From IMG/VR virus record IMGVR_UViG_3300010885_027908, positions 1 to 38,073 of that record: a DNA stretch of 38,073 bases. The stretch is one strand, 5' to 3'. The translations under genes and the position numbers were made by a program. This DNA is from a virus. The notes beneath the pieces are model-generated. The model saw nothing but the letters and a program-made list of their open reading frames with translations, ran no database searches and was not told the origin of the DNA. Of the stretch, positions 1-38,073 are shown piece by piece (position 1 is the stretch's first letter; the number at the start of each line of letters is the position of its first letter).

Positions 1-300
1 ATATCCACAATAAGCAAGAGCGCGGCCAATAGCTCCCGTTTCCGCTTTTTCTGCATAATCTCCAAAGTGCCCAGCGTCTTCACGCTTATGAGCGGTCGCC
101 ATGATCTCGCCTAAATCGTTTTTAATTGTAGCTTTCGCGAATGCGTATTTATCAGTTAATTGCGCGAACTCAGTCTCGATGCGATATCGTGGGCACTCTT
201 CGCGAAACCATACTAGTCTATGCGCTACTTGCAAATAATCTTTGCCTTTTAAATTTAAGATCGGAAGCTCTGTGCCTTTGTTTGTCGTAAAAGTATTCAT
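1..300 (-). CDS. Probable single-strand annealing recombinase, N-terminal part (cut by window edge)
   Basis: An ATG at 300 opens a 100-codon reading frame that runs off the left edge without a stop. The visible part contains EKAETGAIGRALAYCGY. I recall this block, followed by GTQF...EGERIVD, from phage proteins encoded beside exonucleases and treated as Rad52-like or annealing proteins. It begins 10 bases after the exonuclease gene, and GGAGAACCAC precedes the ATG as a ribosome site. The rest of the protein (FCADDLAEGERIVDAP and a charged tail) is at the opposite edge, 38073-37695, so this is one gene cut by the linearisation point. The recombinase role is inferred from neighbourhood and remembered family motifs. 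Confidence 0.7.
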   Translation of the reverse strand, partial: MNTFTTNKGTELPILNLKGKDYLQVAHRLVWFREECPRYRIETEFAQLTDKYAFAKATIKNDLGEIMATAHKREDAGHFGDYAEKAETGAIGRALAYCGY

Positions 301-310
301 GTGGTTCTCC

Positions 311-1183
311 TTATTTTTTTAATTTTACTTGTATTGATTTACTACCCTTACCTCTGAAACTTTGCAAGTAAGAATCATGTAATTTTTGAACTTCAGGGAT
401 TTTTTTATAATCAATCGTTCCCACTCGCTCAAGATAAGAAATAGTAATTTCATCACTCTCTAATTTTGTCGCTTTAGTTTCACTCATAAGCTTTTCAGCA
501 ATGCCTGAAATTTCTTCTTCAATCATATCAATTTGAATCTTCATCTCTTCTCTTGTTTTTTTAAGATAAGCGATGCGACTCATTTCGTGCGTTGAAAGTG
601 TTTGTACGGGTGCGGGTGCGCTTCCATTTCTAATTGCATCAAGCTCTTGCAAGAACTCAATGGCGCAAGCGTGTAATCTATTTTGCAAATCAATGTCGGG
701 TCTTACAATGGTGACGTTCACCATTCCATCATGAACGAACGCTAAAAATGCGCACTCATACCCAGTGACAAATAACTGCCATTGAACTTGCGCAATATAA
801 TGCGCGGGTGGCTTATCTGTGTACTCAACAAATTTAGGTTTATTTAAAACGCTTTTAATTTCTAATATTGTTTTTTTATCGTAGTCGATTCCATCAAGTG
901 AAGCAAATAAACGCGGGTTATCATCTCGTGCTACAACGTCAGGAATAAAAGTCTCAAAACTTGTCGCTCTCACAACGGCTTCCCATTCATGACCATCACG
1001 AAATAGTTTACGCTGAAAGTCTGATATTTCTTTTACTTGACCGTTTTTGTTAGCTAACACGTCAGATCGTTTATTGAACGCCCCGTTAATCCCAGCGATT
1101 GCCGCAACCTCTGAGCCACCAACCCCATTGAGTCGATAGTCTAGCCATTCTTTACTGCCTTGAATTAATTGTATTTTTTGCAT
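311..1183 (-). CDS. YqaJ-like viral exonuclease
   Basis: The 290-residue protein has the hallmarks of the lambda-exonuclease/YqaJ family of the PD-(D/E)XK superfamily: GGSEVAAIAG near residues 22-31, GHEWE at 64-68, SLDG (acidic D97), LEIKS (E108, K110), and the QVQWQLFVTG helix at 132-141. These enzymes degrade one strand of duplex DNA from an end and hand the single strand to an annealing protein, here the next gene downstream. The C-terminal 80 residues are helical and charged, probably coiled coil. The start is supported by AAGGAG 8 bases upstream and a sigma70-like promoter at 1232-1204. Family assignment is firm; the 5'-3' polarity is from family knowledge. Confidence 0.9.
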   Translation of the reverse strand: MQKIQLIQGSKEWLDYRLNGVGGSEVAAIAGINGAFNKRSDVLANKNGQVKEISDFQRKLFRDGHEWEAVVRATSFETFIPDVVARDDNPRLFASLDGIDYDKKTILEIKSVLNKPKFVEYTDKPPAHYIAQVQWQLFVTGYECAFLAFVHDGMVNVTIVRPDIDLQNRLHACAIEFLQELDAIRNGSAPAPVQTLSTHEMSRIAYLKKTREEMKIQIDMIEEEISGIAEKLMSETKATKLESDEITISYLERVGTIDYKKIPEVQKLHDSYLQSFRGKGSKSIQVKLKK

Positions 1184-1203
1184 TTGTGGTTCTCCTTGCG
1201 CTC

Positions 1204-1232
1204 AATGTAAATCAAGGTGAAATTTAATGCAA
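1204..1232 (-). promoter_or_regulatory. Promoter of the recombination operon
   Basis: On the minus strand TTGCAT (1232-1227) and TACATT (1209-1204) are separated by exactly 17 bases, fitting a sigma70-type -35/-10 pair. The predicted RNA start is just upstream of AAGGAG and the exonuclease ATG at 1183. Confidence 0.6.
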
Positions 1233-1261
1233 GACAAAAATGAATAGCTTTTAAAAATGCT

Positions 1262-1306
1262 GCGCCCGCCTTTGGTAACAAATTACTTGCAACTTCCAGC
1301 GGGCGA
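1262..1306 (-). other. GC-rich inverted repeat upstream of the exonuclease promoter
   Basis: CGCCCGC and GCGGGCG form a 7-base-pair stem around about 28 bases that contain a smaller GTAA/TTAC hairpin. On the minus strand the stem is followed by a short T-rich stretch (CATTTTT), so it may be a weak terminator insulating the promoter. An operator or structured RNA is equally possible. Confidence 0.4.
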
Positions 1307-1325
1307 GTATAAGATTTGATTGCTT

Positions 1326-1364
1326 AAAAAAAACCTGAACTCAGATTACATCTAAAGATTCAGG
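1326..1364 (-). terminator. Orphan rho-independent terminator in the control region
   Basis: On the minus strand CCTGAA pairs with TTCAGG and is followed by eight T residues (A-run at 1326-1333). The loop is long (about 19 bases). The only thing upstream on that strand before the plus-strand genes is the small reading frame at 1613-1437 or an untranslated RNA, so a short minus-strand transcript is implied. Confidence 0.5.
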
Positions 1365-1436
1365 ATTTCAATAAGTAAAAATTTCTTTGTTGGACATCTC
1401 AAACAACGGGCAAAGATCTTAGCCGCCATCGGTAGT

Positions 1437-1613
1437 TCAAAGCGGCAAGCGTGTGATACCTCGAACTAGAGCGCGAACGTTAGGCCATGCAAGGTCGTAA
1501 GTCTGGTTATGTGAAAACTGATTGCATTTTGTTTTCATCGCAAAACGACGACTCGTCCTATTGGGCAAGATAAGTATGTTTTTGCTAGTATTCAAATGAA
1601 TGTAAAAATTCAT
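1437..1613 (-). CDS. Possible 58-residue protein in the control region
   Basis: An open frame of 58 codons begins with ATG at 1613 (MNFYIHLNTSK...) and ends VRALVRGITRLPL. It is followed by the minus-strand terminator at 1326-1364, which fits a short transcript. There is no good ribosome site (the nearest GGAG is about 20 bases upstream), and the ATG lies in a palindrome (ATGAAT-6-ATTCAT, 1596-1613). I recognise no family. The alternative is that the region is purely regulatory or encodes a small RNA. It otherwise explains most of the roughly 500-base gap between the divergent operons. Confidence 0.25.
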   Translation of the reverse strand: MNFYIHLNTSKNILILPNRTSRRFAMKTKCNQFSHNQTYDLAWPNVRALVRGITRLPL

Positions 1614-1654
1614 GTTGGATACTTGCGCTCACTCCGATCTGAACCTTTGGGCAA

Positions 1655-1669
1655 GCTTAAGTATTAAGC
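1655..1669. promoter_or_regulatory. Palindromic operator candidate upstream of the plus-strand operon
   Basis: GCTTAA-GTA-TTAAGC is a perfect 15-base palindrome about 20 bases before the HNH gene. It overlaps the second copy of an imperfect direct repeat, TTGGGCAAG followed by TAAGTAT (first copy near 1561-1577, second near 1647-1664). The placement suits a repressor or activator site controlling the divergent transcripts. Confidence 0.45.
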
Positions 1670-1690
1670 GTTTAAATATGGAATTAAAAT

Positions 1691-2089
1691 ATGAATAGTA
1701 AATCTAGTAAAAAGAGAGCTTTTAAAAAAAAGCTCAAGGTTGAAATTGATTTAAGGAATAGGTTTCAAAAACTTATACATTACAATTTAACAAGACCATT
1801 AAACATAAGACCAAAACACTGGCTTTATGATTCAAAGCAATGGCGAGAGCTAAGATATAAAACATTAAGAAAATATGGATTTAGGTGTATGGCTTGTAAA
1901 ACAAGCGAATCAGAACTTCATGTTGATCATATTAAGCCTCATAGCAAATATCCAGAACTTGCATTTATTGAATCTAACCTTCAAGTTCTTTGTAAAGACT
2001 GCAACCTTGGTAAAAGTAATATTTATGAAGACGATTTCACTATTGACAACGTAAATACTTTGCATTACGAATGTGTTACAGGGAGATAA
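1691..2089 (+). CDS. HNH endonuclease
   Basis: The 132-residue protein has a basic N-terminal half and a C-terminal HNH domain: a zinc-type CMAC pair (C66, C69), LHVDHIKP with D79 and H80, an ESNL asparagine (N96), and a second pair CKDC (C101, C104) followed by NLGKS. This is the arrangement of the McrA/phage HNH family that cuts DNA with a metal ion. In many phages an HNH protein sits beside the terminase. Here it is instead the first gene of the plus-strand operon, so a role in early host DNA damage, recombination or self-mobility is open. Fold assignment is strong; the biological role is unknown. Confidence 0.85.
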   Translation: MNSKSSKKRAFKKKLKVEIDLRNRFQKLIHYNLTRPLNIRPKHWLYDSKQWRELRYKTLRKYGFRCMACKTSESELHVDHIKPHSKYPELAFIESNLQVLCKDCNLGKSNIYEDDFTIDNVNTLHYECVTGR

Positions 2090-2094
2090 AACAC

Positions 2095-2379
2095 ATGACA
2101 AATAACTTTACCTTTCAAGGTACTATTACAAATCTAGAATCAAAAACCACAAAGACGGGTAAACCGTTCTCAACATTTACTTTATTAGCAAGCGATGAAG
2201 GTCGTCAGATTAATATTAATGCAAGCGCGTTTGGCTTCTCACATGATCGAATTGAACAACAAGGCGAGGGCGCTTTAGTGATCATTATGGGAAAACTTGA
2301 TTCAAACGAATATCAAGGCAAGCATTATATGAATTTAAGAATTAACGAAGTTCACGGAGTCCAATCATATGAAAAATAA
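2095..2379 (+). CDS. OB-fold, single-stranded-DNA-binding-like protein
   Basis: A 94-residue protein starting MTNNFTFQGTITNLES. The ATG at 2095 is preferred over one eight codons upstream because GGGAG lies 9 bases before it. The alternation FQGTITNLE...TGKPFSTFTLLASD...INASAFG...GALVIIMGKLDSNEYQG resembles the five beta strands of an OB fold as in SSB: a modified-base-like first strand, a central strand with aromatic residues, and a late VxGxL strand. It lacks the long acidic SSB tail. It would coat single strands made by the exonuclease. Medium confidence, based on pattern rather than a clear motif. Confidence 0.6.
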   Translation: MTNNFTFQGTITNLESKTTKTGKPFSTFTLLASDEGRQININASAFGFSHDRIEQQGEGALVIIMGKLDSNEYQGKHYMNLRINEVHGVQSYEK

Positions 2380-2560
2380 AAAGAATAAAATATCAGTAAG
2401 TTTTAGAATGAACGCAGACACCTTAAGAATTGTAGACGGTATCGCCCAAGATAACGAAACGGATCGTACTGCCGTACTAGAATACGCGATTCATAGATTG
2501 CTTGCGGCAATGTTAAAAACAAATAAAAGAAAAGCTAAGGCAGAATCAAAAACTAAATAA
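2369..2560 (+). CDS. Ribbon-helix-helix DNA-binding protein
   Basis: A 63-residue basic protein overlapping the previous gene by 11 bases, so translation is probably coupled. ISVSFRMNADTLRIVDGIAQ matches the beta strand and first helix of Arc/CopG-type ribbon-helix-helix proteins, then TDRTAVLEYAIHRLLAAML matches the second helix. The C-terminus is lysine-rich. Such proteins dimerise and bind palindromic operators, so it is a candidate regulator of the palindromes at 1655-1669 or of the paired promoters near 4621 and 5742. No target is proven by sequence. Confidence 0.7.
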   Translation: MKNKKNKISVSFRMNADTLRIVDGIAQDNETDRTAVLEYAIHRLLAAMLKTNKRKAKAESKTK

Positions 2561-2585
2561 TTTTCTCAATGGAGGGAAAACAAGG

Positions 2586-2647
2586 CCGCTCAAGGATAAA
2601 TTAAGGTAATACCGAAAGTTTAAGTTTCACCTTGGGCGGTTTTTTTT
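2586..2647 (+). terminator. Strong rho-independent terminator or attenuator
   Basis: CCGCTCAAGG (2586-2595) pairs with CCTTGGGCGG (2630-2639) over ten positions with one G-T wobble, followed by eight T residues. The long loop contains a secondary hairpin (GAAA/TTTC). It ends only 11 bases before the next start codon, and that gene's ribosome site (AAGGGGG) overlaps the downstream edge, so it may act as an attenuator rather than a plain operon end. Confidence 0.8.
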
Positions 2648-2658
2648 AAGGGGGCATT

Positions 2659-3183
2659 ATGTCGAATTTGATACCAAACCACTGGTGGGAAGTTAAACTC
2701 TTGCCCGAAGAAATTAAATGGATCGAACGCAATGGTGATAAACGTAACGATAACGGTAAATCACTTGGTTGGGCAACTAAAGCAACGAGTGAATCATCTC
2801 TTGATCATAAGATTGGATTAGCGGGCGAGCTTGCCGTTTCATTAGTAACGGGTATTAAAATAAATCAAATTACAGCTAAGTCTAAACGTGAATTAAATAC
2901 AGGCGATTTAGGAAGCGTGATCGAAGTTAAGACGCGAAAAGAATCCGATGAAAGCCGTTGGGATATTGCTGTCAATGAAGATCAACTTAAACCCCACCGA
3001 GCTTATATCTTGTGTCTAGCTTTTAACTTTCCTAAAAGCGTTTTTGTTGTGGGCTGGGAATGGGGTAGTACAATTGAAAACGAAGGAAACAAATTTAAAC
3101 ATAGAACAAACGGACATTACTTTTACGTCTTCTCATATAAGAAGCTTAAAAAAGTTAGTAGTCTTTTTGACGCGTTAAAATGA
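2659..3183 (+). CDS. PD-(D/E)XK nuclease-like protein
   Basis: A 174-residue protein with the core pattern of restriction-type nucleases: an early glutamate in GLAGELAVSLVTG (E57), then GDLGSVIEVKTR giving D83-x5-E89-V-K91, followed by WDIAVNEDQLKPHRAYILCLAF, a typical post-catalytic helix and strand. It is preceded by the terminator at 2586-2647 and an AAGGGGG ribosome site. It probably cuts DNA; whether host DNA, a competing phage or recombination intermediates is unknown. I found no partner methylase next to it. The methyltransferase fusion lies far away at 30504. Catalytic motif confidence is good, function low. Confidence 0.7.
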   Translation: MSNLIPNHWWEVKLLPEEIKWIERNGDKRNDNGKSLGWATKATSESSLDHKIGLAGELAVSLVTGIKINQITAKSKRELNTGDLGSVIEVKTRKESDESRWDIAVNEDQLKPHRAYILCLAFNFPKSVFVVGWEWGSTIENEGNKFKHRTNGHYFYVFSYKKLKKVSSLFDALK

Positions 3184-3195
3184 ATAAATTTACAA

Positions 3196-3224
3196 TAACA
3201 CTCAGCGCCTCATTGTGAGTGTTA
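3196..3224 (+). promoter_or_regulatory. Perfect 9-bp inverted repeat in the leader of the next gene
   Basis: TAACACTCA (3196-3204) and TGAGTGTTA (3216-3224) form a perfect 9-base stem with an 11-base loop. There is no T-run, so an intrinsic terminator is unlikely. It lies 13 bases before AAGGAG and could be an operator or a translation-control hairpin. Confidence 0.45.
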
Positions 3225-3247
3225 AAATTAAGTTAAGGAGAAATAAA

Positions 3248-3517
3248 ATGAAGAAAATAGTAACAGTTCAAGAAGTAGACGGTGAAGGAATGATTGGATT
3301 ATTAGGTAAAAACGTAATTGTATTTTGTTTAAATTACATTTATACAGGCGTTTTATCTGGTGTCAATGACACATGCATTAAATTAGACAATGCTGCTATT
3401 GTTTATGAGACAGGAGCATTTAGTTCTAATAAATTTACAGACGCACAAAAACTTCCATTTTCTGTATACATTAAAAATGCTGCCATTGAATCTTTTAGCG
3501 AGACTGACAAAAAATGA
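3248..3517 (+). CDS. Small beta-barrel (Sm-like?) phage protein
   Basis: An 89-residue protein starting MKKIVTVQEVDGEGM. This ATG is chosen because AAGGAG sits 7 bases upstream; an in-frame upstream GTG would add 11 residues. The stretch LLGKNVIVFCLNYIYTGVLSGVNDTCIKLDNAAIVYETG is typical of a small phage family with a strongly bent beta sheet resembling Sm/LSm folds (strand, turn, YTGxL strand, then the IKLDNA strand). Function unknown. Its leader is repeated before the 33-residue membrane protein at 3906. Confidence 0.6.
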   Translation: MKKIVTVQEVDGEGMIGLLGKNVIVFCLNYIYTGVLSGVNDTCIKLDNAAIVYETGAFSSNKFTDAQKLPFSVYIKNAAIESFSETDKK

Positions 3518-3541
3518 TGTTTAATAAAAAAATTAAATTAC

Positions 3542-3649
3542 GGTCATGGTTAGGGTCACAGTCAGGGTCATGGTCAGGGTCATGGTCAGGGTCAGGGTCA
3601 TGGTCAGGGTCACGGTCAGGGTCATGGTCAGGGTCATGGTCAGTGGCAG
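3542..3649 (+). repeat. 18-copy hexamer tandem repeat (GGTCAN)
   Basis: Eighteen contiguous hexamers, mostly alternating GGTCAT and GGTCAG so the higher-order unit is 12 bases, with GGTCAC variants and degenerate copies at the ends (GGTTAG, AGTCAG, TGGCAG). It sits between two genes. Several frames are open only because of the periodicity: a plus frame reads MVRV repeats and the minus frame reads DPDH repeats. I judge it non-coding. It could be an iteron-like protein-binding array, a replication or recombination site, or simple slippage. Confidence 0.9.
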
Positions 3650-3659
3650 GATAAAAAGT

Positions 3660-3863
3660 ATGGATAATAATGAAAAAGCACTTCAAATTATTTTAAATCA
3701 AGTTGATAAGCTCGAAGCTGAAAACGCCCGACTCAGGGAAGCGTTGGAAAGAGCTGAGCGGTATAATGCCGAGGGTATCAATGCGCTCGTTCGAGGATTT
3801 GTTGGTAATGCCGAAGTAGATTTTAGAGATTCACAAAAAGTTGCTATATTTGTGAAGCGTTGA
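3660..3863 (+). CDS. Small coiled-coil protein, paralogue of the gene at 4034
   Basis: A 67-residue protein starting MDNNEKALQIILNQVDKL. The start at 3660 is preferred over starts inside the hexamer repeat because AGGA precedes it by about 8 bases. Residues 9-40 form a heptad pattern ending in ENARLREALERAE, likely a coiled coil. A 31-base stretch encoding most of this (3718-3748) is identical to 4302-4332 in the neighbouring gene, and an 18-base stretch at its 3' end (3852-3869) matches 4425-4442. No known family; probably a dimerising protein that arose by duplication. Confidence 0.6.
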   Translation: MDNNEKALQIILNQVDKLEAENARLREALERAERYNAEGINALVRGFVGNAEVDFRDSQKVAIFVKR

Positions 3864-3905
3864 AAGGTGTGGAGTGATGTTTGAAATTAAGTTAAGGAGA
3901 GAAGA

Positions 3906-4007
3906 ATGATTAATTTTATTGCAGGATTTATTGGTGGTATGGCTATTAGTTTTTTTATTGTTATTTTACTTATTCGTAAAGTTAACAATAAAGTTAATTT
4001 AAAATGA
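3906..4007 (+). CDS. 33-residue single-span membrane protein
   Basis: MINFIAGFIGGMAISFFIVILLIRKVNNKVNLK is almost entirely one hydrophobic helix followed by a positive tail, implying one membrane span with the C-terminus inside. AAGGAG lies 9 bases before the ATG. A ten-codon frame starting at ATG 3877 (MFEIKLRREE) ends on the ATG, which would couple translation. Many phages have such small proteins with roles in host membrane takeover, but nothing here identifies the role. Confidence 0.6.
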   Translation: MINFIAGFIGGMAISFFIVILLIRKVNNKVNLK

Positions 4008-4033
4008 GCATACAAATTAACCAGAGGGAAGTT

Positions 4034-4450
4034 ATGGATGTGAAAAAGAAAATTGAAGATGCTGCTAGAACATTCGAGCAATATGATTACGGCAATAAAC
4101 AAGAAGAACAAGAGGATGCCTACAAGGAAGGCGCACACTTCGGCTATGCACTGGCGAGTGAGGAGAATGTAACACTGAAAAGACTGTACCATGATATTTG
4201 CCACGAATGGAATGAGACTTGTGATTCAGATTGCAGTTCTTTCGGACACACCGAAACTTGTAAAATGATTAATCTTGGCAATGCTAAAAGAGCACTCCAA
4301 TCTGAAAACGCCCGACTCAGGGAAGCGTTGGATTATATAGCCAATGCAAGTTGGAAAGACCACCCAGAAATTTCTGAAGCTATTGATGGAAAATATCTTG
4401 ATGATCTTTTTTCTCAAAAAGCCCGTGAAGCGTTGAAAGGTGGAGAATAG
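4034..4450 (+). CDS. Hypothetical protein with coiled-coil segment
   Basis: A 138-residue protein starting MDVKKKIEDAARTFEQYDYG. The ATG at 4034 has GAGGGA 7 bases upstream; an alternative ATG at 4004 overlaps the stop of the membrane protein but lacks a ribosome site. A central part with four cysteines or histidines (CHEWNETCDSDCSSFGHTETC) might bind a metal. The later ENARLREALDYIA segment is a coiled coil shared at DNA level with the gene at 3660, and the end KAREALKGGE repeats the theme. Family not recognised. Confidence 0.7.
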   Translation: MDVKKKIEDAARTFEQYDYGNKQEEQEDAYKEGAHFGYALASEENVTLKRLYHDICHEWNETCDSDCSSFGHTETCKMINLGNAKRALQSENARLREALDYIANASWKDHPEISEAIDGKYLDDLFSQKAREALKGGE

Positions 4451-4587
4451 TGGAATCATTAACTGTGGGTGAGTTTTGGGAATTGTGTGGCACTTTTTTA
4501 GTGTTAGGCTTTAGTCTTGTGATTGGTGGTTTTTTAGGCGCTTGCTTCTTTGACGTCCTCCGTGACGTTTTAAGACGTGGTGACTAA
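4450..4587 (+). CDS. 45-residue membrane protein
   Basis: A GTG start overlaps the last base of the previous stop (TAGTG), with GGTGGAGA as ribosome site inside the preceding gene. The product has an acidic N-terminus (VGEFWELCG), one hydrophobic span (TFLVLGFSLVIGGFLGACFF) and a basic C-terminus (DVLRDVLRRGD), so its N-terminus is probably outside the cytoplasm. Function unknown. It immediately precedes the first of the paired palindromic promoters. Confidence 0.6.
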   Translation: MESLTVGEFWELCGTFLVLGFSLVIGGFLGACFFDVLRDVLRRGD

Positions 4588-4611
4588 AGTTTCATTAGTT
4601 AATTAGCCATC

Positions 4612-4648
4612 TTGCATATGGGCAGTTTTTGCCTATACAATTAAATCT
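4612..4648 (+). promoter_or_regulatory. Palindromic promoter A, leading straight into the metzincin gene
   Basis: TTGCAT (4612-4617), the inverted repeat GGCAGTTTTTGCC (4621-4633), then TATACAAT (4634-4641), and ATG at 4649. The -10-like element ends 7 bases before the ATG and there is no ribosome site, so the mRNA would be leaderless or nearly so. A nearly identical element lies before the phosphoesterase gene (5734-5768). Confidence 0.6.
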
Positions 4649-5278
4649 ATGAAGTTTAACAAACTATTGATTTTAGTTGTTCTTTTAACACCCAGTTGCA
4701 TGATTCATTCATCAATCAATGTGCCGGTTCCAGCGCCCACTTCGACGCCTTCACCCACACCCACACCCTCACCAAGTGCAACGCCAGCCGAGCAAGTGAA
4801 AATCATTACATTAATTTGCGATGAAAGATGCACCGAGGTTGAAAAATCAAAGTTAATAAAAGTTGAAGCGAAACTCAATGAAACGCTTGCCAGCAAATGT
4901 TTTGAAGACTTTATCACTGACCCAAAGCGAAAGTGGAATAATTTACTCGGGAAAACACCGTGGGACATTGTGACCGAAATGCGCCGTCCACAAATCATGT
5001 TAGTCAACTATTACTCGTCTATTCAGTTTTGGGTTTTGGGCTATGAAATGGGTGGCGAGTCTGTCGTTCATTTAAACCGCGTAGCAATGGCTTACCACGG
5101 CTTTTCTATTTGCAATGAGGCATCGGTAGCAGCCCACGAAACAAGTCACGCCAAAGGCTTTATGCACGTTGGTAATAGCGCTAACAGCTACAATTTATTG
5201 ACGCCACCTTATCAAATTAATGCCGCTTTCGACTCTATTGATCAAAACAAAGGTAACGGAGCTTGTTGTAAACCGTGA
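4649..5278 (+). CDS. Metzincin-like zinc metalloprotease, predicted lipoprotein
   Basis: The 209-residue protein begins with a signal peptide (MKFNKLLILVVLLTPSC). Cys17 would be the lipidated residue, although TPSC is a weak lipobox. Residues 25-47 are a proline/serine/threonine linker, as found between a membrane anchor and a folded domain. The domain contains HETSHAKGFMH (163-173), matching the metzincin zinc signature HExxHxxGxxH; the usual downstream Met-turn is not obvious. Six or more cysteines suggest disulfides outside the cytoplasm. It is expressed from its own palindromic promoter without a ribosome site. It could modify the host envelope, for example exclusion of other phages, but no substrate is visible. 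Confidence 0.75.
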   Translation: MKFNKLLILVVLLTPSCMIHSSINVPVPAPTSTPSPTPTPSPSATPAEQVKIITLICDERCTEVEKSKLIKVEAKLNETLASKCFEDFITDPKRKWNNLLGKTPWDIVTEMRRPQIMLVNYYSSIQFWVLGYEMGGESVVHLNRVAMAYHGFSICNEASVAAHETSHAKGFMHVGNSANSYNLLTPPYQINAAFDSIDQNKGNGACCKP

Positions 5279-5511
5279 AGGGCTTCGTTCACTCAATGGA
5301 GCTAGACGACTTCGAGCGCGGTAAAGTTGATCAAATTACTATATATCGCAAGAAACCAAAGTGCAATGACGTCAGGTGTAAAATTTTACCATTTGAAGCT
5401 AACTCAGAAAAGCGCGAGAATAAAGAGAATGAACCTCCCCTCTCGGATCAAGATAAAAAAGAACTCGAAATCGTACGAAGTCGTTTGGCAAAGCGTAATT
5501 CAAGGCGATGA
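5275..5511 (+). CDS. Hypothetical basic protein
   Basis: A 78-residue frame starting with GTG that overlaps the metzincin stop (GTGA); an internal ATG at 5296 (MELDDFERGKVDQITIYRKKPK) is an alternative start. The N-terminal half looks like a small beta structure, and the C-terminal half is highly charged (SEKRENKENEPPLSDQDKKELEIVRSRL) and probably helical. Its last 83 bases overlap the next gene in another frame. No family recognised. Translational coupling with the metzincin suggests co-expression. Confidence 0.55.
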   Translation: MKGFVHSMELDDFERGKVDQITIYRKKPKCNDVRCKILPFEANSEKRENKENEPPLSDQDKKELEIVRSRLAKRNSRR

Positions 5512-5722
5512 AAAGTGCATGGGTCTTGCTGACGGGCAAGCAAAGACAATCACTTTAAAAATAGGCATGACCAAAGAAGAGACCCTTGAAACTTTCGTAC
5601 ATGAAATTTTGCATGTATTTACGTTTGAATATCCCCGCCTTAAAATAGCGCACCCGCTAATTTATAAGCTTGAAAAGCCGATTGTTAATTTAATAAAACT
5701 AAATGGCTGGCTTATCTTTTAA
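5429..5722 (+). CDS. HExxH metallopeptidase-like protein
   Basis: A 97-residue protein chosen to start at ATG 5429 (MNLPSRIKIKKNSKSYEVVW); the frame is open further upstream but that part reads unlike protein of this family. The pattern YEVVW...GLADGQAKTITLKIGMTKEETLETFVHEILHVF is typical of small phage zinc peptidase-like proteins (ImmA/SprT-type HExxH). HEILH provides two zinc ligands and the catalytic glutamate. It is cytoplasmic by appearance, with no signal peptide. Ribosome site weak; translation probably coupled to the overlapping gene. Substrate unknown. Confidence 0.7.
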   Translation: MNLPSRIKIKKNSKSYEVVWQSVIQGDEKCMGLADGQAKTITLKIGMTKEETLETFVHEILHVFTFEYPRLKIAHPLIYKLEKPIVNLIKLNGWLIF

Positions 5723-5733
5723 CTTGACCTAGT

Positions 5734-5768
5734 TTGCTTTAGGCAATTTTTGCCCATACACTTTTAAT
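5734..5768 (+). promoter_or_regulatory. Palindromic promoter B, leading straight into the phosphoesterase gene
   Basis: TTGCTT (5734-5739), the perfect inverted repeat GGCAA-TTT-TTGCC (5742-5754), then CATACACT (5755-5762), and ATG at 5769. Spacing and sequence copy promoter A at 4612-4648 almost base for base, again with no ribosome site. Confidence 0.6.
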
Positions 5769-6731
5769 ATGAGTGATGAAAATAAGAAAATGCAAATGCT
5801 AAACGAGCTTCGCGATTTAGCTTCTGAATTAAAACGCGCTCCGACAATGAATGAATATATAAAAGCCTATGGGCATACGAGACATTTTATCTCGATTATG
5901 TTTGGCGGATTTTCTCCCCTGCTTCAGTCGTTAGGACTAACACCACACAAGGCAAAGAAAATTGATGATTCTATTTTTGAAGTTAAAGACATAGAGTCGC
6001 ACTTAAATAAATACAATCAAGAGTCGGACATAATTGACCCAGTAAAAGTTTCATCGAATAACTGGTGTGTCGTTTCTGATGTCCATTACCCTTTTCATCA
6101 TGAGAAAAAGCTAGAAGAGTTTTTCCAGAGAGCCGAAAAGAAAAAATATGATTTGTGGATATTAAATGGAGACGTACGCGACATGTATTCTCACGCTAAA
6201 TTTCCGCGTTCTCATAATATTTTTACACCTAGAGAAGAGAATACACTTGGCAGAAAATTAACCGAAGAGTTCTGGGCAAGAGCTAAAAAGATAAACCCTA
6301 AAGCTAGACTTTTTTTGACAATGGGGAACCATTCAGTCAGACCAATGAAAAGAATTATGGAAGAGTATCCAGAGGCCGAAGATTGGATTGCTGAAGCAAT
6401 GAAACGAGAGTTTTCGTTTGATGGCGTGACGACTCTTTTTAATTCAAGAGACTTTATTTTGTTGAATGAAGAAATTGCAGTTTTTCATGGTTACAAAATG
6501 AAGCTCGGAGATCATAGAGATCAACATTTAATGAGTTGCATAACAGGTCACACACATAGACCGGGAATTGTTTACCGTAGAATGTTTAACAAAATTATTT
6601 TTGAAGCTAATTCGGGCTTTATGGGAAACCCAGCGGCGAAAGGATTAACCTACACTTCGTCAAAATTGACAGAATGGGTCAATGGCTTTCTTGAAGGTGA
6701 TGAGTTCGGCCCTAGATTTATTGCACTATAG
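5769..6731 (+). CDS. Calcineurin-like metallophosphoesterase with N-terminal DNA-binding repeat
   Basis: A 320-residue two-part protein. Residues 12-58 (ELRDLASELKRAPTMNEYIK...FGGFSPLLQSLGL) match the helical repeat found in homing-endonuclease-associated proteins. Residues 98-300 are a metallophosphoesterase: SDVHYP (D104, H106), NGDV (D135), GNHS (N187, H188), FHG (H240) and GHTH (H261, H263). All metal ligands are present, so it should be active on phosphodiesters or phosphomonoesters, possibly nucleic acid given the DNA-binding part. It starts directly behind palindromic promoter B. It could be a nuclease or an enzyme that removes a defence signalling nucleotide; sequence alone does not decide. 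Confidence 0.85.
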   Translation: MSDENKKMQMLNELRDLASELKRAPTMNEYIKAYGHTRHFISIMFGGFSPLLQSLGLTPHKAKKIDDSIFEVKDIESHLNKYNQESDIIDPVKVSSNNWCVVSDVHYPFHHEKKLEEFFQRAEKKKYDLWILNGDVRDMYSHAKFPRSHNIFTPREENTLGRKLTEEFWARAKKINPKARLFLTMGNHSVRPMKRIMEEYPEAEDWIAEAMKREFSFDGVTTLFNSRDFILLNEEIAVFHGYKMKLGDHRDQHLMSCITGHTHRPGIVYRRMFNKIIFEANSGFMGNPAAKGLTYTSSKLTEWVNGFLEGDEFGPRFIAL

Positions 6732-6766
6732 CTTGCCTCATGCTAACCGTATATTATTTAGAAAAC

Positions 6767-6832
6767 ATGCAATTTATTGAACATTGGAAAAACTCACAGC
6801 GCGGGTCTATTTCTCGCCATAAAAAACCATGA
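6767..6832 (+). CDS. Possible 21-residue peptide
   Basis: MQFIEHWKNSQRGSISRHKKP, basic, ending in an ATGA overlap with the next small frame. There is no clear ribosome site. It fills part of the gap after the phosphoesterase and may just be a coupling leader. Weak. Confidence 0.2.
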   Translation: MQFIEHWKNSQRGSISRHKKP

Positions 6833-6924
6833 GCGATTCAGACGCTTTCGAGCTTTTTTGCGCTCTTAGTATTTTTTTATTATTATTCTTATTTGATGAC
6901 GAGGAACCTAGTGACGAGGATTAG
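6829..6924 (+). CDS. Possible 31-residue membrane peptide
   Basis: MSDSDAFELFCALSIFLLLFLFDDEEPSDED has an acidic start, a short hydrophobic span and a strongly acidic end. It overlaps the preceding 21-residue frame at ATGA and runs 17 bases into the convergent gene at 6908. No ribosome site. The composition looks like a real small membrane protein, but evidence is thin. Confidence 0.35.
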   Translation: MSDSDAFELFCALSIFLLLFLFDDEEPSDED

Positions 6925-7093
6925 ATTCAATTAATCGGTCTACTTTGTTCTCGATTCGATCAAGTCTATCCACAATTGAGTCTTTGACGCTTTCTTTAGT
7001 TGCAAAGGTATTATAAGAAAACGTCACAACACCAACGCAAAGAACAACCACAAAAATAACAAACTCTATCCATTTAATTTGGCGTTCATTCAT
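6908..7093 (-). CDS. Small membrane protein with coiled-coil tail, last gene of the lysis cassette
   Basis: A 61-residue protein with one membrane span (FVIFVVVLCVGVVTFSYNTF, residues 12-31) and a heptad tail (VDRLDRIENKVDRLIE). It starts in an ATGA overlap with the lipoprotein gene. An inner-membrane protein with a periplasmic coiled coil next to a lipoprotein is the layout of two-component spanins, so it may be the inner spanin, though it is shorter than most. A holin-associated protein is another possibility. Confidence 0.6.
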   Translation of the reverse strand: MNERQIKWIEFVIFVVVLCVGVVTFSYNTFATKESVKDSIVDRLDRIENKVDRLIESNPRH

Positions 7094-7392
7094 GAGTCGC
7101 GCCTCTTAGCAATGAAGCCGATTTCAATTAAAGACTTTCTAATTTCTGGCTTTGTTAAATCATACTCGTCGGTTTTATCTTCCCAACAAGTAAACAATTT
7201 AAAAGCGCCGCACTTATATGGTGTTTTGTAATGATAAATAAAACTAGGTTTGTCCATTGCTAGGCGCAGGGTTCTGTCCTTGAGCGGCGGAACAATATAG
7301 CTGTACGATGCCAGTGAGGCGCAACCGTAAAGAGTATAAGCGAGCATCGTCGATACTGTCGTAATCTTTAGAAAGTTCTTGAGCATAGTCAT
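7090..7392 (-). CDS. Predicted lipoprotein, outer-membrane spanin candidate
   Basis: A 100-residue protein with a signal peptide (MTMLKNFLKITTVSTMLAYT) and the lipobox LYGC, giving a lipidated cysteine at residue 24. The mature part has two further cysteines (YKCGAF and FTCWED) that may form a disulfide. It overlaps the upstream frame by 149 bases in another register, recalling the embedded Rz/Rz1 arrangement, and is followed by a membrane coiled-coil protein. A spanin would fuse inner and outer membranes at lysis. An exclusion lipoprotein cannot be excluded. Confidence 0.6.
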   Translation of the reverse strand: MTMLKNFLKITTVSTMLAYTLYGCASLASYSYIVPPLKDRTLRLAMDKPSFIYHYKTPYKCGAFKLFTCWEDKTDEYDLTKPEIRKSLIEIGFIAKRRDS

Positions 7393-7489
7393 TTTGCAAT
7401 CCGAGAATTTCTTTTTTAATTTTATCTTGATCGAGTCTATCTAAGAACTTCAACCCGACCAAAATAATTTCTAAAATTGTTTGTGTCAT
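7244..7489 (-). CDS. Hypothetical lysis-cassette protein overlapping the lipoprotein gene
   Basis: An 81-residue frame whose ATG follows directly after the stop of the holin candidate. It has an amphipathic N-terminus (TILEIILVGLKFLDRL), a charged helical middle, and a tail GQNPAPSNGQT. It lacks a convincing membrane span, so it is not a classical Rz. The second half is read from the same DNA as the lipoprotein signal peptide. Adjacency suggests translation, but no family is recognised. Confidence 0.5.
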   Translation of the reverse strand: MTQTILEIILVGLKFLDRLDQDKIKKEILGLQNDYAQELSKDYDSIDDARLYSLRLRLTGIVQLYCSAAQGQNPAPSNGQT

Positions 7490-7699
7490 TTATTTTAAGT
7501 TTTGTGGCAAAACTTTGTCTAAAAGATTAGCAAGACCGGCGCAAATGTCTGCGATTTTTGCAAGAGTAGCAGAAATCAAATGAGCAATAGAAAGAGGCTT
7601 TTCGCTTTTAATAAGACGAAGTCCAGCTTCTAAAACGATGGCAATAATGCCAGCTTGCCCACTTGCAGAATGAATGATTGAGTTAATTTGATCTAACAT
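7490..7699 (-). CDS. Holin candidate
   Basis: A 69-residue protein with two mostly apolar helices (SGQAGIIAIVLEAGLRLI and LSIAHLISATLAKIADICAGLANLL) joined by a short charged turn. AAGGAG lies 7 bases before the start. It directly follows the endolysin gene, and since that enzyme has no export signal a holin is needed nearby. The helices carry a few charges, so this is inferred from position and size rather than from a family motif. Confidence 0.45.
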   Translation of the reverse strand: MLDQINSIIHSASGQAGIIAIVLEAGLRLIKSEKPLSIAHLISATLAKIADICAGLANLLDKVLPQNLK

Positions 7700-7786
7700 G
7701 TTATTTCTCCTTATAAGTTAAAGGGCACTTCCATCCTTGGAATTAACCCCCTGTGTAGTTTACGGACGCGGTCAAGAATCGTCAAA

Positions 7787-8170
7787 TTATGGAATAAAGA
7801 ACCTTTTACCACTTAATGGCGAACTGCATTGAAAGTGCACCCAAGTTGGGGTGTAAGCAAAGTCCTCACACCATAAACCAATCACTTCAAGCGCTTTTAC
7901 GTTCTGTTTTATCCAAGCTTTAAGCTCGCCGTCACAATCTTTAATGTCACAAGCAAGGCCAGCAAGATGCTTTGAATGTTTTGCATTAGTTTTTTTTTGA
8001 GCAATTAACAAATCTTGATCGCTCTCAGAACGTAGCCCGCTGGTTACAACCATAGGCTTTCCATAAGCGTTTCTAATTTCATTTATTCTTTGCAATAAAA
8101 TAGATAAGTTTTTATCTATGATTAAGCTTGTCTTGTAATCGTGAGGGTTAAGCTCGCGAATGGTAATCAT
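7787..8170 (-). CDS. Endolysin, M15-type peptidoglycan peptidase
   Basis: A 127-residue single-domain enzyme. VVTSGLRSESDQ (R47), AKHSKHLAGLACDIKD with zinc ligands H68 and D75, and WVHFQC with H112 match the peptidase M15 family (D-Ala-D-Ala carboxypeptidase or L-Ala-D-Glu endopeptidase) used by many phages to cut cell-wall peptides. There is no signal sequence and no separate wall-binding domain, as usual for phages of Gram-negative hosts. The start overlaps the previous gene by 4 bases. The peptide bond cut is not determined. Confidence 0.85.
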   Translation of the reverse strand: MITIRELNPHDYKTSLIIDKNLSILLQRINEIRNAYGKPMVVTSGLRSESDQDLLIAQKKTNAKHSKHLAGLACDIKDCDGELKAWIKQNVKALEVIGLWCEDFAYTPTWVHFQCSSPLSGKRFFIP

Positions 8171-8469
8171 GGCGAGTTAATAAATCTAACATAACTATAG
8201 ACCAAAGTCCCACCGCTGTTGTCTGTAATATTTACCGAAGAACTTGGGGGAATATATACAACCGAAGTTTGTGATATTTGAGTACCACTATAAGTCGCAC
8301 CAGTTGAAAACTTCCATCCGCCACCGGCGGTAGTGGCATTCATTGAAAAACTTAAAATTATATACTCGTTAGCGGCCGCAGTTATGGTCGCAACCGTACC
8401 ACCAGCCAAAGACCCACCAGTACCACCGTTTATTTTTATTGTGCTATTAGAATTAAAATTAGTAATCAT
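8167..8469 (-). CDS. Small virion-type beta protein
   Basis: A 100-residue protein starting MITNFNSNSTIKINGG. The ATG at 8469 has GGAGG 8 bases upstream, and its TAATG overlap with the preceding stop supports this over an earlier in-frame start. It is rich in Thr, Ser, Gly and Asn with short beta strands, as in fibre or decoration proteins. It lies between tail tip genes and the endolysin, so it is probably a minor structural or fibre-associated protein. No family recognised. Confidence 0.65.
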   Translation of the reverse strand: MITNFNSNSTIKINGGTGGSLAGGTVATITAAANEYIILSFSMNATTAGGGWKFSTGATYSGTQISQTSVVYIPPSSSVNITDNSGGTLVYSYVRFINSP

Positions 8470-9017
8470 TAACGAGGCCTCCAAAAAATTGTCACAATTA
8501 AATCACTTGCTCCTGTTTGTACGCTAGTCACATCAAAGCGAAGCTTATCGCCAGCCGTAAAGTTCACCGTTGATAAAACAGGTCGAGTACATCCAGTTGG
8601 TAGCGTACCATCTACACCGTTAATATCAAACTGCGCATTTGCTGGCGCGGCACTCGTTACGCTTGGAAGCGTTGAGAAAATAGTAGTGTAAGATGAAGAA
8701 CCCGCCGATGCTTTTTTAATATCAACGGTTGTGGTTCCGCTTGACCCTTGAGTTCCGCTATATACGCGCACGTTAACGATTTGAGAGTTATAATCGAAAG
8801 TTTCAAATGGGCCCAATCCCGTTGCTGGTAAGGTTGCTAAAAATGTGGCGTTACCATAAGCGCCAGCCATTCCAAAATAGAATGGAAAATATTGATAAGT
8901 ATTAATGAAGTTAATCGAAGCCCCAAAGCGCTGGAGTAGGTCTTCACTGATTGCGCTTCGGAATTGCGATCCTTCAATATAAATCGTGTTTCTTGCTGGT
9001 GTAACTGGTGTTGCCAT
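8469..9017 (-). CDS. Minor structural protein, beta-sandwich type
   Basis: A 182-residue protein with an ordinary phage structural composition. The C-terminal half (TTVDIKKA...AQFDINGVDGTLPTGCTRPVLSTVNFTAGDKLRFDVTSVQTGASDLIVTIFWRP) resembles a jelly-roll module, common in phage tail or fibre genes, in which hydrophobic strands end in a VTIFW-type edge. It lies directly downstream of the tail tip gene. Probably a host-contact or decoration protein. The exact role is not visible. Confidence 0.65.
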   Translation of the reverse strand: MATPVTPARNTIYIEGSQFRSAISEDLLQRFGASINFINTYQYFPFYFGMAGAYGNATFLATLPATGLGPFETFDYNSQIVNVRVYSGTQGSSGTTTVDIKKASAGSSSYTTIFSTLPSVTSAAPANAQFDINGVDGTLPTGCTRPVLSTVNFTAGDKLRFDVTSVQTGASDLIVTIFWRPR

Positions 9018-9026
9018 TATTGCCCC

Positions 9027-11525
9027 TTATCCATAAATTCTATACCCCGCGCCCTTGTCTGCAAAGCCTACCAGCTCAACATAGTAACCGCTAGTGGGAG
9101 TGAATCCTAAAGTTGATTGAACCGTCACAGTGTTAGAAGTGCTATTAACGGCAGAAATTAAAACCGAACCGCTTATGGTAGAAAAATCATTGCTTCTTAC
9201 ATAAATAGCAGCGCCCACATTAAATTTTGAAATGTCACCCGATGATACTGTAAACACAGTATTAGACGCGCCGCTCACGATTGCAATGGTTGGGTCAGCA
9301 AACCCATGAATGGCTTTATACAATGAATTTATTCCCGCATTTGTACTCGTTGGGTATTCCGGAATTTCCACAATCATTCCAGACGTGGGCGTAAAAGATA
9401 AAGGGCTTGAAAGGTTAAGTGTGTAAGGAATAATCGAATTGTCCGTTCCAGATAAAACAGCTTCACTGGACGCGCTAAAATCGTCCGCCCTTACCCTGAT
9501 TGTTTGCCCGATATAATCTTTCCACTTTAAAGTTTCGTCCGCGCTAGTCGCGTTGTAGCTTGAATCAACTTTAATTGAGGTCGTAGTAGAAACACCACTA
9601 GCGGAAACAATGCTTGAAGGTGAAACGGTTCCAAACCTGTCAGCCGCCGAGCCTGTAATTCCAGAAACAAGTTTAAGCGTAACCTCGCCCGTTTTTAAAT
9701 CTAATGATCTGTCGGTTACTTCATAAAGCTGAGTTCCAAGATTTCGAAGCCCAGTATTGAAATCAGTTATTTGCAAATATCCATTGTCTTGAAGTGCTAT
9801 CACATCGCCAGCTTCAATGCGTGAACCGACTTGGAAGTTTACTTTTAAAGCAATTTCATAAGCTGCGCGTTTATATCTATTTAGTAAGTTAGTGGATACT
9901 TTAGAAACTAGCGTTGCAGCCCCTAAACTTGTTTTTAATCCTTGTGAATTAATTGGAAGCAAAGACAAAATGCCGATCAAGTTTAATGAAGTCGTATCAA
10001 GTGAACGCAAAACGCTTTGATAAGTCGAATTGTCATCCATCACATCGTATTGAAATTGTATTTGATTAAAAAACTTACGACTATTTAATCCGCGTGTGTT
10101 TGTAATGTTTTCAGCGCCGATGATATTACCAAGGTTTAAAAACTGAAGGTTAACGGTAGCGATCGGTGCTTTGGTTTCGTTAACTGAAAGCTGACCATAA
10201 CGAGTAAGTGAATAGCAACCAACTGGATAGTAAAGTTGCTGCTCGATAAAGTCTTTACCAACTTGCTGTTCATTTATATAAAGGTTCATTACATAAACGC
10301 CAGTGTTAAGATAGTTGTCTCTTAAATCTTCATGACCCGCAACGTCCACATCTTTCGGTGAAAGTTTAAGCCCCATGGCGGTCGGTAAAGTGTCGTATTT
10401 AGAACGAAGAGCTATTGCAAGAGAGCCGCCCGTTTCTAGCGTTAAAGTGCTAGTAATTCTTAAAACGCCATTCGGTTGATTTGTTGTGTCTTCGATTGTT
10501 GTAATTCTGTAAGTGCCATTGTTACCAGACACCGAACCCGAAACGGTAACATAGTCTCCAATAGTTAAACCATAGTCATCAGTTGCACTTTTACCAATCG
10601 GCAAAACAACGGCATTCGTGACGCCTGAACCTGTGATTAAATTAGTTCCCACCGCTTGGGGTGTTAACCCTGTAATGTATGGGCCGTTCCAACCTGATAA
10701 CATTAGTTTAAGAGCAAGCGTTAAAGGGTGGCCATTAATCTGACAAGTATGTGTCGTTTCAGTAGACGTTGCATGAGTGGCCGCCGTGGTTCCTCTTGCG
10801 CCTCTTAACGCCGCATTAATTTGCGTGACCGTACTTGTTGTATATTGAATGACTTCGTTTTCCATTGTGCAATAAAGAGTCACATTTGAATCATAAGTTG
10901 AGTCTGGCCCAAGTATCGGCTGATAAAATAAACTTGCGTCATTTGTTGGGATAGTTAACGTCGAGGCGTTCACAATGCTTGACGAGTTAGTTTTTTGAAC
11001 TTGAAAAATTGCTTGTCTTCTTTTTTGATTGGCATCACCGATCGAGAACGTCACCATTCCCGATTGTGTTTGTACGTTGTTAATAATGCCGCGAAATGCA
11101 ACATAGTAATCTTGCGGGTAAGAAGTGTTAGCAAAGCCCACGCGCACAATGCAAGCTCGCCCCATTGTTTCGTTGATTATTGTACCACCAGTTCCAACAA
11201 GGTTCGATATTTCTGCATTCTTATCAATCATCACAACCGAGAATGTAGACGTTGACGCTCGCCCTTGCTCTGGCTCTAATCGCTGGGAAATAGTCATCGA
11301 ACTTTTATCTGAAATGTAAACTTTATTATTCGGAACCTGAACCGATGCCCCGTAATAAAGCCCAGTCCCACCATAAACATAAGGGTCGCCATAAACCAGC
11401 TTATGAAAAGTTGGTTGCAAAGAATAAACATAGGGAACGCCTTCAATTTCAAAAACGATATTTAATTGTTTTGAAACCGAAGCAAGACCAAGTTTATAAT
11501 TTGTAGGGTAGTTGCTTGTTGGCAT
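9027..11525 (-). CDS. Large tail tip / hub protein
   Basis: An 832-residue protein. The first 300 residues (SSMTISQRLEPEQGRASTSTFSVVMIDKNAEI...GRACIVRVGF...FRGIINNVQTQSGMVTFSIGDANQKRRQ) resemble hub domains of tail baseplate proteins. The middle includes a segment with GDYVTVSGSVSGNNGTYRIT, an insertion-like beta domain. The end has repeated strands (QTIRVRADDFS and AIYVRSNDFS) that look like duplicated small modules. It follows the tape measure and fibre genes, which suits the distal tail tip that meets the receptor. No catalytic motif seen. Confidence 0.7.
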   Translation of the reverse strand: MPTSNYPTNYKLGLASVSKQLNIVFEIEGVPYVYSLQPTFHKLVYGDPYVYGGTGLYYGASVQVPNNKVYISDKSSMTISQRLEPEQGRASTSTFSVVMIDKNAEISNLVGTGGTIINETMGRACIVRVGFANTSYPQDYYVAFRGIINNVQTQSGMVTFSIGDANQKRRQAIFQVQKTNSSSIVNASTLTIPTNDASLFYQPILGPDSTYDSNVTLYCTMENEVIQYTTSTVTQINAALRGARGTTAATHATSTETTHTCQINGHPLTLALKLMLSGWNGPYITGLTPQAVGTNLITGSGVTNAVVLPIGKSATDDYGLTIGDYVTVSGSVSGNNGTYRITTIEDTTNQPNGVLRITSTLTLETGGSLAIALRSKYDTLPTAMGLKLSPKDVDVAGHEDLRDNYLNTGVYVMNLYINEQQVGKDFIEQQLYYPVGCYSLTRYGQLSVNETKAPIATVNLQFLNLGNIIGAENITNTRGLNSRKFFNQIQFQYDVMDDNSTYQSVLRSLDTTSLNLIGILSLLPINSQGLKTSLGAATLVSKVSTNLLNRYKRAAYEIALKVNFQVGSRIEAGDVIALQDNGYLQITDFNTGLRNLGTQLYEVTDRSLDLKTGEVTLKLVSGITGSAADRFGTVSPSSIVSASGVSTTTSIKVDSSYNATSADETLKWKDYIGQTIRVRADDFSASSEAVLSGTDNSIIPYTLNLSSPLSFTPTSGMIVEIPEYPTSTNAGINSLYKAIHGFADPTIAIVSGASNTVFTVSSGDISKFNVGAAIYVRSNDFSTISGSVLISAVNSTSNTVTVQSTLGFTPTSGYYVELVGFADKGAGYRIYG

Positions 11526-11528
11526 TTA

Positions 11529-11972
11529 TTATGGCTTTACTGGTTTTGGATATTTTAATTTTACAGCTAACCTAGCTGCGTGAAGTTCGTCTAACGCTTC
11601 TTGACCGCCATCAAAGAAAGCATTTAAAAATGCGCCTAAATTGGGATATTCTGCGATTCTTGAAGCAATACACAAATCAAGATCATGCTCGTAAGTGACG
11701 TCTGTAATATCGAAAGAATAATCTGCTTTTAATTTTACCCAATGAACTAATTCACCGCTTACTTCGTCTAGTCTATCTTCACTGTCAATCACATCGTCAA
11801 TGTCGTAAGCTTCGACCCATGAAGGTGAGTCGCCAGTCTTTTCTAATTGCCATCGCTCAGGTTTACCCCAAGTGTTTAATCTTATCCACTCGTTAATGTG
11901 TGGGGTTGGGTCTTCAACTTCCAACCAATTTGTTTCAATTCCTAATTTGTTTTTTATGCTAATTTTTTTCAT
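11529..11972 (-). CDS. Hypothetical tail-region protein
   Basis: A 147-residue acidic protein (MKKISIKNKLGIETNW...) with a tryptophan-rich first half (NEWIRLNTWGKPERWQLEK, SPSWVEAYD) and a helical second half. It sits between the 854-residue fibre and the tail hub. Position and size fit a fibre chaperone or adaptor, but I do not recognise a family. Intergenic gaps are 1-3 bases on each side, so it is part of the late operon. Confidence 0.6.
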   Translation of the reverse strand: MKKISIKNKLGIETNWLEVEDPTPHINEWIRLNTWGKPERWQLEKTGDSPSWVEAYDIDDVIDSEDRLDEVSGELVHWVKLKADYSFDITDVTYEHDLDLCIASRIAEYPNLGAFLNAFFDGGQEALDELHAARLAVKLKYPKPVKP

Positions 11973-11973
11973 A

Positions 11974-14538
11974 TTAATAACCCAAACTTTCGATCTCTAT
12001 ATGGCAAGGAGCTGCTCCGGTTACCGTTCCATAAGTTCCACCTTGCCAAGGGTAATTGGCATTGTTTGAAGTAATTTGAATAGTATCACCAGCATTTAAT
12101 GAAAATGAAGTAGACATTGATGCAGCAGCGGTAGCCGTAAAAATATCACCAAACACCTCTAAGTTTGCACCATTTTTATAAATAGTAATTAAGCATGTAC
12201 TTGATGGAGCGCTGGCATTATTGAAATAAGCTTTTAACGAATACTTACTAGAACGAGGAGCTGTAAACTTCCAAGCTGATCCTGTAGTAACCGCATTGTG
12301 TGAATCATAAATTTTAGAATCATAATTAAGTGGAGTGGTGCTCGTCATGGTTCCATTGGCGCTTGCATAATATTTAGCACTTATTAATTCATTTGCACCA
12401 ATAACTGATGGGCCTGAAAGTCTAAAAATAGATATATAGTGAGAAAATGGAGCAGAAGCTGATCCATAAAAAGTCGCAGTAGTGCTGGGTCTAGCGTCAA
12501 TATAATCTCCAGCATTTAACTGAATTAGTGTGGTTGCAACAGATAAGTTAGTTTGACCAAGTGATGCAGTTCCATAAACATCACCCATTTGAAATATACT
12601 AACACCATTTTTATATAAATTAACATAACCAGCAGTTCCAGAAGCATAAAAAGAACTTGTTGAAACTGAATAAATGCCACTAATCGGAGCCGTAAACTTC
12701 CAAGCTCCTGATCCTGTGGTAACGGCTGAATTTGTATCAATCAATTTTACATCATAATTAAATTGAACATTTGCACCTGGAGCTTGATTTGCAGATAAAT
12801 AATAATTTGCTGCCACCACCCTAGTATCCGTGTCATTACTAACTTGAACATTTGATGACCAGCCAGCAATTGGAATTTTAAATTGAACGGTTGCATTTTG
12901 ACCAGACACCAAAATAATTGATCCACTTGTTTTTACTAACGCGCTAACATTTGTGCTTTGAGATACATATAAACTAGTAGCCGTAGAGCCATCATAAAAA
13001 ACATAACCAAAGTAAAAGCTTGTGTTAATAATTGTGGAAGATGAATTAGTTGCTGCATAAGTTCCAACAATATGACCAGCGGAACCAGTGGGTAATTTTG
13101 TTGTATCAATGGATAAACCACTTGGAAGTGTAAAAGATGCAGAGCTTGCCACTGGAGTTGTCCCAGTAAAATATCCTATAACTTCTAGTGAATCACCCAC
13201 CCTTCTAGTCCGCCAACTTGCATTTGTAATGGTTCCTAAGTTTACGGGAGTAAAAGTTGTTGTTGTAATCCAATCGGTCATTACCGCACCGATAGGAATT
13301 GTTTGTGGCCCCACCTGAAAGTCATCAAAATTTACAACATATGCAACGGTTGTGGTTTGTGCCGTTATTACCGCAATTTTATAAGTATTATTTGCAGTTA
13401 ATCCGTCTGATTGAAATGTAAATGCAACTCGTCCTTGACCCGTAGCTTGATTCATTCCACGATAGCCAGTCGGTTGAGTCCAAGCGCCTGAAATAGTATT
13501 GTAAATCCATATTTCTAGCGTCTGTGTAGACGTGCCCGAGAAATCAACCGTACCGCTTACAACTTCATAAGAAAAAGATCCTGTTAAAACTTTCGCTGTG
13601 TCTTCACGATCAATTGTGAGAGCGCCTGAAATAAACCCCTGATATTGGGCGTTGGCCGCTGAATGGGTAAGTTGTCCAGACTTAGTGCCAATTAGTGGGT
13701 TTGTGCTCGTTGCCGCAAGCGCCATTTGAGTTGCGCTTAATGTTGGAGCTCCTGAAGGTGCACCGCCTAAAAAGGTCAATGTGCAAAGCGACCATGGGCT
13801 TATCGTTGCATTTTCGAAGCTTGGGTTAGCGCTTGATAAAGAAAAATAATTTTTAGCCCCACCGCCGCCACCGCTACCCGATGACCCCCAAGTTAAAGCG
13901 CCCGTTCCGTCATTTACTAATGTAGTAGACAATGCACCTTGAGCCGCTGGTAATGTTAGCGCGTAACTTGTGGTTGCCGCCGCTGGTGTGATTGTAATGG
14001 TTCCAGAGCTTGAGCCATTTAATAACAAAGAGGTTAAAGACGCTTGAGAAGCTACAAAGTTACCACTCGCATCTCTTTTTACTATTGTAGACGCTGTATT
14101 TAAATTGGTTGCACTCATGCAATCCATAACTCCAACAATTAACCATTTAGATTGTGTTGAATCGTAAACAAGAGTGACGGCGCAATTGTCTGGAAGTAAA
14201 TAACTAGACGTGATTAATTTTAATTGATTTGCACTTGATGCGGAACCAGACAAAGAGTTTAAAGTCGCGGCCGTACCGCTTGCATTTGATATGATTAAAA
14301 TTTGACCGTCTAACCCAGCAACCACACCGTTTAAAACAACGCTTGCGCCTGTAAGTTTAATATTAGTTTTTGCGCTATCAAGTGCGTTGATAGTTCCAGC
14401 GGTTGAAATTGTATTTTTAGGAAAACTTAAAGCAGCGCCTAAACCTAAATTGTAAGAAGTTGAATCGGCAGAGTTCTTACTTAAAAAGGCCGCGTTTGTA
14501 ATGCTTGCGTTTACTGATTGACCATCTATGACACCCAT
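11974..14538 (-). CDS. Tail fibre with two C1q-like C-terminal domains
   Basis: An 854-residue Ser/Thr/Gly/Asn-rich protein. The N-terminal third has fibre-type beta repeats (NLNTASTIVKRDASGNFVAS), then GSGGGGGAKNYF, a glycine hinge, and a carbohydrate-binding-like segment (SANPSFENATISPWSL). The last 280 residues are two related domains: each begins with YYxSAN, has AVTTGS-AWKFTAP and ends in a jelly-roll strand, as in C1q/TNF-like trimer heads. These probably form the receptor-binding tip. The DNA is free of frameshifts across the whole gene. Confidence 0.75.
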   Translation of the reverse strand: MGVIDGQSVNASITNAAFLSKNSADSTSYNLGLGAALSFPKNTISTAGTINALDSAKTNIKLTGASVVLNGVVAGLDGQILIISNASGTAATLNSLSGSASSANQLKLITSSYLLPDNCAVTLVYDSTQSKWLIVGVMDCMSATNLNTASTIVKRDASGNFVASQASLTSLLLNGSSSGTITITPAAATTSYALTLPAAQGALSTTLVNDGTGALTWGSSGSGGGGGAKNYFSLSSANPSFENATISPWSLCTLTFLGGAPSGAPTLSATQMALAATSTNPLIGTKSGQLTHSAANAQYQGFISGALTIDREDTAKVLTGSFSYEVVSGTVDFSGTSTQTLEIWIYNTISGAWTQPTGYRGMNQATGQGRVAFTFQSDGLTANNTYKIAVITAQTTTVAYVVNFDDFQVGPQTIPIGAVMTDWITTTTFTPVNLGTITNASWRTRRVGDSLEVIGYFTGTTPVASSASFTLPSGLSIDTTKLPTGSAGHIVGTYAATNSSSTIINTSFYFGYVFYDGSTATSLYVSQSTNVSALVKTSGSIILVSGQNATVQFKIPIAGWSSNVQVSNDTDTRVVAANYYLSANQAPGANVQFNYDVKLIDTNSAVTTGSGAWKFTAPISGIYSVSTSSFYASGTAGYVNLYKNGVSIFQMGDVYGTASLGQTNLSVATTLIQLNAGDYIDARPSTTATFYGSASAPFSHYISIFRLSGPSVIGANELISAKYYASANGTMTSTTPLNYDSKIYDSHNAVTTGSAWKFTAPRSSKYSLKAYFNNASAPSSTCLITIYKNGANLEVFGDIFTATAAASMSTSFSLNAGDTIQITSNNANYPWQGGTYGTVTGAAPCHIEIESLGY

Positions 14539-14548
14539 TTAAATCCCC

Positions 14549-15319
14549 TTATGCGTAGCTTACCGCTGGCGGTATAATTCTGTAAACCATTTGACCCGTT
14601 GTATATAAAAAAGGAAAGTCGGGCAGCATCTCTTTAAACTGATAACCCATTCCTTTACCATCGTATGAAGTTTTTTCTAACGTGCAATTAAACACAGTGT
14701 TTGGTGAGGTAGTGTCTGGACAAAACTCAAGCGGTCTACCCTTTGATCCCCATTGTAATAATGGCGCCCATTCGTTAGTGCATTTTAATTCTGGTTCATA
14801 TTTAAACTCGACCTGAAAGAATTGGTGAGTCGCAAAGTAAATTGTTTCCTTTATACCGCTTGCCGATATATTCGGAGTTCCTATCATTTTTTGCATAAAC
14901 GAAGGCGGCAAGTATGTATACCCAACTAAGGTGGGGATTAATAAAGTGCCAGCGGTTGAGGTTGAAGTATAACTAAGCGCACCCGTTTTGTCCGTTGCTG
15001 TAAATCCTAAAGTCGTACCAATCGAGGTCGCAAGTCGTGGCCCAGTTCCAAACAATAAACTTAAATAAGATCCCGCGCTGGTAATCGTAACGGTGTTAGT
15101 CGTTGAAGTTCTTGTGATTGAATAAGAGTAGGTGTTTACAGGGTCAGCCGCGCTCATTGCTCTAATCACTTCAACCATTAAATCTTGAAGTGAATAAAAC
15201 CCAGTGTTTAAGGTTGCCAATATTGTTGGGCCACCACTAGCAGCCACAAAATCAAGAGAACTATTCGCACTCGACACCTGAAGCCCATAAGTAAAACTTG
15301 ACCCATTCTTTAATGCCAT
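14549..15319 (-). CDS. Distal tail protein candidate
   Basis: A 256-residue protein between the tape measure and fibre genes. Its first half is beta-rich (SSFTYGLQVSSANSSLDF, YSYSITRTSTTNTVTITSAGSYLSLLFGTG), and the second half contains a conserved-looking VEFKYEPELKCTNEWAPLLQWGSKGRPLEF. The start overlaps the tape measure stop by one base (TAATG), so it is translationally coupled. Position matches distal tail or tail-tip adaptor proteins of siphoviruses. Sequence evidence for a specific family is weak. Confidence 0.6.
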   Translation of the reverse strand: MALKNGSSFTYGLQVSSANSSLDFVAASGGPTILATLNTGFYSLQDLMVEVIRAMSAADPVNTYSYSITRTSTTNTVTITSAGSYLSLLFGTGPRLATSIGTTLGFTATDKTGALSYTSTSTAGTLLIPTLVGYTYLPPSFMQKMIGTPNISASGIKETIYFATHQFFQVEFKYEPELKCTNEWAPLLQWGSKGRPLEFCPDTTSPNTVFNCTLEKTSYDGKGMGYQFKEMLPDFPFLYTTGQMVYRIIPPAVSYA

Positions 15320-17328
15320 TAAGAAGCCCCGCCCTGATTAATTTGAACATATGAAAATGAAGTTGCATCCGTTTCCGATCTTATCATTTCCATAAGAGTA
15401 CGTTTTGTTTGCTCAGTTTCAAAGTAATTTCCCTGAACAGCAATCGTGACGCTTTTCTGTGTCTTGGCCGCTTCAGCCGTTTGTAAATCTCCCACGGTGC
15501 TAGGCGCTTCACTTGAAGCAGATGCCCCACCGCCGCCACCGCCAGTGCTTGCGCCAATTCCGCCACCGCCGCCACCCGCTGCACTTCTCAACATTCCAGA
15601 CAAAGCAAGCAATGCGCCCCCTTGAGCAATCACTTCTGGTTGAAAAGTTCCGATACCAGTCGCCAATAATTCCGAACCTTGAGCCTCTGCAATGTCAGCG
15701 ATAGAGTTTAACATAAACCCCCTCATTGCTTCGGCTGCATTTTTAGAACCATCACCCAACGCAATGAATGCGCTTTTTGCGTTAGTCTTTAATGATTTAA
15801 AAGCAACGTCTCCAAGCTTCGCAAAATTTCCAACGTCCTTAGAGGCATCAAGCGCTGCGGCCTTCCAACCTTTACTAAAACCAGAACTGGTATTAGCAGA
15901 GACTTTAGCCGCTTGATTTGCCGCTTTTATTTCATCACCCTTGCTGTCTTCAATTAATTTTTGAACATCAAGAGCGTATTTTCTTTTTATCTCGAACTTC
16001 TCTTGCTCGGCTAACGCTATCGCTGGCCCGCCTTCTTTTAATGCCTTCTCATCGGCTTCTCTTATTTTATTATTTGTTTCAAGTTCAAGATTAACAAGCT
16101 CTTCAGCGCGATGTTTTTTCATTTCATCGGCGTCAGTTTCAAGAGCAATTTCCGCTTGAATTCTTGCTTCTTTTAACTTGAGAATGTCTTGATTAAACTT
16201 AGTTTCAGCCTCGCGCTTATCTGGGCCTTTTTCTTTTTTCTCTGCATTCTTTGCGCGTTCTTTATCTTGCTCTTCTCTTTTTTCTAAATATTTATCATAC
16301 TTTTCTAATTCACTCTTGGAGTCTGCAAGAGCTTTTTTAGCGTTTTCGTAAGTGCCTTTATAATTGTTATAAATACCATTTACGGTCGAACCGTATTTAG
16401 TATACATGCGCTCGGCTTTAGACACCTCTTCAGTTTGTGACTTTATTTGCTCGCGAAGTTTTTCCGCCTGAGCTCTGGTTCTTTCTATTCCGCTTCCATA
16501 ATTGGCGGTCAAAGTATTTCCAAGATTCTTGATTGCACCTGAAGCCATCGAGATCATGGTTCTAAAATTAGAACCAAACATTTGTTCGTATTTTACAATT
16601 ACAAATTCAAATATTTCATTAATGCCAACTTTAAGTTTTTGGTAAGATACTGTTAAAGAGTTAACATCTTCTTTCGCACCCTTTAAAGAGGTTTTCCCTT
16701 TTTCCATTGTTGCGTTTAAAATGGCTGTCTTTTTATCTTGCTCTGATAAATCAGAAACCATTTTATTAACACTATTAGCATAATCACGAAGAGCTTTATC
16801 GCTATCAATAACAATACCCATGTGCTTAAGCATTCGGACGTTACCCGAAGCCATAGCCATAGAAATTCTGTCGAAATTACTTGCTAAGTCGCCACCGAAA
16901 ACGGTTGTAACTTTTCTAGCAAGCTCCATGATTTCAGGAATACGGTTCGCGTTCACTCCAAGCTCGACGATTGCCTTATTGGCTGACTTAAGCGCATCGT
17001 TCATGGTCATGAAGCCAGCCGTTGACTTCTCAAGACCCTCTCTTAACACGCTTGGAACTAAGCCCGCATTTGTGGCTAATAAATCAAATTGAGTGCTAAC
17101 ACGATTAATTTGTTCGGCTTCCAAAGTAAGGTCGAAGCCCTTTTTTAAAGTTAAAAGCGCAGTAGCTACAACGCCAAGAGAAACACCCATTGTGGCAAAG
17201 CCTTCAATGAGTCCCGAAATGTTTTCGACTTCGCCAAGTTCACCCAAAACTTTTTTCGCTTCTTGGGCGTTATGAATAAAGTTCTTAGCATCTAAGTCGA
17301 TATGAAAGATTTGTTTTTCTTCTGCCAT
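15319..17328 (-). CDS. Tape measure protein
   Basis: A 669-residue protein with long helical and coiled-coil stretches (about residues 270-460, rich in Glu and Lys), a hydrophobic segment near residues 44-64 (GFATMGVSLGVVATALLTL), and a glycine-rich stretch near 580-610. These features plus its place directly after the two overlapping tail chaperone genes identify it. At about 1.5 angstrom per residue it would set a tail of roughly 100 nm. A C-terminal TIAVQGNYFETEQTKRTL motif is typical of tape measures. It has no peptidoglycan hydrolase domain that I can see. Confidence 0.9.
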   Translation of the reverse strand: MAEEKQIFHIDLDAKNFIHNAQEAKKVLGELGEVENISGLIEGFATMGVSLGVVATALLTLKKGFDLTLEAEQINRVSTQFDLLATNAGLVPSVLREGLEKSTAGFMTMNDALKSANKAIVELGVNANRIPEIMELARKVTTVFGGDLASNFDRISMAMASGNVRMLKHMGIVIDSDKALRDYANSVNKMVSDLSEQDKKTAILNATMEKGKTSLKGAKEDVNSLTVSYQKLKVGINEIFEFVIVKYEQMFGSNFRTMISMASGAIKNLGNTLTANYGSGIERTRAQAEKLREQIKSQTEEVSKAERMYTKYGSTVNGIYNNYKGTYENAKKALADSKSELEKYDKYLEKREEQDKERAKNAEKKEKGPDKREAETKFNQDILKLKEARIQAEIALETDADEMKKHRAEELVNLELETNNKIREADEKALKEGGPAIALAEQEKFEIKRKYALDVQKLIEDSKGDEIKAANQAAKVSANTSSGFSKGWKAAALDASKDVGNFAKLGDVAFKSLKTNAKSAFIALGDGSKNAAEAMRGFMLNSIADIAEAQGSELLATGIGTFQPEVIAQGGALLALSGMLRSAAGGGGGGIGASTGGGGGGASASSEAPSTVGDLQTAEAAKTQKSVTIAVQGNYFETEQTKRTLMEMIRSETDATSFSYVQINQGGAS

Positions 17329-17745
17329 TTATTGCATCCTTTGAACAGTGTCAAAAAAGCTTTCGATAGCGGCAACGGTCGCAGGGTCAGTGGGATCGAG
17401 TGCCCTACGTTCTAACTTATCCTCTCGCCCAATTGCTCGAAAGTAAAACACCTTGCGAATCTTTTCGTAATACTCTGAATCGCCTAGAGAAATTGAGGCA
17501 ATGTCGCATTCTGCAACATATTTTTCAGCTTGCTTGCGTTGTGATATTTTTCTGGCACTTTGTAACAAAGAAAAAAACCGAGTCGCTGGCATGTTAAGAA
17601 CTTGCTCGGCTGTCCAACCAAACATTAAACAAGCTTCAGCGGTAAGATCGGAAGCGCTAATTTTTACTTGTTCAACTTTTTCTTTTAAGTTATTGGCTTT
17701 TTTTTTTCGTTTTCTTGGTCTGCTTGAGCTTTGCCAGTCACACAA
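17329..17745 (-). CDS. Tail assembly chaperone T part, made by -1 frameshift from the upstream gene
   Basis: This frame overlaps the upstream chaperone gene by 61 bases and lies one register back. Its own ATG (MCDWQSSS) codes for an unlikely N-terminus, and the sensible protein begins only after the A-run (KKANNLKEKVEQVKISASDLTAEACLMFGWT...). As in the lambda G/GT system, the product is probably a fusion of residues 1-122 of the upstream protein with this segment, reading 18068 to 17329. The GT protein binds the tape measure during tail assembly. It directly precedes the tape measure gene. Confidence 0.8.
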   Translation of the reverse strand: MCDWQSSSRPRKRKKKANNLKEKVEQVKISASDLTAEACLMFGWTAEQVLNMPATRFFSLLQSARKISQRKQAEKYVAECDIASISLGDSEYYEKIRKVFYFRAIGREDKLERRALDPTDPATVAAIESFFDTVQRMQ

Positions 17746-18068
17746 TCAAGTGTTAATGCGAACAATGCGGACGCTTGCGAGGTGCTCATCTTTTCAATGT
17801 CTTGATGGGTGATGGTATCACATACCGCTTTAAACAAATTAAAGTAACAATCGACAAGCTCTTCGCCTGATACCTTTTCAGCGTCCTTGAGTTCGACGAG
17901 TTTTCCAAGTGCTTGGGTGTACTGGTAAAACTCAAGAACGCTAATTGGTTTAATATTGTGAATCTTTCCATTGAACCTAAACGGAACCGACACCGCAACC
18001 ATAGCATCTAAATCGCTAACGATTGGTACATTGTCTTGTCTCGCTGGTTTTAAGTTAAAAAGATTCAT
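17685..18068 (-). CDS. Tail assembly chaperone (G-like)
   Basis: A 127-residue protein (MNLFNLKPARQDNVPIVSDLDAMVAVSVPFRFNGKIHNIKPISVLEFYQYTQ...) with a small beta start and a helical body, the usual composition of tail chaperones. It lies between the tube protein and tape measure. Its tail QADQENEKKKPIT ends just after a run of ten A residues where ribosomes can slip back one base into the next frame. Both the short and fused forms are expected, in unequal amounts. Confidence 0.85.
   Translation of the reverse strand: MNLFNLKPARQDNVPIVSDLDAMVAVSVPFRFNGKIHNIKPISVLEFYQYTQALGKLVELKDAEKVSGEELVDCYFNLFKAVCDTITHQDIEKMSTSQASALFALTLDCVTGKAQADQENEKKKPIT
17698..17707 (-). other. Programmed -1 frameshift site (run of ten A)
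   Basis: On the minus strand GAA-AAA-AAA-AAG can slip to the -1 register at the ten-A run, joining the G-like frame to the T frame. Position in the overlap between these two genes is exactly that used by siphoviruses. No strong downstream stem was noticed. Confidence 0.75.
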
Positions 18069-18075
18069 GAATCAA

Positions 18076-18609
18076 TTATGTCCCATATTTGAAGAAACGG
18101 TTAGGAGTAACAGACTCGTCTGGTAAAATATTCCAAACAATTTTAAGTTTAGCTTGCTCAGTTGGGCCGTATGTAATGCTTGATTCAGCGCTTGCAACCG
18201 CTTTCCAGAAAGTATAGTCGCCAGATAAATCAAGTGCGCCCTTGCTTTCAGGGTGTAACACTAAACTTTTAGCGTTAGACAAATCACTGTCACCAATATT
18301 TTGATTGAACGTGATTGTTCCAGAGGTTCCAGTTCCAGACAAAGTTGCATGAGGAAATACTACTTTCCAAATGTCTTTGCTTTGAATTTCTGCTAACTCG
18401 GTTGTCACAGTTACTTCAACACCAGAAACACGACGATCTCTGATTGTAGTACCGCTTTGGTCTGCTAAAATATTTGCTTTGCTGTATTTAGCTGAAATTA
18501 CAACATTTCCCAAACTACCACCTAGATCAACTTCAGAACCCGAAGTTCCAAATTTTACGATCATTGGGGTTAATTCCATATTACTTGTTGTTACTATTGC
18601 CTGACTCAT
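18076..18609 (-). CDS. Major tail tube protein
   Basis: A 177-residue protein, rich in beta strands and Ser/Thr/Gly, starting MSQAIVTTSNMELTPMIVKF. The pattern VVISAKYSKANILADQSG...VSGVEVTVTTELAEIQSKDIWKVVFPHATL is typical of phage tube proteins, in which the EVTVTTELAEI strand pairs between subunits. AAAGGAGAAAAAT precedes the ATG. It lies upstream of the chaperone pair and tape measure. No sheath gene accompanies it, so the tail is non-contractile. Confidence 0.8.
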   Translation of the reverse strand: MSQAIVTTSNMELTPMIVKFGTSGSEVDLGGSLGNVVISAKYSKANILADQSGTTIRDRRVSGVEVTVTTELAEIQSKDIWKVVFPHATLSGTGTSGTITFNQNIGDSDLSNAKSLVLHPESKGALDLSGDYTFWKAVASAESSITYGPTEQAKLKIVWNILPDESVTPNRFFKYGT

Positions 18610-18621
18610 ATTTTTCTCCTT

Positions 18622-19152
18622 TTAAATTAAACTTTCGTAATGCTGAACCGCTAACTCCACCGATACTTCCTTACGAAATATCGCCCTTGGGTCATCGGGG
18701 CTTTTAGCGTCCGAGTACAAAGGCGAGAATTGCGCGTTCTCAATCACAACCACAATCTTGACCTTACCATCACCGCTAGTCAAACTCGCTTGGTCTAAAA
18801 GCCCAACGAGTGCGGCCTGATAACGGTAAGCTTTTAAATAAATACGCTCTGCATCTTTATCTTCAATCACAACGGTGACATTTAACCGAGTCTCAGCATT
18901 GATGTGATTTTGACCACGTTCGCGCTTTTTAAAGTCCATTCGCTCGGGAATAATAAAAACGGCTGGCGTTCTGTATGCCTTTGCTCTTTGATAAATAAAG
19001 TAATCCGCTGGAGGGTCAACCGCTACAACTGGATATGTGGAAGCATGAGCCGCTCCGACTTGTAACAATGCCGCCGCCATGTTCGTGGTTAAGTAATTCT
19101 TAATGAGATAAACGTCAGACTCAACTAACTGAAGACCGATACTGGATGGCAT
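18622..19152 (-). CDS. Tail terminator candidate
   Basis: A 176-residue protein immediately upstream of the tube gene. The strand/helix pattern (YPVVAVDPPADYFIYQRAKAYRTPAVFIIPERMDFKK...NVTVVIEDKDAERIYLKAYRYQAALVGLLDQ) fits the family of tail terminator or minor tail proteins that cap the tube at the head end. It overlaps the previous gene by one base. Assignment rests on gene order and fold pattern. Confidence 0.6.
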   Translation of the reverse strand: MPSSIGLQLVESDVYLIKNYLTTNMAAALLQVGAAHASTYPVVAVDPPADYFIYQRAKAYRTPAVFIIPERMDFKKRERGQNHINAETRLNVTVVIEDKDAERIYLKAYRYQAALVGLLDQASLTSGDGKVKIVVVIENAQFSPLYSDAKSPDDPRAIFRKEVSVELAVQHYESLI

Positions 19153-19619
19153 TACTCAGGGCTCCCTTCTTTTTGAAGGATTAAAAAATCATTAATAGAT
19201 TGTTTAATTTTATTTTTAAACTCATCTCCCCATGTAGTAAATGAACGTGCAATGTCTGCATATTTTGCATATTCAATGCTTGTTGAAATGGTCATTGAGT
19301 GATCGGTTACAATTTTATATTGACCATTACTTGGGCCCACAACGGCTTTAAATAAAGCGCCAGTGGCAACCATGGTCTTACTTCCACTGCCATCATAAGA
19401 AGCATATTTTTTTAACTTATAAGTTCTGTAAGGTTCTTTTACCGTATCCCAAGCTTTGCCTTCTGAAGCGTTCTCAGTAAACCATCGCTTTCTTTGTGCG
19501 TTTTGGTAAATGCGGTAAATGTTTCGGTTTAAGAATGAACGCATTGCTTTCCCGCGGTCAATCATTCCCGCAAGCTTCATTTCAACGCTGTCATCCTTGG
19601 AACCAAACGAAACGCTCAT
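19152..19619 (-). CDS. Tail completion / virion morphogenesis protein
   Basis: A 155-residue protein. The middle (RWFTENASEGKAWDTVKEPYRTYKLKK...TMVATGALFKAVVG...ISTSIEYAKYADI) closely matches the Mu gpG-type virion morphogenesis family: a W-containing helix, a G-x-W motif, a TGxL turn, and an EYAxY strand near the end. Such proteins complete the head-tail joint. The start overlaps the upstream stop by 4 bases. Confidence 0.75.
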   Translation of the reverse strand: MSVSFGSKDDSVEMKLAGMIDRGKAMRSFLNRNIYRIYQNAQRKRWFTENASEGKAWDTVKEPYRTYKLKKYASYDGSGSKTMVATGALFKAVVGPSNGQYKIVTDHSMTISTSIEYAKYADIARSFTTWGDEFKNKIKQSINDFLILQKEGSPE

Positions 19620-20281
19620 CGGTTAGGCGCCACATCTAGAACGCCACCAAGAGAGCTGCCCCAAAGAGGAGCAAGCGCTTGACCTTGACGATTCTCGTAA
19701 TAGTCGTTTCTTAATTTCATTGCTTCAGTTCGAGCGTCTTCAGACGATTTCTTAAATTGAATAATAATCTTTTCGCGTTCACCGTCTGGTAAATCTTGCA
19801 TCTTGTAAGTATCTGCGAACGTGTCAGCGAAACGAAGGGCTAGTTTTTGATAAGCCTCGGCACTCGCATAAGTTAAGGCAGCGGTTTGAAGCCCGCCAAT
19901 TACTTGGGAGTAATCATCACCAGCCGCTAAAAAATTAGATGCAAGCCTTAAAAAGCTTTGAAGTTCAGTGTCTAAAAAGTATTGAGAATAGTAAGTGCAT
20001 TCGATAACGTCACCCGATACAGGTGCGGCCACTAATTGAAAATAACCCGTCACCAAATCATCATTCGAAACATCGGAATTAAGTAAGCGAACTCCATTTT
20101 TATAAACACCAAGAAAGCCCGTTGCTGTAGTGAGGTCAGTAATTCTACGAAATTCGAAAGTCTTAAAAATTGTATTAGTGCCATTTATGTCACCAAAGAC
20201 GCGCTTAAATGCTCGAAGGCGGTCGGTTGAATTGTCAGAAAGCTTTGTTCTTAAGTCGCTTAATGCTGTCGTCCAACTCAT
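19616..20281 (-). CDS. Head-tail connector-region protein
   Basis: A 221-residue protein starting MSWTTALSDLRTKLSD. A beta half (FRRITDLTTATGFLGVYKNGVRLLNSDVSNDDLVTGYFQLVAAPVSGDVIECTYYSQYFLD) resembles a short structural domain found in phage connector or tail proteins. A helical half (LRLASNFLAAGDDYSQVIGGLQTAALTYASAEAYQKLALRFADTF) looks like the helical bundle of head-completion proteins. It overlaps both neighbours by 4 bases. Role inferred from order only. Confidence 0.6.
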   Translation of the reverse strand: MSWTTALSDLRTKLSDNSTDRLRAFKRVFGDINGTNTIFKTFEFRRITDLTTATGFLGVYKNGVRLLNSDVSNDDLVTGYFQLVAAPVSGDVIECTYYSQYFLDTELQSFLRLASNFLAAGDDYSQVIGGLQTAALTYASAEAYQKLALRFADTFADTYKMQDLPDGEREKIIIQFKKSSEDARTEAMKLRNDYYENRQGQALAPLWGSSLGGVLDVAPNR

Positions 20282-20706
20282 TTAAAAACCCCTAACTGAA
20301 TTAATGCGTCAAAGAGAACAGTGTCCTTCTCTAAAATCACATAGTTTAAGCCAAGCTCTTTCATTACCGCTGCCTTGGCATAGCATTGATCCGCTTCGGG
20401 TTCATTCGCTGGCTCATCGACATATAGTGTGGTTGTGGTCAAGTCGTCGCCAAGTCTAGCAAATGGAAAAAATTTATCAAAGCGCTTCATGCGGTCATAA
20501 TGCTTGTATCTCTGACGAAGCTCGTCGTGATACCAATTTCGAATGTATGTAGAACTTTTAGCGATAGTTTCAGCAAGTGTCTTAAACTCTTGTGATGGCT
20601 TTTCGACATCACGAATTGGTTTTTCTATTGTTCTTTGTACTACCTCTTCAGGTGTTTCAGATTTATAGATGACCGACAAACTCTTGCCCTGTTTTATTCT
20701 CGCCAT
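20278..20706 (-). CDS. Hypothetical head-completion protein
   Basis: A 142-residue basic protein following the major capsid gene after a strong hairpin (20722-20748). N-terminal charged region, helical middle (EFKTLAETIAKSSTYIRNWYHDELRQRYKHYDRMKRF), and an acidic end. AAGGGGAAATTT before the ATG gives a good ribosome site. Its place suggests a head-tail adaptor, but I do not recognise a family. Confidence 0.6.
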   Translation of the reverse strand: MARIKQGKSLSVIYKSETPEEVVQRTIEKPIRDVEKPSQEFKTLAETIAKSSTYIRNWYHDELRQRYKHYDRMKRFDKFFPFARLGDDLTTTTLYVDEPANEPEADQCYAKAAVMKELGLNYVILEKDTVLFDALIQLGVFK

Positions 20707-20721
20707 TAAATTTCCCCTTAA

Positions 20722-20748
20722 GGGTAGGGTAGCAGTGCCACCCCACCC
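20722..20748 (-). other. Near-perfect hairpin between major capsid and next gene
   Basis: On the minus strand two GGGT arms pair with two ACCC arms with one mismatch after each, closed by GCA/TGC. No T-run follows, so it is more likely an mRNA-stabilising or processing hairpin behind the capsid gene than a terminator. Confidence 0.6.
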
Positions 20749-20765
20749 GTCAAGAGTAAAATTAA

Positions 20766-21944
20766 TTATACAGAACCGTCAGAACCTTGATAGAAGAAAC
20801 GACTGTCAATGAAATCCGCGTTCGCACGAATACGAACTTTAAAGCGAATTACATCACGGTCGAAACTCATACCAGATGCTGGGTTCTCTAATTCAACCAC
20901 GGCCGCTTCACGAATCTGAGCAATGAACGCAGGTACTTTAGAATCAAGAACGTACCATGCTTTAGAGTCAGCACTTACTGAACCGTTTTGGTCAAACACG
21001 AATCGAGAAATGATTGGGTTAGCAATACCTTCGATTGGGTTGATAGAGAACGCGCCCCCAGTCGCTCCAGCCGTTGCACCAGTTGGATAGTATCCAGAAT
21101 GAAGCAAAGTAGCTAAATCGAATTTGTAGTGAGGTGAAGCGATGATCGCGTCAGGTTGAACTGACATTTTCAAACCAAGCAAGTTTTTCTGATTCATTAG
21201 AGCAATAAAGCCCGCTTGAATGTTAGCTTGATTTAACGCACCGTAAGAAGCTGGTCTAGTTGAACCGCCGCCCACTAGTGAAGTAGACCAAGGGTAATTT
21301 GCTTCAGTTGAAGGTTGAGTTTCAGATTTAGGTACGCTCATGTTTCCATAAGTCATTCCTGATACTGAAGCCAATTTACCGTAGCAAAGAACTTCAAGAA
21401 CTTGTTTAGCATATTGACCAAGCAAGCCGGATTGTTTTTGAAATTGGCCCGTTTGATCGTCTTCTAAAAGTTCTTTAGAAACTGCGAACAAAGTTCCGTA
21501 CTTTCTATTTCTGAGCTTGATGTCCAAACCAGCCGCGCCCACTTCCGGATAGATTTCGTTCTCCCCGATTTGAGAAGGGAAACCAACACCTTGTAGTGGT
21601 GCGTAAAGTTCTTCTTGACGAGAAGAGTTAACAGTGTGTGCCCATTGTTCAAATGTAGTCGGAACAGACTCATAAGCGCTGTTAACGATAGTTTGAACAC
21701 CAGCACGAAGAACCGCTGGGAATGCTCCCATTTGATCCGCTTCTGCTAATTTGTTCTTGGTTTTTTTCCAGTTGAAAGAACGCTCAAGAACCGGAAATGC
21801 TTTCGCATCTCTTGGGTCAACGCCGAAAGAACGCTTCATTGATTCAATCAATGATTGCTCGTCTTCAGACGCCCATAGTTTTTCTGTAATCACTGCGCGG
21901 TTTTCATCGGCAGTGTTTTTGAATCCAATTTTATGTGTACTCAT
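20766..21944 (-). CDS. Major capsid protein (HK97 fold expected)
   Basis: A 392-residue protein in the canonical place after the protease, scaffold and decoration genes. AGAFPAVLRAGVQTIVNSAYESVPTTFEQWAHTVNSSRQEELYAPLQ is a typical N-arm to E-loop region. YGTLFAVSKELLEDDQTGQFQKQSGLLGQYAKQVLEVLCYGKLAS matches the spine helix of Mu-like/HK97-fold capsid proteins. The C-terminal half includes PDAIIASPHYKFDLATLLHSG. The first 75 residues may be removed by the phage protease as a delta domain. AAAGGAAT precedes the ATG. Confidence 0.85.
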   Translation of the reverse strand: MSTHKIGFKNTADENRAVITEKLWASEDEQSLIESMKRSFGVDPRDAKAFPVLERSFNWKKTKNKLAEADQMGAFPAVLRAGVQTIVNSAYESVPTTFEQWAHTVNSSRQEELYAPLQGVGFPSQIGENEIYPEVGAAGLDIKLRNRKYGTLFAVSKELLEDDQTGQFQKQSGLLGQYAKQVLEVLCYGKLASVSGMTYGNMSVPKSETQPSTEANYPWSTSLVGGGSTRPASYGALNQANIQAGFIALMNQKNLLGLKMSVQPDAIIASPHYKFDLATLLHSGYYPTGATAGATGGAFSINPIEGIANPIISRFVFDQNGSVSADSKAWYVLDSKVPAFIAQIREAAVVELENPASGMSFDRDVIRFKVRIRANADFIDSRFFYQGSDGSV

Positions 21945-21966
21945 TTATTTTTTATTCCTTTATAAA

Positions 21967-22458
21967 TTAAAGTTCAAAACCAGCGCCGTTGTTACAGCCT
22001 AGTAAAACTCTACCAGTTGAAGACGAACCCGCAGTGATTGCAGCGTCTTGAAAAATACCAATTTTGTTTGTACCAGTTGAAGACACAGTTTGTGCGTCAG
22101 TGGTAGAAGCATAAACGTCACCGCCAGCAACGAAAGAATCGCCAGACTTCAATTTAAGAAGGCAAATGACTCCGTATTGTGGGCCAGCAATTCCTTCAAT
22201 AGCTTGAGCAGCGTCTACAGACGTGCCAGTGTATGAAGAGATTAACTTTCCATTAACGATTGTGTTACGAGCAACGCCCAAAACGCGAGCCGCGTCTGTA
22301 TCGCTAGTTACTGGTTTGATTAGGTGATTGGTAGTATCTAAATAAAGAATATCACCTTGGTTGAAGCTCACTGCCGAGCTAATTAAGTTCAATGCGGACT
22401 CGAATACAGATCCGGGTCTTACTGAACGTACAATGTTATTGATCGCTTTCGTAGCCAT
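21967..22458 (-). CDS. Head decoration protein candidate
   Basis: A 163-residue beta-rich protein located between the scaffold and capsid genes. The order of strands (FNQGDILYLDTTNHLIKPVTSDTDAARVLGVARNTIVNGK...YGVICLLKLKSGDSFVAGGDVYASTTDAQTVSSTGTNKIGIFQD) is that of DUF2190-type capsid-stabilising proteins: residual G-D-x-V pairs and a GIFQD end. It probably sits at the three-fold joints of the shell. AAGGAGAAAT precedes the start. Confidence 0.7.
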   Translation of the reverse strand: MATKAINNIVRSVRPGSVFESALNLISSAVSFNQGDILYLDTTNHLIKPVTSDTDAARVLGVARNTIVNGKLISSYTGTSVDAAQAIEGIAGPQYGVICLLKLKSGDSFVAGGDVYASTTDAQTVSSTGTNKIGIFQDAAITAGSSSTGRVLLGCNNGAGFEL

Positions 22459-22482
22459 GTTTTTATTTCTCCTTGTTTATAT

Positions 22483-23220
22483 TTATTTAAGCATATCGCC
22501 GAAAGAAATTTTATTTCCTTTAGACGGTGCACTTACGGTTTTTTCAGTTGAAGTTACAAAGAAAGAGGACTTCGCTTTAGACTCACTTCCAAGCGATAGA
22601 CCAGCTTCTTTAAAAGCTTCCACATAAATTTTGATTGCTTCATCCGCTTCTTTTTCAGAGCGAATCTTTTTAGCACGAATCTTATCAGTCACAGAACGTG
22701 GAAGTTTTGACTCTGACAATTTCTTGTCAAGGTATACAGCCATGTCGCGCTTCTTAAGTTCTGACTCAAGCATTGCGATACGAGCTTCAAGCTTCATAGA
22801 CGCCGCTTCTTTTTTAGCTTCATCTTCTGACTCGTGTTTTGCTTCGTCTTCGCTTTCATGCTTAGCTTCGTCTTCAGACTCGCATTTTTCAGCTTCATGC
22901 TTTGCGGCCATGTGCTTTGCTAATTTCATTGCATGAGCGGTTGCCTTAGCTGCGTCTTCTGACTCGTAACCCATTTCCTTGTAAGCTTCGCAAGCTTTAT
23001 GAGCGGCTTCTTCTTCTTCTTCGCCCATTTCTTTACCATCATCGCCCATGTGTTTTTTAATCATGTCGAGGATAAGTTTCTTATCTTGCTCTTCGTCCCC
23101 ATGATCGCCGTTTTGTTCAGGCGCATCTTGAGCTTCGTCTTCGTTTTCAGACTCATGTTTTTGTTTCATTTTCATTGCTTCGTCTTCTGCCTCTTTGGGT
23201 AGAATGTCTTTCTTTGCCAT
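22483..23220 (-). CDS. Scaffold protein from an internal in-frame start
   Basis: Inside the protease gene AAAAAAAGGAGAAAGAAATG provides an excellent ribosome site 6 bases before an in-frame ATG at 23220. The resulting 245-residue protein (MAKKDILPKEAEDEAMKMKQ...) contains only the acidic coiled-coil scaffold and its C-terminal capsid-binding helix. This copies the lambda C/Nu3 plan, where a large excess of free scaffold is made. Not proven, but the site is stronger than at many gene starts here. Confidence 0.7.
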   Translation of the reverse strand: MAKKDILPKEAEDEAMKMKQKHESENEDEAQDAPEQNGDHGDEEQDKKLILDMIKKHMGDDGKEMGEEEEEAAHKACEAYKEMGYESEDAAKATAHAMKLAKHMAAKHEAEKCESEDEAKHESEDEAKHESEDEAKKEAASMKLEARIAMLESELKKRDMAVYLDKKLSESKLPRSVTDKIRAKKIRSEKEADEAIKIYVEAFKEAGLSLGSESKAKSSFFVTSTEKTVSAPSKGNKISFGDMLK

Positions 23221-24294
23221 TTCTTTCTCCTTTTTTTCACTTTCCATAATTTCCAAGACGCGGCCCTTTGCTCCCGCCTCAGTTACTAAGTCTGTTGAGA
23301 TCGCATCTCGAATAGTATTCACTACTCGTATTTGCGTCAAACCTTCTTCGATGGCTTTCATGATTTTAGGTTTACATGACTCAGGAATATTTCCCTCTTT
23401 CATGAAATCCTCAACCGATAACGCTTCAGCATCTCCCGAAGCATTAATTGAAAGCCCTACGAAATCTTTGTCAGCGTATTTTTCGGAATAGTCTACAGCC
23501 TGACGAACTAATGAACGCGCCCACTCGTAAGGTGCGTCTGGTAAAATAACAAGGTCAGCGCATAAAGCTTTGGAACCATCATCGTTCTCTTCAACGTGTA
23601 CGTTCTCAAAGTGACCGATAATGTCACGCACTGAGCGCTCAGGTCTGTCTTGATCTTCAGAGCGCGAAGGGTGATCGGCATAGCATTTCTTACCTTCGAA
23701 AGCCGTAATTGCACTTTCAATCGCGTTAGCCGAATAATAAAACCCATCCCTAAGATTTCCTAAGCCTTCTTGAATAAGAGCTACTTTAAATTTGTTCTTA
23801 ACCTGAGCGCCCTTTGATGGCCCGCCTTCGCTTTCCATAAATCGAGCGGAAACAAATCGATCTCTTAAAGAAGCTTCAGTGTGAACAAATTCCTTGGGCT
23901 TCATTTTGCCCTTAAACTTTTTATCTTTTTTCTTTTTAGTGTCTGGAACTTGAGCGCGAAGAACAGCGGCGTTAGCGCCCATTTGTTCAGCCTCTTTTTT
24001 CATTGCATCCACTTTGTCTTTTTGATCAACGATAGCCAAACCTTTGGCTTTCAATGTATTGACCAAAGTTGCCGCGCTCATCTCGGGAGTATCTAACAAA
24101 ATTTGATTAACTTGGTCTTCAACGGTTGGGCTTGGGTTAGTCAATGGTTTTGGCTCGGGCTCACCCACCACTGGCTTAACTTCTTTTTTCTTCGAATAAA
24201 CGTCAGAAGCATAGAACCAAAACGGTTGCTTAATGCCTGTTTTGTCGTCTTCTTTTTTCTTAACCAGACTTTCAATCGTTTTAAGTAATTTCAT
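22483..24294 (-). CDS. Prohead protease fused to scaffold
   Basis: A 603-residue protein. I choose ATG 24294 (MKLLKTIESLVKKKEDD) because it lies one base after the previous stop; a start 20 codons earlier would overlap that gene. Residues around 150-360 form the protease part (FMESEGGPSKGAQVKNKFKVALIQEGLG...CYADHPSRSEDQDRPERSVRDIIGHFENVHVE...FVGLSINASG). H and S residues are those expected of phage prohead peptidases, and CYADHPSR is a strong motif. The rest is a highly acidic, coiled-coil scaffold with three KHESEDEA-type repeats. An internal start at 23220 probably makes the scaffold alone. Confidence 0.8.
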   Translation of the reverse strand: MKLLKTIESLVKKKEDDKTGIKQPFWFYASDVYSKKKEVKPVVGEPEPKPLTNPSPTVEDQVNQILLDTPEMSAATLVNTLKAKGLAIVDQKDKVDAMKKEAEQMGANAAVLRAQVPDTKKKKDKKFKGKMKPKEFVHTEASLRDRFVSARFMESEGGPSKGAQVKNKFKVALIQEGLGNLRDGFYYSANAIESAITAFEGKKCYADHPSRSEDQDRPERSVRDIIGHFENVHVEENDDGSKALCADLVILPDAPYEWARSLVRQAVDYSEKYADKDFVGLSINASGDAEALSVEDFMKEGNIPESCKPKIMKAIEEGLTQIRVVNTIRDAISTDLVTEAGAKGRVLEIMESEKKEKEMAKKDILPKEAEDEAMKMKQKHESENEDEAQDAPEQNGDHGDEEQDKKLILDMIKKHMGDDGKEMGEEEEEAAHKACEAYKEMGYESEDAAKATAHAMKLAKHMAAKHEAEKCESEDEAKHESEDEAKHESEDEAKKEAASMKLEARIAMLESELKKRDMAVYLDKKLSESKLPRSVTDKIRAKKIRSEKEADEAIKIYVEAFKEAGLSLGSESKAKSSFFVTSTEKTVSAPSKGNKISFGDMLK

Positions 24295-24295
24295 T

Positions 24296-24670
24296 CTACC
24301 ATTTTTCTCGTTTAGTTCTTTGAGCTTTAGAAACGAACTTAACTTTAATGTCAAACTTGCCGCTAGTGTTGGGCTGAACTTGAGGTTGGTAATCCATTTC
24401 TTTTAAGTTTATGCCCATACTTTTCGCGACTCGCTCAACTTCCTCAAGAGACTTGCAGCGGTATCCTTCGATTTCGTAAATATGTCGTCTAACAACTTTA
24501 TTTAAATTCGTGGAACCGCGATCAACTTCTTGAAGTCGTTCGTCTTCTCTGCCTAGTAGAGTCTCAGGGTTTTTCACAAACTCGTCAAATGAGGGCATCC
24601 CAAACGAATGTGGGTCTTCCATTACATCGTCAAAACTTGCTTCGGCTAACTTTTTAAGTCTATCAGTCAT
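24296..24670 (-). CDS. Hypothetical head-module protein
   Basis: A 124-residue protein starting at ATG 24670 (MTDRLKKLAEASFDDVMEDPHSFGMPSFDEF), with AAGGAT 8 bases upstream and an 8-base overlap with the portal stop. The earlier in-frame start, 26 residues upstream, lies in portal coding sequence and reads poorly. The acidic N-terminal part contains a proline-rich FGMPSFDEFVKNPETLLGRE. A later CKSLEEVERVAKSMGINLKEMD forms a helix. No family recognised. Its site between portal and protease suggests a minor head or packaging factor. Confidence 0.65.
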   Translation of the reverse strand: MTDRLKKLAEASFDDVMEDPHSFGMPSFDEFVKNPETLLGREDERLQEVDRGSTNLNKVVRRHIYEIEGYRCKSLEEVERVAKSMGINLKEMDYQPQVQPNTSGKFDIKVKFVSKAQRTKREKW

Positions 24671-26417
24671 AGTGTTTATCCTTGATCTCGGTTTTTTCAG
24701 TCGAGGGAATATTGCTATTAGATTTAGGTACTTCCGGAATGCTACCAATAGACGAAGGCGCGGTCAATGGGCTGGCCATTGCTGGTGAGCTTGGATCCTC
24801 TTTAATTTTCATTTGCTCTTCGTCGTAAATATAATCGGTAACGTTAAATTCTTTCGCTACCATGTTAGCCACGCGCTCATTTGCAAACCATTTCATGTTC
24901 TCAGCAAATGCCAAGTCTTGAAGTTTTTGTGAACGGTCAGCGGTAACAATTTCAGGGAACGTAACTTCACACTCGGCGTCAATTCCGAAGTGATCCATTA
25001 AGTGATCCCATAAATCTAAAATCACTTGCTCATAAATTTTCTGACGCCCTTCAAATTTCTTAGCGACTGGTTCGGTTGCTACAATAGCTGAAGCGCGAGT
25101 TTGACCGCCTGATAAGTGAGTCCCAAAATAAGAAATAGGAATCCCCATGCCTGAAGCAACGCATGAAAGCGCCCACTCAAATGTAACGTTACCGCCACCT
25201 TTACCAGTGCCTTCAACGCCTTTATACTCGCGCTTTACTTTCGCGGTATGTACGAACTCAGAGCCAGCGGGTGCAATCGTTCCAATGCTTGCTTGATCTT
25301 GAATATAAGCGTTAATGTCACCTTGTGAACCCTCAATGGTTGTATCAATGCACCAGCTTGCTTGTTTTTGTAACGCGATTAAAGAGTAATTCACAGAGTC
25401 GCGCAAGCGCTTAAGGAATCCTAATACACTAAACAAATCAGAGCGACCGCGCTTCTCATTAGAAAACGCATTCACTTTGTAATGATTGATTTGATCGGCT
25501 GGAATAGTTTGAAACACAAACTTAGACGAAGGTACTACCGAATTCTCACCAGCTAGACCAGTATACATTTGCCATTGAGTAGGTGCGACCCAAACGTAAT
25601 AAAGTACGTTAGTAATGTCTTCGGGTACGGTAACAACTTCCCAGAATACAGTTGCATCTAATAAACGAACTCTCGGCAATATTCCCTTAGGCACTGGTTG
25701 ATTTGCATAAGGTACTTGCACAATTTTAGTTTCATTATGTGGAAGCTTCCAAATCATTACTTCACCGTTCACTGATAACTCGGTCGCAAGTTGTTCCATT
25801 TGTGTTTGAAGTTTATTAACTTTTTCAAATGCTCGCCATAATGAAAGCGCTGCTTTGTTATCAGAGTCAACACGAAAGCCACGACCAAGGGTAAAGTCTT
25901 TAATAATGTTCACCGCTTGGTGAGCGATCGGGTCATGGTGGTATGCGTAGAAGCTGGCATTCGCCTGACGAATATAATCGTAGAAATATAAATTCTTATA
26001 AAACGGGCCACCAAGTAACGGCACGAAATCTTGACCCACTAGCCCTGAGGTTGTTTGATCTCCAATGTCAGTGGCAAATGAATCGTAACCTTCGCGTAAG
26101 TTAACGCCTTGCCAATTCTTATCACCCGCCTTGAATGATTCAAGAAACTCTTCGCGTCCAATTTGTTTTAAGCCGAACTCTTTAGTTTCATGATTGTAAG
26201 CAAGAACGCGAGCGTCAATTCCAACGCTTGGGTCGTTCTCTAAACATGCAACCATTTCCGCAATAGATTTAACCTGGTTCGGGTCACGCCAGTTACTTGG
26301 CGAGAAGCCTTCTTGAAACTCGTAGTTCTCGTCGATAAAGTCTGCGTACCTATCTTGTGGTGCTTTGAACTCTTTTTCTATCGATGCGACTTCTTTGCCG
26401 CCTAACTGTTTAGCCAT
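24663..26417 (-). CDS. Portal protein
   Basis: A 584-residue protein in the portal position between MuF-like and protease genes. FYAYHHDPIAHQAVNIIKDFTLGRGFRVDSDN followed by LSLWRAFEKVNKLQTQMEQLATELSVNGEVMIWKL is a clear wing and stem motif. RSDLFSVLGFLKRLRDSVNYSLIALQKQASW is the crown-side helix. SCVASGMGIPISYFGTHLSGGQTRASAI is the conserved LSGGQ-like loop seen in many portals. It forms the dodecameric DNA channel. Confidence 0.9.
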   Translation of the reverse strand: MAKQLGGKEVASIEKEFKAPQDRYADFIDENYEFQEGFSPSNWRDPNQVKSIAEMVACLENDPSVGIDARVLAYNHETKEFGLKQIGREEFLESFKAGDKNWQGVNLREGYDSFATDIGDQTTSGLVGQDFVPLLGGPFYKNLYFYDYIRQANASFYAYHHDPIAHQAVNIIKDFTLGRGFRVDSDNKAALSLWRAFEKVNKLQTQMEQLATELSVNGEVMIWKLPHNETKIVQVPYANQPVPKGILPRVRLLDATVFWEVVTVPEDITNVLYYVWVAPTQWQMYTGLAGENSVVPSSKFVFQTIPADQINHYKVNAFSNEKRGRSDLFSVLGFLKRLRDSVNYSLIALQKQASWCIDTTIEGSQGDINAYIQDQASIGTIAPAGSEFVHTAKVKREYKGVEGTGKGGGNVTFEWALSCVASGMGIPISYFGTHLSGGQTRASAIVATEPVAKKFEGRQKIYEQVILDLWDHLMDHFGIDAECEVTFPEIVTADRSQKLQDLAFAENMKWFANERVANMVAKEFNVTDYIYDEEQMKIKEDPSSPAMASPLTAPSSIGSIPEVPKSNSNIPSTEKTEIKDKHYD

Positions 26418-27532
26418 TGGTTGAACTCCTCTTCGTTACTTTGTTCTAAATCGGGCATATTGTCGAGCATGGGCGCCATGCTACAACGACAATTGAAATG
26501 AAATGGTGGGGCCGATTGTTCGCCTTCGGTCATCTCTTCAACTTCCTTTGTGGTCTTACCGTCAAAATCAATACAGCCGTAATCACCGCAGCACTCATCA
26601 CAAGTGTGATCGTCAATGATTGCAATGATTGAAAAATCAACAATACCGTTCTGATTAGCCGCTTCGTTTTGTCCTGACCTTACAGAGCTTACGAAATCGT
26701 TTGCCATCTCTCGCTCTAAGTCCCAACCGTATCTTTCAACCGTTACAACGGCAGCGGTTCCAGCCGATACTTCGGGCACATCATAATCAACATCGTAAAT
26801 TGACTCCGGCCCGCGGTTGCTCGGGATATAATCATTCATGTAATTTGTAACCATGATTTGCCATTCATTCTCGGGAATAAATGCTTTCACTTCAAACTCA
26901 GTACCTTTTTTAACAATCTTTGACGCTTCTTTAATTACAGGCTTGAGTGCCCTCTTATGTCTCTTAGTCTTTTTAACTTGTGGCAATGCTTTAAGTAATC
27001 GCGGAATAAGCTCTTCACGAGTCTCGCCTCTTATTCTTGAATACTCGATCGCGCTCATTAATTTATGTGAAATCACGGTCAATGAATGAATGATGCGGTC
27101 AAACACTTCATGTCCTTGAGAAGTCTTATCGCTTATGTGTCTTAACTCATGATCATTAATGTGAATGGCCGTTTGAGTGTCAGTCGTTCTTGTAATCGCT
27201 TCAGCTTCACCCACCGATGATAAAAGAAATGAATGCTTCATTAGCGTCTTGTAAATGTGCTCGATAAAGTGTGCGCTCTTATAAAACTCTGAATCAATAG
27301 CATGGTTGATTTGAGTTAATGAATATTTGGCGCGATTTGTCTTGATTGAATCTTTAGGAATAGAACCATAGCGATACGAAATCATTTCAATAACACGACT
27401 AAACACACCGCGTAACTCATCATCTATTTTGGCTTGAGCATTAATATATAAACGCTCTAAAGCTTTATCTCGTAAAAGTATAAACGAGGTGTAAGCTTTG
27501 CTCTTGTTAGCGGGTTGTTTCATTGGCTTCAT
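26402..27532 (-). CDS. MuF-like minor head protein
   Basis: A 376-residue protein overlapping the portal start by 16 bases. The C-terminal part carries DDHTCDECCGDYG (C311, C314) and APPFHFNCRC (H345, C348, C350), the conserved cysteine/histidine pair of the phage Mu protein F / SPP1 gp7 family, which binds DNA and joins the portal. The N-terminal 250 residues are helical and basic (KKTKRHKRALKPVIKE), suitable for DNA contact in the head. No fused toxin domain is obvious. Confidence 0.85.
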   Translation of the reverse strand: MKPMKQPANKSKAYTSFILLRDKALERLYINAQAKIDDELRGVFSRVIEMISYRYGSIPKDSIKTNRAKYSLTQINHAIDSEFYKSAHFIEHIYKTLMKHSFLLSSVGEAEAITRTTDTQTAIHINDHELRHISDKTSQGHEVFDRIIHSLTVISHKLMSAIEYSRIRGETREELIPRLLKALPQVKKTKRHKRALKPVIKEASKIVKKGTEFEVKAFIPENEWQIMVTNYMNDYIPSNRGPESIYDVDYDVPEVSAGTAAVVTVERYGWDLEREMANDFVSSVRSGQNEAANQNGIVDFSIIAIIDDHTCDECCGDYGCIDFDGKTTKEVEEMTEGEQSAPPFHFNCRCSMAPMLDNMPDLEQSNEEEFNQWLNS

Positions 27533-27559
27533 TTCAACACATACTCTTTTAAATTACAA

Positions 27560-27643
27560 TGGCGGGCGCGCTGGACTCGAACCAGTTATTTACAGGGAGC
27601 GTCCCCCAATCCTGTAACAGTTTACCAATTAACCTACGCGCCC
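27560..27643 (-). tRNA. tRNA-like element with abnormal anticodon arm
   Basis: On the minus strand GGGCGCG pairs with CGCGCCC (7 base pairs), followed by G and CCA. TA joins the acceptor stem to a D arm (GGTT/AACT, loop AATTGGTA), and the T arm is CTGG-TTCGAGT-CCAG, only 4 base pairs. The middle stem TTACA/TGTAA (extendable to seven pairs) holds an 18-base loop (14 if extended) instead of 7. A TGG preceded by T is visible, which would read proline codon CCA in a normal loop. It may be a degenerate tRNA, a tRNA with an insertion, or a tRNA mimic. Confidence 0.6.
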
Positions 27644-27679
27644 ACTAACCACTAGAATTGCTTTAACTAAAACGAAAGT

Positions 27680-28984
27680 CTAATTTCTTCGAATTACCTT
27701 CAACCCACCAACGCCAGTGCTCCACATTGATGACATTGAACAAATAACGTAACCCATCGCATCACTCATATGGGTCAATGTCTTGTCAGTGGTTTGATCT
27801 AAAATAGCTTGAGCGCCTGACTTCCATGAAACGCGCTGTAAGTCTTTTTTAAGGTGTTTGCAATTAGGGTGAACAAATATATGTCTTCGACCGTCAGCGC
27901 CCTTGAGCTTCGAGTTTACGGTGTTTACGCGATCTTTAACAAGTGGGTTACTGTCAGGGGTGCGATTCTCATAAGTAATGCCCGCTTCGTCTAGCATTTC
28001 AAACAAAATAGAATAGTCGGACTTTCCAGCGGTTGCGGTCTTAAGCGCTCGACCCGTGGCATCTCCCACAATAATGACTTGAAGTTTATTTTTTATCTCA
28101 AGCGCACGAATGCGAGAAATAAGTTCGTGAGTCATTTCTTGGGTGTGAGTCTTATTCATGAATATCTCATCAAAGAAATAAAACGTACCGTTTCGCTCTT
28201 GCCCAATAACCCAAGCGCAGGGGCTAATATTGAAATCAAGACCAACCACGATTGGTAAGTGTTTCGTGTAAGTATGTCCCTTCTCAATAAACGGGCTCCA
28301 CTCGCTGACGTTATCTTCGCTAAATGAAACATAAGCCGAGCCATTGTGAAGGTCTCGAAACTCGGCCATGATCTCTTGCGCGAACTCAGCTTCACCCATT
28401 TCTTTTTTAGCGTTATCAAATTCTTCTTGAGTAAATAGCGGGTTACAAGTTGAGGGTGATTGAATCAATGCCCACTCTTTATCATCGCCAGCCCTTTGCG
28501 CTAGATCATAAAACGCATCGAAGCCATTGGGTGTGCTAACGAATGCCGCCCATCCTTTGGTAGTTGCAAGCATTGGTCTAACAATTTGAGTCCATATCTC
28601 TGGGCTTTGATCTCGCATCTCATCAATAACCACACCATGTAAAGTCTTACCCCTTATCGAGTGAGGGTTATCGCCTGATAAGTATTCAATGATTGAGCCG
28701 TTAATAAGATCAAGCCTTAACTCTGTGTCACTCTTACGCGCTAGAATAGCTTCGGGCATCGTGCGAACTTGTCGTCTATATTGTTCTTTGGCTTGTGAAA
28801 AGATCGGACTGATAAACGCATACTGAGTGTTGGGACTTTCCCACGCTCGCTTTAGAATTTCATTATTGCACATCGTAGACTTGCCCGACTGACGACCAAG
28901 AGCGGCCACGCGATAACGGGCTTGCGAACTATGAAAACTTAATTGTGCAACGTGAGGCGAATATAGCCTAAGCTTCTGTTTCAT
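27680..28984 (-). CDS. terL: Terminase large subunit
   Basis: A 434-residue packaging motor. ATPase: GRQSGKST (residues 30-37, Walker A), GVVIDE (118-123, Walker B) and STPNG (151-155, coupling motif). Nuclease: GLDFN (D251), FFDE, VGDATG (D309) and the late acidic pair in THMSDAMGY. This covers both domains needed to translocate and cut DNA. It overlaps the small subunit by 17 bases. The circular permutation implied by the window ends points to headful packaging, but the family cannot be assigned by eye. Confidence 0.9.
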   Translation of the reverse strand: MKQKLRLYSPHVAQLSFHSSQARYRVAALGRQSGKSTMCNNEILKRAWESPNTQYAFISPIFSQAKEQYRRQVRTMPEAILARKSDTELRLDLINGSIIEYLSGDNPHSIRGKTLHGVVIDEMRDQSPEIWTQIVRPMLATTKGWAAFVSTPNGFDAFYDLAQRAGDDKEWALIQSPSTCNPLFTQEEFDNAKKEMGEAEFAQEIMAEFRDLHNGSAYVSFSEDNVSEWSPFIEKGHTYTKHLPIVVGLDFNISPCAWVIGQERNGTFYFFDEIFMNKTHTQEMTHELISRIRALEIKNKLQVIIVGDATGRALKTATAGKSDYSILFEMLDEAGITYENRTPDSNPLVKDRVNTVNSKLKGADGRRHIFVHPNCKHLKKDLQRVSWKSGAQAILDQTTDKTLTHMSDAMGYVICSMSSMWSTGVGGLKVIRRN

Positions 28985-29312
28985 TCTTCGCAGGGCTTCC
29001 CCACTCTGAAACGTAAGTGATCTCTTGCTTTACTTCCTGCTTAATGGTCTCTTCAACCTTTTCAGTCTGCCCTAGCATTTGCTTACCAAGCCAGATTTGC
29101 ATGGTGACGTTACCCTTACGCGCAGCCTCAAGCTGCCATATCCTGAGTTGAGTTCTCAAGTTCTCACGGCTTTTCTTTAAAAGTTCCGCATAACGGCGTG
29201 TTAAGGTATCGACCGAGCATCCCGCTTGAATAGCAATAGACTCGTTTGAGCAGCCGACTCCAGCAAGCTTTTCAATTAATTTCTCGTCTAGTGGTTTAAT
29301 TGGTCTAGCCAT
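28968..29312 (-). CDS. terS: Terminase small subunit
   Basis: A 114-residue protein. IKPLDEKLIEKLAGVGCSNESIAIQAGCSVDTLTRRYAELLKK is a helix-turn-helix typical of terminase small subunits, followed by an oligomerisation helix (NLRTQLRIWQLEAARKGNVTMQIWLGKQMLGQ) and an acidic tail. It binds phage DNA and presents it to the large subunit. It overlaps the upstream methyltransferase gene by 8 bases. Confidence 0.8.
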   Translation of the reverse strand: MARPIKPLDEKLIEKLAGVGCSNESIAIQAGCSVDTLTRRYAELLKKSRENLRTQLRIWQLEAARKGNVTMQIWLGKQMLGQTEKVEETIKQEVKQEITYVSEWGSPAKNETEA

Positions 29313-30504
29313 TCAATAACTCGGCTTTCTTTCCTGTGAACTTTTCCCAGCGAGCTACTATGGTGTCGCAAAACTTAGGATCAAGCTCCATTCCAAAGCA
29401 TTTTCTGTTTAACTTTTCAGATGCAATAAATGCAGACCCAGACCCAGAGAATGGGTCATAAATTGAATCATTAATCTTACTATTATTTTCTATGGGTATT
29501 TCATAGATTCTAATTGGTTTTTGAGTTGGATGATTTGTTTTATCACCTTCAAACATTACATTTTTACAATCCCAAATCGTCATTTGAGTTCTGTCACCAT
29601 TCCAATGGGAATCTCCATTTTCTTTTACGGCATACCAACAAGGTTCATGCTTCCAATGATAATCACTACGGCTTAATGCGTGGACGTTTTTATTCCATAT
29701 GATTTGTTGTTTTATTTTAAAACCACATCGTTTTAAACCATCCATTACTACATCGGTAAAAGCGCTTGCGTGCCATACGTATGCTACCGTTCCAGGAAAT
29801 AACACATACGCGTCATACCAGTCTGCTTGACCGTCATTAGATAACGAACTTACGCTTTCTCTTTCTGTTTTCTTTACGCCTTTAGCTTCTGCGCGCCATC
29901 CTGCTTCATACTTAACTCCGTAAGGAGGATCGGTAATCATTAAATGCGGCAATGACCCACCCATTAACTTCTCAACTGCGTCAATACTGGTAGAATCTCC
30001 GCACAATAATCTATGGCTACCTAACTGATACAAATCCCCCAGCTTGGTTTTCGGCTCTACATGCTCAAGCACTTCATCCTCATCACATAGACCTTCCTTG
30101 TCAGCAACATCAATAGTGAAGTTCTTAATCCCGAGCCAATCAATATCGAAGTCAGGGCCAAGCTCAGGAAGATCCGTATTGATACCAGACAAGTCTAGTT
30201 CAGCCCATAGAGCAATAGCGTTATCTGCTTGAAGAAAAGCGTACTCGGCTTCCTCACTGTCAAAGTCTTGATACACGACTGGAAACTCTTTAATCCCGCC
30301 CTTAATAGCTGCTTGCTTCCTACCATGCCCTGCCACGATGTATTGAGAATGATTAGATACTATTATGGGATGGCGTATACCATGATATTCATAAAGCTTA
30401 ATCAAGCGCTCGATTTGTTCTTTCGAGTGTTTGTTTCTGTTCTTAGGATGATCAACAAGCTTCTTGGGCTCAATGAGTTGATCGTACTTACAGTGAATGT
30501 TCAT
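29305..30504 (-). CDS. ParB-domain / DNA methyltransferase fusion
   Basis: A 399-residue two-domain protein (start ATG 30504; a GTG at 30519 would add five residues). Residues 1-110 are a ParB/Srx-like nuclease domain: ARNxH-like DHPKNRNKHSKEQI, and IVAGHGRKQAAI. Residues 150-395 are a class-beta DNA methyltransferase with TDPPYG (192-195 DPPY) before DPFSGSGS (352-357), the N6-adenine or N4-cytosine arrangement. It probably modifies phage DNA against restriction or at the packaging site. It starts the packaging module just upstream of terS. Such fusions are known in phages and mobile elements. Confidence 0.85.
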   Translation of the reverse strand: MNIHCKYDQLIEPKKLVDHPKNRNKHSKEQIERLIKLYEYHGIRHPIIVSNHSQYIVAGHGRKQAAIKGGIKEFPVVYQDFDSEEAEYAFLQADNAIALWAELDLSGINTDLPELGPDFDIDWLGIKNFTIDVADKEGLCDEDEVLEHVEPKTKLGDLYQLGSHRLLCGDSTSIDAVEKLMGGSLPHLMITDPPYGVKYEAGWRAEAKGVKKTERESVSSLSNDGQADWYDAYVLFPGTVAYVWHASAFTDVVMDGLKRCGFKIKQQIIWNKNVHALSRSDYHWKHEPCWYAVKENGDSHWNGDRTQMTIWDCKNVMFEGDKTNHPTQKPIRIYEIPIENNSKINDSIYDPFSGSGSAFIASEKLNRKCFGMELDPKFCDTIVARWEKFTGKKAELLNG

Positions 30505-30548
30505 ACTTAAAAGATGCACCCGACAAAGAATAGACGCAAGCTTAAAAG

Positions 30549-30728
30549 TTAATGCAAAGAGTCTCCGTCTTCGATCTCGCCAAAAACTTCTTTATTGTAT
30601 TCTTTTAACTGCAAAATAAAGTTTTTCTCTTCAAACTCAAGAGCCTCAACCTTTTCTTTGTCCATATACTCGATGATGCCTTCGAGAAGATCGCGGGTTA
30701 AAATGATGCTGCTTTTAATCTTGCTCAT
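30549..30728 (-). CDS. Small acidic helical protein
   Basis: A 59-residue protein starting at ATG 30728 (MSKIKSSIILTRDLLEGIIEYMDKEK), in a TAATG overlap with the previous stop; an upstream in-frame start lies inside that gene. It is all-helical with the acidic end FGEIEDGDSLH. Unknown function; it is the last gene of the fibre block before the methyltransferase. Confidence 0.6.
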   Translation of the reverse strand: MSKIKSSIILTRDLLEGIIEYMDKEKVEALEFEEKNFILQLKEYNKEVFGEIEDGDSLH

Positions 30729-31063
30729 TAAAACCCGTAGTATATATCGTAGTTTTTTAAACAAGCTGCAACAAACTTATAAATCCATTGCCAGAACACT
30801 ACTTTTTGTTCTGAAGACAATGAACTGTAGGCAGTTCCTTCGTAATACATTTCCCCAGCACCAGCATTAAACTCAATAGTTTTGTTATTAGTTGGAACTT
30901 GCCAAGAAAAATTCACCATTGGCCGCGAGGCTGTCACTGGGTCATAATCGTAAGTACTTAAATTATTATAAATGGTCAGTGCTCGGTTGTCCTTCGTCTG
31001 AAGTTCGACGCTGTGGTTGTCAAGCTGGGTCGTGGTCTTAATTCGTGGGACTGTTAAAGGCAT
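30728..31063 (-). CDS. Hypothetical fibre-module protein
   Basis: A 111-residue protein (MPLTVPRIKTTTQLDNHSVELQTKDNRALTIYNNL...) with a beta-rich first half and an aromatic helical end (VVFWQWIYKFVAACLKNYDIYYGF). Located downstream of the large fibre genes. It could be a fibre assembly factor or minor virion protein. No family recognised. Confidence 0.55.
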   Translation of the reverse strand: MPLTVPRIKTTTQLDNHSVELQTKDNRALTIYNNLSTYDYDPVTASRPMVNFSWQVPTNNKTIEFNAGAGEMYYEGTAYSSLSSEQKVVFWQWIYKFVAACLKNYDIYYGF

Positions 31064-31074
31064 AATTTAATTCC

Positions 31075-31353
31075 TTATAGCGGGTAAAGTCGGTTATTCA
31101 TCGCAAGTTTAAAGAGGCCGTTTAATTGTGGAAACAAACGAAGGCGCTCTCGTTCTGATAGGGATTGAACTACAGAGTCATCCCATATTCTCCGGATTTG
31201 ACCGCCTCCATCGTATTTAATTTCAAGGAACGCAGTCGCATCGCATCCTTGTTCCGCCATTGTTGTTTGAGCAAGATCAAAGGCGTTGACGATGTATACT
31301 TCGTGAATGTTATCTAATGATGGTTTGTACTTTTCGCTATATACGTTAAACAT
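31075..31353 (-). CDS. Hypothetical protein
   Basis: A 92-residue protein (MFNVYSEKYKPSLDNIHEVYIVNAFDLAQTTMAEQGCDATAFLEIKYDGGGQIRRIWDD...). A predicted alpha/beta fold with no catalytic signature. It sits between two other small genes of the late operon with short spacing. Function unknown. Confidence 0.55.
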   Translation of the reverse strand: MFNVYSEKYKPSLDNIHEVYIVNAFDLAQTTMAEQGCDATAFLEIKYDGGGQIRRIWDDSVVQSLSERERLRLFPQLNGLFKLAMNNRLYPL

Positions 31354-31362
31354 TATGACCCC

Positions 31363-31530
31363 CTAAAGATCGAAAATTAATGAAAAGCACTCGGTTTTTT
31401 GCTCGGCTCTATACTCTGAACCATCAGCACGAAGCTCGTTGAGTCTATCTTTAAGAGATAAAATATCCCCTTCAAACTCTTCGATTAATGTATAATTTTC
31501 TTCGTCTTGTTTTTTCCAAATTGTAATCAT
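31363..31530 (-). CDS. 55-residue hypothetical protein
   Basis: MITIWKKQDEENYTLIEEFEGDILSLKDRLNELR... followed by an ADGSEYRAEQKTECFSLIFDL end. AGGGGA lies about 8 bases before the ATG at 30 + 31500, i.e. 31530. It is located 3 bases downstream of the 1200-residue fibre stop. Helical with a likely short coiled coil. It lies between closely spaced genes on the same strand and fills an otherwise empty gap. Confidence 0.65.
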   Translation of the reverse strand: MITIWKKQDEENYTLIEEFEGDILSLKDRLNELRADGSEYRAEQKTECFSLIFDL

Positions 31531-31533
31531 AAT

Positions 31534-34500
31534 TTATCCCCTTGCTTTAATGGCAACCCAGTTAATTGCCGCGCCAGTTCCAGCGCTTGAAACATAAGCC
31601 CTTATGTATTTTGGTAAATAACCCACGGTTCCAGCAGCGCAAGCCGTTGTAGACGGTGAGCCGGTTATGGTTACGACTGACGATTGAAAGTTGCACCAAT
31701 TCACATTATCTTCAGACGCTTGAAGTCCAAAAATTGGGGGCACTGTTCCACCCGATGCCATTGAAACCGTTAATTGTATTTCATCAAATCCATCCACTAA
31801 CATTGCCGGACTTGTTGAACCCGCAGAGTTTGGATTGATTGTTCTATCAAAAACACGTCTACAATCTGCGTAAGTTGTTTGCTTAGAAGTTCTATTCATT
31901 GTCATTGTAAAAGACGGAGTCGTCCCCGCTACTGTTCTTACAATTCTATAATGAGAGCCAGCGATGATCATCTGTGGTGAATAGTAGGCGCCTGTCGCTG
32001 TAATTCTTTCAAAGTGGTAAGCATCAAAATAATTTACGGCATCATAGCTGTATTGAATGACGGCATCAAGAGTGGGACTGGTTCCACTTACGGCAGTAAC
32101 AAATATACCAAACGAAACCGCTTGCACGTTTAACATCGGAACCGCGGTACCCGTTGTGGTTGTAGTAATTGCCGCGTTTGTAATATCTGTGGTTGATATG
32201 TTTGCCAACGCCGCACTCGTTACCGCACTCACGGTTCCAACCGTAGTAACTGCCGTCACAGTAGAAACGGTGGTTACAGTACCGGAGGTTATGTTAGTGT
32301 TTAAAATACTACCCGTTGCTTGACCAACGCTAGTAACTGCCGGAGTCCAAGCTGCTTGTGAAAGTCGAGTAAATGCTTGAATTGAACCGCCCGTGATTGC
32401 GCCCACAATTCTAACTCGGATATATCTTGATTGGACTGAAAAAGAATACCCAATGCTTGAAGCCGTGGCTGTTACCGCTCCATTTACTGCAATACCAGTG
32501 TTCAAAGCTATATTATAACATAGTAGTGGAACAAAGTTAGAATTGTCATTTGAGGTTTCTAGAATATATGATCCGGCTGTTCCGGTGCTATTAATTTGAA
32601 TAACTCCACTTTTATAATTTGCCGCATCGGTGGCGCTTACACTTGCGGTCGCTGGAATAATGTTATTAATAATTGCAGTTTGAGCTGCTTGACCTGTAAT
32701 ATACAAATCACTTGCAGATGTTGTTAGAATTGACATGTCCGAAGCAAAAACTACAGGCGTAGAGTTAGCCATCGTTGTTTGACCTAACGCTGGCGTCTTT
32801 GTGTTTATTGCAGCTAAAGTGGTTTCGGTTGCGGCACCGGTGGGTAATGAAACGGTTCCTGAAATATTGTTAATATTCCAAGTTCCTGATTGAGTAGAGG
32901 CGACCGTAGACAATGGGGTCAACGTTGTAATTTGTGCAGCGGTTAATACTACCGGAGTGGATGCAGCCGCCAAAGCTTGACCGAGTGCAGGGGTTTTTGT
33001 ATCGATTGACGATAAAGAGGTGTTACCACTGATTTGTAGCGCAGAAGTGCTGCCGCCCGTGGGTAAAACAGAACTTGAAACAGTTGCGTCCGTCACTAAA
33101 GATCCGCTAGGGTTTACCTTTACGTTTACATATCCGCCGCCCCCGCCTGTAGTCACTCCCGTGATAACCGAGCGTCCCAAAGTTGCGAGAGTGTTATCAG
33201 TCAAAGTCGCAGTTATCGGAGCATAAGGGCTAGTTGTACCACCCGCCCAGCATGCCGTTGACATCACTAAGCTTGTCGCATCGGCTGAAGCCTTAGCCAC
33301 ATCCAAAGTAATCGGTACGTTTGGAACGGTTAAGGATGGATTAAGAGAGCTATTGGGCTGCTTGATACTATGAAAATTTACCCAAACTCCATCGGGACTA
33401 AACACATCAAATAAAATATTTGCAGACCCAAGCCATGCAAATCTAATTCTAAAAAGATTGCTTAACGTAAGATTAATCGCTTCAGGCGTTCCGTTTCTAG
33501 TAAATTTTGAAGACGAAGAACCATCAAGAGGATCGCCATTCCATGAAGATCTAACCGTGAACGTGTCTACGGTTGCGGTTCTTTTTGCAACCCCAAAGTT
33601 AGTGCCGCTATATCCAATGAAAAACCCGTTGTTTACGTCATAAATACCAATTCTTTGATATGAATTCCCACTTGTTGGAGTGGTGAATGAAGCTGAAAAA
33701 TATGTGTATATTTCGTTTGCTGGTCTATATTGAATGCTTGCGACTGTTACGGCTTTAGCTGAAGACGTGGTTGCGGTTCCAGTTGTAAAAAGTGAATGAC
33801 CATTTGCTTGAGTAAATGTTCCCCCGCCCGCGGTTGTGGTTGTTAATACGGACGAACTTGGTGCGGTATTAAAATCAATTTCGATCTGATTATACTTTGA
33901 GGTAACGATCGGAGTATTAAGAACGTCCACCGAAGGGTTAGAGGCTGCATTGTATTGAGAAGCGCCAGTGTTAAATAAAAGTGGCGGTATGGTTTGCGAA
34001 TATCTTGCGATACATTGAATATTTGAACCTATAGCAGAAACGCAACGAACCCTTAACCATCTTGCGGAAAGTGGCACGGAATACATGACTGCACCATTGA
34101 TGGGTGTAATTGCTCCAAGTATTGGAAGCGCGTTTGGATTTAGTGAATTGTATACGGCAATATTGAAAAAATTAACATTATCGTTTGAGCCTTCGAAAAT
34201 ATAAGAGCCAGTAACCCCTGCGCTGTTTATTTGTATTAAAGCAAATTTATGTCCGTCTACTACTAACGACGAGGTTCCGCCTTGTAAGATATTACTTCCA
34301 ACACCAAACGCCGCCGAAGGGCCGGTGGTAGTATAATCGGGCGCCATTGTTCTTTGAGTGGCTGAAGTTACGTTTCCAGCTCCATAATCAAGCCCAACAC
34401 CACTTGATGTGAATTGGTTTGCTGCAACTCTAATCGTGTTGTTTGTGCTTGCACCTTGATTGTAATCAATCACGCTCCCAGATGAACTGGCAAGTCCCGT

Positions 34501-35136
34501 TGGTAATGGGTTTGAAGTTGAGACTGGGTTCCCCGCAACGTAAGTCATGTCTACGGGTTGAATGATTGACGTTCCGGAAATAGTTACTGGAAGCGTTGAA
34601 GTTGTTGGAAAAGAATTGATATCTACCAGCAAGTTATTAGTCATCGCATCCATAGTTGGAGCGACTAAGTTACCGCCATTAATAAATCCCACCGAGAGCG
34701 CGTCATTGAATCCCGAAGTTGTAGAACTTGGGAGAGGCCAACCAAGTTGACCACCAAAGGAACTATTTAATAAGTTTATATCTAAACCTTCTCGGCCAGT
34801 GATTGAGTCGGTCGTCGAAAGAATTGGCTGAGTACCTGTTCCGTCATAAGTGGCGTTTGGAGCTGATGCCAGATCATAAATAATCTGAAGATCTCCTCCC
34901 GGAAAGCCAGTGGTATTAAATGCTAGTGTCAAAGTAGGTGCAGAATAAGTCCCGTCTAATCCAGAGGTGTGCCCTGCCGTTGAGTAAATAATTTGGCCTT
35001 GAGTTACATCAATAATCGCAAGAAGCCTTGTAAAATCAAAAACCGCCCCAGTTGAAGCGGTAAAATTCGTAAAGTCTACTTGTTGAGATGCTGGGCTGTA
35101 AGTGTAAGAAGATGAAGAAAGAATTGTTTTTGCCAT
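31534..35136 (-). CDS. Giant tail fibre / adhesin
   Basis: A 1200-residue protein of Ser, Thr, Gly, Asn, Ala and Val with short beta strands. Two related sandwich domains (first near residues 270-390, second near 820-950) share HKFALIQINSAGVTGSYIFEGSNDN / YKSGVIQINSTGTAGSYILETSNDN and an RWLRVRC / RYIRVRI strand. A third, weaker copy closes the protein. Between them are fibre linker repeats (INTKTPALGQ with STPVV). It lacks an intramolecular chaperone that I can recognise. It likely recognises the host surface, with domain duplication giving length or avidity. Confidence 0.75.
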   Translation of the reverse strand: MAKTILSSSSYTYSPASQQVDFTNFTASTGAVFDFTRLLAIIDVTQGQIIYSTAGHTSGLDGTYSAPTLTLAFNTTGFPGGDLQIIYDLASAPNATYDGTGTQPILSTTDSITGREGLDINLLNSSFGGQLGWPLPSSTTSGFNDALSVGFINGGNLVAPTMDAMTNNLLVDINSFPTTSTLPVTISGTSIIQPVDMTYVAGNPVSTSNPLPTGLASSSGSVIDYNQGASTNNTIRVAANQFTSSGVGLDYGAGNVTSATQRTMAPDYTTTGPSAAFGVGSNILQGGTSSLVVDGHKFALIQINSAGVTGSYIFEGSNDNVNFFNIAVYNSLNPNALPILGAITPINGAVMYSVPLSARWLRVRCVSAIGSNIQCIARYSQTIPPLLFNTGASQYNAASNPSVDVLNTPIVTSKYNQIEIDFNTAPSSSVLTTTTAGGGTFTQANGHSLFTTGTATTSSAKAVTVASIQYRPANEIYTYFSASFTTPTSGNSYQRIGIYDVNNGFFIGYSGTNFGVAKRTATVDTFTVRSSWNGDPLDGSSSSKFTRNGTPEAINLTLSNLFRIRFAWLGSANILFDVFSPDGVWVNFHSIKQPNSSLNPSLTVPNVPITLDVAKASADATSLVMSTACWAGGTTSPYAPITATLTDNTLATLGRSVITGVTTGGGGGYVNVKVNPSGSLVTDATVSSSVLPTGGSTSALQISGNTSLSSIDTKTPALGQALAAASTPVVLTAAQITTLTPLSTVASTQSGTWNINNISGTVSLPTGAATETTLAAINTKTPALGQTTMANSTPVVFASDMSILTTSASDLYITGQAAQTAIINNIIPATASVSATDAANYKSGVIQINSTGTAGSYILETSNDNSNFVPLLCYNIALNTGIAVNGAVTATASSIGYSFSVQSRYIRVRIVGAITGGSIQAFTRLSQAAWTPAVTSVGQATGSILNTNITSGTVTTVSTVTAVTTVGTVSAVTSAALANISTTDITNAAITTTTTGTAVPMLNVQAVSFGIFVTAVSGTSPTLDAVIQYSYDAVNYFDAYHFERITATGAYYSPQMIIAGSHYRIVRTVAGTTPSFTMTMNRTSKQTTYADCRRVFDRTINPNSAGSTSPAMLVDGFDEIQLTVSMASGGTVPPIFGLQASEDNVNWCNFQSSVVTITGSPSTTACAAGTVGYLPKYIRAYVSSAGTGAAINWVAIKARG

Positions 35137-35145
35137 AAAATAAAC

Positions 35146-35931
35146 CTATCCAAAAATAATTGCGTTAACAATCGTAATGATTGTGTTGTCAGTTGCAGCG
35201 GTAACCCTTCCACTTGAATCAATAGTTGCTTTTAAAACTGGGTAAGTTCCCGCCACGACTCCGGTTGAAGAAAGCGTTGCGGAATTACTACTTGCGGGAA
35301 TAGAGACATCGCCCGTTATTGCTGGCCTACTTATTACAACGGCACCCGTGGTTGGAGACACTGTCAAAGTTGAATCGCTATTAGATACCGAAGTCACTCC
35401 CGCGGGAATTGCTGCAATTGCATTTGATACCGCCAAAGTGGTTGGATACTTGGTGTTATCAGGCGATGCAAGCGTTGTGGCTTTGTTTGCCACATTTTCG
35501 GGTGTAAACCCCAAAGCGTTTTGTTTTCCGTTAAAAATTGCCCAATCAGTGCTTGATATTTTACCCGTCACCGTACCGCTTGCCGTTGGTAAGTTTAAAG
35601 TAATAACTCCGGTAGTTGTATTAATTCCAAAATCAGAACCAGAGCTTCCCGCTACAATTGTCACGGCTCCAGTTTGAGAATTTAATGAAGTAACCCCGCC
35701 AGTGGTCAATGAAGTCCAAGAAACATCATAGTCAGTGCTTGAGTTTTTTTCTAACACTTGACCAGTTGAACCGCCCGATGGAATGCCAAAGCCTAAAATG
35801 TATTCGATGCCCGCGTCATCTTTATAGCAAAGTCTAGACACGCCAGAAATTGTTTTCGGATAAAGTCTGGTAAATGAACTTGCGGGGGTCGTTGGTACGC
35901 TTGACCCCACTTGTTGGTCTAAATAACTCAT
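35146..35931 (-). CDS. Tail fibre-type protein
   Basis: A 261-residue protein with typical phage fibre repeats: GGVTSLNSQTGAVTIV, GINTTTGVITLNLPTASGTVTGKISSTDWAIFNGKQNALGFTPENVANKATTL...YPTTLAVSNAIAAI. The phrase NGKQNALGFTPENVANK is a recurring fibre motif. It starts 4 bases into the previous gene's end and is followed 10 bases later by the 1200-residue adhesin. Probably a shaft or linker fibre. Confidence 0.7.
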   Translation of the reverse strand: MSYLDQQVGSSVPTTPASSFTRLYPKTISGVSRLCYKDDAGIEYILGFGIPSGGSTGQVLEKNSSTDYDVSWTSLTTGGVTSLNSQTGAVTIVAGSSGSDFGINTTTGVITLNLPTASGTVTGKISSTDWAIFNGKQNALGFTPENVANKATTLASPDNTKYPTTLAVSNAIAAIPAGVTSVSNSDSTLTVSPTTGAVVISRPAITGDVSIPASSNSATLSSTGVVAGTYPVLKATIDSSGRVTAATDNTIITIVNAIIFG

Positions 35932-36143
35932 AAGCCTAAGTCCAAGTCTCCCGAAAGGGTTGATTGCTGCGCTATTGCTCCGTTAACGATGACCATGCAC
36001 GCGTCACCGTGAAGGGTTAAAATTGCTGGGTTAATAATTTTTAATCTATATACGAACCGAGTACAAAGGTCAGTCCCAGTCGGAGCGGCGCTTATTCTTT
36101 CAAATCTAATTGCGCCCTCGGTGGGGTCAAACACCCATGCCAT
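35928..36143 (-). CDS. Small structural-type protein
   Basis: A 71-residue protein: MAWVFDPTEGAIRFERISAAPTGTDLCTRFVYRLKI and a short beta end. It overlaps both neighbours by 1-4 bases. A member of the fibre module; no family recognised. Confidence 0.6.
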   Translation of the reverse strand: MAWVFDPTEGAIRFERISAAPTGTDLCTRFVYRLKIINPAILTLHGDACMVIVNGAIAQQSTLSGDLDLGL

Positions 36144-36412
36144 TAAACGATGCTCCCACTTACAAAAAAGTTTTTAGTGCTATCAGTATAAACAAACGTG
36201 GCAACTTGTTGGGTAACGCTTGCAAGTGTAAACGTCCACACTTCGGTTACGGTGTCAGGATAAGTGACACTAAAAGAATCAAATGGCTTATTGATAAACT
36301 TTAAGCGATCCAGAACATGAAGGGCGCGTCTACCGGTGCCATCGTCAGAGTTTCCAAGTGGAATACCCCTATCCATGTTTAAAGCTGAAACGCTTGGTGT
36401 CTCGTTAGCCAT
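36143..36412 (-). CDS. Small structural-type protein
   Basis: An 89-residue protein (MANETPSVSALNMDRGIPLGNSDDGTGRRALHVLDRLKFI...). The N-terminal RGIPLGNSDDGTGRRALHV resembles a short conserved motif that I have seen in phage tail-fibre neighbouring proteins. The remainder is a beta domain. AAGGAAGG precedes the ATG. It overlaps the zinc-ribbon gene by 8 bases. Role inferred from place. Confidence 0.6.
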   Translation of the reverse strand: MANETPSVSALNMDRGIPLGNSDDGTGRRALHVLDRLKFINKPFDSFSVTYPDTVTEVWTFTLASVTQQVATFVYTDSTKNFFVSGSIV

Positions 36413-36629
36413 TTCTTCTTAGCCTTCCTTTTTCATTCTGACCGCAATTCCCACAAAGTGCCTTCATAAGATTAGCTCTTCTAAGATTAGCTGTAAACTT
36501 ACAGCCGCATTTAATACAAGTTTTAACGCGACACTTTTCGCAGTAACCAGAGCCGTGGCCGGTCCATTCTAAACACTTGGGCGCGTTTAGACATGGTGCA
36601 CGATTATTGTTGAATTTCTTTAAGTCCAT
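36405..36629 (-). CDS. Zinc-ribbon protein
   Basis: A 74-residue basic protein with cysteine pairs CEKC (C30, C33), CIKC (C38, C41) and CGNC (C59, C62) plus CLNAPKC near the start, enough for two zinc sites. Its first 26 bases overlap the VRR-NUC gene. It probably binds nucleic acid. The combination with a nuclease right upstream suggests a shared role in DNA junction processing. Confidence 0.65.
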   Translation of the reverse strand: MDLKKFNNNRAPCLNAPKCLEWTGHGSGYCEKCRVKTCIKCGCKFTANLRRANLMKALCGNCGQNEKGRLRRNG

Positions 36630-36945
36630 CGAGTTCTCTTTTTACATCGTCTATTGAGCGAGCCATGAAAGCAATACCGCCGTTTAATTTGATTTTTTCA
36701 ATGAATAGTTTTTGCTCTGGGGTGAGTCTACCGGTAGCGCTTTTAAGTTCGATCGCTAATAATCGCCCATTGGGTAAGATGCCCAAAATATCTGAAACCC
36801 CTTTAATTCTATAGGGTGAATGGTTTTTCCTGTATCGCTTAGTTTTTGGGTCAAATATTCCAACCGAATCGTTCACCCAAAAAAACACGCCAAGTCTAGT
36901 AAGATAAGAACACACTAAGTTTCTGACTGCGCCTTCGGGAGTCAT
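36604..36945 (-). CDS. VRR-NUC domain nuclease
   Basis: A 113-residue protein with the virus-type replication-repair nuclease fold: MTPEGAVRNLVCSYLTRLGVFFW, GVSDILGIL (D52), IELKSATGRLTPEQ (E66, K68, Q78) and a final helix. The D-x13-ExK spacing and the TPEQ helix are typical. Such enzymes cut DNA junctions, here probably resolving replication or recombination intermediates before packaging. It overlaps the preceding small gene by 4 bases (ATGA). Confidence 0.85.
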   Translation of the reverse strand: MTPEGAVRNLVCSYLTRLGVFFWVNDSVGIFDPKTKRYRKNHSPYRIKGVSDILGILPNGRLLAIELKSATGRLTPEQKLFIEKIKLNGGIAFMARSIDDVKRELDGLKEIQQ

Positions 36946-37103
36946 TCTTTAATCGTGTAATTTGTTTCTTTAATCACAACCGAGTCGCGACCTTTGACCG
37001 CTCGAATGCTTTCAAGAATTTCTTCGAGAACTGCCTCGGCTTGCATCTTCATAATTATTTCTTCGATCTCTTCAGCAAAAAATTGATCATTAGTTTTTTC
37101 CAT
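36942..37103 (-). CDS. 53-residue hypothetical protein
   Basis: MEKTNDQFFAEEIEEIIMKM..., ending TNYTIKE. The stop overlaps the next ATG (ATGA), giving translational coupling to the VRR-NUC gene. It is an acidic, nearly all-helical protein with heptad-like spacing (residues 8-35), so a coiled-coil dimer is likely. Function unknown. Confidence 0.6.
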   Translation of the reverse strand: MEKTNDQFFAEEIEEIIMKMQAEAVLEEILESIRAVKGRDSVVIKETNYTIKE

Positions 37104-37112
37104 ACGCAAAGA

Positions 37113-37382
37113 CTACCAAGGGAGATCGCTGTCGTCAAACTCGGAAGCATAAACTGGCTTTGTCGCTTCAGGGTCAGAAGCTTTTATTTTATTGTCTGGA
37201 ATAATTACAACCGTTTGTTCAAAGTCAGCGGTATATTCTAACGAATGTTTTCTTGTATTCCATTCAGGAATTGATTTTGATAAGTAATTTCCTTTGTAGC
37301 AAGAGCAGCGAAAGCCATAAATGCTGCCTTGTTTTTTATTTGATGCCACTATCCAGCCCGACCCCTTACAAAAATTGCACAT
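37113..37382 (-). CDS. Zinc-finger-type small protein
   Basis: An 89-residue protein starting MCNFCKGSGWIVASN, a CxxCxGxG motif like that of DnaJ zinc repeats, with a second pair FRCSCYKG (C26, C28). The C-terminal half is acidic and unstructured-looking, ending FDDSDLPW. This tail resembles the acidic terminal tip of SSB-type proteins (DDSDLPW versus the typical DDDIPF), so partner recruitment is possible. No known family beyond that. Confidence 0.6.
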   Translation of the reverse strand: MCNFCKGSGWIVASNKKQGSIYGFRCSCYKGNYLSKSIPEWNTRKHSLEYTADFEQTVVIIPDNKIKASDPEATKPVYASEFDDSDLPW

Positions 37383-37386
37383 ACGT

Positions 37387-37608
37387 TTACCCCCGTTGCA
37401 TTTTTAAAGTATCATTTTTCAAATTGCTTTTAATATAAGTACGAATCGTCATTCCGTTTTCGTAATTTAAACCCTTGCCATTAACAAAGTTTTTAACTAT
37501 TTGACGATGAATACCCGTTAACATTTCAATTTTGTAAGCTGACACATTGTTGACGTGCATGTGATCTTTTAATCTTTTTCTTAATGAATTTGTATACATG
37601 TCTAACAT
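37387..37608 (-). CDS. Small HTH protein, first gene of the long late operon
   Basis: A 73-residue basic protein. VSAYKIEMLTGIHRQIVKNFVNGKGLNYENGMTIRTYI matches a phage-type helix-turn-helix (Cro/XRE-like), with recognition helix around HRQIVKNFVNGK. It lies just downstream of a terminator, so it is placed to start the minus-strand operon and may control it. AAAGGAT precedes the ATG. Repressor versus activator is unknown. Confidence 0.65.
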   Translation of the reverse strand: MLDMYTNSLRKRLKDHMHVNNVSAYKIEMLTGIHRQIVKNFVNGKGLNYENGMTIRTYIKSNLKNDTLKMQRG

Positions 37609-37623
37609 TTAAAATCCTTTAAT

Positions 37624-37660
37624 AAAAAAGGGTCAAGCAAACTCTCGATATGCCTAACCC
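37624..37660 (-). terminator. Rho-independent terminator after the recombination operon
   Basis: On the minus strand GGGTTAGGCA pairs with TGCTTGACCC (8 of 10 positions) followed by six T residues. It separates the annealing-protein gene (37695) from the late operon (37608). Confidence 0.65.
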
Positions 37661-37694
37661 CTTTAGGGACTATTCGGAAGAACCACCTAACAAA

Positions 37695-38073
37695 TTAGCC
37701 CCTTTTAATGTTCATTAAATATGCGTCCGCTTCTTTTACATACTCGCTAGCTTGAGCGTTCATTTCTTTGCCTTGCTCGGCAGCTGAATTTTGCAAGAAC
37801 ATTGAAAAGCTTGCAATGTCTTCAACACTCATTTCTTTAAATGTTTTGCCTTTGTACTTTTTTCCAAATGAAACAATGTATTCTTTTTGGGGTGCCGCTA
37901 ATTTGTCTGCAATTGGGGTACTGTCCAACACAGGCGAATTAGCGGCAATCGGTAGTGTTTGGGCTTCCTGCTTAATCACTACAGATGAAACTTTCTTCTC
38001 GGTTTTAATTTCTACTTTAGTCAATGGCGCGTCTACGATTCTTTCGCCCTCGGCTAGATCGTCAGCGCAAAAT
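37695..38073 (-). CDS. Probable single-strand annealing recombinase, C-terminal part (cut by window edge)
   Basis: The frame is open to the right edge and reads FCADDLAEGERIVDAPLTK into a Lys/Thr/Pro-rich linker, then EYIVSFGKKYKGKTFKEM...FSMFLQNSA...YLMNIKRG. The last part resembles a small C-terminal module found on phage recombination proteins. The TTG at 38024 is internal. FCADDLAEGERIVDAP continues the GRALAYCGY block at the left edge, with about 8 bases missing (GYG-TQ-F in the family). The whole protein would be about 228 residues. Confidence 0.7.
   Translation of the reverse strand, partial: FCADDLAEGERIVDAPLTKVEIKTEKKVSSVVIKQEAQTLPIAANSPVLDSTPIADKLAAPQKEYIVSFGKKYKGKTFKEMSVEDIASFSMFLQNSAAEQGKEMNAQASEYVKEADAYLMNIKRG

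Follow-up and report, generated by a model that had tools for sequence, protein, structure and literature searches.

An uncultivated phage encodes a predicted lipid-anchored zinc endopeptidase of an unnamed zincin family

What use would a phage have for an exported protein with the zinc site of a protease, encoded apart from its structural and lysis genes? The question is raised by a gene in the IMG/VR virus record IMGVR_UViG_3300010885_027908; the window referred to throughout is the whole stretch of 38,073 bases that we analyzed. An earlier note, made from the letters alone, had described the gene product as a phage lipoprotein with a metzincin signature. Translation of 4649-5278 confirmed each part that it had listed: the signal peptide, Cys17 (the first Cys of the protein), the Pro/Ser/Thr linker, and HETSHAKGFMH at exactly residues 163-173 (Table 1). 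The last of these is unlikely to be a chance occurrence, because HExxHxxGxxH is expected only 0.005 times per six-frame scan of the shuffled window, and the invariance of the zinc-site residues in homologues settles that the motif is real.

Table 1. Positions in the window of the lipoprotein gene, its parts, and neighboring features
Feature	Positions	Strand	Basis or remark
Lipoprotein gene with zincin domain, 209 aa	4649..5278	+	Translation, homologues, predicted fold
Signal peptide, aa 1-16, lipobox-like LTPS/C	4649..4696	+	Relatives have canonical lipoboxes at the same place
Cys17, predicted lipid-modified residue	4697..4699	+	Predicted lipidation; +2 is Met, not Asp
Linker, about aa 18-47, Pro/Ser/Thr-rich in aa 23-47	4700..4789	+	Translation
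Zincin domain, aa 48-209	4790..5275	+	Alignment and AlphaFold2 (pLDDT 93.5, pTM 0.89)
HETSHAKGFMH, aa 163-173, zinc-binding helix and third His	5135..5167	+	Ligands invariant in 39 sequences
Pro187-Tyr188 of the [ST]xPY motif, in the place of the Met-turn	5207..5212	+	>90% conserved; no Met
Cys206-Cys207, C-terminal	5264..5269	+	Probably paired with Cys84 and Cys155
Small HExxH protein, 97 aa, second cassette gene	5429..5722	+	Conserved in L085 and L086; frame open from TTG 5327
Metallophosphoesterase with HNH-repeat N-terminus, third cassette gene	5769..6731	+	Domain matches
Palindromic operator-like element GGCAGTTTTTGCC	4621..4633	+	15 nt before the lipoprotein ATG; TTGC upstream
Second copy of the palindrome, before the phosphoesterase gene	5742..5754	+

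Relatives were found among uncultivated viruses by means of degenerate DNA patterns around the active site. They comprise four close lipoproteins (L026/L085, L016/L086, L018/L087, and L022/L088; 40-54% identity), a second lipoprotein group (L107, L109, L111, L112, and L055/L110, with L043/L114 nearby), and more than eleven phage proteins that carry no signal peptide. Cultured phages have essentially no family members; a protein of the Manatee Spring podovirus annotated as "bone morphogenetic protein 1" is a distant one. The family is completed by secreted bacterial paralogues, which occur mainly in predatory Bdellovibrionota.

Across 39 diverse phage and bacterial members, with identities down to 15%, H163, E164, H167, and H173 are invariant together with one Phe, and Gly131 and Pro187-Tyr188 are conserved in more than 90%. 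The chance that the motif would fail to be conserved in homologues, which the earlier note had named as grounds for giving up its reading, did not materialize. The Gly of the metzincin motif (G170) is variable, being K, N, or S in five of the 39; such replacements, with all of the zinc residues kept, were noted in L109, L111, L112, L118, L121, and L123. As the lipoprotein has no Met beyond residue 172, the canonical Met-turn is absent. The Met is missing from every one of the 39 aligned members; an [ST]xPY motif lies at the corresponding position. In contrast, a Met follows the third His in all of the 16 phage matrixin-like proteins recovered by those pattern scans. To judge by these alignments, the zinc site is evolutionarily constrained and the Met-turn is lacking family-wide. 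Separately, we observed that viral contigs often encode such matrixin-like metzincins with this Met in place (more than nine contigs); phage-borne zinc proteases are therefore not rare as such.

AlphaFold2, run on the family alignment, returned a confident zincin fold, and every top Foldseek match in the PDB was a zinc peptidase of the zincin type. The top ranks were taken by AsaP1, deuterolysin, and the Grifola peptidase GfMEP (probability 0.97-1.00, TM 0.51-0.56, E > 0.01), which we take to be M35 aspzincins; Wss1, adamalysin-type and ADAM enzymes, and selecase ranked lower, also with all E-values > 0.01. Among the 50 Foldseek matches listed, 9TPB was absent. When PDB sequences were searched by profile, this entry, described as a metallopeptidase and metzincin, came first (E = 2.4e-5, aligned over some 105 positions), ahead of HomA (9TPY, 0.003) and then of astacins. 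The Pfam matches to M10 (E = 0.11) and to astacin (E = 0.12) fell well short of the cut-off, while NCBIfam and PHROGs matched the proline linker only. No family in Pfam, NCBIfam, or PHROGs thus names the lipoprotein significantly, and all metzincin matches lie below the curated cut-offs.

How, then, should the domain be classified? With the metzincins (astacin, adamalysin, and matrixin; clan MA(M)) it shares the HExxHxxGxxH zinc site at identical spacing and a weak profile similarity to astacins and matrixins near the helix, with 9TPB/9TPC as the best profile match. It differs from them in having [ST]xPY and no Met-turn Met, in the variable motif Gly, and in a similarity to phage matrixins that is limited, in a profile comparison, to 34 columns around the helix. 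The M35 aspzincins supply the best solved matches to its model, at E > 0.01 and TM about 0.5, and the best sub-threshold Pfam match for one bacterial member was M35. M35 enzymes use Asp as the third zinc ligand, a role that in this family most likely falls to the His in the extended motif. The M35 motif GTxDxxYG was not found in any of the 39 members, which have an invariant His at +10 and PY instead. Since the Met-turn Met is missing, the Gly is variable, and the top fold matches are M35, although sequence profiles weakly reach astacins and 9TPB, we assign the domain to an unnamed zincin family whose zinc motif is of the metzincin type, and leave it outside the metzincins. The metzincin claim of the earlier note therefore holds for the zinc residues and not for the family name. 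The structure prediction that it had proposed yielded a zincin fold, and the sequence has no Met for a canonical Met-turn.

The N-terminus has the architecture of an exported lipoprotein. In ten phage copies, the window copy included, a Cys ends the hydrophobic signal. The window copy has an imperfect lipobox, LTPSC, in which -2 is Pro; several relatives have canonical ones at the same place (LSGC, LMGC, VSGC, and LVAC). The +2 residue is never Asp, so the outer membrane is the likely location. The number of mature Cys, those after the lipobox Cys, is six or four in the ten copies (four in L112) and never odd, and among phage lipoproteins C57 and C61 are always present or absent together. Both observations are as expected for disulphides, which would place the domain outside the cytosol. 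The Pro/Ser/Thr linker differs in length between relatives. Values of dN/dS between close homologues are 0.16-0.28, which indicates purifying selection on the phage lipoprotein branch. The earlier view of a secreted, membrane-anchored zinc protease whose gene stands apart from the structural and lysis operons is, as a prediction, well supported by the invariant motif, the zincin fold, the lipobox, the even Cys counts, and this selection.

In the window, L085, and L086 the lipoprotein gene is the first of a three-gene cassette, followed by genes for a small HExxH protein and a metallophosphoesterase with an HNH repeat. The small protein matches PHROG 1233 (function unknown). We considered it as a relative of the lipoprotein, and a profile comparison (6% probability) indicated a distinct family; its model was poor (pLDDT 64), and no meaningful fold search could be made from it. 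Two kinds of repeat were also noticed in the window. At positions 3542-3643 a reading frame begins with an array in which a 6-base unit (GGTCAG/GGTCAT) occurs 17 times, and L092 has a similar repeat-coded ORF with MLWVW repeats (1302-1499). A near-identical 38-base repeat occurs in two ORFs of the window (3711-3748 and 4295-4332; ENARLREAL motif) and in related phages too.

The window contains exactly two palindromes of the architecture listed in Table 1, 14-15 nt before the starts of the lipoprotein and phosphoesterase genes. Their consensus is TTGC-N4/5-TAGGYA-N5-TRCC, located 12-15 nt before the ATG with no Shine-Dalgarno sequence. The element recurs at orthologous starts, before both genes in L085 (5972 and 7025), before the phosphoesterase gene in L086 (7017), and before the lipoprotein gene in L087 (553); the lipoprotein start of L086 has a decayed version. 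This conservation suggests that the palindrome may be an operator over leaderless promoters, forming a two-promoter regulon of lipoprotein and phosphoesterase. A simple promoter scan flagged neither site and showed no promoter excess, so that the promoter part of this reading is interpretative. A sigma-54 reading was rejected, as the GG-N8-GC spacing is wrong.

Homology, motif invariance, the predicted fold, the export-type architecture, and the conserved element in the promoter region were obtained by computation; lipidation, zinc binding, proteolysis, location, substrate, and benefit are inferred. On this evidence, we put the probability that the protein is a lipid-anchored zinc endopeptidase modifying the envelope of the infected cell at roughly 0.5. 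The lipoprotein would be an accessory product, made from its own promoter under a palindromic operator held in common with the downstream phosphoesterase gene and apart from the structural and lysis transcripts. It would be exported via Sec to the envelope of a Gram-negative-type cell, where a disulphide-stabilized globular domain would sit on a flexible Pro-rich tether. Zinc would be bound by His163, His167, and His173 and a water molecule activated by Glu164, while Tyr188 of the [ST]xPY turn probably takes over from the Met-turn and Tyr of metzincins in stabilizing the transition state. In the infected cell it would most likely cleave at least one protein of the envelope. The favored benefit is remodeling of the surface during infection, by loss of a receptor or exclusion of superinfecting phages. 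Known superinfection-exclusion lipoproteins, of the Llp and Cor type, keep a second phage from adsorbing or from delivering its DNA. The 12 phage records, all fragments, contained no integrase; this favors a function during infection over one in lysogeny, and a temperate lifestyle was set aside. Two observations weigh against the envelope protease, the Pro at -2 of the window lipobox and a dead tandem paralogue in L087.

The main and serious rival, though on balance unlikely, is that the anchored protease helps lysis: by cutting proteins that tie the outer membrane to the wall it would weaken the envelope and make virion release by endolysin and spanins more efficient. There is a precedent in the phage-derived Mtz of Listeria, a secreted metzincin that acts on the lipoprotein Tim, makes cells more sensitive to phage lysis, and increases the release of virions about 5-fold (PMC8235301). 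In addition, the gene of the signal-less relative in L039 overlaps an amidase endolysin gene, an arrangement that we confirmed, and the cassette in the window runs convergently towards lysis genes that include an M15 endolysin. However, those lysis genes are on the opposite strand and the lipoprotein gene has its own promoter-region element, while in other phages the gene lies between terminase and portal (L089/L090) or adjoins the DNA polymerase gene (L091), a variability of position seen for accessory genes. A further argument, from an M15 endolysin beside the relatives in L050 and L075, was dropped as this neighbor was not confirmed. Because of strand, promoter element, and variable gene position we favor surface remodeling or superinfection exclusion over help in lysis. 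It is very improbable that the domain has no proteolytic role and, with a structural zinc site, binds or sequesters a metal, a surface protein, or the adhesin of a rival phage. Here the dead paralogue is relevant: at 1189-1629 of L087 (also 3211-3651 of L018) there is a signal-less tandem copy without any zinc ligand (SEMMKMMGFPC) that is retained and can still be recognized by the family profile (E about 5e-9). Non-catalytic roles, to go by this copy, do occur in the family, and some members lack the motif Gly; against this, all examined copies that bear a signal keep the zinc ligands and Glu164 unchanged.

Another explanation, which we regard as improbable, is that the phage borrowed an enzyme from a predatory Bdellovibrionota host and that it helps prey digestion or exit from the prey ghost, yielding more phage. 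Exit from prey is known to involve a secreted protease in Bdellovibrio, one that belongs to another family (PMC12546842). We scanned one genome per species for 84,980 species; the close phage group gave no match as seed, and the wider group recovered the bacterial family at 14 loci: nine in Bacteriovoracaceae/Bacteriovorax, one in a "Proteobacteria" MAG that belongs to the Bdellovibrionota set and groups with those nine in the tree, two in Hymenobacteraceae, and two in Acidobacteriota. A profile search found the family in 55 of 369 Bdellovibrionota genomes, as compared with 2/296 Bacteroidota and 1/199 Acidobacteriota genomes, seeds counted. A single Bdellovibrionota genome can hold as many as 10 secreted paralogues, frequently as tandem copies. 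The bacterial members begin with a signal peptide or lipobox and show the motif HEWxHKxGFxH...[ST][VA]PY, and none matches Pfam or NCBIfam above the cut-off. They share domain, motifs, and export signals with the phage lipoproteins but occupy separate branches of the tree and mostly lack the phage cysteine pattern. The window lipoprotein falls in a phage-only clade of five rows (support 100/100), nested in a phage lipoprotein clade of ten rows (99/98), with the bacterial paralogues elsewhere and about six phage/bacterial label changes in all. Since its clade is phage-only and strongly supported, the gene belongs, on this phylogeny, to an old phage lineage and is not a recent capture from a host. 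A role in predation would also depend on a Bdellovibrionota host; against about 360 genomes of this group, the window TerL and endolysin gave only matches of about 30-39%, in 1-2 genomes. Terminase, portal, capsid, and endolysin had no close relative in cultured phages or Bdellovibrionota genomes, and host assignment by this route was abandoned.

Envelope-anchored proteases encoded by phages have seldom been characterized. Like Mtz, the envelope protease that we predict here would be a phage-associated, exported zinc protease of the HExxHxxGxxH type acting in the envelope; Mtz differs in having a Met-turn (AIMLD), an SPI signal, and a TIMP-like partner (PMC8235301), whereas here the protease is itself the lipoprotein and no TIMP-like partner was found. 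A wider proposal, possible but in our view doubtful, is that the family is intermediate between aspzincins and metzincins, as its His third ligand at metzincin spacing, its [ST]xPY for the Met-turn, and its aspzincin-like fold might suggest; that it expanded as secreted predation enzymes in Bdellovibrionota; and that their phages carry it as lipid-anchored tools under a dedicated two-promoter regulon. As the domain is soluble, of 160 residues, and confidently modeled, the question is directly testable. The lipoprotein exposes a metallopeptidase family that is absent from Pfam, NCBIfam, and PHROGs and has a zinc site outside the textbook divide between metzincins and aspzincins. The most interesting outcome is this unnamed zincin family and its expansion in predatory bacteria, whose prey-opening enzymes are sought as antibacterials.
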